From contig JAGTXO010000011.1 of assembly GCA_019448385.1 (NCBI GenBank), forward strand, positions 772,001 to 836,000: a stretch of DNA of 64,000 nt, given 5' to 3'. The stretch comes from Diacronema lutheri (lineage: Eukaryota > Haptophyta > Pavlovophyceae > Pavlovales > Pavlovaceae). Shown piece by piece: positions 1 through 64,000 of this stretch. The notes below the pieces were generated by a model that was not told the origin of the DNA, did not search any database, and saw only the letters and a list, made by a program, of their open reading frames with translations. The position numbers and the translations under genes are program-made. How positions within the stretch are numbered: position 1 is the stretch's first letter; the number at the start of each line of letters is the position of its first letter.

Positions 1-1588
1 CAGTCGGCGCGGCGGCGGGCGCTTGCTCGGCGCGCTCCTCACGCGGCGGGCTGCCCTCGGCGTCGTCGCGAGCGTCGCACATGCGCTCGCGACCGCACGC
101 CTGCCGGCAGCACGCGCACTCGCACTCGAGCCGCTGCGTGCCCTGCGGGTCGGTGAAGCCCCACCGCGACGCGCACTTGTTGCCGCCCCACAGGCTGCAG
201 CGGTGGCGCAGGCACATGCCGCACTCGGGCTGCTCGATCGGAGCGCGCGCAAGGACCGCCGCCGATAGGCAGAAGCTCGCGCTCGCCTCGACGCGCGCCT
301 CGCAGCGGCGCGACGTGTTGCGCGCGGCAAGGCAGGAGCACATCTCCTCGCACGGCAACGAGTGGCCCGCCCGACCGTCGTCGCAGCGATTGCAGTAGAT
401 GAGCGCCTGCGATTGCGCATCGTGCGGCACGCACTGCGCGTACTCGTGCGACGTGCGGCCCAGGTCGGACCAAAAGACACTTGCGCAATGGCGGCCATCG
501 CCGGTTCCGTTGGGCAGCAGCCGGCTTTGGATGATGGGAATCGAGTCCATAGTGAGCTGCGCGACCGGCACGTTGCGCAGCGCGAGCACCCCCTTCAGGT
601 GGTTCTCCGCGTTGCCAGGCCGCCTCGTCGTCGACGTCGAGACGCGCCACTCCGTCGCCCACAGCTGCTCGAAATTGAAATACCAATCGAGAAGCTGCGC
701 GCCAAAGTATGCGTAGCCGTGCGCAGCGTCCATGATCGCCCAGCGGTCGGCGTACCCGCCTTCGGACCGGCACTCGGGCACGATCACGCGCCCCTTCCAC
801 AGCGCCGACAGCTTCGGCGTGCCGAGCGCGATGTCCGAGACGACCCAGCCGTCGTCGCGCACCTTGACGAGCATGTCGTAGGGCGCGCCGTTCGCCTGCT
901 CGAGGCGGGTGAAGTGCTGGTAGCACAGCCAGTAGCCAGACCACATCTTGACCGCGCTGCGCGTCCACGCCGGCCCGCGCTCGAAGTAGGCGCTTTGCAT
1001 GTAGAGCGGTTGCAGCATCGGGTTGGCGTACTGCGGCGTGTTGTCAATCACGACCGTCCCATTGCCGACTGAGTCGCCGAGCGCCTCGTAGATGCCGTCG
1101 ACGGTCCAATTCTTCCGGCCACCCTTGTTGTTCGCCGCGTACGCAAAGTTCAGCGAGTGCACGGGTGCGAGCGCAAAGACAACGTCCATCACAAAATCAT
1201 CTCGGTTGGGCTTGAAGAGGTGCTCCACCTTGCGCTCGAGCTCCAGGCGCGCCATCTGCCCGCTGACGCACACGCCAAGCCGGCGCGGTCCGGCGCTGGA
1301 GTTGCGACCGGCAAAGGCCTGCCGGTTCGCCTCACGCAGCTCGTCGTTGAGCCGCATCTGCTCGCGCAGCTCGTCCGCCTGTCGCTTCCACTCAACGAAG
1401 TCTTCGGCCGTCGGCTTGAAGCGCGCGTGGCTCAGCCGACGTGCGCGCGCTGCCACGGGCACGGGCGCAGCATCGAGCAACGGCTTGGCATGCAGCGGAA
1501 CGGCAACCACGAACAACGCCGCGAAGGCGACCCACCCGCTTACCGCCGCCGCACGCCGGCGCGCGCGCGCCGGCTTGTCCCTTGCCAT
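1..1588 (-). CDS. Glycosyltransferase-like type II membrane protein, copy 1 (C-terminus off the window)
   Basis: A single open frame runs from the ATG at 1588 to the left edge (529 codons, no stop), so the 3' end is missing. The N-terminus is short and basic, then has a hydrophobic stretch (about residues 15-35), as in a signal anchor. The body carries the blocks LGVCVSGQMARLEL, NGTVVIDNTPQYANPM, DMLVKVRDDGW and DRWAIMDAAHGYAYF. A 'cisGq', then 'lvkvRdDg', then 'nDRwai' order is typical of Golgi glycosyltransferase-like families with an acidic metal-binding motif; that is inference, not a confirmed family match. The C-terminal third is cysteine-rich and ends in a block with CGMCLRHRCSLWGGNKC. 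It is clearly homologous to the three genes at 25293-31514 but much more diverged than they are from one another (for example KPTAEDFVEWKRQADEL here). The likely role is sugar transfer in the secretory pathway, substrate unknown. Confidence 0.7.
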   Translation of the reverse strand, partial: MARDKPARARRRAAAVSGWVAFAALFVVAVPLHAKPLLDAAPVPVAARARRLSHARFKPTAEDFVEWKRQADELREQMRLNDELREANRQAFAGRNSSAGPRRLGVCVSGQMARLELERKVEHLFKPNRDDFVMDVVFALAPVHSLNFAYAANNKGGRKNWTVDGIYEALGDSVGNGTVVIDNTPQYANPMLQPLYMQSAYFERGPAWTRSAVKMWSGYWLCYQHFTRLEQANGAPYDMLVKVRDDGWVVSDIALGTPKLSALWKGRVIVPECRSEGGYADRWAIMDAAHGYAYFGAQLLDWYFNFEQLWATEWRVSTSTTRRPGNAENHLKGVLALRNVPVAQLTMDSIPIIQSRLLPNGTGDGRHCASVFWSDLGRTSHEYAQCVPHDAQSQALIYCNRCDDGRAGHSLPCEEMCSCLAARNTSRRCEARVEASASFCLSAAVLARAPIEQPECGMCLRHRCSLWGGNKCASRWGFTDPQGTQRLECECACCRQACGRERMCDARDDAEGSPPREERAEQAPAAAPT

Positions 1589-1746
1589 CGTATGAATCTT
1601 GAGCGCTTCGCTGTTTAACAGCGCCACACAGTAGTGTGATCATCATGGATACCGGGATCGGCGCCCGGGCTTCCCGGGACGCTCGCGTTGTGAAGGCGAA
1701 AATACTGCTACTAATACAACTGCTACTATTACGACTTGTACACTAA

Positions 1747-1930
1747 CGACGCTTACAGGCGGGTCGGCGGAGGGGCGTGCACGGGGTCGAGGCGTGACGA
1801 ACGGAGCGAGCGAAAGGGCGCACGCAACGTCGGGCCAAAGTCAGGGCGTCGACCCTGTGCACGCCGGCAGCGGGGACGGCCGGGACGGCAAGGACGCGGC
1901 TGGACGCGGCATGGGCGGACACCCACACAC
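1747..1930 (-). repeat. Dispersed 184-bp repeat, inverted partner at 35176-35360
   Basis: Read on the minus strand, this stretch matches 35176-35360 read on the plus strand at roughly 95 percent identity by eye, with a handful of substitutions and no large gaps. Shared landmarks include cctgtaagcgtc, gcacagggtcgacgccctga and cgctcgctccgttcgtcacg. In both places the element lies just upstream of a gene in the same orientation: its near edge is 159 bp from the ATG at 1588 here and 86 bp from the ATG at 35446 there. It could be a promoter or leader module, a short non-autonomous mobile element, or the remains of a duplication. No terminal inverted repeats or target duplications were obvious. Confidence 0.75.
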
Positions 1931-1932
1931 GC

Positions 1933-2217
1933 CTAGCCACCCCTCACCGGCCCTTGTCGGTCGCCGCCGCCGTTGCCGCGCCGGAAGCAGACGCCGTCCA
2001 CACCGCCGCACGCGTCCACATCCGCCTGAACACCGTGAGCGGCGTGGCGGTGCGGCGGCGCCTGCCCGCGCGCCATCTGTGAACGCGCGAGCAGGAGCTG
2101 CGCGTGCCCACGCACGACGCACGCGGCGAGCTGGAGGCGCATGTGCCGCTCGAGCGCCGCACGGGCGACGGCGCGCGAGGGCGCGCCCATGCGCGCCATC
2201 CACGCGTCCGCGCCCAT
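1933..2217 (-). CDS. Possible short coding exon of unknown function
   Basis: A 94-residue frame starts at ATG 2217 (MGADAWMARMGAPSRA) and ends at 1933. Its third codon positions are strongly GC-rich, like the real genes here, and the open frame extends upstream as FSNAVCLADLLATFTH. I recognise no domain. It could be the last exon of an unresolved gene, a gene fragment next to the repeat at 1747-1930, or a chance frame in GC-rich DNA. Confidence 0.25.
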   Translation of the reverse strand: MGADAWMARMGAPSRAVARAALERHMRLQLAACVVRGHAQLLLARSQMARGQAPPHRHAAHGVQADVDACGGVDGVCFRRGNGGGDRQGPVRGG

Positions 2218-2419
2218 GTGCGTGAAGGTGGCGAGCAGGTCGGCGAGGCAAACAGCGTTCGAAAATCGAAAATGAGTAAATGACGTGGCTTGTACATGGA
2301 GGGAAGTGCACGCGTGGGGTTGCAGACGACAGACTGGAAAGGCGCGGTCCGCCCGGACCCGAGTGCACGTGGCCGAGCGCCGCAGCTGCACAGCGCGCGA
2401 CTCACGTGGCACGCGCTTC

Positions 2420-3664
2420 TCATGGCTCGCGCTTCGCCCTGGCTGCCGCTGCACCCTCGCGCTCCGCCTCGCCGGGCTCCGCGCGATTCTTCCGGCCGGC
2501 GAGCGCGTCAGCGCCGAGGTCGATGTCGCGCGCATTGCACGAGACAGTCGGCGCCACTTGCGCGCCGCCGAAACCGCTCACTGAGGAGGCCGCACTGGCT
2601 GAAACGAAGCCGTCTTCGTCAGCTGGTCGCGCGCGCTTCTCGTCCGCGTCGGGCTCGTCCGACGCCGGTGCGCATGGGTCCCTCAGCCGCTCGGCCGCGG
2701 CGTCAGGCGCGGCATTCAGCCGAGAAGTTTTCAAGTAGGCGTACGCGAACGCCGATCCCAGCGTGAGCGCCGAACCGAACACCTGCATGCGCGACCAGTT
2801 GCTCACCTCGCCGAGCACGAGGTGCGCCACGAGGATGAGCACCACCACCTTCGCGTTGCCCACCACCGCCGCGCCCACCGACGAGAAGAGGCGCAGCGTG
2901 TGATACACAATCATGTTATACAGCACCGCCACCGCCGAGCCGCCGAGCAGGATGTACGCGCACAGCGCAGGGCGCTCGGCGGTGAGGCGCACGGCGGCGT
3001 GCGCTTCGCCCAAAACGAGGGCAAACGGCACGAGCGCAACAAAGGCAACCGGCCCCGTGTAGAAAGTCATCTGCACCGAATCGAGCCGCAGCCCCTGCAG
3101 CATCTTCGACGCGAACGACATCTGCGCGGCGAGCATCACGAGCGAGAGCACAACGAGGCCAACGCCGAGCGGCGAGCCGCCCATCGAATGCCGGTCAAAG
3201 AGCGCGATGGCCACGCCGACGCTGACGAAGACAAGCGCGACCGCCTGGCGCGCGTCCGGAGCCTTCCCCTCGATGCACATGGCAAACGGCGCAATCACGA
3301 CGGGGAGCATCGCACGGACGACCTGGTTCATCGAGAGCTCGAGGTGGACCAGGCTGGCGTTGTTGAGTGCAATCTGCAGGCCGTGCAACACGCCGACGAC
3401 GGCCACGTCGCGCACGACGCGGCGCGACGACATGACGCTCGTGTGCCGCTGCCCGTAATGGCCAGTCGTGAAGAGCGGCAGCAGCATGACGGTCGACATG
3501 AGCATGTGGCACGCCGTCATCACGATGGGGAAATGAAACCCGGACGTATGCAACGCCCACCGGTTAAACAGGTTCAGCGTCGCGTTGAAGCTGAAGTAGA
3601 GGGCCACGAAGAGCACCTTCTCCGCGCTGCCCCCGCCGCCGTCGCGCACTCGGCACGACGACAT
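2420..3664 (-). CDS. Triose-phosphate/nucleotide-sugar translocator family (EamA/TPT) transporter
   Basis: A 414-residue intronless protein with about ten hydrophobic segments spread over residues 18-320, followed by a polar, acidic, probably cytosolic tail of about 90 residues. The first helix (FVALYFSFNATLNLFNRWAL) and the late segment ALYNMIVYHTLRL-like region (AVLYNMIVYHTLRLFSSVGA) match the TPT subgroup of the drug/metabolite transporter superfamily, which exchanges phosphorylated C3-C6 compounds or nucleotide sugars across plastid or Golgi membranes. Substrate cannot be read from the sequence. No clear plastid leader precedes the first helix, so an endomembrane location is slightly favoured. 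The start at 3664 is the only ATG before the first helix. Confidence 0.85.
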   Translation of the reverse strand: MSSCRVRDGGGGSAEKVLFVALYFSFNATLNLFNRWALHTSGFHFPIVMTACHMLMSTVMLLPLFTTGHYGQRHTSVMSSRRVVRDVAVVGVLHGLQIALNNASLVHLELSMNQVVRAMLPVVIAPFAMCIEGKAPDARQAVALVFVSVGVAIALFDRHSMGGSPLGVGLVVLSLVMLAAQMSFASKMLQGLRLDSVQMTFYTGPVAFVALVPFALVLGEAHAAVRLTAERPALCAYILLGGSAVAVLYNMIVYHTLRLFSSVGAAVVGNAKVVVLILVAHLVLGEVSNWSRMQVFGSALTLGSAFAYAYLKTSRLNAAPDAAAERLRDPCAPASDEPDADEKRARPADEDGFVSASAASSVSGFGGAQVAPTVSCNARDIDLGADALAGRKNRAEPGEAEREGAAAARAKREP

Positions 3665-3792
3665 TTTTGTCGGTGCGAGCAGTTGGTCACCACCGCCTTT
3701 TAAATATTAGACATATGCAGTCAGTCTGGAGTCCGGACTCTGGAGTGGCCGCTCGCATGTCACTCACGCGCAAGCCCGTCAGCCATCGGCCG

Positions 3793-4840
3793 TCACGGGG
3801 CGGCCAGCCTGGGCAGCAAGCCGCTGCTGAGCAGCTGCCGCCGCACGTCGTCGCTGATCGGCCTGGCGACGGGCAGCGGCGACGCCGGCGGCGCCGGCGC
3901 CGGCCTCGAGTCGCGGACGTGCTCGTTGTCGTCCAAAGCTGGGCCCGTTTCCTGCGCTGGGGCCTCGCGCTGGGCTGCACTCGCCGCGCCGGCCAGCGGC
4001 GGCGGTGGCGAACCGCTGACGCGCGCGCCCTCGGTGCGCGCGTCGCCGTTCAACGCGTCGTCGTCGTCGCTGCTGCGTGCCGCCGCCGGCGCGCCCGGCG
4101 AGGCGAAGCGCGGCCGCACCTGCGTCAGGCGCAGCCCCCAAAAGGGCACCATGCCAAAGGCGTTGCCATTGCCCTGATGCCACGGTCGGCAGGCGCGTTG
4201 TCCGGCAATGCAGGCCGGTCCGGCCGGGGCGCACGGTGAGGCGCGAGACCCTTGCGAGCACAATGCGCCGCACGCCACGCGCCGCGCGGCGCTCCACGCG
4301 CACCTTGCCGGCAACGTCCGTCGCCACGTACGTCAGGAAGAAGATGGCGTCGGGCTCGAAGAGGAACGCCACGTCCGCCTTGCACTGCGAGCAATGCGCG
4401 GCGCGGCGCGTATAGCCTTTGAACCACGCGAGGTCGAGGTCGGGGGTCTTGCCCGGCCAGCCGACGGCCTCGCTCAGCTGCAGGCTCTGGCCAAGCGCCT
4501 TCGGGTTGTCGATCCACCCATCCTTGGAGGGCAGCTGGGCGTCTTCCTTCACGGCCAGGACCAGGTCGACGCGCTCGCGCGTCGCGGCGTTTGGCCCGCC
4601 GTCCTCAACAACCTGATAGCACGTGTAATCGCGGTCGAACAGCTCGAGGTCGTAGGACCATCCGGCGCCGTCGCCCTGCTCGATGCGCTCCTCGAGCATG
4701 TGCGCCTTGAGCACGAGGGCCGTCTTGCACTCTGCGCAGACGAGCGCGGCCTCGCAGGCCGCGTCGGCGCACACGAGGGGTGCGGGCGCGGCCGCCTTGC
4801 TAGCATTGGCCCACGTGTCCTCCCACGTCGGATCCGTCAT
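3793..4840 (-). CDS. Cysteine-pair protein, possibly CULT-like (cereblon-type fold)
   Basis: Two exons, complement of 4235-4840 and 3793-4173, separated by a 61-bp intron (GTGCGC donor, CAG acceptor; phase 0), give about 328 residues. The ATG at 4840 (MTDPTWEDTW) was chosen because sequence upstream of it looks non-coding. Features are CAEC near residue 35, later DLAWFKGYTRRAAHCSQC, then a hydrophobic strand (AFLFEPDAIFFLTYVATD). A pair of CxxC motifs with a 'WFxGY....C..C....F.F' block resembles the zinc-binding, ligand-binding CULT domain of cereblon and related secreted proteins. This is a visual resemblance only: the usual His/Leu-Gly-Trp after the second pair is replaced by ADVAF. The C-terminal exon is proline/alanine-rich and acidic, probably disordered. 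Confidence 0.6.
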
Positions 4841-5657
4841 GGCGACGTGCGGTGCGCGCGCCCAATGGCGGTGGCCGCAGCACAGGCTGCGCCTGCCCTG
4901 CGCGACGGGCTGCTGTCGGCCGGCCGGCGCTCCCTCGAGGTGCAAGGCGACCGCTCGACGGAAAGTCCAGACTGAACATGATTGTATCTGAATTCTGACC
5001 ATGCGCAAGTCAGTGACGTGAAGCTCAGATGGTGGCGAACTGGCGGCACATCGGCGCAGAGCGCTCGTCGCGAGCGGGCGGCGGGCGTCCGCGCAGCGGT
5101 CGCGCTTGCCCCGTCGCCACCGCGTTGCCCGTCAGCTTGCACGCTCGCCAATGCTTACGAAGCGCGCCGCAGCACGCACGAGCGTCGAGCGGCCATCGCT
5201 CGTCGTGCAGCTGCCCACCGACGTGCTCGCGCACGGAGTATGCGTAGTGCGCGCGCGCACCGTGCCGATCGTTCGTGCCATGCTTGCTCAGCCGACGCGC
5301 GCGACGTTGTCGGCGGCGAGCTCCCCCGCGCGCTCGGCGCTGGACGTGCGAGCTGCGTAGCGTCGCTCGGCAATGCATGGCGTGTGCAAGGTTGCCGACT
5401 GCGCGCTCGCGGCGGGCCGTGGATGTGTGTGCGCGCTTGCTTAGCTGCGCGAGCACGGCTGCGCGCGAGGTAGGGTCGCCTGCTCGGCGGCCCTCGAGCC
5501 TCGCCCTCCTGCTGCGCTCCCGCGCGCGCCACGCGCGCCAAGCGCGCCGGTACCCGAATTGCCGCACCGCCGCGCCGCTGGACCGCCGCACCGCACCTCG
5601 CGGCCGCCGCGTCGCCGCGAAAGGGGCGCCCCGTGGGCACGTGTCAATGGCGCATGA
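4841..5657. other. Gap with no confident gene
   Basis: The first 170 bases are presumably the promoter and leader of the 4840 gene. A minus-strand frame ending at 5025 (about 5025-5250, containing HYAYSVREHVGGQLHDERW) has protein-like composition, and the plus strand there reads SLVVQLPTDVLAHG, but I could find neither convincing splice sites nor a domain on either strand. I leave the stretch unassigned. Confidence 0.4.
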
Positions 5658-6073
5658 TCATCGCCAGCAGAGCAAAATGAGCAGCGCCAGGCCGGCGACC
5701 GTGCCGACAGCGGCCGTGATCATTTTGTTGGCGCTCGCTCGGATGCTCATCGTGCGCAGCAGGCGTGAGCCGCGCGCGAGGCTATCGCTCGAGCCGTTCA
5801 GTCGCTGCTTTGATCGCTCAAGCGTCTCGCGTTGCGAGCGCAGGCCGTCAAGGATGCTCATGCCTGCGGCGCGCGCGGCAGGACGGCTATGAGCACACAG
5901 GCTGCTGCGAGAGCGTGCGCGTCGCACACGCTCGCCGGCGCAGGCAAGAGCGTACCGAGCTCCTCCGTATCCGCGCACGCCCGCTGCGCCTGCTTGAGCC
6001 GATCGCTCGAGGCGCCGCGCCGAGCCTCCTCTGGTCCAAGGAGCGCTTCTCGCTCGTCCGCGCTCGCGCCCAT
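5658..6073 (-). CDS. VTI1: VTI1-type Qb-SNARE (5' part unresolved)
   Basis: Two exons are clear: complement of 5956-6073 and 5658-5863, joined across a 92-bp intron (GTACGC donor, CGCAG acceptor). The join falls inside the SNARE helix and reads DTEELGMSILDGLRSQRETL, closely matching VTI1 proteins, with the zero-layer glutamine in SQRETL. A tail anchor follows (MITAAVGTVAGLALLILLC) and the protein ends four residues later. VTI1 acts in fusion of vesicles with trans-Golgi, endosome and vacuole membranes. From the ATG at 6073 the product is only 107 residues, about half the usual length; the N-terminal three-helix Habc part should lie on upstream exons in 6074-6527 but I could not identify it. 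Either those exons are too diverged for me to see or this copy is short. Confidence 0.75.
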
Positions 6074-6527
6074 GCTGTGACGCACGATGGCTGCCGACAC
6101 GGATCCGATCGGCCAAGATTTCGCGCGCTCGACGACGACGAGAGGCGCTTGACGCGCGCAGGTGGTGAGCCTGATCCCGACGCTGCCACCGGGATACGCA
6201 AACGACAGGTCGGGCGGCCGGCGAGCATCGACAGCAACGTGAGCGTCACACTCACAAGATTTCGCATGCCCGTGGGCGAAACGCTTCCCATGACGTGCAT
6301 GTCGGACCAGGGTTTGCGCATCAGCGCATGGGACAAGGACACATGCCTGCGAACCGCGCCGCGCCCCACGGCACGCTGCCGCCGCTCGCGAAGGCGCGCA
6401 TGCGCCAGCCAGCCGCAGCGGCTGGGGCTCTTTTCACGTGCTGCTCAAAAAACTCCCAGCGCAGGCCCCGCTCGCCGCTCGCCGTACCGGTCGTCGCTTT
6501 GCTCGCGTCGTGCGCGACTGCGCCGCG
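6074..6527. other. Gap that should hold the VTI1 5' exons
   Basis: This lies between the recognisable VTI1 SNARE exon and the stop of the GTPase gene at 6528. The minus frame continues open upstream of 6073 (APLVVVERAKSWPIGS), and several AG acceptors are available (for example the cag before 6084), but no stretch looks like a VTI1 N-terminal domain. Nothing else was recognised. Confidence 0.4.
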
Positions 6528-9300
6528 CTAGGTGGAGAGGCAATGCTCGCGGTAAAGCGTCTCGAGCTCCTCGCGCTTGCGCGGCAGCCGCTTGCCGTCG
6601 AAGCCGCTCTTCTTGAGGCGGGCGCTCATCACCGCGGCCTGCGCGCCGCGAGCGAATGCCGGGGAAGCGCACACCCACCGCAAAACACGCGCAAAGCGGC
6701 AGAGAGGAGGGAGCGCCACGCGAGGCAGGCCGCGCGCTGAGCCGCGGCGCGCGCGCGCCGGTCGCGCGCGCGCGAGCGCCTTCTCGCATGGCTTACCGAC
6801 GGGAGCGGGTCGTTCGCCTTGTCCTGGCCAAAGCGCGGCTGCTCGGCGGCCTCCTCCGCCTCGGCCGACAGGCCGGCGCGCGTGGGCGGCGAGTCGCACG
6901 GCTGCGACTGCTGCTCCGCGAGCCGCGGGCGTTTGCTGCCCGCGCCTGCCTGTGCAGCACTTGGCGACGGGACCGGCTGTGCCGCCGCTGCGAGCTGCGC
7001 GCGCAGCCGTGCGAGCTCCTGCGTATGGGGTGGGGTGGGGTGAGGGTGGGGTGGGATGGGGGGGGGGGGGGGGGGGGGGGGGGGGGGCGGGGAGGTGGCA
7101 GGCATGAGCAGCATGCGCTTGGGCGCGCGCGCAGCTCGCGCGTTGAGCCCGGGCGGCGCAGCTCCGCTGCAATGGCGCGAGGGCGCGCGCGCGCCTTTTC
7201 ACACGCGGCGCGCTCGCGCAGCGCGTCGGCCGCCTCCTCCTTCGTCGTCGCCGCGTCGGCGCGCGCACGCTCGAGCTCGCGCTCGAGCGCAGCGGCGGCG
7301 CGCTGCGCGTCCGCGAGCGCAGCGCCTGAGCGCGCGGCCGCCGCGCGCGCGCTCTCGCGCTCCGCGTCGACGATCTCGGCGGCGCGCGCGGCGCGCACGT
7401 CGGCGGCGCGCGCGTCGGCGCGCGCGCGCTCGAGCTGCTCGCCGATCTCGGCGGCGTCCTTCGCGCGGCGCGCCTCGGCTTCGGCCGACCGCCTCTCCGC
7501 GCCGTCCGCGCGTGCCTCCGCTTCGAATGCGCGCCGCTCCGCGCCGCCCGCGCGCGTCTCCGCGGCGACGCGCGCGGCATGCGCGTCGACCGAACGACGC
7601 TCTGCCTCTCGCGCGCCCGCCTCGGCTGCCGCGTCGGCGCGGCGCACGCGCTCGTCCGCACTGGCCACCGCGGCGTCATGCGCCGCGCGCGCGGCGGCGG
7701 CGCGCGCCTCCGCGTCCGACGCGCGCGCGCCGGCGGCCTTGGCATCCGCCGCGGCCGCGCGCGCGCTCGCTTCGTGCTCGGCGGCACGACGCGCGACTGC
7801 GCCAAGCGCGCGCCCCGCAGCGACGGGCAGGTCCTCGGCGGCGAACGCGCCGATGACCTCGATGCGCGCGGGCCCGCGCGCGGCGTCGAGCAGCTCGGAC
7901 GCCGCCTGGCGCGCGGCGTCCGCCCACGCGTCCGCCTCGGCGGCGCCCGCGCCGGGCGCGGCCGCGCTCGCGCACGCGCTCGCGAGGCGCTCGCGCGCGG
8001 CGGAGCGCGCGGCCGCGCAGAGCGCGGCCGAGCGCGCGTCGAGCAGCGCGACGTGCTGCTCGAGCGCCGCCGCCGCGGCGCGCTCGAGCCGCGCCTCGCC
8101 ATCCTTGACGATGGCCGAAGGCCCGCTCGCGGCGCGCGCGTAGAGCACGCGCGCGCCACGCAGCGCGGCGTCGTGCGCGGCGTCGAGCTGCGCGCGCTCG
8201 AGGCGCGCGCCCGCGCGCTCGACGGCAACGCAGAGCTCGCGCGCGTGCGCGTCGACCGCCGCCGCCGCCGCGCGCTCGCACTCCGCCGCCGCGACGCTCG
8301 CCCACGCCGCGTGGATGTGCGGCACGGCACCATCGTTGATTGAGCGGACGTAGGCGCGCAGGAGCTGCGCGTATGCGCCACCGCTCAGCGCGCAGCCCGC
8401 GACGGCCTTCGGGCGGATGGTCTCGAGGACGTGAGCGCGCAGCGCGCCGAGCGCGTCGCGGAACGCGTGCGAGAGCCGCGACAGGTCCGCCAGCGCCGAC
8501 AGCTCGCCCTCCTTGACGTCGCTGCCGACGGTCGGGTGCGGCAGCGCGAAAAGTCGTCGGCGCGGGAAGAGCCGCGTGATCGCGCCGCGCGTCTCGTTGC
8601 GCTCGATGGCCGCGGCGCTGCCACCCGGCGCCGGCCGGAGCGACTCGTCGAGGTATTCGCGCGCGCTCATCGCGCGCCCCTGATCGTCGACCATCTCGAG
8701 GAAAGCGTCGCGCAGCAGCCAGACAAAATCGGGCAGCTCGGCGGCGAGCGCGGCCTCCTCGGCCGCCTTGCCGTCCGCGCCGCCGGCGCCGGCGCCGGCG
8801 CCGGCACCGCCGGCGCGAACGCGCTCGGTCAGGTTGGCAACGAGCGAGAGCGAATCGATCGCCGCGTTGTTCACCACCTTGTCCCCGTTGTACACGAAGA
8901 GCGACGAGAGGAGGATCGCAAGCGAGAAGATCTTGGCGTCGTGCGTCCCGTCCTGGCACACCGACGAGAGGCCCTCCGTGTCGAGGAAGAGAACGGAGAG
9001 CGGCGGCTCGCCCGGTGTACGCACCACCTCGAGCGGCTCGCCCCACATCCAGATTCCCTTGGTGCACGCCTGCACGGTCGAGCCGACCGCAAAGCCGCGC
9101 GGCGCGCCCGTCAGCTGGTTGAGCAGGAACGACTTGCCCGACCGGTAGACGCCGGCGACGGTGCATACGGCAAGCTGGCCCTGGAGCGCGCACAGGCGCG
9201 CGACCGCCTCTTCGCACACCGTGAGCGTACCGTCCGGTTCCGCGCGGATCAGCTGCATCGGCGCGGCACGCGATGCTGCGGCCTTCGCGTGCTTGGCCAT
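6528..9300 (-). CDS. Guanylate-binding-protein (GBP/dynamin superfamily) GTPase with coiled-coil tail
   Basis: Three exons, complement of 7195-9300, 6797-7018 and 6528-6638, give about 812 residues. The GTPase domain has the P-loop GVYRSGKSF (residues 50-58), switch-II DTEGL (107-111), and the GBP-type guanine cap region; WLLRDAFL around residue 200 corresponds to the GBP 'RD' motif. After the GTPase comes a helical middle part, then a very long alanine/arginine/glutamate-rich coiled coil, and a C-terminal tail with a basic patch (GSKRPRLAEQ). GBP-like proteins hydrolyse GTP and remodel or tether membranes; plant and protist relatives work in trafficking and defence. Intron 1 (7019-7194) has a GC donor (AAG|GCGCGC) and carries a 30-base poly-C (coding strand) before its acceptor; intron 2 (6639-6796) has GTAAGC. 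A TTG three codons upstream is in frame, but the ATG at 9300 is the sensible start. Confidence 0.85.
7058..7087. repeat. 30-base poly-G run (poly-C in the transcript) inside a GBP intron
   Basis: The uninterrupted G run is followed by C-rich sequence on the transcribed strand reaching to the CAG acceptor at 7019-7021. It probably serves as the polypyrimidine tract of this intron. Its length may be unreliable because homopolymers sequence poorly. Confidence 0.85.
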
Positions 9301-9388
9301 CGCGTTCAAAAAGGCGACTGGCGCGCAAGTGCGACTTCATCAGTCATAGACTCATACCCCACCCCACCCCAACCCGACTGGCGGGAGG
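9301..9388. promoter_or_regulatory. 88-bp divergent intergenic region
   Basis: This is the whole space between the start codons of the GBP gene (minus, 9300) and the PARP-finger gene (plus, 9389). It must contain both leaders and core promoters. It includes a C-rich track (accccaccccacccc) near the plus-strand ATG. No TATA box is evident. Confidence 0.5.
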
Positions 9389-11043
9389 ATGAGCCGGAGC
9401 GTCGAGTACGCCAAGTCGGGGCGCTCGAGCTGCAAGAAGTGCAAGGTGAAGATCGCAAAGGATGAGCTGCGCGTCGGCGTGGTCACCGTGAACGAGGACG
9501 TCGAGATGACCTCATGGTTCCACCCGCAGTGCGCCCAAAAGAAGCGCGGCGTGGAGATGACCGTGCGCGCGCGCGCGCCACGCGCGCGGAGTGCGCGCGC
9601 CACGCGTGCGCGCTGGCACGCGCGGTGGGCCGGCTCGGCGCGCAAGCAGCGCAAGCGGCGATCGTTGCCGCGCTCAGCTCGCCGCTGCGCGCGCCAACGC
9701 CCGTCCGCCGCACGTCGCGCAGCCGTCAGAATTTGCCGGGTACGACGAGCTCCGGCCGGAGGACCGCGCGACGATCGACCAGCTCTGCTCGGGCGAGCTC
9801 GCCGCGTCAAACTCGGCAAAGAAGCCGCGCGTTTCGTCCGACGCGCCGCCCACCGACGACCCCAACTCGGAGCACCCCGGCTACGCCGCCGCGTACGCAA
9901 AATATGTGGCGCTTCCCATCCCGGTGCTCAAGGCGTACCTCGGCGCGAACGACCAACTAAAGGGCGGTGCGTGCAGCGGCGCGGCGCGCGCCACACGACA
10001 AGGGCCGCGTCTTCGGCGAGTACGTGCGCGCGCGGAGGTGGCGCGCCCACGCGCGCCCACCGCGCCGCACCTCCCCCCCCCCCATGCCCCCATGCCCCCA
10101 CGACCCGCACAGGCGCAAAGGCAGCGCTCGTTTCTCAGTGCGTTGACGGCGAGCTGCACGGTGCGCTGCCGCGCTGTCCGCTGTGCGAGTTTGGCCGGCT
10201 AAAGACGGCGGAGGGCACCAAGCACATGCTCGTCTGCCCTGGCCACTTTTCGGAGAGCGCGCGAGTATGGCGGACATGCGGGTACAAGGCCGAGGCCGCA
10301 AAGGCCAGCCGCCTGCCGTGGCGCACAGCAGAAGAGGGCCCGCGCGCGGTGGAGGCGGAGCCCGCCGCGGCGGGCGGCGCGCAGCTGGACGCTGCCCAAT
10401 TCGACGGCTTGAGCCCGCAGGCCGCCGCCGACCGGCTCGTGAGCGTCGCGCGGGAAGCGGGTGCGACCCTTTCGGCTGACGAGACGACGGCGCGCATCGC
10501 GGCCGGCACCGCGCTCAACGCGAGTCGCGACGAGGAGGGAAAGCCCGAACCGGCCAAAGCGCTGCGCGAGCTGCTCGCCAAGTACGGCCGTCGCGCGCGC
10601 GCGTGCGCGCGGCGGCAACCTCCGCTTCGCTGCGCGCGAGCGCGTGCCGCTCAGTCCACAGCCGCGCGCCGTGCGCGCCCGCCCCGCCCCGCCCCGCCCC
10701 CGGTGTGCGCGCGCGCGCGCGCCCGCGCAGGTACCCGCCCAAGCGCACGGCAAAGATGGAGGCGAGCCACCCGGCGAACAGCACGATCGTCGCGCTGCTC
10801 AAGGAGTACGCGGACTTGATGGAGAAGTTGGGCGAGAACGTGCACGGGGTCAACGGCACGCGCAAGGCCAACGTGGCCATCATGGCGCTCGAGTACGAGA
10901 TCACCTCGGGCAAGGCGCTCGCCGCGGCCAAGACCAAGGTCGAGGGCGTCGGAGCGTCGACCGCCTCGAAAATCGACGAGATACTCACGACGGGCACCTT
11001 TGCGAAGCTCGAGGAGATGCGAGCGCGGGCAGCGGCGCTCTGA
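9389..11043 (+). CDS. PARP-type zinc finger / PADR1 / Pol-beta-like HhH protein
   Basis: Four exons, 9389-9562, 9723-9966, 10113-10602 and 10731-11043, join cleanly in frame into 406 residues (donors GTGCGC, GTGCGT, GTGCGC). Order of parts: a PARP-type zinc finger (YAKSGRSSCKKC, then WFHPQC), as in PARP1, DNA ligase III and plant ZDP, which binds DNA nicks; a PADR1-like zinc domain with CVDGELHGALPRCPLC and a second cysteine pair further on; and a C-terminal helix-hairpin-helix domain resembling the 8-kDa N-terminal domain of DNA polymerase beta (VEGVGASTASKIDEIL). Lys383 in ASKIDE lines up with the Schiff-base lysine of the Pol beta lyase. There is no PARP catalytic domain and no room for one before the stop. 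Likely a nuclear DNA strand-break protein; lyase activity is inference. The last exon could be a separate gene from ATG 10756, but the phase-matched splice argues for one. Confidence 0.75.
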
Positions 11044-11207
11044 CGACGGGCGGGGGCGCGGGGCGCAGGAGGCAGGTGGCGTGGCCGCGCGTGTCCGCGC
11101 GCATTCGATGCGTTTTCACGTGTCAGTGTGCCCGCCAGTCAGAACTCAGAACCGAGACTCTCATCAGAACTCAAGAGCGGAAGGGCGCTCCTCAAAACCG
11201 GCCTTTC

Positions 11208-11687
11208 ATGGCAGCGGACTGGGGGGAAGCGATGTCGGACGTCGAGCTCGAGCCGGTCGGCCTGGACGTGACGCCGCCGGCCGCCTACGGCCATGGCGTG
11301 TTGGAGATGCTCCCAGCGTCTGCGATGGGAAAGCGCGGGCGCGAGCAGTTCGCGCCAGCGAGCGGCAGCGCGGATGAAGCGATGCACGAACGCATCAAGC
11401 GGCTCAACCTTGGCCGCCCGGCCGCGCAGCCGCAGATGGTTTGGTTCGGCAGCACCGAGCTGTCACAGCTGACGTCCGTCGAGCCGAATGCAACGCGAGC
11501 GCGGCACGCGGTAGCACGGACACCATCGTTCGACGCGCAGTCCGAGCGTGAGCTTCTCGACAACACGTACACGTGCATGAATCAGCTGCTCGGCAAGCTG
11601 CACGAGGAGCGGCTCGGTCGCAGGCGGAGGAGACCATCGCACATCATCGGCATGGAGGACACGGAGTCGGGGGACGAAGACCTGTGA
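11208..11687 (+). CDS. Small acidic hypothetical protein
   Basis: An intronless 159-residue frame with high GC at third positions. It begins MAADWGEAMSDVELEP and ends with basic RRRRR followed by an acidic tail (GMEDTESGDEDL). The middle (DAQSERELLDNTYTCM, then QLLGKLHEERL) is predicted helical. I recognise no family. Basic-then-acidic composition hints at a nuclear or chromatin-associated protein, but this is weak. It sits 165 bp after the PARP-finger gene on the same strand. Confidence 0.55.
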   Translation: MAADWGEAMSDVELEPVGLDVTPPAAYGHGVLEMLPASAMGKRGREQFAPASGSADEAMHERIKRLNLGRPAAQPQMVWFGSTELSQLTSVEPNATRARHAVARTPSFDAQSERELLDNTYTCMNQLLGKLHEERLGRRRRRPSHIIGMEDTESGDEDL

Positions 11688-12108
11688 CGCCAACCGGTGC
11701 CGATCGCGTCGAGCAGGATCGGCTCGCACAAATACGCTCGCCTCGTGGCAGTCGGCGACTCGCGCCTGACGGCTGCGAGTGGCAGTGACCGTGACTGTGG
11801 CGTCAGTCTGTCGCCTCTCGAGTGTGAGCGACGCCTACATTCTGCCCAAGCTCGTCGGCCAGACGGCCACCAGCGCAGCCCAAGCGTGTGACGACGACTC
11901 GCATGCGCGGGACCGACGGCCACGGGCCAACGCCTGAGGGTGTGAAGCGCGACGACGGAAACTGGTGTGGGATCAGAAGGCTGTGCCCGCGTGCGGGATC
12001 ATCCCGCGTGCGGGATCAGTGGACTGGACATCCCGCGACCCGCGTGCGGATCAGTGGGATGTCCAGTCCAACGGCCTGAAGAGTCGAAACTCGAAAGCGT
12101 AACATCCA
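11688..12108. other. Intergenic region upstream of the CDPK gene
   Basis: The first part is the 3' flank of the small acidic gene. From about 11985 it becomes repetitive: the word cgcgtgcgggatca occurs twice, with a third, slightly altered copy near 12041-12055, interleaved with the inverted repeat at 12020-12070 listed separately. No convincing coding frame was found. Confidence 0.5.
12020..12070. repeat. Perfect 15-bp inverted repeat upstream of the CDPK start
   Basis: The arm tggactggacatccc (12020-12034) is followed after 21 bases by its exact reverse complement gggatgtccagtcca (12056-12070), 39 bp before the CDPK ATG. It could form a hairpin in the leader RNA or be a paired binding site in the promoter. 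The spacer contains part of the cgcgtgcgg repeat. Confidence 0.8.
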
Positions 12109-13690
12109 ATGCCGTGGGTGCCTTGCGGGAGCTCCGCCTCGGTACAGGATCGGGACGAGCGGCCGCGCGGCACGCCGCGCTTCCACCCAAAGCTGCTGCG
12201 CGCCTACGACATTCCGGCCAAGCCGGTTGGCGAGGGCGGGTTTGGCGTCGTCTATGTCGGCAAGCACCTCAAGACGGGCCAGAAGCACGCGATCAAGGTG
12301 ATCGGCGCGTCCGCCGAGTCGGCGGACGTGGTGGCGCACGAGGTGGCGATCATGCAGGCGCTCGCAAAGAAGCGCTCGCCACACATCGTCCGCATCCTCG
12401 GCTATGAAAAGGACACGTGGCAGCATTACCTCGTGCTCCAGGCGTGCGAGGGCGGCGAGCTCTTCGACCGGATAGCCGACCATGTCTTCACCGAGGAGGA
12501 GGCGGCGTCGGCGGTCGAGCACATCCTGCGCGGGCTCAAGGCGTGCCACGAGGCGGGCATCTGCCATCGTGACATGAAGCCCGAGAACGTGCTCTACTCG
12601 ACGCGCGCGATCGACTCTCCGCTGCTGCTGACCGACTTTGGTCTCTCGTGCCGCTTCAAGCCCGGCAAGAAGAGCATCACGGACTGGTGCGGCACGACGC
12701 CGTACATGGCGCCGGAGGTGTTCATCTGCTCCAAGGAGAGGACCGCCTACTCGAGCGAATGCGATCTCTGGTCCACTGGCGTGCTTGTGTACATTCTGTT
12801 GACGGGGTACATGCCCTTCGACGGTCCCGAGCGTACAATTGAGGCCAACGTGCGCGCGGGCAAGTACTCGATGAGCGCGTCGGTGATGGGCAGCATCTCG
12901 GAGCGAGCCAAGCAGTTTCTCACGGGCCTGCTCACCGTCGACCCCGACAAGCGCCTCACCGCCGCGTCAGCGCTCACGCACGCGTGGATTGCCGGCCGAA
13001 ACCAGCGCGTCGCGAAGCCCGTCAACGAGGAGGTGGTCGCGCGGCTCAAACAGTTCGCAAAGCGCAGCCGGTTGGAGAAGAAGCTACGCTTTGTCATCGC
13101 GCAGCACCTCACGCTCAGCGAGATTGGCCAGCTCAAGGCCGACTTCGCCGCGCTCGACTCCGACCACACGGGCAAACTCTCGCACCAGGCATGCGCCACG
13201 CCGCGGATCCGCAACGCGCGACGCGGCCGGTGCGGCGCGGCGGCGCGCGCTCAGCGCCGCACGCCGCGCCGCGCGCTCCGGCCGGCCGCAGGAGGTGCAA
13301 CAGTTTTTGGCGGCATCAAAGGAGCAACCAAAGTACTCTGATATTGCCGAAATCATCTCGAGCCTCGATGCGGATGCGGACGGGCAGATCGACATCACGG
13401 AGTTCACCGCGGCGGCGCTCGACGTGCGGCTGCTGCTCGACGACGAGAAGCTGCGCGCCGTCTTTCAACACATGGACATGAACCACGATGGCAGCCTCGC
13501 GATGGCCGAGCTCATGGCGCAGCTTGACGGCGACCCGATTGTGTACGACTTGATGGCCGAGGGCGACGGGAACAAAGACGGCAAGCTGTCGCTTGACGAG
13601 TTCAGGGCGCTCATGAAAAATCGCATGCGGCAGGCGAAGAGCGTCGTCGGCGCGACGCCGGGCTCGACTGCGGCGGGCGCGAGCAGCTAG
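12109..13690 (+). CDS. Calcium-dependent protein kinase (CDPK)
   Basis: Two exons, 12109-13188 and 13292-13690, give 492 residues. The kinase domain has the glycine loop GEGGFGVVY, HAIKV lysine, catalytic loop CHRDMKPENV, DFG in LTDFGLSC, and APEVF with GTTPYM activation segment: a complete serine/threonine kinase. After a junction helix come four EF-hand candidates: LDSDHTGKLSHQEV, LDADADGQIDITEF, MDMNHDGSLAMAEL and GDGNKDGKLSLDEF, all with acidic ligands at positions 1, 3, 5 and a terminal acidic residue. The 103-bp intron has a GC donor (CAG|GCATGC) and splits the first EF-hand. CDPKs are activated directly by calcium and occur in plants, algae and apicomplexans. No N-terminal Gly-2 for myristoylation is present (MPWVPCG), though Cys6 could be palmitoylated. 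Confidence 0.95.
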
Positions 13691-13721
13691 CGGCGACTAG
13701 GAGGGGTGCGCACGTCGGTCA

Positions 13722-13724
<3 letters not shown>

Positions 13725-13766
<42 letters not shown>
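13725..13766. repeat. 42-base poly-C run
   Basis: An uninterrupted C run lies 34 bp after the CDPK stop and 166 bp before the next ATG, the longest homopolymer in the window. Unlike the other poly-C tracts it is not inside an intron I can place; it may be in the CDPK 3' untranslated region. Length may be inexact. Confidence 0.85.
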
Positions 13767-13767
<1 letters not shown>

Positions 13768-13932
13768 CTCTCCCTGGTGTCTTCATATCCTTTCATTGTA
13801 GCTTGGCCCGGTGAGCCAGGTCTCCCGCGCCTGACGCCATCCGTGCGCCCTTGGCCGAGCGGCTCAACCTTGACTGACTGAGAGTAGTCTGATAGAGCGT
13901 GGCGCCAAAATCCAAACAAGGCGCGAGGCAAA

Positions 13933-14727
13933 ATGGTTGACTACTCGCGCTTCCGCGAGATCGAGGCGGACGACGACGATGTCGCGCAGGCGAAAGTTGC
14001 AAAGCACAACGAGTCGATGCACGTCATCCATGAGCTGTTACGTCGCGTCGACCCCGACGTGCGCGCCCTTCATTCACCCCACTGCCCCCCGGGGCGGGCC
14101 TTCGCGGCGTCGCGCGCGCCCTCGGCATCGCGGCGCTGACCTCGCGCCGCACGCGCCGTCCCGCAGATCACGGACGCGGCGGCGGCGCTTCTCGTCCGCT
14201 TCATCAGCGCGCAGCACCGCGGCACGCAGAACAACAATTTGCGCCGGCGCGCAGAGGTTGCGGCCCTGCTCTCCGAGCGCACCGAGCTGCTGTGCAAACG
14301 TGCGGTCGAGCGGCTGCTACGGCTCGGGCAGGCGTGCGTCGACGAAAGCACCGCGCGCGACTTTGGCGAGCGCGTCGACTTGAAGGCCCTGCTGCGCGTT
14401 GCGACCGAGGCGCTCAACACGCTCATGTTCGCCCTTGTCGAGGGCGTGAGCGCGCTTGCTCGCATGAGCAGCGCCGGCCCGGATCGGCCTTTGCTCGACC
14501 GCTATCTCCGCCTCGAGTACGCATCGGCGCTGATCGTCGCCGGCCACCCGGACAAGTGCGCCGAGATTCCAGCCGGCGTGCCGTACGGCGACGTGCGCGA
14601 CGTCAAAGCGAGCGCATCCGCCGATGGGCCCGCACCGCAGCTCGGGACGTGTGCGCTCGCCGCCGTTTTCGCGCTCTCTACGGCGATCGCGCTCGGCGTG
14701 CACGCGTGGCGGAGCCATGTAATATAG
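13933..14727 (+). CDS. Tail-anchored hypothetical protein
   Basis: Two exons, 13933-14058 and 14167-14727, joined across a 108-bp intron (GTGCGC donor, CCGCAG acceptor, phase 0), give 228 residues. The N-terminus is acidic (MVDYSRFREIEADDDD); the middle is rich in amphipathic helices (SERTELLCKRAVERLL, LLRVATEALNTLM). A single hydrophobic segment close to the end (CALAAVFALSTAIALGVHAW) with five residues after it indicates a C-terminal membrane anchor facing the cytosol, as in SNARE-like or organelle-outer-membrane proteins. I recognise no family, and no SNARE heptad pattern is obvious. Confidence 0.7.
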
Positions 14728-15066
14728 GGCGCCACGACGCCGCTATTGCGCGTGCGGCAGTCGGCTGCCACCATCCCGAGCGCCCGTCTCGAGCCACTGG
14801 AGGCTTGGATGCATGGCGGAGCGGCTGTCGACCGAGCCGAGGGGTTCGTGCTCGCCTCCGGCCGGCCGACCCGGGAGCGCCGCGCCGGCCCCGTTGGCAG
14901 CGGGCTGCGGTGAGCCGAGGTGCATCCCAGCGGCTGCGCGTGCAGCGCCGCGCGGACGAGCGGCAAGACGGAGCGGCACGGCCGGGATGAGTGGGCGCAG
15001 CGCACACGCGCGAGCGCACGCGCTCAGGCGCGCGGCGGGCGCCGGCCCGCGGGGCTGGGGTCGTGC
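14728..15066. other. Convergent 3' region without a recognised feature
   Basis: This is the space between the stop of the tail-anchored gene and the stop of the helicase gene on the other strand. It must hold both 3' untranslated regions. No repeat, RNA or coding signal was seen. Confidence 0.5.
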
Positions 15067-15625
15067 CTAAGCGCGGCGCGCACTCTGTGTCTGCAGCGAG
15101 GCGAGCCATTGCTGCTGCATCTGCGCTTGGTGCTCGCGCGCCATCGCGACGTGCATCTGCGCGTCGAGGCAGCCGGCAGCGACACCACTCACGGCCCCAC
15201 CATACGCGCCCAGCGCGCCAGCGCCGCTCGCGCCACCGAGCTGCGGCGCGCCCATGTGCCGCATCTGCCCGCCGGCGTGCTGACCGCCCATGCCGTTCGC
15301 ACCCATCGCGCCCATCGCGCCGGCCATGCCATGCGCGGCCTGCAGCTGCAGCATACGCACCCACGCCTGCGCGACGGCGCGGATTTGCAGCGCGGGAGGG
15401 GAGCGGGCGGAGGCCGTCAACGAAAGGGAGGGGCGTGCGTACAGCACGAGGAGAGAGGGGCACGAGGTGCGTGCAGGACTCCGCGCGCTGCCGCGGCGTA
15501 GGGCGGGGCGCGTGCAGCACGCGGAACGCGAGGAGGGAACGGGCGCGCGCTGCCGCCGCGGCAGAGCGACGCGGCTGCGCGGGTGCGACGTACCGGGTTC
15601 GCCATGAGCTGCTGTGCGAACGCGG

Positions 15626-15678
<53 letters not shown>

Positions 15679-16950
15679 AGGTGCTGGTGGTGCTGGTGGT
15701 GCTGCTGCTGGTGCTGATGCGCGAGCATTTGCGCGTGCTGGCGTGCGGCCGCATGCTGCTGCTGCTGCTGCTGCTGCTCGACCAAGCTCACTGCTGCAGC
15801 CGCTGCGCCTGGGCCGCCGCCGCCGAGCGCGCCATGCGGCGCGCCGACGAGCCCACCGAGCGGCTGCACGCGCGCGCCCATCGCGCCGCCGCCGCCGCCA
15901 AGGCCCATGAGGCCGGTAAGTGCCGCGTTCCCCACCGCCTGCCCGCCCGGCGCGCCCGCGCACGCGCCGCCCGGAAGCGATGCGTGTGGTTCAGTCAGAG
16001 GGAAGCCCGACATGCCGAGCGGGAAGGGCGGCATGCCATATGCGCCGCCCACGGCGCGCGCGCCGCCCACGGGCAATCCGCTGTTATACGACTGCCTGTG
16101 CACGTGCGATCGGTAGTCCTTGCCACCGAAGGAGGAACCACCACCGCCACCACCACCACCACCGCCGCCGCCGCCACCGCCCCTGCGCCCGCCGGCGGCG
16201 TGCGGCGCGTGCGTGTGCGCGAGGAAGACGGGGACGGGCTGGCCCGCCTCTGCTAGGAGCGCAGCGAGCGGCCGCGCGAGCTGCGCGTTCGCAGCCGTGT
16301 AGAGCGACGTCGCGAGTCCGGCCTTTCCGATCCGGCCAGTCCGGCCGATGCGGTGCACGTATGACGAAATCTCGCGCGGCAGCTCGTAATTAACGACGTG
16401 GACGCAGTCGGGGATGTCGAGGCCGCGTGCCGCCACGTCGGTCGCGACAAGCACCGGCCGCGCGCCCGAGCGGAAGGCTTCGAGCGACGCCTCGCGCTCG
16501 CGCTGAGTGCGGTCGCCGTGGAGTGAGGTTGCACCAACCTGCGCGGCGAGCAGGAAGCTCTCGACGGACTCGGCGGCGCGGCGCGTCTCAACAAAGACGA
16601 TCGTCCGACCGGCGCTCTCGCGCAGCACGTCAAGCAGCATACGTCGCTTGTCGCGCTCCTGCGCGCGCGCGGGGAGGGGAAGGGGGAGGGCGGGTGGCGG
16701 GTGGCGGAGGTGCGCACGCGGGCGGCGCGCGATGTGAGCGGCGCGCGCGTGGCCGCGGCCGCGGCCGCACGGCGCGCGCGCGCGCGCCGCGCGCGCGCCG
16801 CCCGTCGGCCCTTGGCGCCCAGCCGTGCGCGCGCGCACATCGCGCGCCGCCCGCGCGCCGCCTCTCTCCCCTCCACCTACCCTCCTCCTCTCCCCGCGCC
16901 ACCCACCCGCCGCCTCTCTCCCCTCCACCTACCCCCCTCCTCCCTTCCCC

Positions 16951-16984
<34 letters not shown>

Positions 16985-18547
16985 TCCCCCTCCCCTCCCC
17001 GCGCGCACATCCGTGAAGAGCACACGCTGCGTAATCAGCTCGGTCGTCGAGCCGACCCGCCCGACGGCGAGGAAGACGTGGCGGTGCAAGAACTCGGCAG
17101 CGAGCTTCTGGATCGCCTTCGGGAAGGTGGCGGAGAACATGAGCGTCTGGCGCTCGCCCGCGCCACGCATCCCTTCCGCCTGCACGATCCGCCGGATCTG
17201 CGGCTCGAAGCCCATGTCGAGCATCCGGTCGGCCTCGTCGAGGACGAGATGGCGGACCGACCGAAGCGACAGCACGCGCCGCTCGAGCAGGTCGAGCAGC
17301 CGGCCGGGCGTCGCGACGAGCGCGTCGACGCCGCGCTCGAGCTCGGCGATATGCGCGCGGATGTCCGCGCCGCCGTACACGACGAGGACGCGCACGCCCG
17401 TCCGGTGCGCAAACTTGGCGCCTTCGACCATGATCTGCGAGGCGAGCTCGCGCGCGGGCGCGAGCACGAGCGCGCTGGGCTCGACGGGGCGCTGCGCGGC
17501 GGTCGGGTCGGTGGTGGCGGCAGTTGTGTCGGCAGTCGCGTCGGCGCCGCGCTCCGCCAGCCTGTTGATGATCGGCAGCATGAAGGCTGCCGTCTTCCCC
17601 GAGCCCGTCTGAGCGCACGCCATCAGGTCGCGCGTGGCCTGCGCAATCGAGATCGCGTGCCGCTGCACGGGCGTGGGGCTGGCGTAGTGCGCGCGCGCGA
17701 GGTTGGCAAGGAGGCGCGGATCGAGGCGCGCGTCCGCGAATGACGCGATCGGCGGCGGCACATCCTCGCCCGACGTCTCGACGGGGATCTGCGCGTACGT
17801 GGCGCACAGGTCGGGTGCGTGGTCACCGTCGACACCCGCGCCACCGTCGACGCCGCCGTCGGAGCTGTCAGCGGCGGCGGCGGTGGCCGCGCGCAGGGCA
17901 TCGTCTCGCGCGCTCGCTGCAGCCGCCTCGGCGCGCTCGAAGAGCCGCTCAACGTCCGCCTCCGACAGCCGCCCGACCCCCTTGGTCGGCGGGCCGCCGC
18001 GCCCAGCGCGCCCGCCGCGCGCGCCGCCGCGCGCGCCGTAGCCGCCGCGGCCATAGCCGCCGCCGCCGCCGCGGCCGAAGCCGCCGTGCGGCTGCTCGTC
18101 CGCCTGTGTGCCGCCTACGAGCATCATCCCGTCGAAGAAGGGGGCGGCGAAGCCGCGCCCGTTGGTGAGCCTCCACGCGCCATTGCTCACCGGGCCGTCC
18201 GCGACGACGTGCCAGCCCGGCAGGCACGCGCGGAGCGACATGTTGATGGCGCGGAGGGTCTGCGATGTGACCCAGCCGCCCGAGTTGAGCAGAACCTCGC
18301 CCGTCGGGCGCACCAGCGCCACGTCCGTGTCGTGCAGCCGGAACACCTTGTCGCCGGCAGGCGTGAAGAAGTGCGCAAGCGGCGGGCGCGGCACGGCGGG
18401 CCGCGACACGGCGGCAGGCCGGCCGGCCGAACGCTCGGCGGCGGGCGCAACGCTCGCGGCGGGCGCGCCGGCTGGTGCGGGGCACTCCGTGGGCGCCACC
18501 GCCTCTTCCTCCACGCCCGGCGCTCGCGCCTCCGTCGTCTCGCTCAT
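15067..18547 (-). CDS. DEAD-box RNA helicase, DDX3/Ded1-like, with poly-Q tail
   Basis: Three exons, complement of 17009-18547, 15594-16658 and 15067-15366, give about 967 residues. All helicase motifs are visible: Q motif (YASPTPVQRHAIS), AQTGSGKT (312-319), PARELA, ATPGRLL, VLDEADRML, SAT in FSATF, and in exon 2 VATDVAARGLDIP and HRIGRTGRIG. An RGG/glycine-rich segment at about 155-190 and glycine, glutamine and methionine-rich tails suggest a condensate-forming RNA-binding protein. Ded1/DDX3 relatives unwind 5' leaders in translation initiation. Residues about 58-145 form an extra conserved-looking globular part (VRPTGEVLLNSGGWVTSQ, then SNGAWRLTNG) not typical of DDX3. Exon 2 ends in 17 consecutive glutamines plus QH repeats. 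Introns: 16659-17008 (GTGCGC; contains a 30-base poly-C) and 15367-15593 (GTACGT). Confidence 0.9.
15627..15677 (-). repeat. (CAG)17 trinucleotide repeat encoding poly-Q
   Basis: Seventeen perfect CTG units on the plus strand read as CAG codons in the helicase gene, followed upstream by interrupted Q/H codons (to about 15780). Perfect repeats of this length are usually length-variable between strains. Confidence 0.9.
16952..16981. repeat. 30-base poly-C run within helicase intron 1
   Basis: The run is poly-G in the transcript and lies about 30 bases after the donor at 17008, in a larger C/T-rich plus strand (G/A-rich transcript) region from about 16860 to 17000 with repeats of the ccctccacctacc type. 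It is therefore not a polypyrimidine tract here, unlike those in other genes. Confidence 0.85.
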
Positions 18548-18614
18548 TGATTGCGTGAACGCGCGGGATGCAATCTGCGCCGCCGCTGCTTTTCAAAACC
18601 GCGCCAGCCCGGTA
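18548..18614. promoter_or_regulatory. 67-bp divergent intergenic region
   Basis: The start codons of the helicase (minus, 18547) and fabD (plus, 18615) are only 67 bp apart, so both genes share one bidirectional promoter or their leaders overlap. No TATA box was seen. Confidence 0.55.
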
Positions 18615-19661
18615 ATGACGGGCGCCCTCGTCTTTGTCCTCGCGCTCGGCGCGCGCACGGGGCTGCTGCGCTCGGGCGCGCGGCGCCTCGCGACGCGCGC
18701 GTCGGCGGTGCGCGCGTCGGACAGTGACTTTGACGGCTACTCGGCCGCCTGCCCATTCCTCTTTCCCGGGCAGGGCGCGCAGGCGCTCGGGATGGGCGTC
18801 GACGCGTGCGCGACCGTGCCCGCCGCCAAGCGCCTGTTCGAGCAGGCGTCCGAGGTGCTCGGGTACGACCTGCTCGCCAAGTGCAAGGACGGCCCGAAGG
18901 AGGCGCTCGACTCGACTGTCATCTCGCAGCCCGCCATCTTCGTCGCCAGCCTGGCCGCCGTCGAGAAACTGCGCGCCGAGCGTGGCGATGCGGTCGTCGA
19001 TGGCGCGACGGTCGCGGCGGGGCTCTCGCTGGGCGAGTACACGGCGTTGGCGTTCGCCGGCGCGTTCTCGTTCGCAGACGGCGTGCGCATTGTCAAGGCG
19101 CGCGGCGAGGCCATGCAGGCCGCCGCCGACGCGTCGAGCTCGGGGATGGTGTCGGTGATCGGCCTTTCGCAGGACCGGGTCGAGATGCTCTGCGAGAAGG
19201 CGTCCGAGCTGAGCGGCGCGAAAGTGCAACTGGCCAACCTGCTGTGCAACGGCAACTATGCCGTCTCTGGCGCGCTCGACGCGTGCACAAAGGTCACCGA
19301 GATCGCCAAGCCGGACTTTGGCGCGCGCATGACAGTCCGGCTCGCGGTCGCGGGCGCATTCCACACCGACTTCATGGCGCCCGCCGTGCCCCGTCTCGTC
19401 GAGGTGCTCGACACGGTTACGATTGTCAAGCCGCGCATCGCCGTGATCTCCAACGTCGATGCCGCACCGCACTCCGACCCCGCCGTGATCAAACAGCTGC
19501 TTGCGCGGCAGGTGACGTCGCCCGTGCAATGGGAGACAACCGTCGGCAGGCTGATCGATCGCGGGATGAAGGAGGGCTACGAGCTGGGGCCGGGCATGGT
19601 GCTTGCGGGCATCATCAAGCGCATTGACAAGGGGGTCGCCATCACGAACGTCGAGGTTTGA
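18615..19661 (+). CDS. fabD: Malonyl-CoA:ACP transacylase, plastid type
   Basis: An intronless 348-residue protein matching FabD. It has FPGQGAQALGM at residue 50, the nucleophile Ser138 in AAGLSLGEYTALAF, and the catalytic His250 in AGAFHTDFM. It transfers malonyl from CoA to acyl carrier protein for type II fatty acid synthesis. The first 40 residues (hydrophobic MTGALVFVLALGA, then Arg/Ala/Ser-rich) look like a signal peptide plus transit peptide, as needed to reach a complex plastid of secondary origin. Head to head with the helicase gene 67 bp away. Confidence 0.95.
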   Translation: MTGALVFVLALGARTGLLRSGARRLATRASAVRASDSDFDGYSAACPFLFPGQGAQALGMGVDACATVPAAKRLFEQASEVLGYDLLAKCKDGPKEALDSTVISQPAIFVASLAAVEKLRAERGDAVVDGATVAAGLSLGEYTALAFAGAFSFADGVRIVKARGEAMQAAADASSSGMVSVIGLSQDRVEMLCEKASELSGAKVQLANLLCNGNYAVSGALDACTKVTEIAKPDFGARMTVRLAVAGAFHTDFMAPAVPRLVEVLDTVTIVKPRIAVISNVDAAPHSDPAVIKQLLARQVTSPVQWETTVGRLIDRGMKEGYELGPGMVLAGIIKRIDKGVAITNVEV

Positions 19662-19873
19662 ATTTTGAAAAAGCGCGCCAAGGGCCGCGCGACCGCCGGC
19701 GGATCGCCGATCGGGCGCCGACGCGCGGCCGCCGGCGCGACGAGCGTATGGCCATGCCAGGGCGGCAGAGGCGGAACCGAGGCACGCTCGTCCATCAACT
19801 GAACGACGGGATCGGTTGAATCGGCCATGCCATTGCTCCAGAGTGCCAGACGTCTTGCCAGTACAAGCCATCC

Positions 19874-22800
19874 ATGGAAGGAAACCGCCACGATGGACGA
19901 CTTCTCGCCGACCTCCCCGGCCTCGACCTCGAATGGGCCCTGCCGTCGGAGCTCAACCTGCCGCTCGTCGACGCGCGCGGGCCGGCCGCGCCCGTGCAGG
20001 GCGCGTTGGGCAACTGCTGGCTGGTCGGCGCGCTCGCGTCACTCGGCGCCGACTGCGCGGCTGGCGCGCTCCGCCGGATCGCCGCCGGTCCGAGCGCGGA
20101 GGCGCGCGGCGCGGGCTGGATCGAGGAGGGTGTGCGCGTGCGGTACGCCGACCAGACCGACGCCACGGAGGTGGCCGATGTGGACGTGACCGTGCGCCTG
20201 TTCGTGCGCGGGCAGTGGCTCGAGACCACCGTCGGGCCGCGCGTGCCGTGTGGCGCGGACCGCGCGCTCGCGCTCGCGCGCGGCGCGCGCGCACGCGAGG
20301 ATGGAAAGGTCGAGGCGCGAGAGCTGTGGCCCGCGTACGTCGAGAAGGCCGTAGCATCCGTGCGTGGCGGCTACGCCGGCCTGCGCGGCGGCAGCTGCGC
20401 GAGTGCCCTCCTCGCGCTGAGCGGCGGGCTTTGCGAGACGCACCGCCTCGCGCCGCCGCCGTCCGTGCGCGCGCGCGCGCTCGACGCGGCGGGTGCGGAT
20501 GTCGAGCTTGGCGCGACGAACGCGCTGCGCGACGAGGCGGCATACCGCCGCGAGTGTGCCGCGCGCCTCTGGGCGCGGCTTGGCCCGCCGGCCGCCGACG
20601 GCGCGCGCGCGGCCGCGTGCTGCTTGGTGGTCGAGCGAGCGGGCGCGGCGGCCGGCGCGCTCGACCGCGCGAGCGGGCTCACGTGCAACCACACGTACGC
20701 CTTCTTGCGCGGCGCGCAGCTCGGCCGAGGCGTGCGCATCGTCCAGCTCGCCGACCCGCACGGCGGCCACGGCGCCGGCTGGCGCGGGCCGTGGGCGTCG
20801 GGCGCTAACGACTGGGCGGGAGCGGAAGGCGCGGCGCTGCGGCGCTCGCTGCTCGCCTCGGGCGCGGACATGGCGTACCCGGGGAGCTTTTGGATGAGCC
20901 TTGACGATGCCGTGCGCGTCTTCACCAAGGCCGTCGTCTGCTCGCTCCCTCCGCACGCCGCCGCCTCGCCATCCGAGCTCGCGCGCGGCGCGCGCGCCGG
21001 CCGCTTCGTGCCGACGTGGGAGCTCGCGCCGTGGCCGCGCGCTGACGCGCTGGCGGAACGCGCGGCTGCGAGTGGCGCGCGCACGCGCGAGCGCCCACGG
21101 CCGGGCTCGGCGCCGCTCGGGCCAGCTGCGCGCGCCCCGCTGCCGGCGGCGTGGCATCGCGTGGAGTGGGTGGGCTGCTGGGCGGCTCGGTGCGTCGCGG
21201 GCAGCGCGGACGGCGGCGTGCGCGCGCCCGTGTGCGAGTGGCCGCAGTGGTGGCTCACGCTTGCGCCGCAGCCGGCGCGGAGCGGCGTGGCGGCGCCGCT
21301 GGCGGCGGCCGACGCGGGCTGCGAGGTGCTCGTCTCGCTCGTGCCGCTCCCGTCCGGCGACGGCGGCGAGGCCGGCGCGCTCGCGAGCCTCACGGTGGCG
21401 CGAAACGGCCCGGCGCGCGGCGCGGCCGCGGCCGGCGCGGCGTACTTGGGCGGCCTGCGCGCGCGCCGCGCGCGCAAGTGGGCGCTGCGGCCCGCCGACA
21501 CGGTCGCCGAGGTGGGGCCCGCCGTCGCTGGCGAGGAGCTGACGGTTCGCCTCGCCCTGCCGCGCGGCGCGTCAGTTGTATTGCTGCCCGCACTACACGC
21601 GATGCGCTCGGCCGCCGCCGCGCGCGCCGAGCGCGCGGGCCGGGCGCGCGGCGCGCGCGTGCGCGCACGCCGCTTTGCGCTGCGCGTGTGGGCGAGTTGC
21701 CCGTTCGAGGTGGAACCCGTGCCCAGGCTCGCGCACGCCGTCATTGGTGGCGAGTGGGGTGCGCGCGTGCATGGCGCGCTCGCCGAGGCGGGCCCCGACG
21801 GCGTCGGCGTAGAGCCGGCGGCCGCGCTCGCTGCCGGGCACGCGCGCAGCGGCGCGGGCCACGCGGGCGGGCCGCCTTCCGGCGCGGGCTGGTGCCAGAA
21901 TCCGCAGTTTTGGCTGCGCGCGCCCCCGGACAGCGCGACCCCGGACAGCGATGGTGGCGATAATGGCCGGTTGAGCGTCCAGTTCGTGCTCTGCCGTGAG
22001 GATGGCGGGCCGCCCGACGGCGAGGGCGAGCCACGCGCCGACGAGCCGCTCGCGCTGCTCGGACTGCACGTGCTTCGCGCGAGCGCCGAGGACGAGCGTG
22101 AAGTTGCCGCGCATGAGCTCACTGACGCGGCTGCGCGCGCGGCCCGCGCGGCGGCGCTCAGCGAGCAGCTGCAGCGCGCCGAGGCCGAAGCCGCGCTGTC
22201 CGTTGGCACGGCCGCCGCGCGCAGGGACGCCGCGGTCGGCGCAGAGCAGCGCGCGGCGCGCGCCGAGGCGGTCGCGAGCGCGCGCGCCGCGCACCGCGCG
22301 GCGGGCGTCGAGGCGCGGGCCGCGGCCATGGCCGCGCGCGCGGCGGCCGCCGCGCACGCGCGCGCCGCCGCGCTGCACCGCCAGTGCGCCGCGCGCGCGC
22401 GGGGGGGCGGTGACGGTGACGGTGACGGTGACGGTGACGGTGACGGTGACGGTGACGACAACGGCCGCAGCGCGAGAGGCTGGCCGAGCGTGGGCTTGGG
22501 CGCTGTCGCCGTTGGCTTGGATGTGCGCGCCGAGGCGAAGGAAGTGGCGGGCGCCGCGCGGTTAGGGCGCAGCACGGGAGTGCGCGGCGAAGCTGAGCTC
22601 GACGCCGGCGGCCTTGGCGCGCTCGACGACGCAGAGGATGGGGCGCCCTTCACGCGAGCGCACAGCGCGGAGCGCGGCTGGGTGCGGTCGAGCAAAACGG
22701 GCACGAGCGCGCGCGTCCTTGCGGGCGCAGACGGGTCAGTCGCCGACCTTCTCGCGCCCGGCCGGCTGTTGCGCGCGCTGCCTGAGGAGCTGCTCGCCCA

Positions 22801-23929
22801 CGCCGACGAGCGGCGCGAGGCGCGCGAGGCGGCGAGCGTTGCTGACGCCGTTCGCGAGCGAGCGCTGCACAGAAGCGGCGGCGGCGGCGAGCGCGCGCGT
22901 GCGGTGGTCGGGCTGCTCGGTGCCGGTGAGGGGATCGGCTCGCAGAGCTTCTCAACAATTGGCGCGCCGGACGATGCAGCGCGCGCCACTTTGGGCAGGG
23001 CGGACGGCGCGCCGCACGACGACGACGGCGACGACAATGACGACGAGGCGGAGGAGGCGCGCGCGTGCGCGGGCGTAGACGTGCGCACCGCCGGCGCGGC
23101 CGTTTGGCTCTCGCCCGCGTCGGCGCGCGCCGACGGCACGCTCAAGGCTCTCACCGCGACTGCCGCGTCGGAGCGCGCGACCGCGCCGCGCGCCGAGCTG
23201 CGCGCGTGCCTACACCTTGACCCATCCCTGTTGCTCGCTGAATCGGGCTACGGTGCGACGGACGGCGCGAGCGTGTCGGTCGAGCTGCAGCGCGGCGCGC
23301 TCTACCGCGTTGTGCCTTCAACCTCGCGGCCCTTCGTTGCGCGCGGCCGGTTTGCGCTGCACGCGCTGTGCCCCGGCGAGCCACTCGTCCTGCGTGCCGT
23401 GCACGCGGCGCACGCGCGCGCCGTGCGCGGCGAGTGGCGTGTCACGCGCGGGGCGCGCGGCGAAGCCGTGAGCAGCGCGCGCGGCTCCCACGCGGTCGCG
23501 GGCGCGGAGTGGTGGCTCAACCCGCAGCACGTGCTCACCTTTGGGACGGCCAAAGATATGTCGCTGCTCGGCCGCGACGGCGACAGCGAGCCGACGGGCT
23601 GGGCCACGTTCCGCGCCGAATTGCGGCGCGTCGGCGCCGGCTGGGACGCAACCGCGCGGCGCGACGTGCTCGGCAGCATGCTCGGACTCTACGTGATGAA
23701 GGCGCCGAGCGACACCGTCGCCAAGCGCGTGCGGTGGGACGCCAAGGGTGAGGCCGACGTGATCTTTGAGACGGCCTTCACGCCCGGGCCCGTCGCCGCG
23801 CTCGCTGTCGCTGTGCCAGCGCCCGGCTCGTACGTGCTGCTGGCCGCGACGATGGACGCGGGCATCGAAGGCGCATACGAGCTGGCCGTGAGCGCCGACG
23901 GCCCTTTCGAGCTGACCACTGTCTACTGA
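19874..23929 (+). CDS. Calpain-like cysteine protease with several C2-like domains
   Basis: A single 1351-residue frame. The N-terminal protease core has QGALGNCWLVGALASL with Cys48, ELWPAYVEKAVASVRGGYAG (calpain 'EFWPALLEKAYAK' region), and the His block LTCNHTYAFL with His273. The usual RNPWG that supplies the catalytic Asn reads LADPHGG, so Asp294 replaces Asn, and the Trp that follows is His; WRGPW still follows. Downstream are three calpain beta-sandwich (C2-like) repeats, marked by PQWWLTL (about 460), NPQFWLR (about 680) and NPQHVLTF (about 1220). Between the second and third is an Ala/Arg/Glu coiled coil and a run of eight Gly-Asp pairs. No EF-hands, so it is an atypical calpain. It may still be active with a Cys-His-Asp set, or be an inactive homologue. 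Confidence 0.85.
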   Translation: MEGNRHDGRLLADLPGLDLEWALPSELNLPLVDARGPAAPVQGALGNCWLVGALASLGADCAAGALRRIAAGPSAEARGAGWIEEGVRVRYADQTDATEVADVDVTVRLFVRGQWLETTVGPRVPCGADRALALARGARAREDGKVEARELWPAYVEKAVASVRGGYAGLRGGSCASALLALSGGLCETHRLAPPPSVRARALDAAGADVELGATNALRDEAAYRRECAARLWARLGPPAADGARAAACCLVVERAGAAAGALDRASGLTCNHTYAFLRGAQLGRGVRIVQLADPHGGHGAGWRGPWASGANDWAGAEGAALRRSLLASGADMAYPGSFWMSLDDAVRVFTKAVVCSLPPHAAASPSELARGARAGRFVPTWELAPWPRADALAERAAASGARTRERPRPGSAPLGPAARAPLPAAWHRVEWVGCWAARCVAGSADGGVRAPVCEWPQWWLTLAPQPARSGVAAPLAAADAGCEVLVSLVPLPSGDGGEAGALASLTVARNGPARGAAAAGAAYLGGLRARRARKWALRPADTVAEVGPAVAGEELTVRLALPRGASVVLLPALHAMRSAAAARAERAGRARGARVRARRFALRVWASCPFEVEPVPRLAHAVIGGEWGARVHGALAEAGPDGVGVEPAAALAAGHARSGAGHAGGPPSGAGWCQNPQFWLRAPPDSATPDSDGGDNGRLSVQFVLCREDGGPPDGEGEPRADEPLALLGLHVLRASAEDEREVAAHELTDAAARAARAAALSEQLQRAEAEAALSVGTAAARRDAAVGAEQRAARAEAVASARAAHRAAGVEARAAAMAARAAAAAHARAAALHRQCAARARGGGDGDGDGDGDGDGDGDDNGRSARGWPSVGLGAVAVGLDVRAEAKEVAGAARLGRSTGVRGEAELDAGGLGALDDAEDGAPFTRAHSAERGWVRSSKTGTSARVLAGADGSVADLLAPGRLLRALPEELLAHADERREAREAASVADAVRERALHRSGGGGERARAVVGLLGAGEGIGSQSFSTIGAPDDAARATLGRADGAPHDDDGDDNDDEAEEARACAGVDVRTAGAAVWLSPASARADGTLKALTATAASERATAPRAELRACLHLDPSLLLAESGYGATDGASVSVELQRGALYRVVPSTSRPFVARGRFALHALCPGEPLVLRAVHAAHARAVRGEWRVTRGARGEAVSSARGSHAVAGAEWWLNPQHVLTFGTAKDMSLLGRDGDSEPTGWATFRAELRRVGAGWDATARRDVLGSMLGLYVMKAPSDTVAKRVRWDAKGEADVIFETAFTPGPVAALAVAVPAPGSYVLLAATMDAGIEGAYELAVSADGPFELTTVY
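22409..22456 (+). repeat. (GGTGAC)8 in-frame repeat
   Basis: Eight perfect hexamers encode eight consecutive Gly-Asp pairs in the calpain-like gene, immediately after a G-rich stretch. It marks a flexible acidic linker and is probably length-variable. Confidence 0.9.
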
Positions 23930-24300
23930 GCGACAGACGAGGCGCGGACGAGATGGGCGACCCGCGCGTCTGCGGTGGTGCGGTGGATGACGAATTGACG
24001 ATGCACCGAGCCCTGAGCCCCTGACACGTCCTGCCGCGCGACCACGGCGTTTGCCGCGCGCTGCGCAGCTTGCCGATCAGCCAAGGCCGATCGTGGCGTC
24101 GCCGCGCAAGAGCCAATCTGGCGCGGGCCCGACGTGTCCCCGATGAGCGGACCGGGTGCATCAGAGTCTGCGACTTGATGCACCCGTCGTTGTCGTAGGG
24201 GAACCACTTTTGCAATCTCCACATCGTTATTCAAATTCCTCGGGAGTTTCGGTTGGTTACGATTTCTGACCGATTTTTCGACCCCCCGCGCCTCGGCGGG
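23930..24300. other. Intergenic region before the nucleotide-sugar transporter
   Basis: This lies between the calpain stop and the transporter ATG on the same strand. The second half is less GC-rich (ctccacatcgttattcaaat near 24220) and probably holds the promoter and leader. An in-frame TTG at 24253 extends the transporter frame but gives no recognisable sequence. Nothing else was identified. Confidence 0.5.
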
Positions 24301-25296
24301 ATGCTCGAAGCGGGCGTGCCGATGCAAATTGTCGCGTTCTTCACGCTCGTGGTTGTGCAGTCGGTTGCAATCCTGCTGTTCAAGCTCGCGCAGACGGGCG
24401 GCGCGTACACCTTTTCGCCCGCATCGGCGGTCGCGCTCACGGAGCTCGTCAAGCTCGCGCTCGCGGCCACGAGCCACGCCCTCGACGTGCGACGCACAGG
24501 CGACGAGTGGTTCGCCGGGCTTTCGGTAGCGATCATGCTGCATTATTTTGGCCTCTCGTGCCTGTACACGACGAACAACATCCTCACATTTTTCATCATA
24601 CAACAGGCAGACCCCGGCACGCTCTCGCTCTTCAAGTCGATCGCGCCGTACATGTGCGCGATGCTGCTCCGGCTGGCGGGCCAGACGATGAACCAGCTGC
24701 AGTGGGGGTGCGTGATCATCCAGTGCTGCGCGATCGCCATCATCCAGTACGACGTGGTGCAGAGCGTGCCGGTCCTCGCCTCGACCTCCTATATGCTCCT
24801 CTCGCTCGCGACGACGATCACGGCGGTCTCGTCCGTGTGGAACCAACTCGTGCTTAAGGGCTTCTCCGTGCCGCTCAACCTGCAAAACACAATGCTTTAC
24901 TCGTTCGGCGTCGCCACCAGCCTTGTCTGCTTCTGGGTGGGCCCGGCCAAGTCAGACAAGTCGTTTTTGGAAGGGTACAACCTGCTTGGCGTCGCGCTCA
25001 TCTTCTTCCAGGCGCTGCATGGCCTCGCCGTCGCGTTTGTTTACAAGTACGCGGACGCGATCATCAAAAACTTTGCAAATTCGTCGGTGATGGCCGTGCT
25101 TGTGTGCGTGTCCGCGCTCTGCTTCGGGCTGCAGGTGAACGTGCACGGCGGCCTCGCCATTGTCATCATCATTGTCATCACGTACATCTACATGTCCATC
25201 GCAACTCCCCTCCCTCTCCCTTTTCCCAAGCCCGGCTGGCAGGAGCTGGCTGAGCAACCAGATGCCAAAGGAGCGAAAGAAGGCGCGCCGTGCTAG
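24301..25296 (+). CDS. UDP-galactose/CMP-sialic-acid-type nucleotide-sugar transporter (SLC35A)
   Basis: From the ATG at 24301 the protein has 331 residues and about ten membrane spans, the usual SLC35A size. Diagnostic blocks are LLFKLAQTGG near the start, LYTTNNILTFF (the NN pair after helix 3) and GLAVAFVYKYADAIIKNFAN near the end. These Golgi antiporters bring nucleotide sugars into the lumen in exchange for the nucleoside monophosphate. It lies directly tail to tail with a glycosyltransferase-like gene, and the two share the stop tetramer CTAG at 25293-25296; a link in glycan assembly is tempting but only positional. A short C-terminal cytosolic tail is present. Confidence 0.9.
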   Translation: MLEAGVPMQIVAFFTLVVVQSVAILLFKLAQTGGAYTFSPASAVALTELVKLALAATSHALDVRRTGDEWFAGLSVAIMLHYFGLSCLYTTNNILTFFIIQQADPGTLSLFKSIAPYMCAMLLRLAGQTMNQLQWGCVIIQCCAIAIIQYDVVQSVPVLASTSYMLLSLATTITAVSSVWNQLVLKGFSVPLNLQNTMLYSFGVATSLVCFWVGPAKSDKSFLEGYNLLGVALIFFQALHGLAVAFVYKYADAIIKNFANSSVMAVLVCVSALCFGLQVNVHGGLAIVIIIVITYIYMSIATPLPLPFPKPGWQELAEQPDAKGAKEGAPC

Positions 25297-26957
25297 ATTG
25301 CAAGAGGGTTGCTTTTGTATTCGCTCGTAGCGAGGGTGACGCCAACCAGCACGACGCCGACGGTTGTCGCAACGACGATGGCGGCCAACGCGTCGAGCCG
25401 CCCGTGTCGCGCATGCGACGACGGCGCGGAGAGTGGCGCAGCGCCCGCTGTGAACTGCCGGTTCGGCCGAGATTGAGCCGCACCGCATTCGGAGAGGTCG
25501 CCACACGCCCGTCGGCAGCACGTGCACTCGCAATCGAACCGTTGCGATCCTTGCGGGTCGGTGAAGCCCCACCGCGACGCGCACTTGTTGCCGCCCCACA
25601 GGCTGCAGCGGTGGCGATGGCACATGCCGCACGGCGCGCGCTCGTGCTCCTCAATGGCGTGTCGATTCAGAACGGCGGCCGTAAGGCACGCGTCCGCGTG
25701 GAGCGCGAGGGTTTCGTTGCATCTGCTCGGCGAGTCGCTCGCGCGCAGGCACGCGCACGTGTCCTCGCACGACGACACGTGGCCCATCGCGCCGTCGTCG
25801 CACCGGCTGCAGTACAGCTTTGCGCGCGCGAAAGGGTCGGTTGGCACGCACGCCGCGGCCATCGGATCGTGCCCGAGATCAGCTGAGTGCAAATTGATGC
25901 AAAAGCGCGCGCCGCCGAGCCCGTCTGGCGCAAGGCGACCCTGAAGAATGGGCACGGTGTCGGCGTCGACGGCGAGCACGGACGCATTGTACAGCGCGAG
26001 CGCGCCCCTGAGGTGCGTCTCTGGGCTACCCGGCTCGCGCTCGGACACGTTCCACGTCGTGCGCCACAGCTCGTCAAAGTTGAGGTAGTAGTCGGCGAGC
26101 TGCGCGCCAAAGTATGCGTAGCCGTGTGCAGCGTCCATGATCGCCCAGCGGTCGTTCCATCCGCCCTCGGGCCGGCATTGCGAAAGGATCACGCGCCCCT
26201 TCCACATCGGCTCGAGCGGCGGCCCGCTCAGCTTCACGTCCGACGTGAGCCAGCCGTCGTCGCGCACCTTGACGAGCACGTCGTAGGGCGCGCCGTTCGC
26301 CTGCTCGAGGCGGGTGAACTGCTGGTAGCACAGCCAGTACTCGGACCACATCTTGACGTGATTGCGGTTCCATGTCGGGCCCATGGCCGGGTCGCGGGCG
26401 CTGACGTAATCTTCCTGCAGCATCGGGTTGGCGTACTGCGGCGAGTTGTCGATGACCACGGTGCCGTTGCCGAGCGAGTCGCCAATGGCATCGCGAATCG
26501 TCTCATTGGTCCACCGCACTCGGCCGCCCACATCGAGATCCCCGTTCCCATACGCGGGCGTCGGCGACACGGCGAGCGCGAGCACGATGTCGACAACAAA
26601 GTCGTCGCGGTTCGGCCGGAGCAGGTGGTCGACCTTTTGCGCGAGCTCGAGCCGCGCCATCTGGCCGCTCACGCACACGCCGAGGCGACGAGGCCGCGCA
26701 CCAGGGTCGCCGTCGGCGAAGGCGAGCCGATTCGCCTCGCGCAGCTGGTCGTTGACGCGCTTCTGCTCGCGGACCTCGTCTGTCTGCCGCTGCCACTCGG
26801 CCACATCCGCCTCGCTCGCGCGGATGGGCACATGCAGCCCGGCAGAGGCGACAATCGACGTACCCTTTTTTACGATGTGACCGGGGCTTGCCGCCGACCG
26901 CGCGCGCTTTGCACCGGCCGCGGCGACGAGCACTGCGACGACCGCGGCCGCGCGCAT
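25293..26957 (-). CDS. Glycosyltransferase-like membrane protein, copy 2 (most diverged of the array)
   Basis: A 554-residue intronless protein. A hydrophobic N-terminus (MRAAAVVAVLVAAAGA) acts as signal peptide or anchor; a C-terminal hydrophobic span (ALAAIVVATTVGVVLVGVTL) suggests a second membrane pass. The luminal part has LGVCVSGQMARLEL, DVLVKVRDDGWLTSD and NDRWAIMDAAHGYAYF, the same glycosyltransferase-like order as copy 1, followed by a cysteine-rich region ending in CGMCHRHRCSLWGGNKC and a CECTCC cluster. Its 5' third is identical at the DNA level to copy 3, whereas the last third differs (for example SPSRCNETLALHADAC against SLSECNSTVMASADFC) and the C-terminal tail is unrelated. 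This mosaic pattern points to gene conversion or recombination within the array. The gene ends inside the CTAG shared with the transporter. Confidence 0.75.
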   Translation of the reverse strand: MRAAAVVAVLVAAAGAKRARSAASPGHIVKKGTSIVASAGLHVPIRASEADVAEWQRQTDEVREQKRVNDQLREANRLAFADGDPGARPRRLGVCVSGQMARLELAQKVDHLLRPNRDDFVVDIVLALAVSPTPAYGNGDLDVGGRVRWTNETIRDAIGDSLGNGTVVIDNSPQYANPMLQEDYVSARDPAMGPTWNRNHVKMWSEYWLCYQQFTRLEQANGAPYDVLVKVRDDGWLTSDVKLSGPPLEPMWKGRVILSQCRPEGGWNDRWAIMDAAHGYAYFGAQLADYYLNFDELWRTTWNVSEREPGSPETHLRGALALYNASVLAVDADTVPILQGRLAPDGLGGARFCINLHSADLGHDPMAAACVPTDPFARAKLYCSRCDDGAMGHVSSCEDTCACLRASDSPSRCNETLALHADACLTAAVLNRHAIEEHERAPCGMCHRHRCSLWGGNKCASRWGFTDPQGSQRFDCECTCCRRACGDLSECGAAQSRPNRQFTAGAAPLSAPSSHARHGRLDALAAIVVATTVGVVLVGVTLATSEYKSNPLAI

Positions 26958-27515
26958 GACTTGGCGTTACAGTTCCGGCTCTTTTGTGCGCCGGAGACGT
27001 TATAACCGCAAATATGCGGTTTCAAGTATTGACAACGTTTTCCTATCGCTGGGATCTCTGCCCCGTCATGCGGGATTCCGTGCCCGAGCGCAATGTGTAA
27101 GCCGTCCGATCCCAACGCTCCCATTCGACCCCAAAACAAGGCGCGAGACGACGGAGGAGTGGTCAAGCTGCTCGGCGGCGATGCGCCGAGGCCGTGGCGC
27201 AAAATTGAGCGACTGCAGGCAAGAGCGCGAGGCCAACTCGATCTTCGAGCGTATCGACGGGCACTTACGGGGTATCGAATCGGTGCACACACAAGCTCGC
27301 CGACTAGTGCGCACACCGCCGGGCGCACGCCTGGGCCCAAGTGCGCGCTGCTGACGGCTTTCAATGAGCCGTCGTCGGATACGGGCAAACCGTATATACC
27401 CATCGTCACGACGCACTCGTCACTCGCGCCAGCGCAGCTAAGGGAGAACACAAAGTCAGCCGGAGATCAAACTGGCCGGACCAGCCCGGGTCGTACTCTC
27501 AGCCGGGTCGTACTC
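26958..27515. promoter_or_regulatory. Promoter and spacer between copy 2 and copy 3
   Basis: This 558-bp spacer holds the copy 2 promoter (minus strand) and the 3' flank of copy 3. It includes the hairpin at 27004-27021, a tataacc motif beside it, a second small inverted repeat around gcaaa (27379-27395) next to cgtatatacc, and the 3'-end 17-bp repeats. The same sequence recurs at 29211-29768. Confidence 0.6.
27004..27021. promoter_or_regulatory. Perfect 7-bp palindrome with 4-base loop, copy 2 promoter
   Basis: aaccgca-aata-tgcggtt lies 47 bp upstream of the ATG at 26957 (on the plus strand it is to the right). It is AT-rich compared with its surroundings and overlaps a tataa-like motif (ttataacc). 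It may be a binding site or a leader hairpin. An identical copy is at 29257-29274; copy 4 lacks it. Confidence 0.6.
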
Positions 27516-27536
27516 TCAGCCGGGTCGTACTCTCAG
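27486..27536. repeat. Three tandem 17-bp repeats at the copy 3 C-terminus
   Basis: ccgggtcgtactctcag occurs three times head to tail. On the minus strand the first unit reached encodes the last residues of copy 3 (LRVRPG) and the stop lies inside the middle unit, so repeat number would change the C-terminus. The same array recurs at 29739-29789. Confidence 0.85.
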
Positions 27537-29210
27537 CCCCCTACTGGGCGGACCAGCCCGGACCGCGCCGTATATAGCGCGAAAGGCAGCGCCGTGCACC
27601 GCGAGCGCGAGGAGCGCGACACCGGCAACGCACGCCAACGCCACGCCGGCGCGCGCCCCGAGATGCTCGCGCAACGCCCGCGCGTATCGGCCCCCTTGCG
27701 ATGCGACGCTAGCCGCGACCAGCTTGTCAAGCATATGCTTGCCAACGTCACACCCCACGCGGTGGCCGCACGCCTGCCGGCAGCACGAGCACTCGCACTC
27801 CACGCGCTCCTCGCCCTGCGGGTCGGTGAAGCCCCACCGCGACGCGCACTTGTTGCCGCCCCACAGGCTGCAGCGGTGGCGCAGGCACATGCCGCACTCA
27901 GCGTGCTCGATCGGCTGATTGAACACGGCGCTCGTCAGGCAAAAGTCCGCGCTCGCCATCACGGTGCTGTTGCATTCGCTCAGCGAGTCGCTCGCGCGCA
28001 GGCACGCGCACGTCCTCTCGCACGACGACACGTGGCCCATCGCGCCGTCGTCGCACCGGCTGCAGTACAGCTTTGCGCGCGCGAGCGGGTCGGTTGGCAC
28101 GCACGCCGCGGCCATCGGATCGTGCCCGAGATCAGCTGAGTGCAAGTTGATGCAAAAGCGCGCGCCGCCGAGCCCGTCTGGCGCAAGGCGACCCTGAAGA
28201 ATGGGCACGGTGTCGGCGTCGACGGCGAGCACGGACGCATTGTACAGCGCGAGCGCGCCCCTGAGGTGCGTCTCTGGGCTACCCGGCTCGCGCTCGGACA
28301 CGTTCCACGTCGTGCGCCACAGCTCGTCAAAGTTGAGGTAGTAGTCGGCGAACTGCGCGCCAAAGTATGCGTAGCCGTGTGCAGCGTCCATGATCGCCCA
28401 GCGATCGTTCCATCCGCCCTCGGGCCGGCATTGCGAAAGGATCACGCGCCCCTTCCACATCGGCTCGAGCGGCGGCCCGCTCAGCTTCACGTCCGACGTG
28501 AGCCAGCCGTCGTCGCGCACCTTGACGAGCACGTCGTAGGGCGCGCCGTTCGCCTGCTCGAGGCGGGTGAACTGCTGGTAGCACAGCCAGTACTCGGACC
28601 ACATCTTGACATGATTGCGGTTCCATGTCGGGCCGCGCGCTGGGTCGCGCTGGTATGCATATGCGCTCTGCACCATCGGGTTGGCGTACTGCGGCGAGTT
28701 GTCGATGACCACGGTGCCGTTGCCGAGCGAGTCGCCAATGGCATCGCGAATCGTCTCATTGGTCCACCGCACTCGGCCGCCCACATCGAGATCCCCGTTC
28801 CCATACGCGGGCGTCGGCGACACGGCGAGCGCGAGCACGATGTCGACAACAAAGTCGTCGCGGTTCGGCCGGAGCAGGTGGTCGACCTTTTGCGCGAGCT
28901 CGAGCCGCGCCATCTGGCCGCTCACGCACACGCCGAGGCGACGAGGCCGCGCACCAGGGTCGCCGTCGGCGAAGGCGAGCCGATTCGCCTCGCGCAGCTG
29001 GTCGTTGACGCGCTTCTGCTCGCGGACCTCGTCTGTCTGCCGCTGCCACTCGGCCACATCCGCCTCGCTCGCGCGGATGGGCACATGCAGCCCGGCAGAG
29101 GCGACAATCGACGTACCCTTTTTTACGATGTGACCGGGGCTTGCCGCCGACCGCGCGCGCTTTGCACCGGCCGCGGCGACGAGCACTGCGACGACCGCGG
29201 CCGCGCGCAT
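27516..29210 (-). CDS. Glycosyltransferase-like membrane protein, copy 3
   Basis: A 564-residue intronless protein with the same N-terminus and catalytic-type blocks as copy 2 and the same cysteine-rich region and C-terminus as copy 4. Distinct from copy 2 near QYANPM, where it reads VQSAYAYQRDPARG rather than LQEDYVSARDPAMG. The C-terminal span (AGVALACVAGVALLALAVHG) and following basic tail imply a second membrane segment. Asn-X-Ser/Thr sites (NETIRD, NGTVV, NVSER, NASVL) fit a luminal domain. It is fully contained in the tandem repeat. Confidence 0.75.
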   Translation of the reverse strand: MRAAAVVAVLVAAAGAKRARSAASPGHIVKKGTSIVASAGLHVPIRASEADVAEWQRQTDEVREQKRVNDQLREANRLAFADGDPGARPRRLGVCVSGQMARLELAQKVDHLLRPNRDDFVVDIVLALAVSPTPAYGNGDLDVGGRVRWTNETIRDAIGDSLGNGTVVIDNSPQYANPMVQSAYAYQRDPARGPTWNRNHVKMWSEYWLCYQQFTRLEQANGAPYDVLVKVRDDGWLTSDVKLSGPPLEPMWKGRVILSQCRPEGGWNDRWAIMDAAHGYAYFGAQFADYYLNFDELWRTTWNVSEREPGSPETHLRGALALYNASVLAVDADTVPILQGRLAPDGLGGARFCINLHSADLGHDPMAAACVPTDPLARAKLYCSRCDDGAMGHVSSCERTCACLRASDSLSECNSTVMASADFCLTSAVFNQPIEHAECGMCLRHRCSLWGGNKCASRWGFTDPQGEERVECECSCCRQACGHRVGCDVGKHMLDKLVAASVASQGGRYARALREHLGARAGVALACVAGVALLALAVHGAAFRAIYGAVRAGPPSRGLRVRPG

Positions 29211-30929
29211 GACTTGGCGTTACAGTTCCGGCTCTTTTGTGCGCCGGAGACGTTATAACCGCAAATATGCGGTTTCAAGTATTGACAACGTTTTCCTATC
29301 GCTGGGATCTCTGCCCCGTCATGCGGGATTCCGTGCCCGAGCGCAATGTGTAAGCCGTCCGATCCCAACGCTCCCATTCGACCCCAAAACAAGGCGCGAG
29401 ACGACGGAGGAGTGGTCAAGCTGCTCGGCGGCGATGCGCCGAGGCCGTGGCGCAAAATTGAGCGACTGCAGGCAAGAGCGCGAGGCCAACTCGATCTTCG
29501 AGCGTATCGACGGGCACTTACGGGGTATCGAATCGGTGCACACACAAGCTCGCCGACTAGTGCGCACACCGCCGGGCGCACGCCTGGGCCCAAGTGCGCG
29601 CTGCTGACGGCTTTCAATGAGCCGTCGTCGGATACGGGCAAACCGTATATACCCATCGTCACGACGCACTCGTCACTCGCGCCAGCGCAGCTAAGGGAGA
29701 ACACAAAGTCAGCCGGAGATCAAACTGGCCGGACCAGCCCGGGTCGTACTCTCAGCCGGGTCGTACTCTCAGCCGGGTCGTACTCTCAGCCCCCTACTGG
29801 GCGGACCAGCCCGGACCGCGCCGTATATAGCGCGAAAGGCAGCGCCGTGCACCGCGAGCGCGAGGAGCGCGACACCGGCAACGCACGCCAACGCCACGCC
29901 GGCGCGCGCCCCGAGATGCTCGCGCAACGCCCGCGCGTATCGGCCCCCTTGCGATGCGACGCTAGCCGCGACCAGCTTGTCAAGCATATGCTTGCCAACG
30001 TCACACCCCACGCGGTGGCCGCACGCCTGCCGGCAGCACGAGCACTCGCACTCCACGCGCTCCTCGCCCTGCGGGTCGGTGAAGCCCCACCGCGACGCGC
30101 ACTTGTTGCCGCCCCACAGGCTGCAGCGGTGGCGCAGGCACATGCCGCACTCAGCGTGCTCGATCGGCTGATTGAACACGGCGCTCGTCAGGCAAAAGTC
30201 CGCGCTCGCCATCACGGTGCTGTTGCATTCGCTCAGCGAGTCGCTCGCGCGCAGGCACGCGCACGTCCTCTCGCACGACGACACGTGGCCCATCGCGCCG
30301 TCGTCGCACCGGCTGCAGTACAGCTTTGCGCGCGCGAGCGGGTCGGTTGGCACGCACGCCGCGGCCATCGGATCGTGCCCGAGATCAGCTGAGTGCAAGT
30401 TGATGCAAAAGCGCGCGCCGCCGAGCCCGTCTGGCGCAAGGCGACCCTGAAGAATGGGCACGGTGTCGGCGTCGACGGCGAGCACGGACGCATTGTACAG
30501 CGCGAGCGCGCCCCTGAGGTGCGTCTCTGGGCTACCCGGCTCGCGCTCGGACACGTTCCACGTCGTGCGCCACAGCTCGTCAAAGTTGAGGTAGTAGTCG
30601 GCGAACTGCGCGCCAAAGTATGCGTAGCCGTGTGCAGCGTCCATGATCGCCCAGCGATCGTTCCATCCGCCCTCGGGCCGGCATTGCGAAAGGATCACGC
30701 GCCCCTTCCACATCGGCTCGAGCGGCGGCCCGCTCAGCTTCACGTCCGACGTGAGCCAGCCGTCGTCGCGCACCTTGACGAGCACGTCGTAGGGCGCGCC
30801 GTTCGCCTGCTCGAGGCGGGTGAACTGCTGGTAGCACAGCCAGTACTCGGACCACATCTTGACATGATTGCGGTTCCATGTCGGGCCGCGCGCTGGGTCG
30901 CGCTGGTATGCATATGCGCTCTGCACCAT
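28677..30929. repeat. Tandem repeat unit 2 (2253 bp)
   Basis: This unit appears base-for-base identical to 26424-28676. It spans the 5' part of copy 3, its promoter and most of copy 4. Identity of both coding and spacer DNA indicates a very recent unequal crossover or ongoing gene conversion, or else an assembly duplication. Confidence 0.9.
29211..29768. promoter_or_regulatory. Promoter and spacer between copy 3 and copy 4
   Basis: Identical in sequence to 26958-27515. It carries the same palindrome (29257-29274), tataacc motif and 17-bp repeats (29739-29789), and drives copy 3. Confidence 0.6.
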
Positions 30930-31514
30930 CGGGTTGGCGTACTGCGGCGAGTTGTCGATGACCACGGTGCCGTTGCCGAGCGAGTCGCCAATGGCATCGC
31001 GAATCGTCTCATTGGTCCACCGCACTCGGCCGCCCACATCGAGATCCCCGTTCCCATACGCGGGCGTCGGCGACACGGCGAGCGCGAGCACGATGTCGAC
31101 TACAAAGTCGTCGCGGTTTGGCCGGAGCAGGTGGTCGACCTTTTGCGCGAGCTCGAGCCGCGCCATCTGGCCGCTCACGCACACGCCGAGGCGGCGAGGC
31201 CGCGCACCAGGGTCGCCGTTGGCGAAGGCGAGCCGATTCGCCTCGCGCAGCTGGTCGTTGACGCGCTTCTGCTCGCGGACCTCGTCCGTCTGCCGCTGCC
31301 ACTCGGCCACATCCGCCTCGCTCGCGCCATGGATTGCCGAACCGGCGCGCAATCTGCGTCCCGGGCGGTGCGCGTGCGTGGCAGCCAAAGATCTCGCGCC
31401 TGACCTGTGGCCGAACCCCACCAACAGATGAAAAGCCGCCGAGCTCGCAGCCCCGGCCAGCGCGACGGCCAGCACCACGCCCGCGCCGAGCGCGCGCATC
31501 TGTGCTCTTACCAT
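29769..31514 (-). CDS. Glycosyltransferase-like membrane protein, copy 4 with a different 5' end
   Basis: From the ATG at 31514 the product has 581 residues (MVRAQMRALGAG); the second ATG at 31499 is also possible. The first 75 residues, with a hydrophobic segment (VVLAVALAGAASSAAFHLLV) and a basic stretch, are unrelated to copies 2 and 3; from EADVAEWQRQ onward the protein is nearly identical to copy 3 (DNA identical up to 31101). The different leader is still a signal anchor, so topology is kept but stem and promoter have changed. The frame is open further upstream to 31682, but that part overlaps the homeodomain gene and looks non-coding. Confidence 0.75.
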   Translation of the reverse strand: MVRAQMRALGAGVVLAVALAGAASSAAFHLLVGFGHRSGARSLAATHAHRPGRRLRAGSAIHGASEADVAEWQRQTDEVREQKRVNDQLREANRLAFANGDPGARPRRLGVCVSGQMARLELAQKVDHLLRPNRDDFVVDIVLALAVSPTPAYGNGDLDVGGRVRWTNETIRDAIGDSLGNGTVVIDNSPQYANPMVQSAYAYQRDPARGPTWNRNHVKMWSEYWLCYQQFTRLEQANGAPYDVLVKVRDDGWLTSDVKLSGPPLEPMWKGRVILSQCRPEGGWNDRWAIMDAAHGYAYFGAQFADYYLNFDELWRTTWNVSEREPGSPETHLRGALALYNASVLAVDADTVPILQGRLAPDGLGGARFCINLHSADLGHDPMAAACVPTDPLARAKLYCSRCDDGAMGHVSSCERTCACLRASDSLSECNSTVMASADFCLTSAVFNQPIEHAECGMCLRHRCSLWGGNKCASRWGFTDPQGEERVECECSCCRQACGHRVGCDVGKHMLDKLVAASVASQGGRYARALREHLGARAGVALACVAGVALLALAVHGAAFRAIYGAVRAGPPSRGLRVRPG

Positions 31515-31606
31515 GAAATGCGCAACGGGAGATTCATCAAAAGGAAACGACGTGGTTGACTCAAAAAGCCGTCGGCGTATGGTTTGGGCGTGAGGGCTCG
31601 GCGCGG
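31515..31606. promoter_or_regulatory. 92-bp divergent intergenic region
   Basis: This region separates the starts of glycosyltransferase-like copy 4 (minus) and the homeodomain gene (plus). It is moderately AT-rich in its first half (caaaaggaaacgacgtgg). Copy 4 must use this promoter rather than the array promoter. Confidence 0.5.
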
Positions 31607-34600
31607 ATGCCACGCAACAAGCGCGTGCGCGCAGCGGACGCGGAGCCGGGCGCGGCCAAGCCGTGCGCGCTGCCGCTGTCATCTGGCGCGCGAAACGTTA
31701 ACACCACGTCGCGCATGCAGCTTTCGGACATCCAGCGCAGGTGCGCGTGGCCGCTCGGTGCGCATGCCGCGCGGCCCCTGGCGCGAGCGGCTCACGCGCG
31801 CGGTCGCGCTGGCGCGCGCGCCGCGCGGTCGCGCCGGACGCAGCATGCTTGAGGCGGCGTTTGCGCTCGAGCGCCTGCCCGACGCGGCGGCGCGCGCGCG
31901 GCTCGCCGAGACGCTCGGCATGTCGAAGCGGCAGATCCAGGTGTGGTTCCAAAACAGGCGGCAGCGCGTACGCGAGGTGGGCCCGACGGAGGCGGCCGAC
32001 GCGTCCGCGTGCGATGCCACCGCCGCCGCGTCTGTCGCTGCTGCCCTCACCGCGCGGCACGGCGGCGAGCTGAGTATCGTCAGTGCGGACTCGCCTTTCG
32101 CGCCGTGCACGACCGAGCTTCTTGCGCTCGCGTGCACTGTGCCCGGCTTCGCGCTCGCCGAGCTGTGGCGCGAGGCGCCGCCGGCCGCGCCCGACGCACC
32201 TGCGCAGCTCGTGTGCGACCGCATCTTTGCGACCGAGGCCGTCGCGTCGGACGCGCGGCTCGTGACTGCGGTCGGCGGCGCGTCTGTGCCCCTCGCGCTG
32301 CAGCCGCAGCCGGGCGCGGCGGCGGGCGCGGCGGCGGGCGCGGCGGCGGGCGCGGCGGCGGGCGCGGCGGCGGGCGCGGCGGCGGGCGTGCACGCCTTCT
32401 CCGCAGAACTGTGCCGTACCGTTCTCGCCGCGAGCTCTATGGCGTGGTGCGTTGCGCCCGACGGCTCGCAACTGCTGCCGGCGGGCAGCGTGCCGGTGCT
32501 CACGGCAATTGCGCTGCCCGTCTCGACGCTCGGCGGCGCGACCCCGCGCGCGGCGGGCGTGGGCGGTGTCGCGATCGTGCTGTACGCGCTCACGCGCGTC
32601 GGCGAAGACCTGCTCGTCAAGCACTTTGTGGAGCTCGCCGCCACGGTGCTCGCGAGCCCGCTCGCGGCCGCGCAGCCGCACGCGCCACCCATCCGCATCA
32701 CACGGCACGCGCGCCCCGAGGCGGCTGAGGCGGAGGCGGCGCACGTGAGCGCCGCGCCGCCGTTCGCCGGTGCGCCCCGCGCGCTCGCCTCCGCGCTCGC
32801 TTCGCTTCTCCTTCTCGGCACGCAGGCGCTCGGCGCTGATGTGGGCGAAGTCTGGTCGTACGTGCAGCCGCAGCCGGCCACGCCCGCGCCGCGCGCGGCC
32901 GGCGTGGGCGCGTCGGCCGGCGCGGGCGGCGAGCCGGGCGCGGGCGTTGGCGCGCGCGCGCACAGCCGGACGCCGGACGCGCCGCCAGCGCCCGACGCGC
33001 GCGCGCCCGTCGCGCGCGCCGAGTCGACGGCTCAGGTGGTGCAGCGTCGGCTGCAGCAGTTACGCCTCGCCAAGGAAGAGCAGGTCGGGCGCGTGCCCGT
33101 TCTGCACACAATGGTCTGCACGCCCGCGGCTGCGCGTTCGTACGCGCTCGAGCCGGTGCAACCGGCGCCCCGCGCCTTTGACGCGCCGGGCGTCGCGCCC
33201 GCCGCGGGCGCTCCCGCGCCGGCGGGCGGCGCGCCCAGTCCGCCTGTCGCTGCGCCATCCGCCGGCGCGCCGGCCGCCGAGCGGCCCGCGTCGCCTCGGC
33301 ACGGCGCGCTGCGCTTCGCGCACGCGCGCGCGCCCGTCGCGCCGAGCCGCGCGCAGCACGGGCGCTCGCCCTCCGCCGCGCTGTGTGCCAAGGTGCTGCA
33401 CGAGCGGCGGTTGGTGTTCGCGCGTGCGCTCTCGCGCCAAGGGCTCCTCGGGGCGGGAGGGCCGGTCGTGCACGCGGCGATTGCGCTGCCCGTGCTGCGC
33501 GACGCCATGTCTATCGTCGGCGTGCTCATCTTCTACCGCTTCGCCGAGACCGCGGACAACGCCGACGTTGGCGCCGGCGCCGGCGCGGGCGGGGAGACGG
33601 CGGGCGCAGCCGCGCGCGGCGCCAAGCCGACGGCCGATGGCGGCGGCCTGCCGCCCGGCGGCGGGCTGACCTCGCCGCTGCAGCTCGACCTGCTGGTGCG
33701 CTTGCACGCGATACCGCGCCCCTCTCGCCGCCCGCCGACCGCGCGCGCCGCGCGCGCGTGCGCGCGCGCCGTGCGCCCGACACATTGCAGTCCGCCCGAC
33801 AAGCCGCTACGGATCGCGCGCGCGCGCGCGCGCGGCGCATGGCGCGTGCGCCACCCGCAGGTTCGGCTCTCGTGGCTTGCCACTTCCGCGCATCGGCTGT
33901 GCTCGCATGTCGACGCGACGCGGCGCAGCGCGTGGCTCGCCGTGCACAACGCGGCCGGCGTGCCGCAGGCGCGAGGCGTCCTGCCAGGGCCGGTGGCGAC
34001 CGTCGGCGCGGGGCCGACAGCCGCGGCCGGGCCGGGCGCTCGAGCAGCGCGAGGCGCGCAGCTCGACGCAGTGCACAGCTGGGGCGGCAGCACAAGCGGC
34101 CAGCATGGCGGCGGCCAGCATGGCGGCGGCCAGCATGGCGGCGGCCAGCATGGCGGCGGCCAGCATGGCGGCGGCCAGCACGGCGCCGACCAGCATGGCG
34201 CCGCAAGCGCGCCAGCTATGCGCGGCGAACGGTCCGCGCTCGCTGGCGCGCGCGAGACGTGCGGCACGTGCGCGGCGGCCGGCGCGAGCGCGGGCATGCA
34301 GGCGGCGAGCGCGGCCTGCGCGCGCGCGGCCAGCCCCGTGCGCTCATCAGCGGACGACCAGCGCGCACGCGCGGCGCGCCGGGCTGCGATGACGCGCGCG
34401 TCGGCGACCGACGCCGCGCACGCGCTCATCGGTCAGACCTTCCAAGCCGGCGGGCTCGCGGCTGGCGGCCAAGGCTGTTTGGCCGACAGCGTCCTCTGGC
34501 CGTCGCTCACAGACGTCGTCGGCGCGGCGGCCGGCGCGGGCTGCTCAGCCGGCGAAGCGGGCGGCGCCGGGTCCGTCGATCGCAACTGTGCGTGCGCCTG

Positions 34601-35129
34601 GCCTGAGAGCGCCCTGCTCGCGCTTCTCGGCTCTGCGGCAGCCGGCCAGTCGTCGCCCGCCATTTCGAGCGGCTCGCGCACGGCGCCGTCGCCGCGCGCG
34701 CACCGCCGTTACCTGGGCGCGGGCATGGGCGTGGGCGTGGGCGGCGCGGGCGTGCGCGCAGCGACCGACAGTGGCGCCATGCCCCCCATGGGCGAGTGGG
34801 CCGCCGGCAGCGGCGAGGCGGCGGGCGCGAGCGCGGGCGAGTGTGGTCTGGGCGCTCTGATCTCGCAGCAGCTGAGCAGCCTCGCCGCGGACGATGGCGC
34901 CGAGCTCTACTCGCTCGTGGACGAGGCGGACCTGCGGCTGCTGCTGCCCGAGCACTTTGGCGGCTCTGTCGGCGGCTGCGAGCCCGTGCACGCGTTTGGC
35001 GCGTGGCGGAGCGCCGAGCAGCTCGCGGCAGCGCCGCGGCCGTCGCTTGCGACGAGCGTGGACGGCGCGCACGCGCCCGCAGCTCACGCCGTGGGTGGGG
35101 CCGGCGCCGGCACGGACGGCAGCGACTGA
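31607..35129 (+). CDS. Homeodomain protein with GAF-like segments
   Basis: Three exons, 31607-31740, 31844-33695 and 33861-35129, give 1084 residues (both donors GTGCGC). Splicing out 31741-31843 creates an intact homeodomain at about residues 34-89 (SRMQLSDIQRSMLEAAF ending in RQIQVWFQNRRQRVRE); without the splice its first helix is lost, which strongly supports the intron. Trp79, Phe80, Asn82 and Arg84 of the recognition helix are all present. Downstream are two segments with a similar GAF/PAS-like pattern (ALPVSTLGG...VGGVAIVLYALT near 310 and IALPVLRDAMSIVGVLIFYR near 600), followed by long Ala/Gly-rich, likely disordered parts with tandem repeats. Presumably a DNA-binding regulator; any ligand sensing is inference. 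Intron 2 (165 bp) keeps the frame open, so it is less certain. Confidence 0.8.
32312..32388 (+). repeat. 12-bp GC-rich tandem repeats encoding GAAA units
   Basis: About six copies of a gcggcgggcgcg-type unit encode a Gly-Ala-Ala-Ala run between the homeodomain and the first GAF-like segment. Probably a variable linker. Confidence 0.8.
34098..34206 (+). repeat. 15-bp tandem repeats encoding GQHGG units
   Basis: Seven copies of a ggccagcatggcggc unit encode (Gly-Gly-Gly-Gln-His) repeats in the C-terminal part of the homeodomain protein; the last ones are altered. The histidine spacing could bind metal, but a simple slippage origin is as likely. Confidence 0.8.
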
Positions 35130-35175
35130 CGCGGGTGTGGAAATTTCCAGAATAAAATTATGAAGGGGTGACTGG

Positions 35176-35360
35176 ACGTGTGTGCTTGTCCGCCCATGCC
35201 GCGTCCAGCCGCGTCCTTGCCGTCCAGGCCGTCCCCGCTGCCGGCGTGCACAGGGTCGACGCCCTGACTTCGGCCCGACGTTGCGTGCGCCCTTTCGCTC
35301 GCTCCGTTCGTCACGCCTCGGCCCCGTGCACGCCCCTCCTGCTGACCCGCCTGTAAGCGT
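35176..35360 (+). repeat. Dispersed 184-bp repeat, inverted partner of 1747-1930
   Basis: This is the second copy of the repeat, lying between the homeodomain gene's stop and the esterase ATG at 35446. Immediately after it the sequence turns AT-rich (tctttagtattatctcgtct), as also happens after the first copy, which fits a promoter-proximal position for both. Confidence 0.75.
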
Positions 35361-35445
35361 CTTTAGTATTATCTCGTCTTTTATTAACTCCTTAAATGTT
35401 TTTCAACGTGACCGTTTTTTTTCGACGTGCGATTTGCAGCGCGCG

Positions 35446-37029
35446 ATGCACGAGCGCCGACGGGCGCGCGTGCGCGTGTGCGCGCTGCTTGGCGCGAGCG
35501 CGCTCGCTATTGCGTGCGCGCTCCGCCTCCGCGTCGCGGCCTCTACCGAGGCGCCGGCGCCCGAGGCGCAGCATCAGGACAAGCCGCGCCTCGGCTCGAG
35601 GGTGTGGTGCCAAAAGTGCCCTCACCGGCGGTGCAGCAGGCGAGGCTACGCGCTGTCAGGTGAGCTCCGGCCGCGCGCGCGTGTGACGCGCGCTTGTCCG
35701 TCTACTGCGCTCATCGCGCGCTCCGTTTGCGCCGCCCTCGCGACCGCGCGCTCGCGCGCGGCCGCAGTCCACACGAGCACCGAGGAGATGATCGCCGCAG
35801 GCAGAGGGGTGTTGGACTGCCTGTGCTACTACTGCCGCGGGCAGTGCGGCTCGCTCAGCCTGCCCAACATGTTCGAAGCCGACGGCGGCGTCGACCACCC
35901 GAATTTTTTGGCCAACGTTGCCCACGTCGGCGGCCGGTGCGATGGCGAACGGTGCACGTGGGGCGACGTGTGCGTCGCGCCCGCCTTCGTCGAGCCGATC
36001 CCGGCGGGCGAGCACGTGTGCTCGGGGTACGTGAACTACACGACGACGACGTGGGCCGGCTCGCCCTCCGCGCCCTTCGAAGCCGGCTGCGGGCCCCGCC
36101 AGTGGGAGCGTCACCTGATCTCAGTGTGGGACGTGCGTGCGGACCGGCTGCGCGAGGAGCTGCGCGAGCACGTCGAAGACGCTGGACGGCAGGCGCTGCG
36201 GCGGTACGTGCTGTACGCGCCCAAGTCGCTGGACGGCGCGCCGCCCGACAGCCTCCTCCTCCTCGCGCCCGACACGGGCAACACGCCCGAGAATATGCTT
36301 GACATGGCGTCGATCCACAGCCGTGCCGAGGCGGACCGGATTTTGGTCGTCGGCCTCGAGGGCGTCGACCACAATCAGCTCAACGTTGGGCGCGACTGCA
36401 AGCCACAGTGGACTGTCGACGAGGACGTGCCGTATGCGCTCGCCGTCCTCCGCGAGATGCACGCGCTCTACCGCATCGACCCGCTGCGGATCGCGTGCGC
36501 CGGTTTCTCGAGGGGCGGCCGTTTCTGCGCGCGGCTCGCGTCGGAGCTCTCGCCCCTCATCGCCGCGTTCGGCGCGACGGGCTCGCTGCGGTACCCCGAG
36601 CCCAACCACGCGATTCGGCCGGTGCCCGCGATCGCCTTCCACGGCAGCGCCGATCCGATCAACCCGCTGCACGGCGGCGGCCATCATTATTGGCAGTCGA
36701 GTGTCGACAATGCGCGCGAGCGCTGGGCGGAGCACAATGGCTGCCAGGAGCTCACGGGCGAGGAGGCGTTCCAGGGGAGCTGCGCGAAGCGCACCGCGAG
36801 CTCAAACTGCACGGACGGCGCGGACGTGCAGCTCTACGTTTTCCCCGGCGCCGGGCACACGTGGCCGGGCTCGGGCTATACGTACCACCGCTCATCGGGC
36901 GCGGTCGCGCACTGCGCGCACGCGACGGACCTGGCGCTCGCCTTCTTCGAGGCGCACCCGCTGCCCGTCGAGTACGAGGCGCAGGCGCGCGCGCTGCTCG
37001 ACAAAGGCAGCAGATTCACGCTCACGTGA
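35446..37029 (+). CDS. Secreted alpha/beta-hydrolase, PHB-depolymerase/feruloyl-esterase-like
   Basis: Two exons, 35446-35659 and 35768-37029, give 491 residues; the 108-bp intron has a textbook GTGAGC donor and an in-frame length. A hydrophobic N-terminus (VCALLGASALAIACAL) is a signal peptide or anchor. Residues 85-180 are cysteine-rich and resemble an extra extracellular module. The hydrolase domain has the nucleophile elbow AGFSRGG with Ser319, Asp367 in FHGSADPINP and His435 in PGAGHTWPG, a complete triad in the order and style of polyhydroxybutyrate depolymerases and feruloyl/acetyl-xylan esterases (esterase D family-like). It probably de-esterifies extracellular polysaccharides or polyesters. 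The 184-bp repeat lies directly upstream. Confidence 0.8.
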   Translation: MHERRRARVRVCALLGASALAIACALRLRVAASTEAPAPEAQHQDKPRLGSRVWCQKCPHRRCSRRGYALSGELRPRARVTRACPSTALIARSVCAALATARSRAAAVHTSTEEMIAAGRGVLDCLCYYCRGQCGSLSLPNMFEADGGVDHPNFLANVAHVGGRCDGERCTWGDVCVAPAFVEPIPAGEHVCSGYVNYTTTTWAGSPSAPFEAGCGPRQWERHLISVWDVRADRLREELREHVEDAGRQALRRYVLYAPKSLDGAPPDSLLLLAPDTGNTPENMLDMASIHSRAEADRILVVGLEGVDHNQLNVGRDCKPQWTVDEDVPYALAVLREMHALYRIDPLRIACAGFSRGGRFCARLASELSPLIAAFGATGSLRYPEPNHAIRPVPAIAFHGSADPINPLHGGGHHYWQSSVDNARERWAEHNGCQELTGEEAFQGSCAKRTASSNCTDGADVQLYVFPGAGHTWPGSGYTYHRSSGAVAHCAHATDLALAFFEAHPLPVEYEAQARALLDKGSRFTLT

Positions 37030-37144
37030 ACTTGCAACTTGCTGCCCGGTTCTAGGGTGTGTTAGCCGTCCTGACGAGGCAGGGGTCCGAGGGGAGAAAG
37101 ACGAGCCGCCAGAAGCGACGTAAGATGGCAATGAGCGTCGCGCG

Positions 37145-40693
<3,549 letters not shown>

Positions 40694-40792
40694 ATTGCGC
40701 GCGCTCCGCCACGCGGCGCGCCCGCACTAGGGACCCGGTGGTTCCGCCCCTCCAAGGCTCCCTCCCCTATTTCAAATTGCGGCGCCATCATC
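40694..40792. promoter_or_regulatory. 99-bp divergent intergenic region
   Basis: It separates the starts of the membrane-protein gene (minus) and the LrgAB/PLGG1-type transporter (plus). It has a short AT-richer patch (tatttcaaattg) about 20 bp before the plus ATG. Confidence 0.5.
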
Positions 40793-42229
40793 ATGCGGCC
40801 CGCCGCGGTGCTGCTGCTCGCCTGCGCAGCGCACGCGCATTGCACGGAACGCCCGGCGCTCAGGCGCGCCTCGTCGCGCACACTGCGCTGCGCGCACACA
40901 CCGCGCTGCGTGCAGCAGCACGCGATCGCCTCTCTCGGCGACGGCGCGCGCTCGCTGCTCCCCACGCGCTCGGCAGTGCAGCTCGCGGACGCGGCGTGGC
41001 GCGCAGGAGTGCCGATCGCGCTGCTCGTCGCGTGCAACGCGGCGGCGGCCGTGGCGCTGCGTGCGTGCGGCTCGAGCTTTTCGCCCGCAATCGCCAGCCT
41101 GCTCGCGCTCACGGTGGCGATGTGCGCAGTCGAGGCCGTGCGGCCGGCAATGGCGGAGCGCGTGCACGACCTCTTCAAGCCGGGCTGCGCTCTGCTCACG
41201 CGGTGGTTGCCGGCTTTCTACATGCCTGGGCTCGTCGCGCTGGCGCGCACGCGACCCGCGATGAGCGGTGCGGAGCTGCTCGCCTACTGCGCCTTCTGCG
41301 TGGGCAGCCTCGTCGCGAACGCGGCGATCTCTGTGGGCCTCATGCGCGCGCTCGCGCCACGCGCCCCGCGCGCACTTGAGATTGCGCCGCCGAGCGCAGC
41401 TCCTGCGCCGGCGCGAGCGGCCCCGCGACTGCTGGCTGCGCGGCTGGGCGTGCTCGCCGCGCTGTGCGTCGCGGCCGCCGCCTGCGCGCCGCCAGCCGCG
41501 GGCGCGCGGTCGGCGTGCACACAGGGTGCGCTTCTGTGCTCGACGCTGCTCGGCCTGGCGCTCGGCGAGGCGCTGCCGCCGCGCGCGCGCGCGTGGCTGC
41601 CGCCGATTGTCACCGCGACCGCGTTCACCTCCTTGGCGCTCGCAGCCGCCGCCGCGCTGTACGGCGCGCACGGCGCGCGCGAGGTCGTGGCTGCGCGCTA
41701 CGCCGCGGGCGCGGGCCGCGCGCTCGGCAGCCTGCTTGCGCCTACGGTTGCTTCGTTTGCCTTTGCGCTCTTCAGCCAGCGCAAACAGATCGCGCGCTCG
41801 TTTGGCCAGCTCGTGGGCGCAATCTGTGTCAGCTCATGCGCCGGACTCGCGGGCTCAGCGATCTGCGCGCGAGCGCTCGGCATGAGCGCGATGGCAACCG
41901 CCGCGCTGCTCCCGCGCTCGATCACGACGCCGCTCGCGCTCGAGGCGGCGGCGCTGCTTGGCGCCGACGCCGAGCTCGTGCTGCTCGGCGTGTGCGTGAC
42001 TGGCCTGAGCACCGTGCCCTTGGGCAGGCCGGCGATGCTCGCGTGCGGCGTGCGCGACCCTGCCGAGCGTGGCGTCGCGCTCGGTTGCGCGGGCAACGGC
42101 GGATCCACGCTGGCGCTCGCGCAGGACGGCGCCGCCTTGCCTTTCTCAGTGATCGCCATGGTGCTCAATGGCGCGCTGACCGTCGTCCTGCTGAGCGTGC
42201 CGTGGGTGCAGCGGCTGCTGCTCAGTTGA
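40793..42229 (+). CDS. Plastid LrgAB-type glycolate/glycerate transporter (PLGG1-like)
   Basis: A 478-residue intronless protein with about twelve hydrophobic segments. The N-terminal half resembles LrgA (PGLVALARTRP region) and the C-terminal half LrgB, with the diagnostic LLPRSITTPLALEAAALLG followed by GCAGNGGSTLALAQ. Plants carry the same LrgA-LrgB fusion in the plastid inner membrane (PLGG1), where it exports glycolate and imports glycerate for photorespiration; bacterial relatives modulate murein hydrolysis. The leader (MRPAAVLLLACAAHAHC, then Arg/Ser-rich) looks like a signal peptide plus transit peptide, consistent with a secondary plastid. It is divergent from the membrane-protein gene 99 bp away. 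Confidence 0.85.
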   Translation: MRPAAVLLLACAAHAHCTERPALRRASSRTLRCAHTPRCVQQHAIASLGDGARSLLPTRSAVQLADAAWRAGVPIALLVACNAAAAVALRACGSSFSPAIASLLALTVAMCAVEAVRPAMAERVHDLFKPGCALLTRWLPAFYMPGLVALARTRPAMSGAELLAYCAFCVGSLVANAAISVGLMRALAPRAPRALEIAPPSAAPAPARAAPRLLAARLGVLAALCVAAAACAPPAAGARSACTQGALLCSTLLGLALGEALPPRARAWLPPIVTATAFTSLALAAAAALYGAHGAREVVAARYAAGAGRALGSLLAPTVASFAFALFSQRKQIARSFGQLVGAICVSSCAGLAGSAICARALGMSAMATAALLPRSITTPLALEAAALLGADAELVLLGVCVTGLSTVPLGRPAMLACGVRDPAERGVALGCAGNGGSTLALAQDGAALPFSVIAMVLNGALTVVLLSVPWVQRLLLS

Positions 42230-42290
42230 ATTCTGCTTTCAGTGTCGGACCCGCTCCACGAGCCAATTTCTGGTGCGGACCTGCAAAAGA

Positions 42291-43471
42291 TCAGCGCTGG
42301 GCCTGTGCTGCTTGCGGGCCGTACTTGCTGAGTTCCAGCATCGCTTCTCCCGTCTGTTCCTGCGCGCAGAGTGCGTCCCACGCCGCCGCAGGGCGCACCG
42401 CGTGAGCAGGCATCCGGCGAATGGCCGGCCGCCCGGCGCGTGCGATCAGTGGGCGCGCGCGCGCAGCTGCGCGCGACAGAGACACGTGCCTGTAGTGATC
42501 GAAGCTCCGCGCTGTCCGGCATAGCGCGCTTGTTGGCCGTGGAATCGCCGGACAAAGGTGCTGCAGCGAAGGGGGGGGGGGGGGGGTCTCGTACGGTGAG
42601 GCGAGCGACAAGCCGCGCGGCTTGTGCGCCGGCGCTGGCCGCTCGCTGCGCGCTGCGCGCGTGGGCACGGCGATCGTGTTTCGGGCACGCGGCGTGCATC
42701 GGCGCGTCGTGCCGAGCGAGCGGAGTCTTGCCTGCCCGCGCGGCAGGGCGCTCACGCACCTGCTGTGCCGTGCCTCAGGATGGCGACGGCCTCCATGTTG
42801 AGGGCGCACACGCCGCGCATGAACGCGCGCTTGAGCTCGTCCTCGAGCGCATCGCGCTGCTCGATGCCGATACGGATCTGCTCTCGCGCTTGGTGCAGCT
42901 GCAGCTCCAAGCTCTCCACGCGCTCGTGCTGCTCGGACGCAGCAAAGGCGCGCGCGTCGTCGAGCTGCGCGCGCCAGTATGCGTCGACGCGCGCGATCCG
43001 CTCGGCGCGCGCGGCGGAGCGCCAAAGGCTGATGACCTTGCGGCCGAGCGCCTTGCCAAAGTGCGCCTCGGGCTGCCGCTCGAGCCGCCGCTCGCGCCGC
43101 GCGAGGCTCACGTAGCGCGTCCACTCTCGCCAGGTTGAGCGGCAGAGGCGGATGCCGTCGAGGATGTTGTACCGCTCGCCTGACTTGCCCGCGATGTTGA
43201 GCATCTTGATGACGGCCGATTCGAGCTTGGCTGACTGGCCCGAGACCACCATCTCAAGCGCGCGGATGCGCCCGTCCTTCTCTTCCGCCGCCTGCCGGTA
43301 GTCCTTGCGGTCGTGCAAGAGCTGCTGCTGCAGCTTGCGGTACGCCTCATCCTGCAGCTCGGCAAGAGACTGTGCGACGCGCAGCTTGAGGCGCTCGGTC
43401 TCGATCTCGACCACGTCGAGCACCGAGCGCGTGTTTAGCGCGGGCAGCTCCCCATGCGCCTCGCTCGCCAT
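42291..43471 (-). CDS. POC5: POC5-like centriole protein
   Basis: The main exon is the complement of 42760-43471 (ATG 43471). It is almost wholly helical coiled coil (ETERLKLRVAQSLAELQDEA) and contains the POC5 signature AFMRGVCALNMEA close to its end. At least one more exon follows a GTGCGT donor at 42759; the acceptor with poly-C tract and CTGCAG ends at 42561, giving a 199-bp intron. The last coding part within 42291-42560 is uncertain: the spliced frame and the most protein-like C-terminus (LELSKYGPQAAQAQR, stop at 42291) are in different frames, so another intron may exist. POC5 binds centrin in the lumen of mature centrioles and basal bodies, implying a flagellated stage. Confidence 0.75.
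42571..42586. repeat. 16-base poly-G (poly-C in transcript) next to a splice acceptor
   Basis: On the transcribed strand this is a C run ending 4 bases before ctgcag, the acceptor of the POC5 intron, so it functions as the polypyrimidine tract. Confidence 0.8.
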
Positions 43472-43717
43472 CCTCACCGGTCAAATGTGCGAGCGCGGGA
43501 ACACAGGGGACGGACAGTGCGCGTGTACTGTCCTGACGTAAGCGCCGTTAGTACTTACCAAACTGAGAGTGTCAACAGTTCAAAGTCGGACACTGAGACA
43601 GAGGCGTCCTCCGCGCTTCCCTCGCTCCCGACCTCTTCGTGCGACGCGCCGGACGCTGCGTCTGCCTGCTGCAACGCTCCGTGTGGTCACCACGCGGTGG
43701 TGCTTGCCTCCCGCCCG

Positions 43718-45168
43718 CTATCTTCCGGCCTCGGCGGCGCCCGACAGCGGCTCGACGTCCGTGCCCGCGGAGGAGTCAACGGCCACGGTGTCGGCCCGGT
43801 ACGCGGCGGCGGCGGCGGGAAGAGCGGCGCTCGCGTGCGCGCGTGCGCCGCCGGCCGCCGCGCCGGCCGCCGCGCCGGCCGCCGCGCCGGCCGCCGCGGC
43901 CGCCGCGCCGGCCGTTGACTGCGTGCTGCTCGACTGACTCGGCAGACAGCGCGCGCCCAGTTCGGCGCACACGGCGGTCTGCACGTGCTCGCCCGCGCCG
44001 CCAAGCTCGTTGCTCGGGTTGACGACGACGAGCATCGCAGCTGCTGCGTCCGGTGGCGCCTGCATCTTGTCAGTCCACGCCACCATGCCGGGTGCAGACA
44101 GTTCGAGTGCGTTGATTGAAATTGAGTTGACACTGGGCAGCAGCTGCTCCGCCTGGGAGGGGGGGGGGGGGGGGGGGAAGTTGGCGCGCAACACACGCCG
44201 CGCGTGCAGGCGGGAGGGCGGACGTGAGCTCCTCGCGCGTGTGCGCGGTCGGCGGGCGTGTGCGCCGGCTCTCCGCGGGCGGGTAGGTAGGGCAGGGCGG
44301 GCGGGAGCGGGGAGGGTCCGGGAACGGGGGGAACGGGGGGGACGGGGGGGGGGACGGGGGGGGAGCGCACAAGCTGCAAGCCAAAGTCCTGCATCTGCGC
44401 AAAGACGAAATTGAGCGAGCGAGCGCGGAACGTGACGCCAATGTAGATGCTGCAAAGCAACTCCATTAGCTGATGCGCGAGGTAATGCACCCAAAGCGGC
44501 ATGCCGACGACCGCCATGCTGATGTAGAGCACGAGCTCGAGGAGAACGTACACGGCCGTGGCGAGCGCGAGCCTTTGAAACATGACATACTTCGCGAAGG
44601 CAGGGGTGGAAAGCGGATCGATGTTGAGCGTGGACATTGCAAGCAGCTGTGCTTTGAGGATGCGCAGGTTGGTGTGGATGGAAGCGATGATGTTTGCAAA
44701 GATGATCACGTAAGCGCTCAGGATCGGCAGCAGCCAGTAGATCTCGGTGCCAAACAGCTGGAAGACAACGGCGGCGTAGAGCAGGATGACAGAGACAATG
44801 ACCACCCGGTTCTCGCCGTGGTGCAGCGCATCGCGCGTGATGTGCCACCCCTTCGAAACGAGGAGAAGGCAGAGGAGGTTCAGCGGCTCCTTGAGGATCA
44901 CGACCATCAACAGTGCGGCCGTCACGAGCTGTGCGCCAAACGAGGTCCACGGGCACGCGCCAAAGTAGAAGATGCAAAGGAACGTGTACACACACTCGAC
45001 AAGCGGCAGCCACGTGAGCAGCCGGTGCAGCTGGTTGGCCGACGGCGCGTTGCGCGCGTGCGTGTTGTAGAGCCACAGCCCGAGCGCGGCCGCCCACGCG
45101 AGGAAGAAGGGGATGAAGACGGTCTGCACGTGCACGATCGGCGCGCACTTGTCTGCCTGGTTGGCCAT
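43718..45168 (-). CDS. Seven-membrane-span GOST/GPR180-like protein
   Basis: Exons, complement of 44371-45168 and 43718-44152, give 410 residues; the 218-bp intron has a GTGCGC donor and a 19-base poly-C directly before the CCCAG acceptor. From the N-terminus there are seven hydrophobic helices and LLLVSKGWHITRDAL, resembling the 'KGWGITR' loop conserved in the GOST/lung-7TM family (TMEM87, GPR107/108, GPR180-like), which act as Golgi trafficking chaperones or receptors. Unusually, the large luminal N-terminal domain of that family is absent: the first span starts at about residue 15, so upstream exons could be missing. The C-terminal tail is cytosolic with low-complexity AGAAAG repeats. Confidence 0.7.
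44159..44177. repeat. 19-base poly-G (poly-C in transcript) next to a splice acceptor
   Basis: In transcript orientation the run is followed only by ctcccag, making it the polypyrimidine tract of the GOST-like gene's intron. Confidence 0.85.
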
Positions 45169-45414
45169 TCGCGCTGCACCCTGCGGATCGCGCTCACGCC
45201 TGCCCTCGCCTTCCTTCCGAAGCCAACCACGGATGCAAGGAGCTGAGGGCCCCGCCGGGAGGCCTCAGGATGGCGACGTTGATCCGAAACGTCGCTCCTC
45301 GTTCCTTAACACTTCGTTACTCACACTCTCCTAGTGCCATATTATATTTTTGGTATGACGTTGCTGGAAGAAGTACGAATGAGATTTGGAAACTGTTCCG
45401 ACCGTGAGGGGGCT

Positions 45415-47011
45415 ATGAGGTCGCCCGTGGTGGCGGCGTCAGCGCTGGGCGTTGTGCTCTGCACGGCGGCCTTTCTCGCGGCGACCAGGACCAGCACGGT
45501 CCCATCGATGCTCGCGGTCATCCCCACCAGCGCGGGCACGTCTATTGAGAAGGAGGCCTGCACGGTCGGCCAGTTCCTCCCGGCCATGTCGTGCAGCAAG
45601 GACCCGGAGAGCGCGGCATGCTGCGGAGGCATGCATGTGGCCTTCGATGCCCAGTGCGCGTGCAAGTGCGTGCCGCGCGGCGCCAACCTGCCGCGCGCGC
45701 CTCTCCTCTGCGCCCGTTGGGCCGCGTCATACGAAGCCGCGCGCTCGACGGCGCGCTCCGTAATGTTGCACGCCTCCCGTGCGGGCGCGCACGCGCGCAC
45801 GCGCCGACGTGCACGCGCCGACGTGCTCAGGGCCTTGCCGGGGATCGTCATTTCGCACGGCGGCAGCACGCTCGGCTTGCTGGACAGCTTCATCCGCTGT
45901 GGCTTTAGCGAGGGCGTAGACGCGAACGGCGATCCTATTCCGCCCATCGACTATGTCACGCAGCGCCTCGGTTGCATTGACCGCAAGGAGTGGTGAGCGT
46001 GCGCGACGCGAGACGCGCGCGTCGCATGCGCGACCCAAGGCGCTTGCGTCGCCGTCAACAAGTGCGCGCTATGCGCGCACAAACCGCGTCGCGCGCCGGG
46101 CAGGTGTAACGACAAGCTGCACAACCTTGACGTTCGGCTGACTGAGTCGGACAAGGGTTTCGTGCAGATTCACGACGCGGCCAAGGGGTGGGTCTACGCG
46201 AGCGCGGACGAGCAGAACGCGCTCGCCACGGCGAGCTCGGTGTGCAATGCTCTCGGGTACGCGGGCGCGCTCGCCGGCTCGGCCAACGAGGGCGTGCACG
46301 CGTCTAAACGGTTCAATTGCGCGCATGAGCTGGCGCACATCTCCGTGCGCGCGCGGCACGCCTGCGCCGCGCCCGCACACGCTGCGCGGCACCACCTTTA
46401 CCCCTCCCCCCGCCCCCCCACGCACACACCACCTCCATACCCCCCCCCCCTCTCTCGGGAGCTTGCGGCGAGCCCCGGGGATTCTGCGTGGTTTACGCGA
46501 GGCCACCGCGCGCGCCCAGGAGTGCGCGGTCGAGGACGTTGCGCTGCAGCAGGGCGCGCTCTATGCGCGCTGCGACCGGCAGGGCAAGTTTGGCCCGCGG
46601 AGCGAGCTGTGCCAGCGCGTCGGCCAAGGTGGTTACTCGTACAACAACCTCGCGTGCTGGCCTTCCGTGCAGACAGGCGTCGTCGTGCCGTTGCACACGC
46701 GCAAGCCGGGCGCGTCGCATACGCTCTGCGGCACGGCCGGGATCAACGAGAGCCGCGTGCAGTGGTACGATGGCTTCCAGGACGACTTCTTTGCGTACAG
46801 CGCCTCGCGCCGTGCGGACGGGCGGCTCGTCAAGGCCGATGTCTTCAAGGGCGAGCTGTTCGGCACGGACTTGCTCTCGCCGAGCGAGCTCGAGGTCCGT
46901 GGCCGCACGGACATCCTCGTCGCGTGGAGGAGCACCGTCGTTGACATGCAGGGCAAGTTCCAGCGGCTGTTCGGCGCAGACCACAGCTCTGACTGGCGCC
47001 GTCGCAGCTGA
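45415..47011 (+). CDS. Secreted or membrane-anchored protein with an SRCR-like domain
   Basis: Four exons, 45415-45659, 45831-45992, 46104-46344 and 46520-47011, give 379 residues. A hydrophobic N-terminus (VVAASALGVVLCTAAFLAAT) is a signal peptide or anchor. The middle, spanning the third junction, resembles a scavenger-receptor cysteine-rich domain: VRLTESDKGFVQIHD, then ASSVCNALGYAGA, then FNCAHELAHISECAVED. The third splice (46345-46519, GTGCGC donor) falls exactly inside this block and restores it. The N-terminal cysteine-rich part and the C-terminal 150 residues are unfamiliar. SRCR domains bind polyanions or microbial surfaces; here the role is unknown. Donors of introns 1 and 2 are GTGCAA and GTGAGC; intron 1 is a multiple of three, so it could be retained. 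Confidence 0.65.
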
Positions 47012-47093
47012 TGAGCGGCGCAGGACGTTTGCGCTCAGCTAGACTTCTAGGCCGTGTTATTTTGCCGCAACGCGGAACCCCAGCGTTACGTCC

Positions 47094-47489
47094 TCACGCT
47101 TGCGCCGTTTGCTCGGCGTTCGCGGGCGCGTTGAGCGCGAGCAGCTCGGCTTCCAGCTGCTCGAGCGCTTCCAAACTTTCCGCCTCGCGGATGGCCGCCT
47201 CAAGCTGCGTGATGCGCTGCTTGCGCGCGTGCTCAGCGGAAAGCGCGTCCGTAGGCTGCTTGGCGCCAATCAACCCCTCGCCGTCGCACTCCGTGCAGCG
47301 CTCCTGCAGCACTCGGTAGCCATATTGCTTGGTGACGTGACCCATCGCCTGGCAAGTGCCGCAGATGCGGATCTTGCTCAACTTGTCCTCGGCTACGCTG
47401 TTGTGGCGAGGCACGCCCGCCTGCTCCACCGCCAGCTGCGCCATCGCGCCCGGCCGCGAGTACTTGGCGAGCAGGTCGTCGTACTCCAT
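47094..47489 (-). CDS. Small protein with two cysteine pairs (half DnaJ-type zinc finger)
   Basis: An intronless 131-residue protein. RICGTCQAMGHV and ERCTECDGEGLI form two CxxCxxxG-type motifs as in the zinc centre of DnaJ proteins and BSD2-like chaperones, but no J domain is present. A helical, Glu/Ala-rich C-terminus (ITQLEAAIREAESLEALEQL) follows. It could act as a small zinc chaperone or protein-interaction module. It is tail to tail with the SRCR-like gene, 82 bp apart. Confidence 0.7.
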   Translation of the reverse strand: MEYDDLLAKYSRPGAMAQLAVEQAGVPRHNSVAEDKLSKIRICGTCQAMGHVTKQYGYRVLQERCTECDGEGLIGAKQPTDALSAEHARKQRITQLEAAIREAESLEALEQLEAELLALNAPANAEQTAQA

Positions 47490-47583
47490 TTTTAACGGTC
47501 GACTTTCCGAGCCGTCTATGATACTACGGACGCATCCGGTCAGTGTGCGAGTCATCAGCGGCAGGCTCGTCTCCCGCGAACGG

Positions 47584-47850
47584 TCACGACGCGCTGAACA
47601 GCTGCCCGAGAGCCAGTCGAGAGTCGCCGACGGCCGTACCATTGTCGAACGGGCACGACGGGTTTGCAGGCCCGGCGCGACCCGCGATCCGAGCGACGAT
47701 CCGATCGTGCACGCGCGCAAACGGGTGCGTGGGCGGCCCGTCGAAACCGGCGCGCGGTGCCCACTGGCGCAGCCGCAGGTGCGCACCCGCGCGCATACGC
47801 CTCCTCGTAGCGCCGCTGCAGCGCCTCGAACTGCGCGCGCAGCTCTGGAT
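47584..47850 (-). CDS. Possible last exon of an unresolved gene
   Basis: The minus frame ending at 47584 reads GFDGPPTHPFARVHDRIV and finishes GDSRLALGQLFSAS with codon use like the real genes. Just upstream, in another frame, is FEALQRRYEEAYARG after an AG. These may be exons continuing the gene at 47893-48626 or a separate gene, but I could not find a consistent splice. Confidence 0.3.
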   Translation of the reverse strand: MQSCARSSRRCSGATRRRMRAGAHLRLRQWAPRAGFDGPPTHPFARVHDRIVARIAGRAGPANPSCPFDNGTAVGDSRLALGQLFSAS

Positions 47851-47892
47851 TTGAAAAGGGGCGCGCTCGCGCCGCACGGCGCGGCCGCATGC

Positions 47893-48626
47893 TCAGTGAA
47901 ATGGCAACCAGCCGAACTGACCCGCAATGGCGGACGGCGCGCCCCCGTCCGCCATGCGCTCGTCGGGCATGCACCCATCGAGCAGCGGCAAGAACGCGGA
48001 CGACGCGATCACCACGAGCGGGCGCGGGGCCGACCACGCCCATGGCTGCGCGCGCGCACGCGCGGCTCGGAGCGTTGGCAGCGCGTGCCTGAGCTCGACC
48101 ACGCGCGAAGGCGTCGCACGGCGCGGGCGGCCATCCGAACGCAATCGACGCGCGCGCGGCTGCATGGTGGCGTGCGGGAAGCGCGAGGGGGAAAGCGCGA
48201 GTGGAGGGAAAGCGCGAGTGGTGGGAAAGCGCGATGCGGCGATCAGCGAGCACGGCGCGCGCGCGCCCGGCGAGCGCTGGCACGTGCGTGAGGCAGCGAA
48301 CAAAGTCATACGTGAGTGAGCGCCAGCGCGTGTTCCTCGCCGCCCGATGCGTTCCTGTGGGGCCAGCGCGCGCCCACGTGCGCGAGGGCACGGTCGACGA
48401 ATGCGGTGGCCACCCTCAGCGCCAACTCTGGCCTGCTCGAGCCGTGCTGCGCTGCAAGGAGGAAAGGAAGAGGGGGAGGAAGGAGAGCCTCGGCCGAGAG
48501 GGGCGGGTACCACGCGCGCACGTCAGCGGGCGCCGCGTCGAGCGCGCGCAGCGGCGCCTCGTCAAGCTCAGCGGGCGGCGGGTAGGCGTACACGTGAGGA
48601 GGGCGTGGGCGCGCCCGCCGAGACAT
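47893..48626 (-). CDS. Hypothetical two-exon gene
   Basis: Complement of 48312-48626 and 47893-48159, joined through a GTATGA donor and an ATGCAG acceptor (152-bp intron), gives about 193 residues. The first exon starts MSRRARPRPPHVYAYPPP and continues with amphipathic sequence (LALRVATAFVDRALAHVG). The second includes VVELRHALPTLRAARARA and a hydrophobic strand (RPLVVIASSAFLPLLDG). I recognise no family, and the 3' end may be spliced further. The start is 155 bp from a divergent gene. Confidence 0.4.
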
Positions 48627-48781
48627 TCGGCGGTGCAGCTCGCACCTCGTCGCACGCCGCTCGCCCGCCACCGAGTCAGTCACATGGCCGGCATTTTGCT
48701 TCGCGCCGGCAAGGCTTTGCGAACCCGGCTGGGTGGAAGGGGAAAGGCGGGGGCGTTCGCCCGCCCAAGCGACGCGCGCCG

Positions 48782-49461
48782 ATGTTCTTCCTCGCCGAGA
48801 TCGGCGATCGGATGGAAGCGGAGGGTACGGTGGAGCTCGTGCACCACATCGGCTGCCTCGGCACGCACTGGAACCACGTCGCTGGCGAGGTGGTGCCGGC
48901 AAAGTTGGTCGACCGCGTCGGTGCGATGCGCGGCGCGGGCAGCGTTTGGCGGCCTGTGCGCGATGCTGCGATGCGCGGTGCAGCCGGTCGTGCTGCCTCG
49001 CAGCCGCGGCGCAGCGTTTTTCACGCTGGGCGCCCTCGCGCGAGCGGCCCGCCTTCGCAGACACCGAATCCTGGTCGCGCCTCCTACGCGAGCTTCGTCC
49101 GCAGGGCCGCGAGCTGCTGTACCTCGCGTGGGCGGAGACCGTGTCCATCCTCGTCGCCATGGCGCTGCTTGTGATCTTCCTCTTCCGGCGCGAGTCGGTG
49201 ATCGCGGCGAGCGCTTTTTGCTCGCTCTTCGCCGCGACGCTCGTGGCCAACGTTGTCGTCATACGCCTCGTCCGCCGTCGCGCGGAGCAGTTCAGCGGGC
49301 GGCACGGGCCAGCGCTCGCGCAGAGGGGCGTCGCGATCTCCGCGCACCTCGAGCGATGGGAGCTCGTTTGCACGCGCGCCGAGCTCTGGTTCGAGCTGCA
49401 GGTGCAGGCGAGGGGCTCGGCGCGCGTGCACCCTCGCCAAATGGGTGCCGTCAGAGTCTGA
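48782..49461 (+). CDS. Two-span membrane protein of unknown function
   Basis: Exons 48782-48920 and 49061-49461 (140-bp intron, GTGCGA donor, TTCGCAG acceptor) give 179 residues starting MFFLAEIGDRMEAEG. Two adjacent spans (ETVSILVAMALLVIFLF and SLFAATLVANVVVIRLV) form a hairpin with basic flanks; the C-terminal 60 residues are soluble. An ATG at 48663 (MAGILLRAGKALRTRL, resembling a mitochondrial leader) is in another frame and could be an extra 5' exon. No family recognised. Confidence 0.55.
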
Positions 49462-49552
49462 GCGCCCGCAGGCCTTGTGTGTACAAGTACAGATTGTGTG
49501 CCTCCCGAGACCGCTGCGCGCCGCCGCCGGCATCTCCCCCACCCCACTACGC

Positions 49553-52500
49553 TTAGTCGCTAAACGGCGGCAATCCGTCCCGGCTCGCCGCGAGGAGGAG
49601 GTGCAGCTCCTCGTACAGGCAGCGGCACGTCGTCTCATCCTCGCACGCGATCTCGTACCCGATCGCGCCCTCGCACGCGCCGCCGTGCTGCAGCGCGCTC
49701 GCGGCGGACGCGCAGCCCACGGCCGTGCCACGCGCGCCGCCGGCGTGCGCGCCGCCCCGTTCGTGGGCGCCGCTCGCCGTGCCGGCGAGCGCGGCGGGCG
49801 CAGGCGGCAGGTCGTCGGGCGCGGGGCGGCAGCGGAGCGAGACGAGCGAGAGGGCGGGCACGTGCTGCACGGAGATGAGCCGATGCCACGGCACGGCCCA
49901 CACTCTGGCCCAGCGCGACGAGCGCACGCACAGCACGCGCCGCGCGGTGCACAGCACCGTGTGCTGCCCGACTGCGAGGTAGAGCAGCACACGCTCGTTG
50001 GGCGCGCACGCGCCTGAGAGCTCGAGCACCTCCGCGAGCGACGAGGCGAGCAGGTTGAAGGGGGGCAGAGGTGCGTCGGCGCACACGCCCGCGCGCCGCG
50101 GCCGCACGCGCCCGCGCGCGCCGACGCACGCGCCCGAGCCGTCCGCCGTCGCGTTGCGCAACGCCTCTGAGCCGCGCGCCGCGAGCTCGAAGACGCCGGC
50201 GGCGGGCTTGACCGCGACACCAACGATGCCGCGCGCCACGCCTTCCATGGCTCCGCGCAGGCCGTCGCGCTGCGCGCCCTCGACGGGCGCTTGAATGACG
50301 CCTGCGCACGTGGCGGTGGTGGCGTGGGGGCGGAGGCGCGGCCGCCGGGGCGCGGGCGCGGCCGAGGGCGCGCGGCGGTGAGCGCGCGCGCGCGCGCACG
50401 CGCACACATGCACTCGCACCCGCGCGCGCGGTGCGCACGGCGCCTCGCCTGCGGCTCCTTGCACGAAGGCGCGGCCAAGCGTGAGACCAGAGTCGAGGAG
50501 GCCACGCCCGAGCGCACCGCCGCCGCCGACGGGCACGCGGTCGGCGGCAGGCTGCTGCGCGAGCCTGCGGTTGCGCTCGTCGATGTACTGCGCGTCCATT
50601 GAGAGCGCGGCGATCCCCTTGCCCAGCCGCGCGCTGATGCGCGAGGTTGCGTTGGCCGTGCCCGACAGCGTGTGCCGCAGCAGGGACGCAGTGCCGCGCA
50701 GCAGGCCGGCGCCGACGGCCACGGCTGAGCCGCTCGCCGCCGCAGCCGCGGCGGGCTCGACGACAAAGTCGCGCACGCCGCTGCCCAGGTTGCTCAACAG
50801 CGCCGCTGGCGAGCCGAAGATCTCCGAGTAGCCCATCACCTTGTACATCTCGCACAGGGCCGCCCTCGAGTAATGGGAGCGGACGCGCGCGCCGAGCTCG
50901 GGCGCAGGAACGAAGATGTGGTCGAGCTGCAGCGCGCCGATGCGGAAGGGTGCGCGATCGATGCCGATCATCAGCATGCCGATCGCGTTGAAGACCGCCG
51001 CGAGCGGGTTGAACGCGCCGGGCGAGAGCATGCCTCGCTCGGCGGAGAGGAGAGAGACGTTGAGCGCGAGCGAGCCGACTCGGATCTTGTCCACGCATAG
51101 GCGCGCGCTGCCTGCGGGCGTGGCTGCGTACGGAACCGGAGGCGACAGCAGCGCCGCGCTCGAGAAGCGCTGCCCGAGCGGCGGCGAGGCGCTCGGCACG
51201 AGCGCGCTGCCCTTGCCGTCGGCACCGCCGCCGTCGCCGTTGATGCCGCCGCCGCCCGCATGCTGCGGCGCGGACGGCGCGGGACCCGCTGCGGAGGGGC
51301 GGCGTGCGCGCAGCCCGCCGCCCGCGCCCTCGTCACCGCCCTGCGCGTGCGCGCTCCATGCGTCGTGCAGCGCGCGCGCCGCGCGCGGCACGCAGGCGAG
51401 CGGCGAGTGCAAACCGACGGCCACGACCGCGTCGGTGCGGCAGCGGCCATCGTGCGCGTGCAGCTGCGCGAGCAGCGCGTCGGAGCGCAACGCGAGCGCC
51501 TCGGCCGCCTCGCTCTCCACCGAGCCGGCGACCGCCTCGGCCGCGGCAGCGACGCCGCCGGCCGCGCCGAGCCACGCCCAACCGCCCGCCACCGCGCCCG
51601 CCGCGCCGCCCGCCGCGCCGAGCGCTCTGGGCAGGTACGCGGCCAGGAGCGCGGGCGGCAGCAGCCGGAGCGCCATGCTCGTGAGCTGCACGAGCAAGAA
51701 CTCGTCCACCACCACCTCAGTCTCCGCCAGGCTCACCGCCAACGAGCGCACGTGCAGCAGCCCCGGCCGCACGTCCACGGCGAGCGACGCGCGGACATGC
51801 GGCGCGCCACCCGCCGCGCCCATCCCGAGCAGCGCGGGCGCGGGCGCGCCGGCTGCGGCGCCGGCGACCGGCGTGGGCGCGAGCATGACCGGGCAGCGCG
51901 CCGTGCGCGTCTGGTTGTCGACCTGCAGAGCACCTATTGCGAGCGATGCCGCGAGCTGCACGCTGCTTGGCGCCACATCGCTCGCGGCCGGCGAGCGCGT
52001 GAGCTCGAGTGCAAGGCCGCGGACGGAGGCGTAGAGGAGCTCGCACGGCGCGCCGTCGATCACGCACACGCCCACGCCCGCGAGCTGCAGCGTAAGCCGC
52101 AGCGTGACCAGCCGGTAGCGCGCGGCGAGCGCTGTGAGCGATAGGCCGGCCGCAGCGGCGCGCTCGTCGGGCACGCCCGCCGCGCCGCGCGGCGGCGGCG
52201 TGGCGGCGTCGGCGTCGTCGGCAGGCGGTGGCGGCGGCGGCGGCGGCTCGTCGCGCACGACGAGCACGCGCGTCGGCCCGCTGAGCTCGACCGAGTAGTA
52301 GAGCCACGCGGGCAGGCGGCACTCGGGCGTGGGCGCGGGCGCGGGCGCGCCGCCGTCCGCGTCCGCGCCGGCGGCGTGCGCGCGCAGCTCAACGAGCAGC
52401 GGCTGCGCCACCTTGGTCATATCGGCCGTGCAGACCACGCCGACCGTCGGCACGCTCAGCTCGAGCAGCTGCGGCATCGCCGGCTCGTCGAAGGCGTAGT

Positions 52501-55500
52501 TGGCGGTCGCGCCCGGCGCGACGACCTCGGTGCCGCCCTGCACGCCACGCTGGCCGATGCGTAGCGGCGTGCGCGCGGTGCGATTCACGACCTGGAAGGG
52601 GGGCGCAAGGGGGTCCTCCGACCGAACTGTCACGCGCAGCGCACCGCCGTGCATCGAGACCATCGCGCGCGCAAGGTAGTGCGGCGCGCGCGCGTTGTCC
52701 GCGCGCGAGCGCAGCTTGAGCACGCATTCTCCCACCACGTCGGGGCGGAAGCCGGCGGACCAGTGCCAGCGGCGGCCGACGCCGTCGGCGTCGGCGAGCG
52801 TCACGCACAGCAGCGGCGGCGCGCCTCCGCCCGCCGAGCCGCGCGGCAGGCCGGGCCAGTGCCATGCGCAGATTGCGCGCTTCGCAAGGAGCGTTGGCGG
52901 CGCATCAGAGCCGAGCTGTGCAAGCAGTAACGGTCGCTCCAACCCGTTGAGCACGCTCGTCCGGTGCTGCACGCTCACCACCTTGGTGCGCCAGAACGGC
53001 CCGCGCGCGAGCGCCACGGATGACACCAGCTCGTAACGCACCTGCCGGCCGGTGTGCACGCTGCCGCCCGCGCCGCCGTCCGCGCCGCGCTCCGCCGCTC
53101 CGACGGCGCGCTGCGCGGTGACCACGTCGCTCATCCCGACCGAGTTGAGCGAAAGCGGCCGGCTCCACTCAGACGAGGCAACGCGCACGCGCATTTTGGC
53201 GCCAAAGAGATCCAATGGCGGCGCACCGAGCAGCAGAATCGAAAAGGGCCCGCCGGACGCGCCCGCGGCGCCAACGGCCGCGTGCGACGCGTTCGGCGCG
53301 CCGTCGTCGGCCGGGCTCGCGCCGACGTCGAGCCGCGCGGGCGACTGCGCGGCGGCGCTCGCGCCGTCCAGCGCCGCCACACCGGCCGTCGCCGCGCTCG
53401 CCTCGCCCAACCTGCCGGAGCCGCCGCCGCCGGCCGCGCCTGGCAGCCCAAATTCAAAACAGTGCGCACAGCCGAAGGGCTTCGTGTCCTCCTTGCGCGC
53501 GCGGCATGCGTACGTGGCATACAGGCGCGAGGCGGGCACGCTGGGCGGGCAAAGCGGCCCGAGCGCCGCCGGCAAGGCGGGCGGAGGCGGCGGAGGCGGC
53601 GGCGGCGGCGGCGGCGGCGGTGGCTGCGGCTGCAGCGACGGCGCGCCGCCGGCCGGCGGCGGCGGGCACGCCCCGCTTGCGGTGCTCTGCTGCGTGACGA
53701 GCGGCGAGGAGCTCACGGTGGCGGCGGCCACGCGCGCGCGCAGGCAGAGCGAGAGCTCCGAGCCGCCGACGCCATTCGCGCTGCGCACCGCGACCTGCCT
53801 GAGCCCGCGCCCCAGCCCGCCCGCCGCGCCAAGCCCCGTGCCCGCGCGCGCGCCGAGCCACGCGAGCGAGAGCGCGGCCGGGCCCGCGCCGCCGCGCGCG
53901 CCGCTGCCGTCGTGCGCGGCAGACGCGGCCGCGGCCGCGCGCTCCGCGCCACCGTCCGCGCGCGCGGCGCCCTCCTGCTCCGTAGGACCGCCATCGCCCG
54001 TAACGGCCGCTCGCGGCGAGCCGCTGCTGTCGGCCGACGCGCGCTGGGCGGCGCCGCGCGCGCGCGCGCGCGCGCCGAGGAGCGCGTGCCCCATGTGGTT
54101 GTGCGCAAAGTCGAGCGGCAGCTGCGTGAGGTTGAGCACCCAATGCGAGACATAGACAGAGACAACGAGCCGTCCGGACTTTTCGTACTGCTGGTGCAGC
54201 AGGACACTGAGGCTCTGCCTGCTGCCCTCTGCGCCGCGGAACGCGACAGGAGCGCGGCAGATGAGCCCAGAGCCGCCCGCCGCCGCGCCGCCGCCGCCGA
54301 TCCCGCCGCCGCCACCAACGCCGCCACCACCACCGCCTGCGACACCGCCGCCGCCGCCGCTCGCGTCCGGTCGGCGCGCGAGCGCGACGTGGTTCGACCA
54401 CGTCGAGTGGGGCAGCTGCAGGGAGAGACGCGCGAGGTGCGGCCTGAGCAGCTCGATGCCGCTCATCACGGTCCATGCGCCGCCCGCGCCGATCACCGCG
54501 CTCGCGCGCGCCTCGCCGCCGCCGCCGCCGCCGCCGCCATCGCTGCTCCCGCCGATGCCTGCGGGGTTCGACCGGCGCCTCACGAGGCGCAGCGGGAGGC
54601 GGGAGGCACCAGCCACGCCGCTCGCCGCGGCGACGGGCGAGTGGAGAAGTGCGGAGTCCGCCGTGCCTCCCGCGCGCGGCGCGCCCGCAGGCGGCGCGCG
54701 CGTCGTGCAGCTCAGCCGCGGCGCCGAGGCGGGCGGCGCGCAAAAGTCGCGCTCGGTCGGCGACCCGCACGGCCCGGAGGGCGGAGCGAGCTGCACGCAC
54801 GCAGGAGGCGAAGTGAGCAGCGGAGGCGCGAAGCGCGCAGGCGGCGGTGGCGGCGGCGGCGGCGGCACACCGCAACACGCGGCTGGCGGCGGCTGCGCCA
54901 GCGAGGCCGCCTCCGCCGCCGCCGCCTCCGCCGCCGCCGCCGCCGCCGCCTCCTTCGCGCCGCACGCGAGAGGCTCGACCGTTTCGCCATCGCACCGCAC
55001 AGGCTCGGCCAGGCTGGGCGCATCTCCCGAAACGGCTCCGGAGCCGATCGACCCGCACGCGGCAATGGCCGGCGGCGGTGGCGGCGGTTGGGGCGACGGC
55101 AGCAGCGGCGGCGAAGCTGAGCGCGCGACGGGCGTGTGCGCGGCGCCGCACGCCGCCGCCGCCTCCGCCGCGGGCGCGGCGGCCACCGCGCCGTCAGCGT
55201 CCTCCGGCGCGGCGACATGCGGCGTGGCGGCCGGCCGCGCGGCGGGCGCGCGTGCGCCGAGGCAGAAGGCCACGTCGCACGGCAGCAGGTTGCGCACGAT
55301 GAGCGGCGGTTGAAGGAGGAGCTGACACGGGCGGAGTAACGTCACGCGGCCCGAGCCGCCCGCGCCGCGCGCGCCGCGCACGGCGTCGCCGACGCACGAG
55401 GCGGCGGCGCCCGCGCCGCTGAGCGTCGGCACGATGGCAGTCGCGCGCACGCAGCACTGCCAGTGCGCGCACGCGCTGAGCGGCGCGGCTCGGCCCGGCG

Positions 55501-58500
55501 CGCCGGCAAGCGTCGTCCTGCCGGCCGCACTCGGCCGGCAGGCGATGAATTCAAAATGCGAGAGCGCGGCAACGGTCAGCGGCGCGCACCAGTCCCAGCG
55601 CGAGCCGCCGACGCCGCCCGCCGGTGCGGCCGCCGCGCCGCCCGCCTCGTCGTCGGTCGCGGGCCGCACACGGATGACGGGGTCGGTCGCGTATGGGACG
55701 GGGAGGGCGAACGAACCGCCGGGCGGCAGTGTGCGCTGCAGCTCGCGGCCGAGTCCGGGCGAGTAGACGAGCAGCCGGACGCGCAGCGGGCAGCCGTTGC
55801 ACACGCGCAGCGCGGACGCGATCGCGATGCGCATCCCGCCGCGCACCTGCTCGACGCGCACGACGAGGCGCGCGGGCAACGTCAGCCGGCGCGAGCCGGA
55901 CGGCGCGCCACCGGGCGCGGCGCGCCTCGGGTGGATCACGTGCACACCACAGCCCGTCGAGTCGACGCGCACGCGCAGCCAATCGGACGACAGCTCCGGC
56001 AGCTGCAGGCCAATCAGCCGCGCGGGAGGCGAGGCGAGCAGGTCGCACAGCGAAGTGCCGCGTTGCGCGGCTGAGCGGCGCGCCCAAAATTGAAAGCGGC
56101 GCGCGCCGCCGGGCGGCACGCGCAGCGCGTCTTCGCCAAGCCCGCCGCCATCGTCGCCCGGCCGGCCCGCCGCACGCTCGACGCGGCAGAGGAGCACGTC
56201 CACGCCCGTGCCGTTCTCGAGCACAAACGGGCGCCGCCTGTCGGGCTCGGCACGTGCGGGCGTGGCCGGCGCGCCCGCGCCGCCGCTCGCGCCGCCCGCC
56301 GCCGCGCCCGCGCCGACGCGCGCGGCGTGCACGTCTCGCGACATCGACACGCGCGCGCGCGCGTCCGCGCCGCCGCCGCCACCGCCGCCGCCGCCATCAC
56401 CGTAGCCCTCGCCGTCGGCGTCGTCGACGTCGTCGCCGCGCGCGTCGGCCACGCCCGCGTCGAGCAGGTGCCGCACCACCGTTTCGCACACCGGTTTCGT
56501 CACGTTGAGCTCGAGCCGCTGCGCCGCGCGCAGCTCGGCCGAGACCGCCGCGCCGCCCGCGAGCCGAACGACCGCGCCGCCCTCAAACTGCCACGGCTCG
56601 ACGACCGGCTCCCACGCGCCCAGCCCGTCGGAGAAATGGAGCACATCGACGCTCGCGCGCGCGCACACCGCGATGCCCGCGCGCAGCTCGGCGAAGCGCG
56701 CGTCCAGCTCGAAGGAGCGGATCGTCGCGCATAGCCGTGGCCGCGCGCCGCGCCGGTGGTCGAGGGCGACGCACCGCACGGTGCCCACGCTCAAGGTGGC
56801 GACATAGCGCGGCGCGGAGAGGAGCGCGCGCACGACGCCGAGCTTGATCCGGACGGGCACCGCGACGAACGAGGCGAGCGCGAGCAGCGCGGGCGCGTAG
56901 AGCACGACGTCGATCGGCGAAAGCGCGACGCTCACCTCCATGTCGTGCCGCGCGCCGCTCAGCCGGCCAACCGCCTGCTCGCGCGGCACGCGCCGGTAAC
57001 GGACTTGAAGCTCGTAGAAGGGCTGCACCCCGTCCGTGCCGCCGGCGATGGCCACGCGACGGCCTGCGCCACCCGGCGCGCCGCCGGCGCCATCGCCCGC
57101 CTCGCGGCCGCGCGCGCCGCCGCCCGGCGCGCGCCACGGCAGCGCCGTGCCGCAGCCGCAGCTGCTGCCACTGTTGCGCCCCGCGCGCCCCCCGCTCGCC
57201 GCGCTCAATGCATCCCCGCCCTCCGCCAACGACGATGCGCTGTCGATGATCGAAGCCTCGGACGTTGCGCGCGTGAGCTCGGCGCCCGAGACGCCGCGCT
57301 GCAGCAGCTCGTGCTGCGACGCGCTCAGGCGCGAGTGCAGCGGGCTGCGCGCGCTGTGCGCCGCCTCCTCCGGCCAGAACACATCAGCCGAGCTCTGCGC
57401 GCGCGAGACGCCGCGCGACTCGGCGCCGCCCGCCGTGAACTCGGATCGCGCGCGCACCGCATGCTCGGCCTCGTCGTGCGTCCGTCCTCTGTGCAGCAGC
57501 TCGCTCGCGCGCCACTGCTCGGGCGGCGGCGCGCACAGCAGGCGCGCGCACGGCGTGCTCAGCGACGCGACATCAAGCACCTCGACGCAGCCGACGGCGA
57601 CGTGCAACCGCAGCTCACCGCTCGCGAGGCCAGCCGACGCGCTCAACGCGTGCGCGCGTAGCTCGACGAGCGACCTCTGCCCGCCATCGTCGTCGGCCAT
57701 GTCCGGCCGGCCACCGCCGCCGAGCGCAGCGCCGCCGCCGCCGGCGGCTGGCGGCGGCGCGCGCATGTCCTCGCGCAGCACGACGCACACGCCCTCGACG
57801 CGCGCGGCCGCGCTAAGCCGCACGCTAGCCACCGCGCGTTGCGACGCGCGCACGTTCGCGAGCGCGTCGGCCGCAACATCGGCCGCTTCGCCGAGCGCGT
57901 CCGCCAAATCGGCGCTCGCGTCCAACGCGGATACATCGCCGCGCGGTCCGGCGCCGGTTGCGCGCTCAGCTCCGCCCGCGCCGGCCGCCTCGCCGACAGC
58001 GGGGGGGCCCGCCGACGCGGCCGCGGACGCGCTCGCGCCCAACCCGCTCTCCGACAGCACCCTGGCCTCGTCCAGCTCGCCGCTGACGCCGCCGGTGCCA
58101 ACGGCGCCCTCGGCCGTAGAGTGCGACGCCCGCAGCCGCCACGGACGCGCGAGGAGGGCCGCAAAGCCGCCGCCGGCAACGGCGCTCGCCAACGTCTGGC
58201 CGGGCGCAGGCGGCGCCGTGTCGCCGGCGGGCTCGGGTGGCAGCGGCGGCCACGCGCCCGCGGGCGGCGAGCCGGACGGCGCGCGGCCGAGAAGCGGCGC
58301 CGGGAGCGCGAGCAGCACGGCGGCGGCGTGCGCGCTCGCCGCGGCGGCGCCATCGTCCGACGCACCGGCGGCGGGCGTGAGCGGCAGCTGCGGCGTCAAT
58401 GCGGGCGTCTGCTTGGACGCCGACCGCCAGAGCCACGCGAGCCCGCCAGCCGCGAGCCCGCCCGCCAACGGCTGCGGCCACGAGCGGAAGAGCAGAATGT

Positions 58501-59920
58501 CCGTTACACTCAGATCGTCCTCCAGGGCTGACAGCTCGTCGGCCTGCGCGCGCGAGCGGAACGCGGGCGGCGTGCGCCAGAGCGCGCAGTAGCGAATGCG
58601 CTGCGCGCGCCGCGCCGCGAGCTGCGCCCACGACACTCGAAACCGCCGCAGCCGACGCGCCTCGTCGTCGAGCACGCACGCGATACCATATCGCCACCAC
58701 GCGCGCGCGCTCGGCCCGTCACGCGGCCAGCCGCCGTCGGGCCGGCGCGCCCAGTGGTGCAGCCAGCGGCGCAGATTGGTGCCCAGCTCGAGCAGCCGGA
58801 GCACCGAGCTGAACTGTGCGCGCGACAGCGACGCGTCCACGCGCTGCACGGCCGTGTCGAGCGCGACGTCGAGCAGCGGCGGCGCGGCGGGCGCGCCACC
58901 GCCAGCGCCGCCGTCCAGGCCGGCCGACGGCGGCGCGGGCGCGGGCGAGCCGCGCGCGCGGCCGCCCGTGGCGACGCGGAGCTGCAAGTCGGCCGCGACA
59001 GAGAGCGGCTTGAGCACGACCGCCTCGTCGGGCGGGAGGAGCTTCTGCTCAAACCAGACGCGCATCTCTGCGGAACCGTCATTATTGAGACCGACCGCAT
59101 CAAGGAACTCAACGGGGATCTGCTCGCCGCCGGGCTCGAGGTAGAGCAGCAGCGCGCGCACGCTCAGCGTCTTGCGCAACGCTCGAATTGGCCGCGCCGG
59201 CTCCGACGCGGCGGGCGTGCGCGGCGGGGGAGGTGGCGGCTCGCCCGGCGCACCGTCGGTGGGCCGCGGAGGCCGTGCGGGCCGCGCACCAGCGCCGTCG
59301 CCCTCCTCATCGGCGCGCGCGCTCGGCCGGAACTCGGCCTCGGCGAGGATGAGGCCAGCGTTGAGCCGGCCGCCCGTCAGCGCGCCCTCGTCCTCGCAGC
59401 GCACGTGCACGTTGCGCAGCGAGACGTGCAGCAGGTCGATGAGCCCGCTCAGCAGCCGCGCGTGCAGCCCGCCGTTCGACAGCGACGAGAGAAGACGCAG
59501 CGCGCCGCCCGACGAGGCGGCGGCGCCTGCGGTGCGCAGCAGCTCCTCCGCCGCCGCGAGCGCCTTCTCCTTCTCGCGCCGCGCCTCCGCGCCGCCGCGC
59601 GGCCGCGGCAGCGAGAGGCCGCGTCCGTCCGAGCGCGGCGCGACAAGCAGGTAGGCCGACTCGATCTGCACGCTGATCGCCTCGTCGGCGCCGCCCGAGC
59701 GCCAGACGGCGAGGCGCGGCAACTCGACGCGGAGGAGGCCCACGTAGCCCGCCTTCACCACGAAGGGCAGCCCAAATCGGTCGAACGCCTCGCGCCGCAC
59801 CTCGACGTCGCGCAGCTCGAGATGGCCGCCCTGCAGCGCGACGCGCAGCGACCGGTCGTCCGTCTTGACGTACTCGCCAATGTAGCGCTGCAGCAGGTCA
59901 AGGAGGAGGCCCTTGATCAT
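49553..59920 (-). CDS. VPS13: VPS13/chorein-family bridge-like lipid transfer protein
   Basis: One frame of 3455 codons, of which 50302-50448 is probably a 147-bp intron with a GC donor (CAG|GCGAGG), leaving about 3406 residues. The N-terminus is a chorein domain (RYIGEYVKTDD, LQGGHLELRDVEV). The long middle forms the lipid-groove repeats, interrupted by low-complexity Pro, Gly and Ala insertions. SHR-BD/VAB-type blocks are seen around SHWVLNLTQLPLDF and VVNRTARTPLRIGQRG. Near the end come the ATG2_C-like helices and GVAVKPAAGVFELAARG, then a PH-like region (LLYLAVGQHTVLCTARR). VPS13 proteins channel phospholipids between membranes at contact sites. At 10.3 kb it is the largest gene here and, unusually for this locus, almost intronless. 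The ATG at 59920 begins the conserved domain directly. Confidence 0.9.
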   Translation of the reverse strand: MIKGLLLDLLQRYIGEYVKTDDRSLRVALQGGHLELRDVEVRREAFDRFGLPFVVKAGYVGLLRVELPRLAVWRSGGADEAISVQIESAYLLVAPRSDGRGLSLPRPRGGAEARREKEKALAAAEELLRTAGAAASSGGALRLLSSLSNGGLHARLLSGLIDLLHVSLRNVHVRCEDEGALTGGRLNAGLILAEAEFRPSARADEEGDGAGARPARPPRPTDGAPGEPPPPPPRTPAASEPARPIRALRKTLSVRALLLYLEPGGEQIPVEFLDAVGLNNDGSAEMRVWFEQKLLPPDEAVVLKPLSVAADLQLRVATGGRARGSPAPAPPSAGLDGGAGGGAPAAPPLLDVALDTAVQRVDASLSRAQFSSVLRLLELGTNLRRWLHHWARRPDGGWPRDGPSARAWWRYGIACVLDDEARRLRRFRVSWAQLAARRAQRIRYCALWRTPPAFRSRAQADELSALEDDLSVTDILLFRSWPQPLAGGLAAGGLAWLWRSASKQTPALTPQLPLTPAAGASDDGAAAASAHAAAVLLALPAPLLGRAPSGSPPAGAWPPLPPEPAGDTAPPAPGQTLASAVAGGGFAALLARPWRLRASHSTAEGAVGTGGVSGELDEARVLSESGLGASASAAASAGPPAVGEAAGAGGAERATGAGPRGDVSALDASADLADALGEAADVAADALANVRASQRAVASVRLSAAARVEGVCVVLREDMRAPPPAAGGGGAALGGGGRPDMADDDGGQRSLVELRAHALSASAGLASGELRLHVAVGCVEVLDVASLSTPCARLLCAPPPEQWRASELLHRGRTHDEAEHAVRARSEFTAGGAESRGVSRAQSSADVFWPEEAAHSARSPLHSRLSASQHELLQRGVSGAELTRATSEASIIDSASSLAEGGDALSAASGGRAGRNSGSSCGCGTALPWRAPGGGARGREAGDGAGGAPGGAGRRVAIAGGTDGVQPFYELQVRYRRVPREQAVGRLSGARHDMEVSVALSPIDVVLYAPALLALASFVAVPVRIKLGVVRALLSAPRYVATLSVGTVRCVALDHRRGARPRLCATIRSFELDARFAELRAGIAVCARASVDVLHFSDGLGAWEPVVEPWQFEGGAVVRLAGGAAVSAELRAAQRLELNVTKPVCETVVRHLLDAGVADARGDDVDDADGEGYGDGGGGGGGGGADARARVSMSRDVHAARVGAGAAAGGASGGAGAPATPARAEPDRRRPFVLENGTGVDVLLCRVERAAGRPGDDGGGLGEDALRVPPGGARRFQFWARRSAAQRGTSLCDLLASPPARLIGLQLPELSSDWLRVRVDSTGCGVHVIHPRRAAPGGAPSGSRRLTLPARLVVRVEQVRGGMRIAIASALRVCNGCPLRVRLLVYSPGLGRELQRTLPPGGSFALPVPYATDPVIRVRPATDDEAGGAAAAPAGGVGGSRWDWCAPLTVAALSHFEFIACRPSAAGRTTLAGAPGRAAPLSACAHWQCCVRATAIVPTLSGAGAAASCVGDAVRGARGAGGSGRVTLLRPCQLLLQPPLIVRNLLPCDVAFCLGARAPAARPAATPHVAAPEDADGAVAAAPAAEAAAACGAAHTPVARSASPPLLPSPQPPPPPPAIAACGSIGSGAVSGDAPSLAEPVRCDGETVEPLACGAKEAAAAAAAEAAAAEAASLAQPPPAACCGVPPPPPPPPPARFAPPLLTSPPACVQLAPPSGPCGSPTERDFCAPPASAPRLSCTTRAPPAGAPRAGGTADSALLHSPVAAASGVAGASRLPLRLVRRRSNPAGIGGSSDGGGGGGGGEARASAVIGAGGAWTVMSGIELLRPHLARLSLQLPHSTWSNHVALARRPDASGGGGGVAGGGGGGVGGGGGIGGGGAAAGGSGLICRAPVAFRGAEGSRQSLSVLLHQQYEKSGRLVVSVYVSHWVLNLTQLPLDFAHNHMGHALLGARARARGAAQRASADSSGSPRAAVTGDGGPTEQEGAARADGGAERAAAAASAAHDGSGARGGAGPAALSLAWLGARAGTGLGAAGGLGRGLRQVAVRSANGVGGSELSLCLRARVAAATVSSSPLVTQQSTASGACPPPPAGGAPSLQPQPPPPPPPPPPPPPPPALPAALGPLCPPSVPASRLYATYACRARKEDTKPFGCAHCFEFGLPGAAGGGGSGRLGEASAATAGVAALDGASAAAQSPARLDVGASPADDGAPNASHAAVGAAGASGGPFSILLLGAPPLDLFGAKMRVRVASSEWSRPLSLNSVGMSDVVTAQRAVGAAERGADGGAGGSVHTGRQVRYELVSSVALARGPFWRTKVVSVQHRTSVLNGLERPLLLAQLGSDAPPTLLAKRAICAWHWPGLPRGSAGGGAPPLLCVTLADADGVGRRWHWSAGFRPDVVGECVLKLRSRADNARAPHYLARAMVSMHGGALRVTVRSEDPLAPPFQVVNRTARTPLRIGQRGVQGGTEVVAPGATANYAFDEPAMPQLLELSVPTVGVVCTADMTKVAQPLLVELRAHAAGADADGGAPAPAPTPECRLPAWLYYSVELSGPTRVLVVRDEPPPPPPPPADDADAATPPPRGAAGVPDERAAAAGLSLTALAARYRLVTLRLTLQLAGVGVCVIDGAPCELLYASVRGLALELTRSPAASDVAPSSVQLAASLAIGALQVDNQTRTARCPVMLAPTPVAGAAAGAPAPALLGMGAAGGAPHVRASLAVDVRPGLLHVRSLAVSLAETEVVVDEFLLVQLTSMALRLLPPALLAAYLPRALGAAGGAAGAVAGGWAWLGAAGGVAAAAEAVAGSVESEAAEALALRSDALLAQLHAHDGRCRTDAVVAVGLHSPLACVPRAARALHDAWSAHAQGGDEGAGGGLRARRPSAAGPAPSAPQHAGGGGINGDGGGADGKGSALVPSASPPLGQRFSSAALLSPPVPYAATPAGSARLCVDKIRVGSLALNVSLLSAERGMLSPGAFNPLAAVFNAIGMLMIGIDRAPFRIGALQLDHIFVPAPELGARVRSHYSRAALCEMYKVMGYSEIFGSPAALLSNLGSGVRDFVVEPAAAAAASGSAVAVGAGLLRGTASLLRHTLSGTANATSRISARLGKGIAALSMDAQYIDERNRRLAQQPAADRVPVGGGGALGRGLLDSGLTLGRAFVQGAAGEAPCAPRARVRVHVCACARARAHRRAPSAAPAPRRPRLRPHATTATCAGVIQAPVEGAQRDGLRGAMEGVARGIVGVAVKPAAGVFELAARGSEALRNATADGSGACVGARGRVRPRRAGVCADAPLPPFNLLASSLAEVLELSGACAPNERVLLYLAVGQHTVLCTARRVLCVRSSRWARVWAVPWHRLISVQHVPALSLVSLRCRPAPDDLPPAPAALAGTASGAHERGGAHAGGARGTAVGCASAASALQHGGACEGAIGYEIACEDETTCRCLYEELHLLLAASRDGLPPFSD

Positions 59921-60113
59921 CGCTGCGGACCGCCGGCCGCGGCACGCCCGCGCGTGCCGCCCACCAGCGCCGACGGCGCGCTAGTCGACGACCGCCCTTG
60001 CCCTCACACACCTTTTGAGAGGCAACTTCACGCACGGCCGGCGGCGCACAGAGTTCAGGTAGCCATGACCGGGGCCCCTGATCGGAGGTTTCCGCGGCGC
60101 TTTTGCAGGACGA
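59921..60113. promoter_or_regulatory. 193-bp divergent intergenic region
   Basis: It separates the VPS13 start (minus) and the mitochondrial kinase start (plus). No specific motif stands out. Confidence 0.45.
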
Positions 60114-61280
60114 ATGGTGCGGTCGGCGGCGCGCGGCTTCAGCGCCGCGACGCCGATCCGGCTGCTCGACCTGCTCAACTTTGCCAAGTCAGGGCCGGCG
60201 GGCTCCGCGCGCGCGAACGGGCGTCGGCTCGTGCACGAGGAGGTGAGCGTGCGCCTCGGCCACCAGCTCGTGCGCATCCAGCGGCTCGGCGCCAACCCGC
60301 GGCTGCGCTCGTCATGCGCGGCAAACCTCGGCGTGATCGCCGAGCGCCTGCAGCACTCGCTCAACGAGAACGCGGCGGTGCGGCTGTCTGAGAGGGACAA
60401 GCGCGAGACGCACGTGGCCCTCTTCACCAAGCTCAAGCAGCGCCACGCCACCGACCTGCAACTCGTCGCGCGCGCGTTCAAGTCGCTGTGCGACTCGCTC
60501 GACGCGCAGCACGCCGACTCGGCCGACGTCGACGCGCAGCTCGACGCCTACTTCAGGATGAGCCTGGGTCTCAACGTGCTGATCGATCAATCACTCTTCG
60601 TTGACGAGGACGAGGCGGCCGGCCGCGGCCCGCCGCACATCCCCGGCATCGTGCGCGAGCGCGCTGACATCGCGCCGATCGTTCGCGACGCCGCCGAGAT
60701 CGCGCGCGAGCTGTGCGAGCGCGAGCTGTGTGACGCGCCCGAGGTGCAGCTGGCGCCGCAGGAGCCGTGTGTACCGCCCGCCGCCGAGACGAGCGTGCCG
60801 TGCATCCCACACCTTGTGCACGCCGCGCTGCTCGAGGTGCTCAAGAACGCCGTGCGCGCGTCGACGCTCCGCGCGCGCGCCACGGGCGGCGAGGGCGAAC
60901 CGATCTCGCCGATCTCCGTGCGCGTCGCGCCGAGCGCCGAGGACGTCGCGGTAGTCATCGACGACGCGGGCGGCGGCATCGCGCGGAGCAGAGCCGATCG
61001 TCTCCTCTTCGGCTTCTGCCGCAGCACCGCCAAGCCGCCCCTCGACGAGGGTGACGCGTGCGCGCACTTGGCGAGCGGGGGCTCGGCCGACGTGGACGCA
61101 TCGCGCGGCGCGAGCCCGCTCGCCGGCTTCGGCGTCGGCATCCCGTACGCGCGCAGCCAGCTGCGCCTCTTTGGCGGCGACCTGCGCGTGCTCAGCGTGC
61201 ACGGCCTCGGCACGCGCGTGTGCTGCTGGATGCCGCGCGACGCGCTGCACGCGCATGAGGAGATCCCGCTCTTCCCGTGA
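60114..61280 (+). CDS. Mitochondrial pyruvate/branched-chain 2-oxoacid dehydrogenase kinase
   Basis: An intronless 388-residue protein with the histidine-kinase-like ATP site of PDK/BCKDK: N-box PHLVHAALLEVLKNAVRA, G1-box VIDDAGGGIARS and G2-box GFGVGIPYARSQLRLFGGDL. These kinases phosphorylate the E1 alpha subunit and switch off pyruvate or branched-chain ketoacid dehydrogenase in the mitochondrial matrix. The N-terminus (MVRSAARGFSAATPIR) looks like a mitochondrial targeting peptide. Two small insertions occur, one before the N-box and one between G1 and G2. PDK and BCKDK cannot be told apart with confidence by eye. Confidence 0.9.
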   Translation: MVRSAARGFSAATPIRLLDLLNFAKSGPAGSARANGRRLVHEEVSVRLGHQLVRIQRLGANPRLRSSCAANLGVIAERLQHSLNENAAVRLSERDKRETHVALFTKLKQRHATDLQLVARAFKSLCDSLDAQHADSADVDAQLDAYFRMSLGLNVLIDQSLFVDEDEAAGRGPPHIPGIVRERADIAPIVRDAAEIARELCERELCDAPEVQLAPQEPCVPPAAETSVPCIPHLVHAALLEVLKNAVRASTLRARATGGEGEPISPISVRVAPSAEDVAVVIDDAGGGIARSRADRLLFGFCRSTAKPPLDEGDACAHLASGGSADVDASRGASPLAGFGVGIPYARSQLRLFGGDLRVLSVHGLGTRVCCWMPRDALHAHEEIPLFP

Positions 61281-61597
61281 GATTTGCGCTTGAGAAGGTT
61301 TTTAGACCCGCCGACCCCTTCATACCAAGTGTAACTCGCAATGCCGTCTGGACAGGCTTCAGCGACACGGCCAAGGCGTCCCCGAATCGTGTTGGTAGGG
61401 CGCCGGCGCGCGATGGCGCGAGCCACGAGGCCACACTCAAGAACCGTGCGTCGCTCGCCGTCTCTTCCATGGGCCGCCGCTTGTGCGCCGAGCCTCGTGG
61501 GCCCCGGCGCGAGCGCACATGCGCACCGCCCGTCGCGGCCGAGCGCGCGCCGCGCCGGCGCCGCCGGCCCGAACTGCGCCGCAGCGGGCGAGCCGCC
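61281..61597. other. Convergent 3' region
   Basis: This lies between the kinase stop (plus) and the ATP synthase alpha stop (minus). It has a less GC-rich patch near 61290-61345, presumably the 3' ends. No further gene was recognised. Confidence 0.5.
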
Positions 61598-63926
61598 CTA
61601 CTTGCTGGCGGCGAACTCGGCGGTGTACTTGGTCATCATGGCCTTGACCGCGTCGTTGGTCGGGCCAGAGAGCGCGCCCTCCTTCTTGATCGTGTCGAGG
61701 AGCGCGGCGTGGTTGTTCTTCGTGTAGGCGAGGAGGCCGTCGAGGAACTTGCCGACGTCGGAGATGGGCAGCTTGTCGAGGAAGCCGCGCGTGCCCGCGT
61801 AGATGAGGACGACCTGATCCTGGAAGGGCAGCGGCACGTACTGCTTCTGCTTGAGCAACTCGGTCAGGCGCGCGCCGCGGTTGAGGAGGTACTGCGTCGC
61901 CGCGTCGAGGTCGGAGCCGAACTGTGCGAATGCCGCCATCTCGCGGTACTGCGCGAGCTCGAGCTTGAGCGTGCCCGCGACCTGCTTCATCGCCTTGCGC
62001 TGCGCAGCGGAGCCTGCGCGTGCGCCACGCAGCGGCGGCGGCGCGCACGCACCACGTGAGCTGATGCGGACGCGCGTCATGGACCAGCGCGTGGCCGCGG
62101 GCGCGGCGCGGCGCGGCGCGGGGCGGCGCGCGGCGCGGCGCGGCGCGCACCGACGCGCGAGACGGAGAGGCCGACGTTGATCGCGGGGCGGATGCCGCGA
62201 TAGAAGAGCTCGGCCTCGAGGAAGATCTGCCCGTCCGTGATCGAGATGACGTTGGTCGGGATGTAGGCGGACACGTCGCCGGCCTGCGTCTCGATGACGG
62301 GCAGCGCGGTGAGCGAACCGGCGCCAAAGGCCTTGCTCATCTTGGCCGCGCGCTCGAGAAGGCGCGAGTGGAGGTAGAAGACGTCACCCGGGTACGCCTC
62401 GCGGCCGGGCGGGCGGCGGAGGAGGAGCGACATCTGGCGGTAGGCGACGGCCTGCTTGGAGAGGTCGTCGTAGATGATGAGCGCGTGCATCCCGTTGTCG
62501 CGGAAGTACTCGCCAATCGTGCAGCCGGAGTACGGCGCGATGAACTGGAGGGGCGCGGCCTCGGAGGCCGTCGCCGCGACGATGCACGAGTACTCCATCG
62601 CGCCCGCCGACTGGAGCGTCTTCATGAGCTGCGCGACGGTCGAGCGCTTCTGCCCGACGGCGACGTACACGCAGTAGAGCGACTTGGTCTTGTCGCCCTC
62701 CGCGTTCACGCTCTTCTGGTTGATGATCGCGTCGATCGCGACGGCCGTCTTGCCCGTCTGCCGATCGCCTGCGCGGTGCGAGCGGAGGGAGCGGCGGGAC
62801 GCGGCGGGGACGCATGAGCGCGTGCGCGTGCTGCGGGCAGCCTGTCGGCGCGGCAGGGCGCCGCACGCCACGCCGCGCGCCGCTCGGCCCACGCCGCGAC
62901 GCCACGCTGGCCTCTACGGCTACCAGCGCGCTCAGCCGGCGGACCATGGTCGCGCGCTCGCGCGCGACCCGCCACCGCCAAGTCGAGCGCGCGCGCGCGC
63001 GGCTGGGCGAACGAGCCGGCCGTGGCGCCGCGTACCAATAATCAGCTCGCGCTGCCCGCGGCCGACCGGCACGAGGGAGTCGACAGCCTTGAGGCCCGTC
63101 TCCATCGGCTCGTGCACTGACTGGCGCGCAATGATGCCCGGCGCCTTCACCTCGATGCGCTGGCGCGTCACCTCGCCCGTGATCGCGCCCTTGCCGTCGA
63201 CCGGGTTGCCGAGCGCGTCGACGACGCGGCCGAGCATGCCCATGCCGACGGGCAGATCGATGATGGCGCCCGTGCGCTTCACCGTGTCGCCCTCCTTGAT
63301 GACGCGGTCGTTCCCGAAGACGACGATGCCGACATTGTCGTTCTCGAGGTTGAGCGCCATGCCCTTGAGCCCAGAGTCGAACTCCACCATCTCGCCGGCC
63401 TGGCACTTGCTCAGGCCGTGCACGCGCGCAATGCCGTCGCCGATCGCGAGCACCTTGCCCACCTCCGCCACGTCCGACGCCGACGCAAACTCAGAGATCT
63501 TCTTCTCGATGATCGACGAGAGCTCCGACGCGGACGGCATGTTCGCCTTGGACGACATCTCTGCGGGACGACGCAGCCGCAGTTGCGCGGGAGTGCAGGG
63601 GGTGCGTTGAGGGATGCCACGCGGGAGCGAGCGGGAGGCGAGACGGCACGGTGCACCGACCGCGCGGCACGCTCGGCTCGGCGACGCCCCCGCGCGGCGA
63701 GCGACGGCAGCGCTGCCCCCTGCCCTGAGAGACACGACGAGGCGACGCGGCTGGCGCGACGCGGGTGCGGCGTGCGCGCGCGAGCACGCGCGGCGAGGAG
63801 GCGGCGCGAACCGGCAGAGACCGTCGCCCGGAAGTGGCGCGCGCTGCGCACGCCGACCGCGCGGGCCGCCACCCGCGCCTCCGGCACGACGCGGCCGAGA
63901 GCCGCGATGGAGCGCGAGAGCTGCAT
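61598..63926 (-). CDS. ATP1: Mitochondrial ATP synthase F1 subunit alpha
   Basis: Four exons, complement of 63812-63926, 63036-63560, 62151-62768 and 61598-62013, join exactly into 557 residues, the family's normal length. Exon 1 encodes a mitochondrial presequence ([18 protein letters not shown], then RHFRATVSA). The core has the P-loop [25 protein letters not shown], and the alpha-subunit signature [17 protein letters not shown], which is rebuilt by removing intron 62014-62150. Introns: 63561-63811 (GTTCGC), 62769-63035 (GTACGC) and 62014-62150 (GTGCGC), all in phase 1. The alpha subunit carries the non-catalytic nucleotide sites of the F1 hexamer. In land plants this gene is mitochondrial; here it is nuclear. 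Confidence 0.95.
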
Positions 63927-64000
63927 GGCGAGAGGGGCCCACTCCAGCGAGTCCTCGGCAAAATGTCCTGCCCCGATGAGAGAGTCAGGGGCGCTTTGAA

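Follow-up and report, generated by a model that had tools for sequence, protein, structure and literature searches.

The gene at positions 9,389 to 11,043 of the window (the whole 64,000-nucleotide stretch of Diacronema lutheri DNA analysed here) encodes what the domain matches support as a fusion, a novel combination built from known domains: a PARP1-type zinc finger, a PADR1-like zinc ribbon and a helix-hairpin-helix domain (HHH_8) of the kind that forms the 8-kDa domain of DNA polymerase beta (Pol beta). We propose that the product, of 399 to 406 residues, is probably a nuclear DNA-repair adaptor that would bind strand breaks or gaps and would not carry out ADP-ribosylation, a reading to which we give about an even chance of being correct. 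Binding to DNA and to nicks, the nuclear location and the role in repair are properties that we infer, and every statement on DNA binding made here follows from the families to which the domains belong.

Gene structure

The exons, introns and domains discussed in this work are as follows.

9389..9562, plus strand: exon 1, with the start codon (ATG) and the larger part of the zf-PARP finger (Cys15, Cys18, His45, Cys48)
9563..9722, plus strand: intron 1, 160 nt, GTGCGC...GCGCAG, many inverted GC repeats
9723..9966, plus strand: exon 2, with the end of zf-PARP, a linker with a basic KKPR stretch and the helical N-terminal portion of the PADR1-like domain
9967..10112, plus strand: intron 2, 146 nt, GTGCGT...CACAG, acceptor preceded by a C-rich tract
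10113..10602, plus strand: exon 3, with the PADR1-like zinc ribbon and a linker; with donor 10582 its last base is 10581
10603..10730, plus strand: intron 3, 128 nt (donor 10582 would make it 149 nt), C-rich tract, CAG acceptor, non-coding statistics
10731..11043, plus strand: exon 4, with the HHH_8 domain, which is of the Pol beta 8-kDa type, and the stop codon
9404..9782, split by intron 1, plus strand: zf-PARP domain, residues 6-78, Pfam E=1e-19
10163..10291, plus strand: PADR1-like zinc ribbon, residues 157-199 (Cys161, 164, 181, 195), below the Pfam cut-off
10385..10588, plus strand: predicted three-helix unit, about residues 231-298, pLDDT about 81-92
10774..10998, plus strand: HHH_8 domain, residues 318-392, E=1.2e-13, the best HHH_8 of the genome
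10969..10971, plus strand: Lys383 codon; the residue aligns with Lys72 of Pol beta

In-frame joining of the four exons across GT-AG introns of 160, 146 and 128 nt gives 406 residues, as the original prediction had it, and both the joined translation and the codon statistics uphold that model. The statistics were trained on 2311 codons from other genes of the same genome, two of which lie inside the window. In the frame of the model, exons 1, 2 and 4 score +0.68, +0.46 and +0.67 bits per codon and exon 3 (to 10581) scores +0.25, while the other two frames of every exon are negative. The introns range from -0.46 to +0.31, and since the maximum, reached in one frame of intron 1, exceeds the score of exon 3, the signal of that exon taken alone is modest; intron 3 lies between -0.35 and +0.06. 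The coding signal tracks the frames of the four exons, and the gene is real. Its third donor is ambiguous, as the site at 10603 yields 406 residues and the one at 10582 (AA/GTACGG) yields 399 and looks no worse; for the 21 bases that separate the two, codon statistics are uninformative.

The same region could be divided into two genes, with exons 1 to 3 encoding a finger/PADR1 protein and a separate 95-residue HHH_8 protein beginning at the ATG at 10756. This ATG is in frame, its context appears favourable by eye, and single-exon genes account for 45% of the coding sequences of this genome according to PMC8379373. However, intron 3 has non-coding statistics, its C-rich tract and CAG acceptor resemble those of intron 2, and the junction of exons 3 and 4 can be joined in frame. 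Furthermore, the frame of exon 3 meets its first stop no earlier than 10820, and as such two separate genes would have to overlap. We regard the division as improbable.

On its 5' side the finger gene is arranged head-to-head with a guanylate-binding-protein (GBP) gene on the minus strand (6793-9336), with approximately 90 bases between the start codons. At 12103-13690 there is a calcium-dependent protein-kinase-like gene, in which kinase motifs and EF-hand-like repeats can be made out by eye.

The PARP-type finger and the PADR1-like ribbon

When the full protein is compared with Pfam, the zf-PARP family (PF00645) matches at E=1e-19 (71.5 bits against a cut-off of 39.3), and in a PDB sequence search the nearest solved relatives of the N-terminal part are the PARP1 fingers. 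The family identity behind the earlier description of a nick-binding zinc finger is firm, whereas nick binding itself would follow from family membership only. The finger is 37 and 35% identical to the two PARP1 fingers of PDB 2n8a, and 31 and 28% identical to those of the organism's own PARP1.

The PADR1-like domain is weaker than was originally stated. The full protein matches Zn_ribbon_PADR1 (PF08063) with 14.2 bits (E=0.038) against a cut-off of 25.1, and the fragment alone, with 18.2 bits (E=0.0021), is still under it. What stands is that the four cysteines and the DG..GAL motif align, and that in a six-frame search of the genome the present gene ranks best of two PADR1 matches, both sub-cut-off; the organism's own PARP1 is not among them and scores 11.5 bits. 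The ribbon matches that of the organism's PARP1 with a pairwise E of 2e-5, in one single comparison, and a PDB search with the PADR1 fragment alone as query returned no PARP1 chain at E<=10. For the predicted three-helix unit downstream (about residues 231-298) no family was found. WGR, PARP_reg, PARP catalytic and BRCT domains gave no Pfam match in the protein at E<=1, and the order found by Pfam, zf-PARP and then HHH_8 with no catalytic half, bears out the claim that a lyase-like domain stands in place of the WGR and catalytic domains of PARP1.

The HHH_8 domain compared with the Pol beta lyase

The C-terminal domain matches HHH_8 (PF14716) at E=1.2e-13, with 51.6 bits against a cut-off of 30, over profile positions 2-72 of 73. 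Among PDB sequences exon 4 finds Pol beta (best E=4.4e-8), to which the domain is 40% identical across 82 columns, and the fingers, palm and thumb of family X polymerases (PF10391, PF14792, PF14791) gave no Pfam match at E<=1. Structure prediction of the domain produced a middling model (best pLDDT 76.8, five models 49-77) from an alignment of two sequences only. Foldseek returned no significant match to it (best E 1.8), and in the model comparison Pol X was tied with two unrelated chains.

It was claimed earlier that Lys383 matches the Schiff-base lysine, and the alignment agrees, as the lysine of the ...TASKIDE... stretch falls on Pol beta Lys72. His34, Arg40, Lys41, Lys72 (Lys383) and Lys84 are kept. 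Lys35 is replaced by Gly, Tyr39 by Thr and Lys60 by Thr (with Lys on both sides), and further changes affect Lys68 (Ser), Glu71 (Ser) and Arg83 (Ala). Three papers allow these residues to be weighed. In an excerpt of PMC5537341, Lys35, Lys60 and Lys72 are given a role in lyase catalysis, and only Lys72 of these is retained in our protein. Four of the eight DNA-binding residues listed in a portion of PMC8877055 (Lys41, Lys60, His34, Arg40, Tyr39, Lys68, Lys72, Arg83) are kept, and none of the three reported for single-stranded DNA binding in part of PMC2375893 (Lys35, Lys60, Lys68).

As a control we used the 30 best-scoring HHH_8 loci from a search of 119 genomes around a bacterial genome, 88 of which gave a match; because the best-scoring loci were taken, weaker-scoring domains are unrepresented, and these PolX domains are known from sequence and not from lyase assays. 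Among the best 30, position 72 is Lys in 25, Lys35 is present in 29 (with Arg in the remaining one) and Tyr39 in all 30. By comparison, Lys60 is found in 3/30, Lys68 in 2/30 and Arg83 in 5/30, and as these positions vary in the bacterial domains too, their change here tells little. The loss of Lys35 together with Tyr39 is unusual for the fold, and the match at Lys72 is its usual state.

We also considered whether the Lys72 match by itself implies a lyase, and rejected this, as a lysine at that position is common in the fold.

It is the loss of Lys35 and Tyr39 that makes the case against a lyase. An active, nick-guided 5'-dRP or AP lyase would have the finger find the incised strand and Lys383 form the Schiff base and release the sugar phosphate by elimination, in trans for a Pol X that has lost its own lyase. 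Lys383 sits inside an intact GVGxxxAxKIDE motif, the equivalents of His34, Arg40, Lys41 and Lys84 are in place, and the excerpt of PMC5537341 describes the Lys72 homologue as present in PolXs with lyase activity and absent from Pol mu and TdT. Set against this are Gly and Thr at two positions that are nearly invariant or invariant in the bacterial domains (29/30 and 30/30), the survival of one catalytic lysine of the three named in that same excerpt, and the generic nature of Lys72 (25/30). We consider such an enzyme unlikely, though to be taken seriously. Lyase activity of the protein is possible and not favoured, and we would expect its absence sooner than its presence; what fits better than an efficient lyase is a domain that would contact DNA and may carry a residual nucleophile, the DNA contact itself being uncertain. 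The suggestion that the protein also trims 5' deoxyribose phosphates accordingly keeps its lysine but is weakened, since Lys35 and Tyr39 have become Gly and Thr and Lys72 is generic.

Pol X, PARP1 and other HHH_8 proteins of the genome

Absences in the genome rest on a six-frame search, which may miss genes split by introns, and the assembly is 80.8% BUSCO-complete (excerpt of PMC8379373). In this search HHH_8 exceeds its cut-off in the present gene (53.5 bits) and in a protein on contig C93 (32.2), and falls below it in a Pol X on contig C5 (20.8) and in one frame of C89 (17.1). That Pol X, which is Pol lambda-like, is the only gene of the genome with a palm above the cut-off. Its HHH_8 covers only profile positions 2-53 of 73. 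A second profile was built from 27 motif-filtered bacterial domains and Pol beta; the motif demanded Lys35 and Tyr39, and L035, L037 and L047 of the 30 control loci were left out. The present gene scores 55.8 bits with it, the C93 protein 13.4 and Pol X 4.1. In the Pol X gene (locus L022, C5:245000-252000, at about 3180-3540) neither a GxG hairpin nor a Schiff-base lysine can be recognised.

With the 8-kDa domain of Pol X decayed, the best lyase-type domain detected is the one in the PARP-finger protein. It is conceivable that the lyase function of Pol beta has moved off the polymerase, such that a Pol lambda-like enzyme lacks the Schiff-base lysine and the PARP-finger/PADR1 sensor, with the only intact lyase-type HHH_8 detected, would remove 5'-dRP in trans at sites that it finds itself. 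The decayed HHH_8 of the sole palm-bearing Pol X, with no aligned lysine, speaks for an active lyase and for this division of labour alike. However, Pol X has Arg in a Lys72 column that is itself uncertain, given an insertion of some 24 residues (by eye) and lysines nearby, and any loss of its own lyase is as such putative. We regard a transfer of this kind as doubtful.

A separate PARP1-like gene, inferred by joining neighbouring frames, has PARP_reg and catalytic domains, fingers of 41.9 and 27.5 bits (cut-off 39.3) and a sub-cut-off PADR1-like ribbon. XRCC1_N had no match above the cut-off in the six-frame search, which can miss intron-broken genes.

Relatives and novelty

Among viral contigs, no confirmed relatives were obtained with the full protein (few short peptide patterns), with its HHH and that of Pol beta, with the bacterial PolX HHH, or with its finger and a PARP1 finger; all four are weak negatives, because each query amounted to two to six short peptide patterns. 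A tblastn search of phages gave nothing at E<=0.01. In genome contigs, the protein's own and the Pol beta query returned 158 stretches, of which a single one, a bacterial PolX (L029), was confirmed as a relative. Within the genome itself, the search brought up no further copy of the HHH part.

The missing second copy and the lack of any viral relative seen would suit a decaying or truncated PARP1 paralogue, its C-terminal half replaced by chance and with no conserved role, as would the weak PADR1 match and the loss of Lys35 and Tyr39. Yet every exon is open with a positive codon score in its own frame, the Cys/His zinc-ligand positions are intact, and the finger is nearer to the PARP1 fingers of PDB 2n8a (37, 35%) than to those of the organism's own PARP1 (31, 28%). 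We find this explanation very unlikely.

The original prediction called the architecture undescribed, and among the matches listed in the open-licence literature no paper treats a combination of zf-PARP (with or without PADR1) and HHH_8. In the excerpt of a survey of PARPs across life (PMC4245714), the words HHH, haptophyte and Emiliania are absent.

Proposed function

For the adaptor that we prefer, it is reasonable to postulate that the PARP1-type finger would settle on a nick, on a gap or at the end of a break, that the PADR1-like ribbon may add a structural or DNA-proximal module, and that the Pol beta 8-kDa-type domain would clamp onto DNA 5' to a gap. The protein might in this way flag the intermediates of single-strand-break and base-excision repair, keep them in place or present them, with no modification of proteins; it is the absence of the ADP-ribosyl transferase half that points to presentation rather than modification. 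We count against a pure adaptor that the Schiff-base lysine is kept, though binding alone does not need it.

If nicks are bound, this would be a PARP1-like break sensor in which the signalling enzyme is gone and a gap-gripping repair domain is found instead, and it would show that break detection can be linked to base-excision repair with no need of poly(ADP-ribose). Should Lys383 be active, nature would have divided Pol beta into two proteins, a polymerase and a lyase guided by a sensor. On either reading, since the only Pol X found has a decayed 8-kDa domain, one may ask by what route 5'-dRP is removed in this haptophyte.

Comparison with known systems

The protein resembles the N-terminal half of PARP1 (ARTD1) in its zf-PARP finger, which is closest to those of PARP1, followed by a four-Cys PADR1-like ribbon; unlike PARP1, it has one finger only, and no BRCT, WGR, PARP_reg or catalytic match. 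With the 8-kDa domain of Pol beta it shares the HHH_8 match, 40% identity and Lys72, whereas it is without fingers, palm and thumb, and the equivalents of Lys35, Tyr39, Lys60, Lys68 and Arg83 are changed. In design it is comparable to plant ZDP, for which an excerpt of PMC10573277 describes a PARP-type finger that may sense nicks and belongs to a protein handling break ends. However, ZDP is a DNA 3'-phosphatase with three PARP-like fingers, and our protein has one and no phosphatase match (Pfam at E<=1 finds zf-PARP, HHH_8 and a weak PADR1 only); any action of its own would be on the 5' side.

The C93 protein (DnaJ, HHH_8 and WGR-like) likewise combines, within a single frame, HHH_8 with a PARP-associated module, but differs in having Arg at the Lys72 column and other partner domains. 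Its WGR scores 20.9 bits against a cut-off of 22, and its HHH_8, at 32.2 in the six-frame search, scores 28.5 against 30 as a protein. The DnaJ/HHH_8/WGR-like frame lies on the minus strand (L021, C93:71000-78000) with a MUS81/ERCC4-like nuclease further on by eye; the 812-residue piece gave no Pfam ERCC4 match. Elsewhere in the genome, a SNF2 helicase (RAD16 type by eye; L023, C9:1377000-1384500) has an N-terminal zf-PARP of 31.7 bits against the cut-off of 39.3, and a single-ORF protein on the minus strand (L024, C14:265000-272000) combines DnaJ-like, zf-PARP-like and BRCT-like regions, all of them sub-cut-off.
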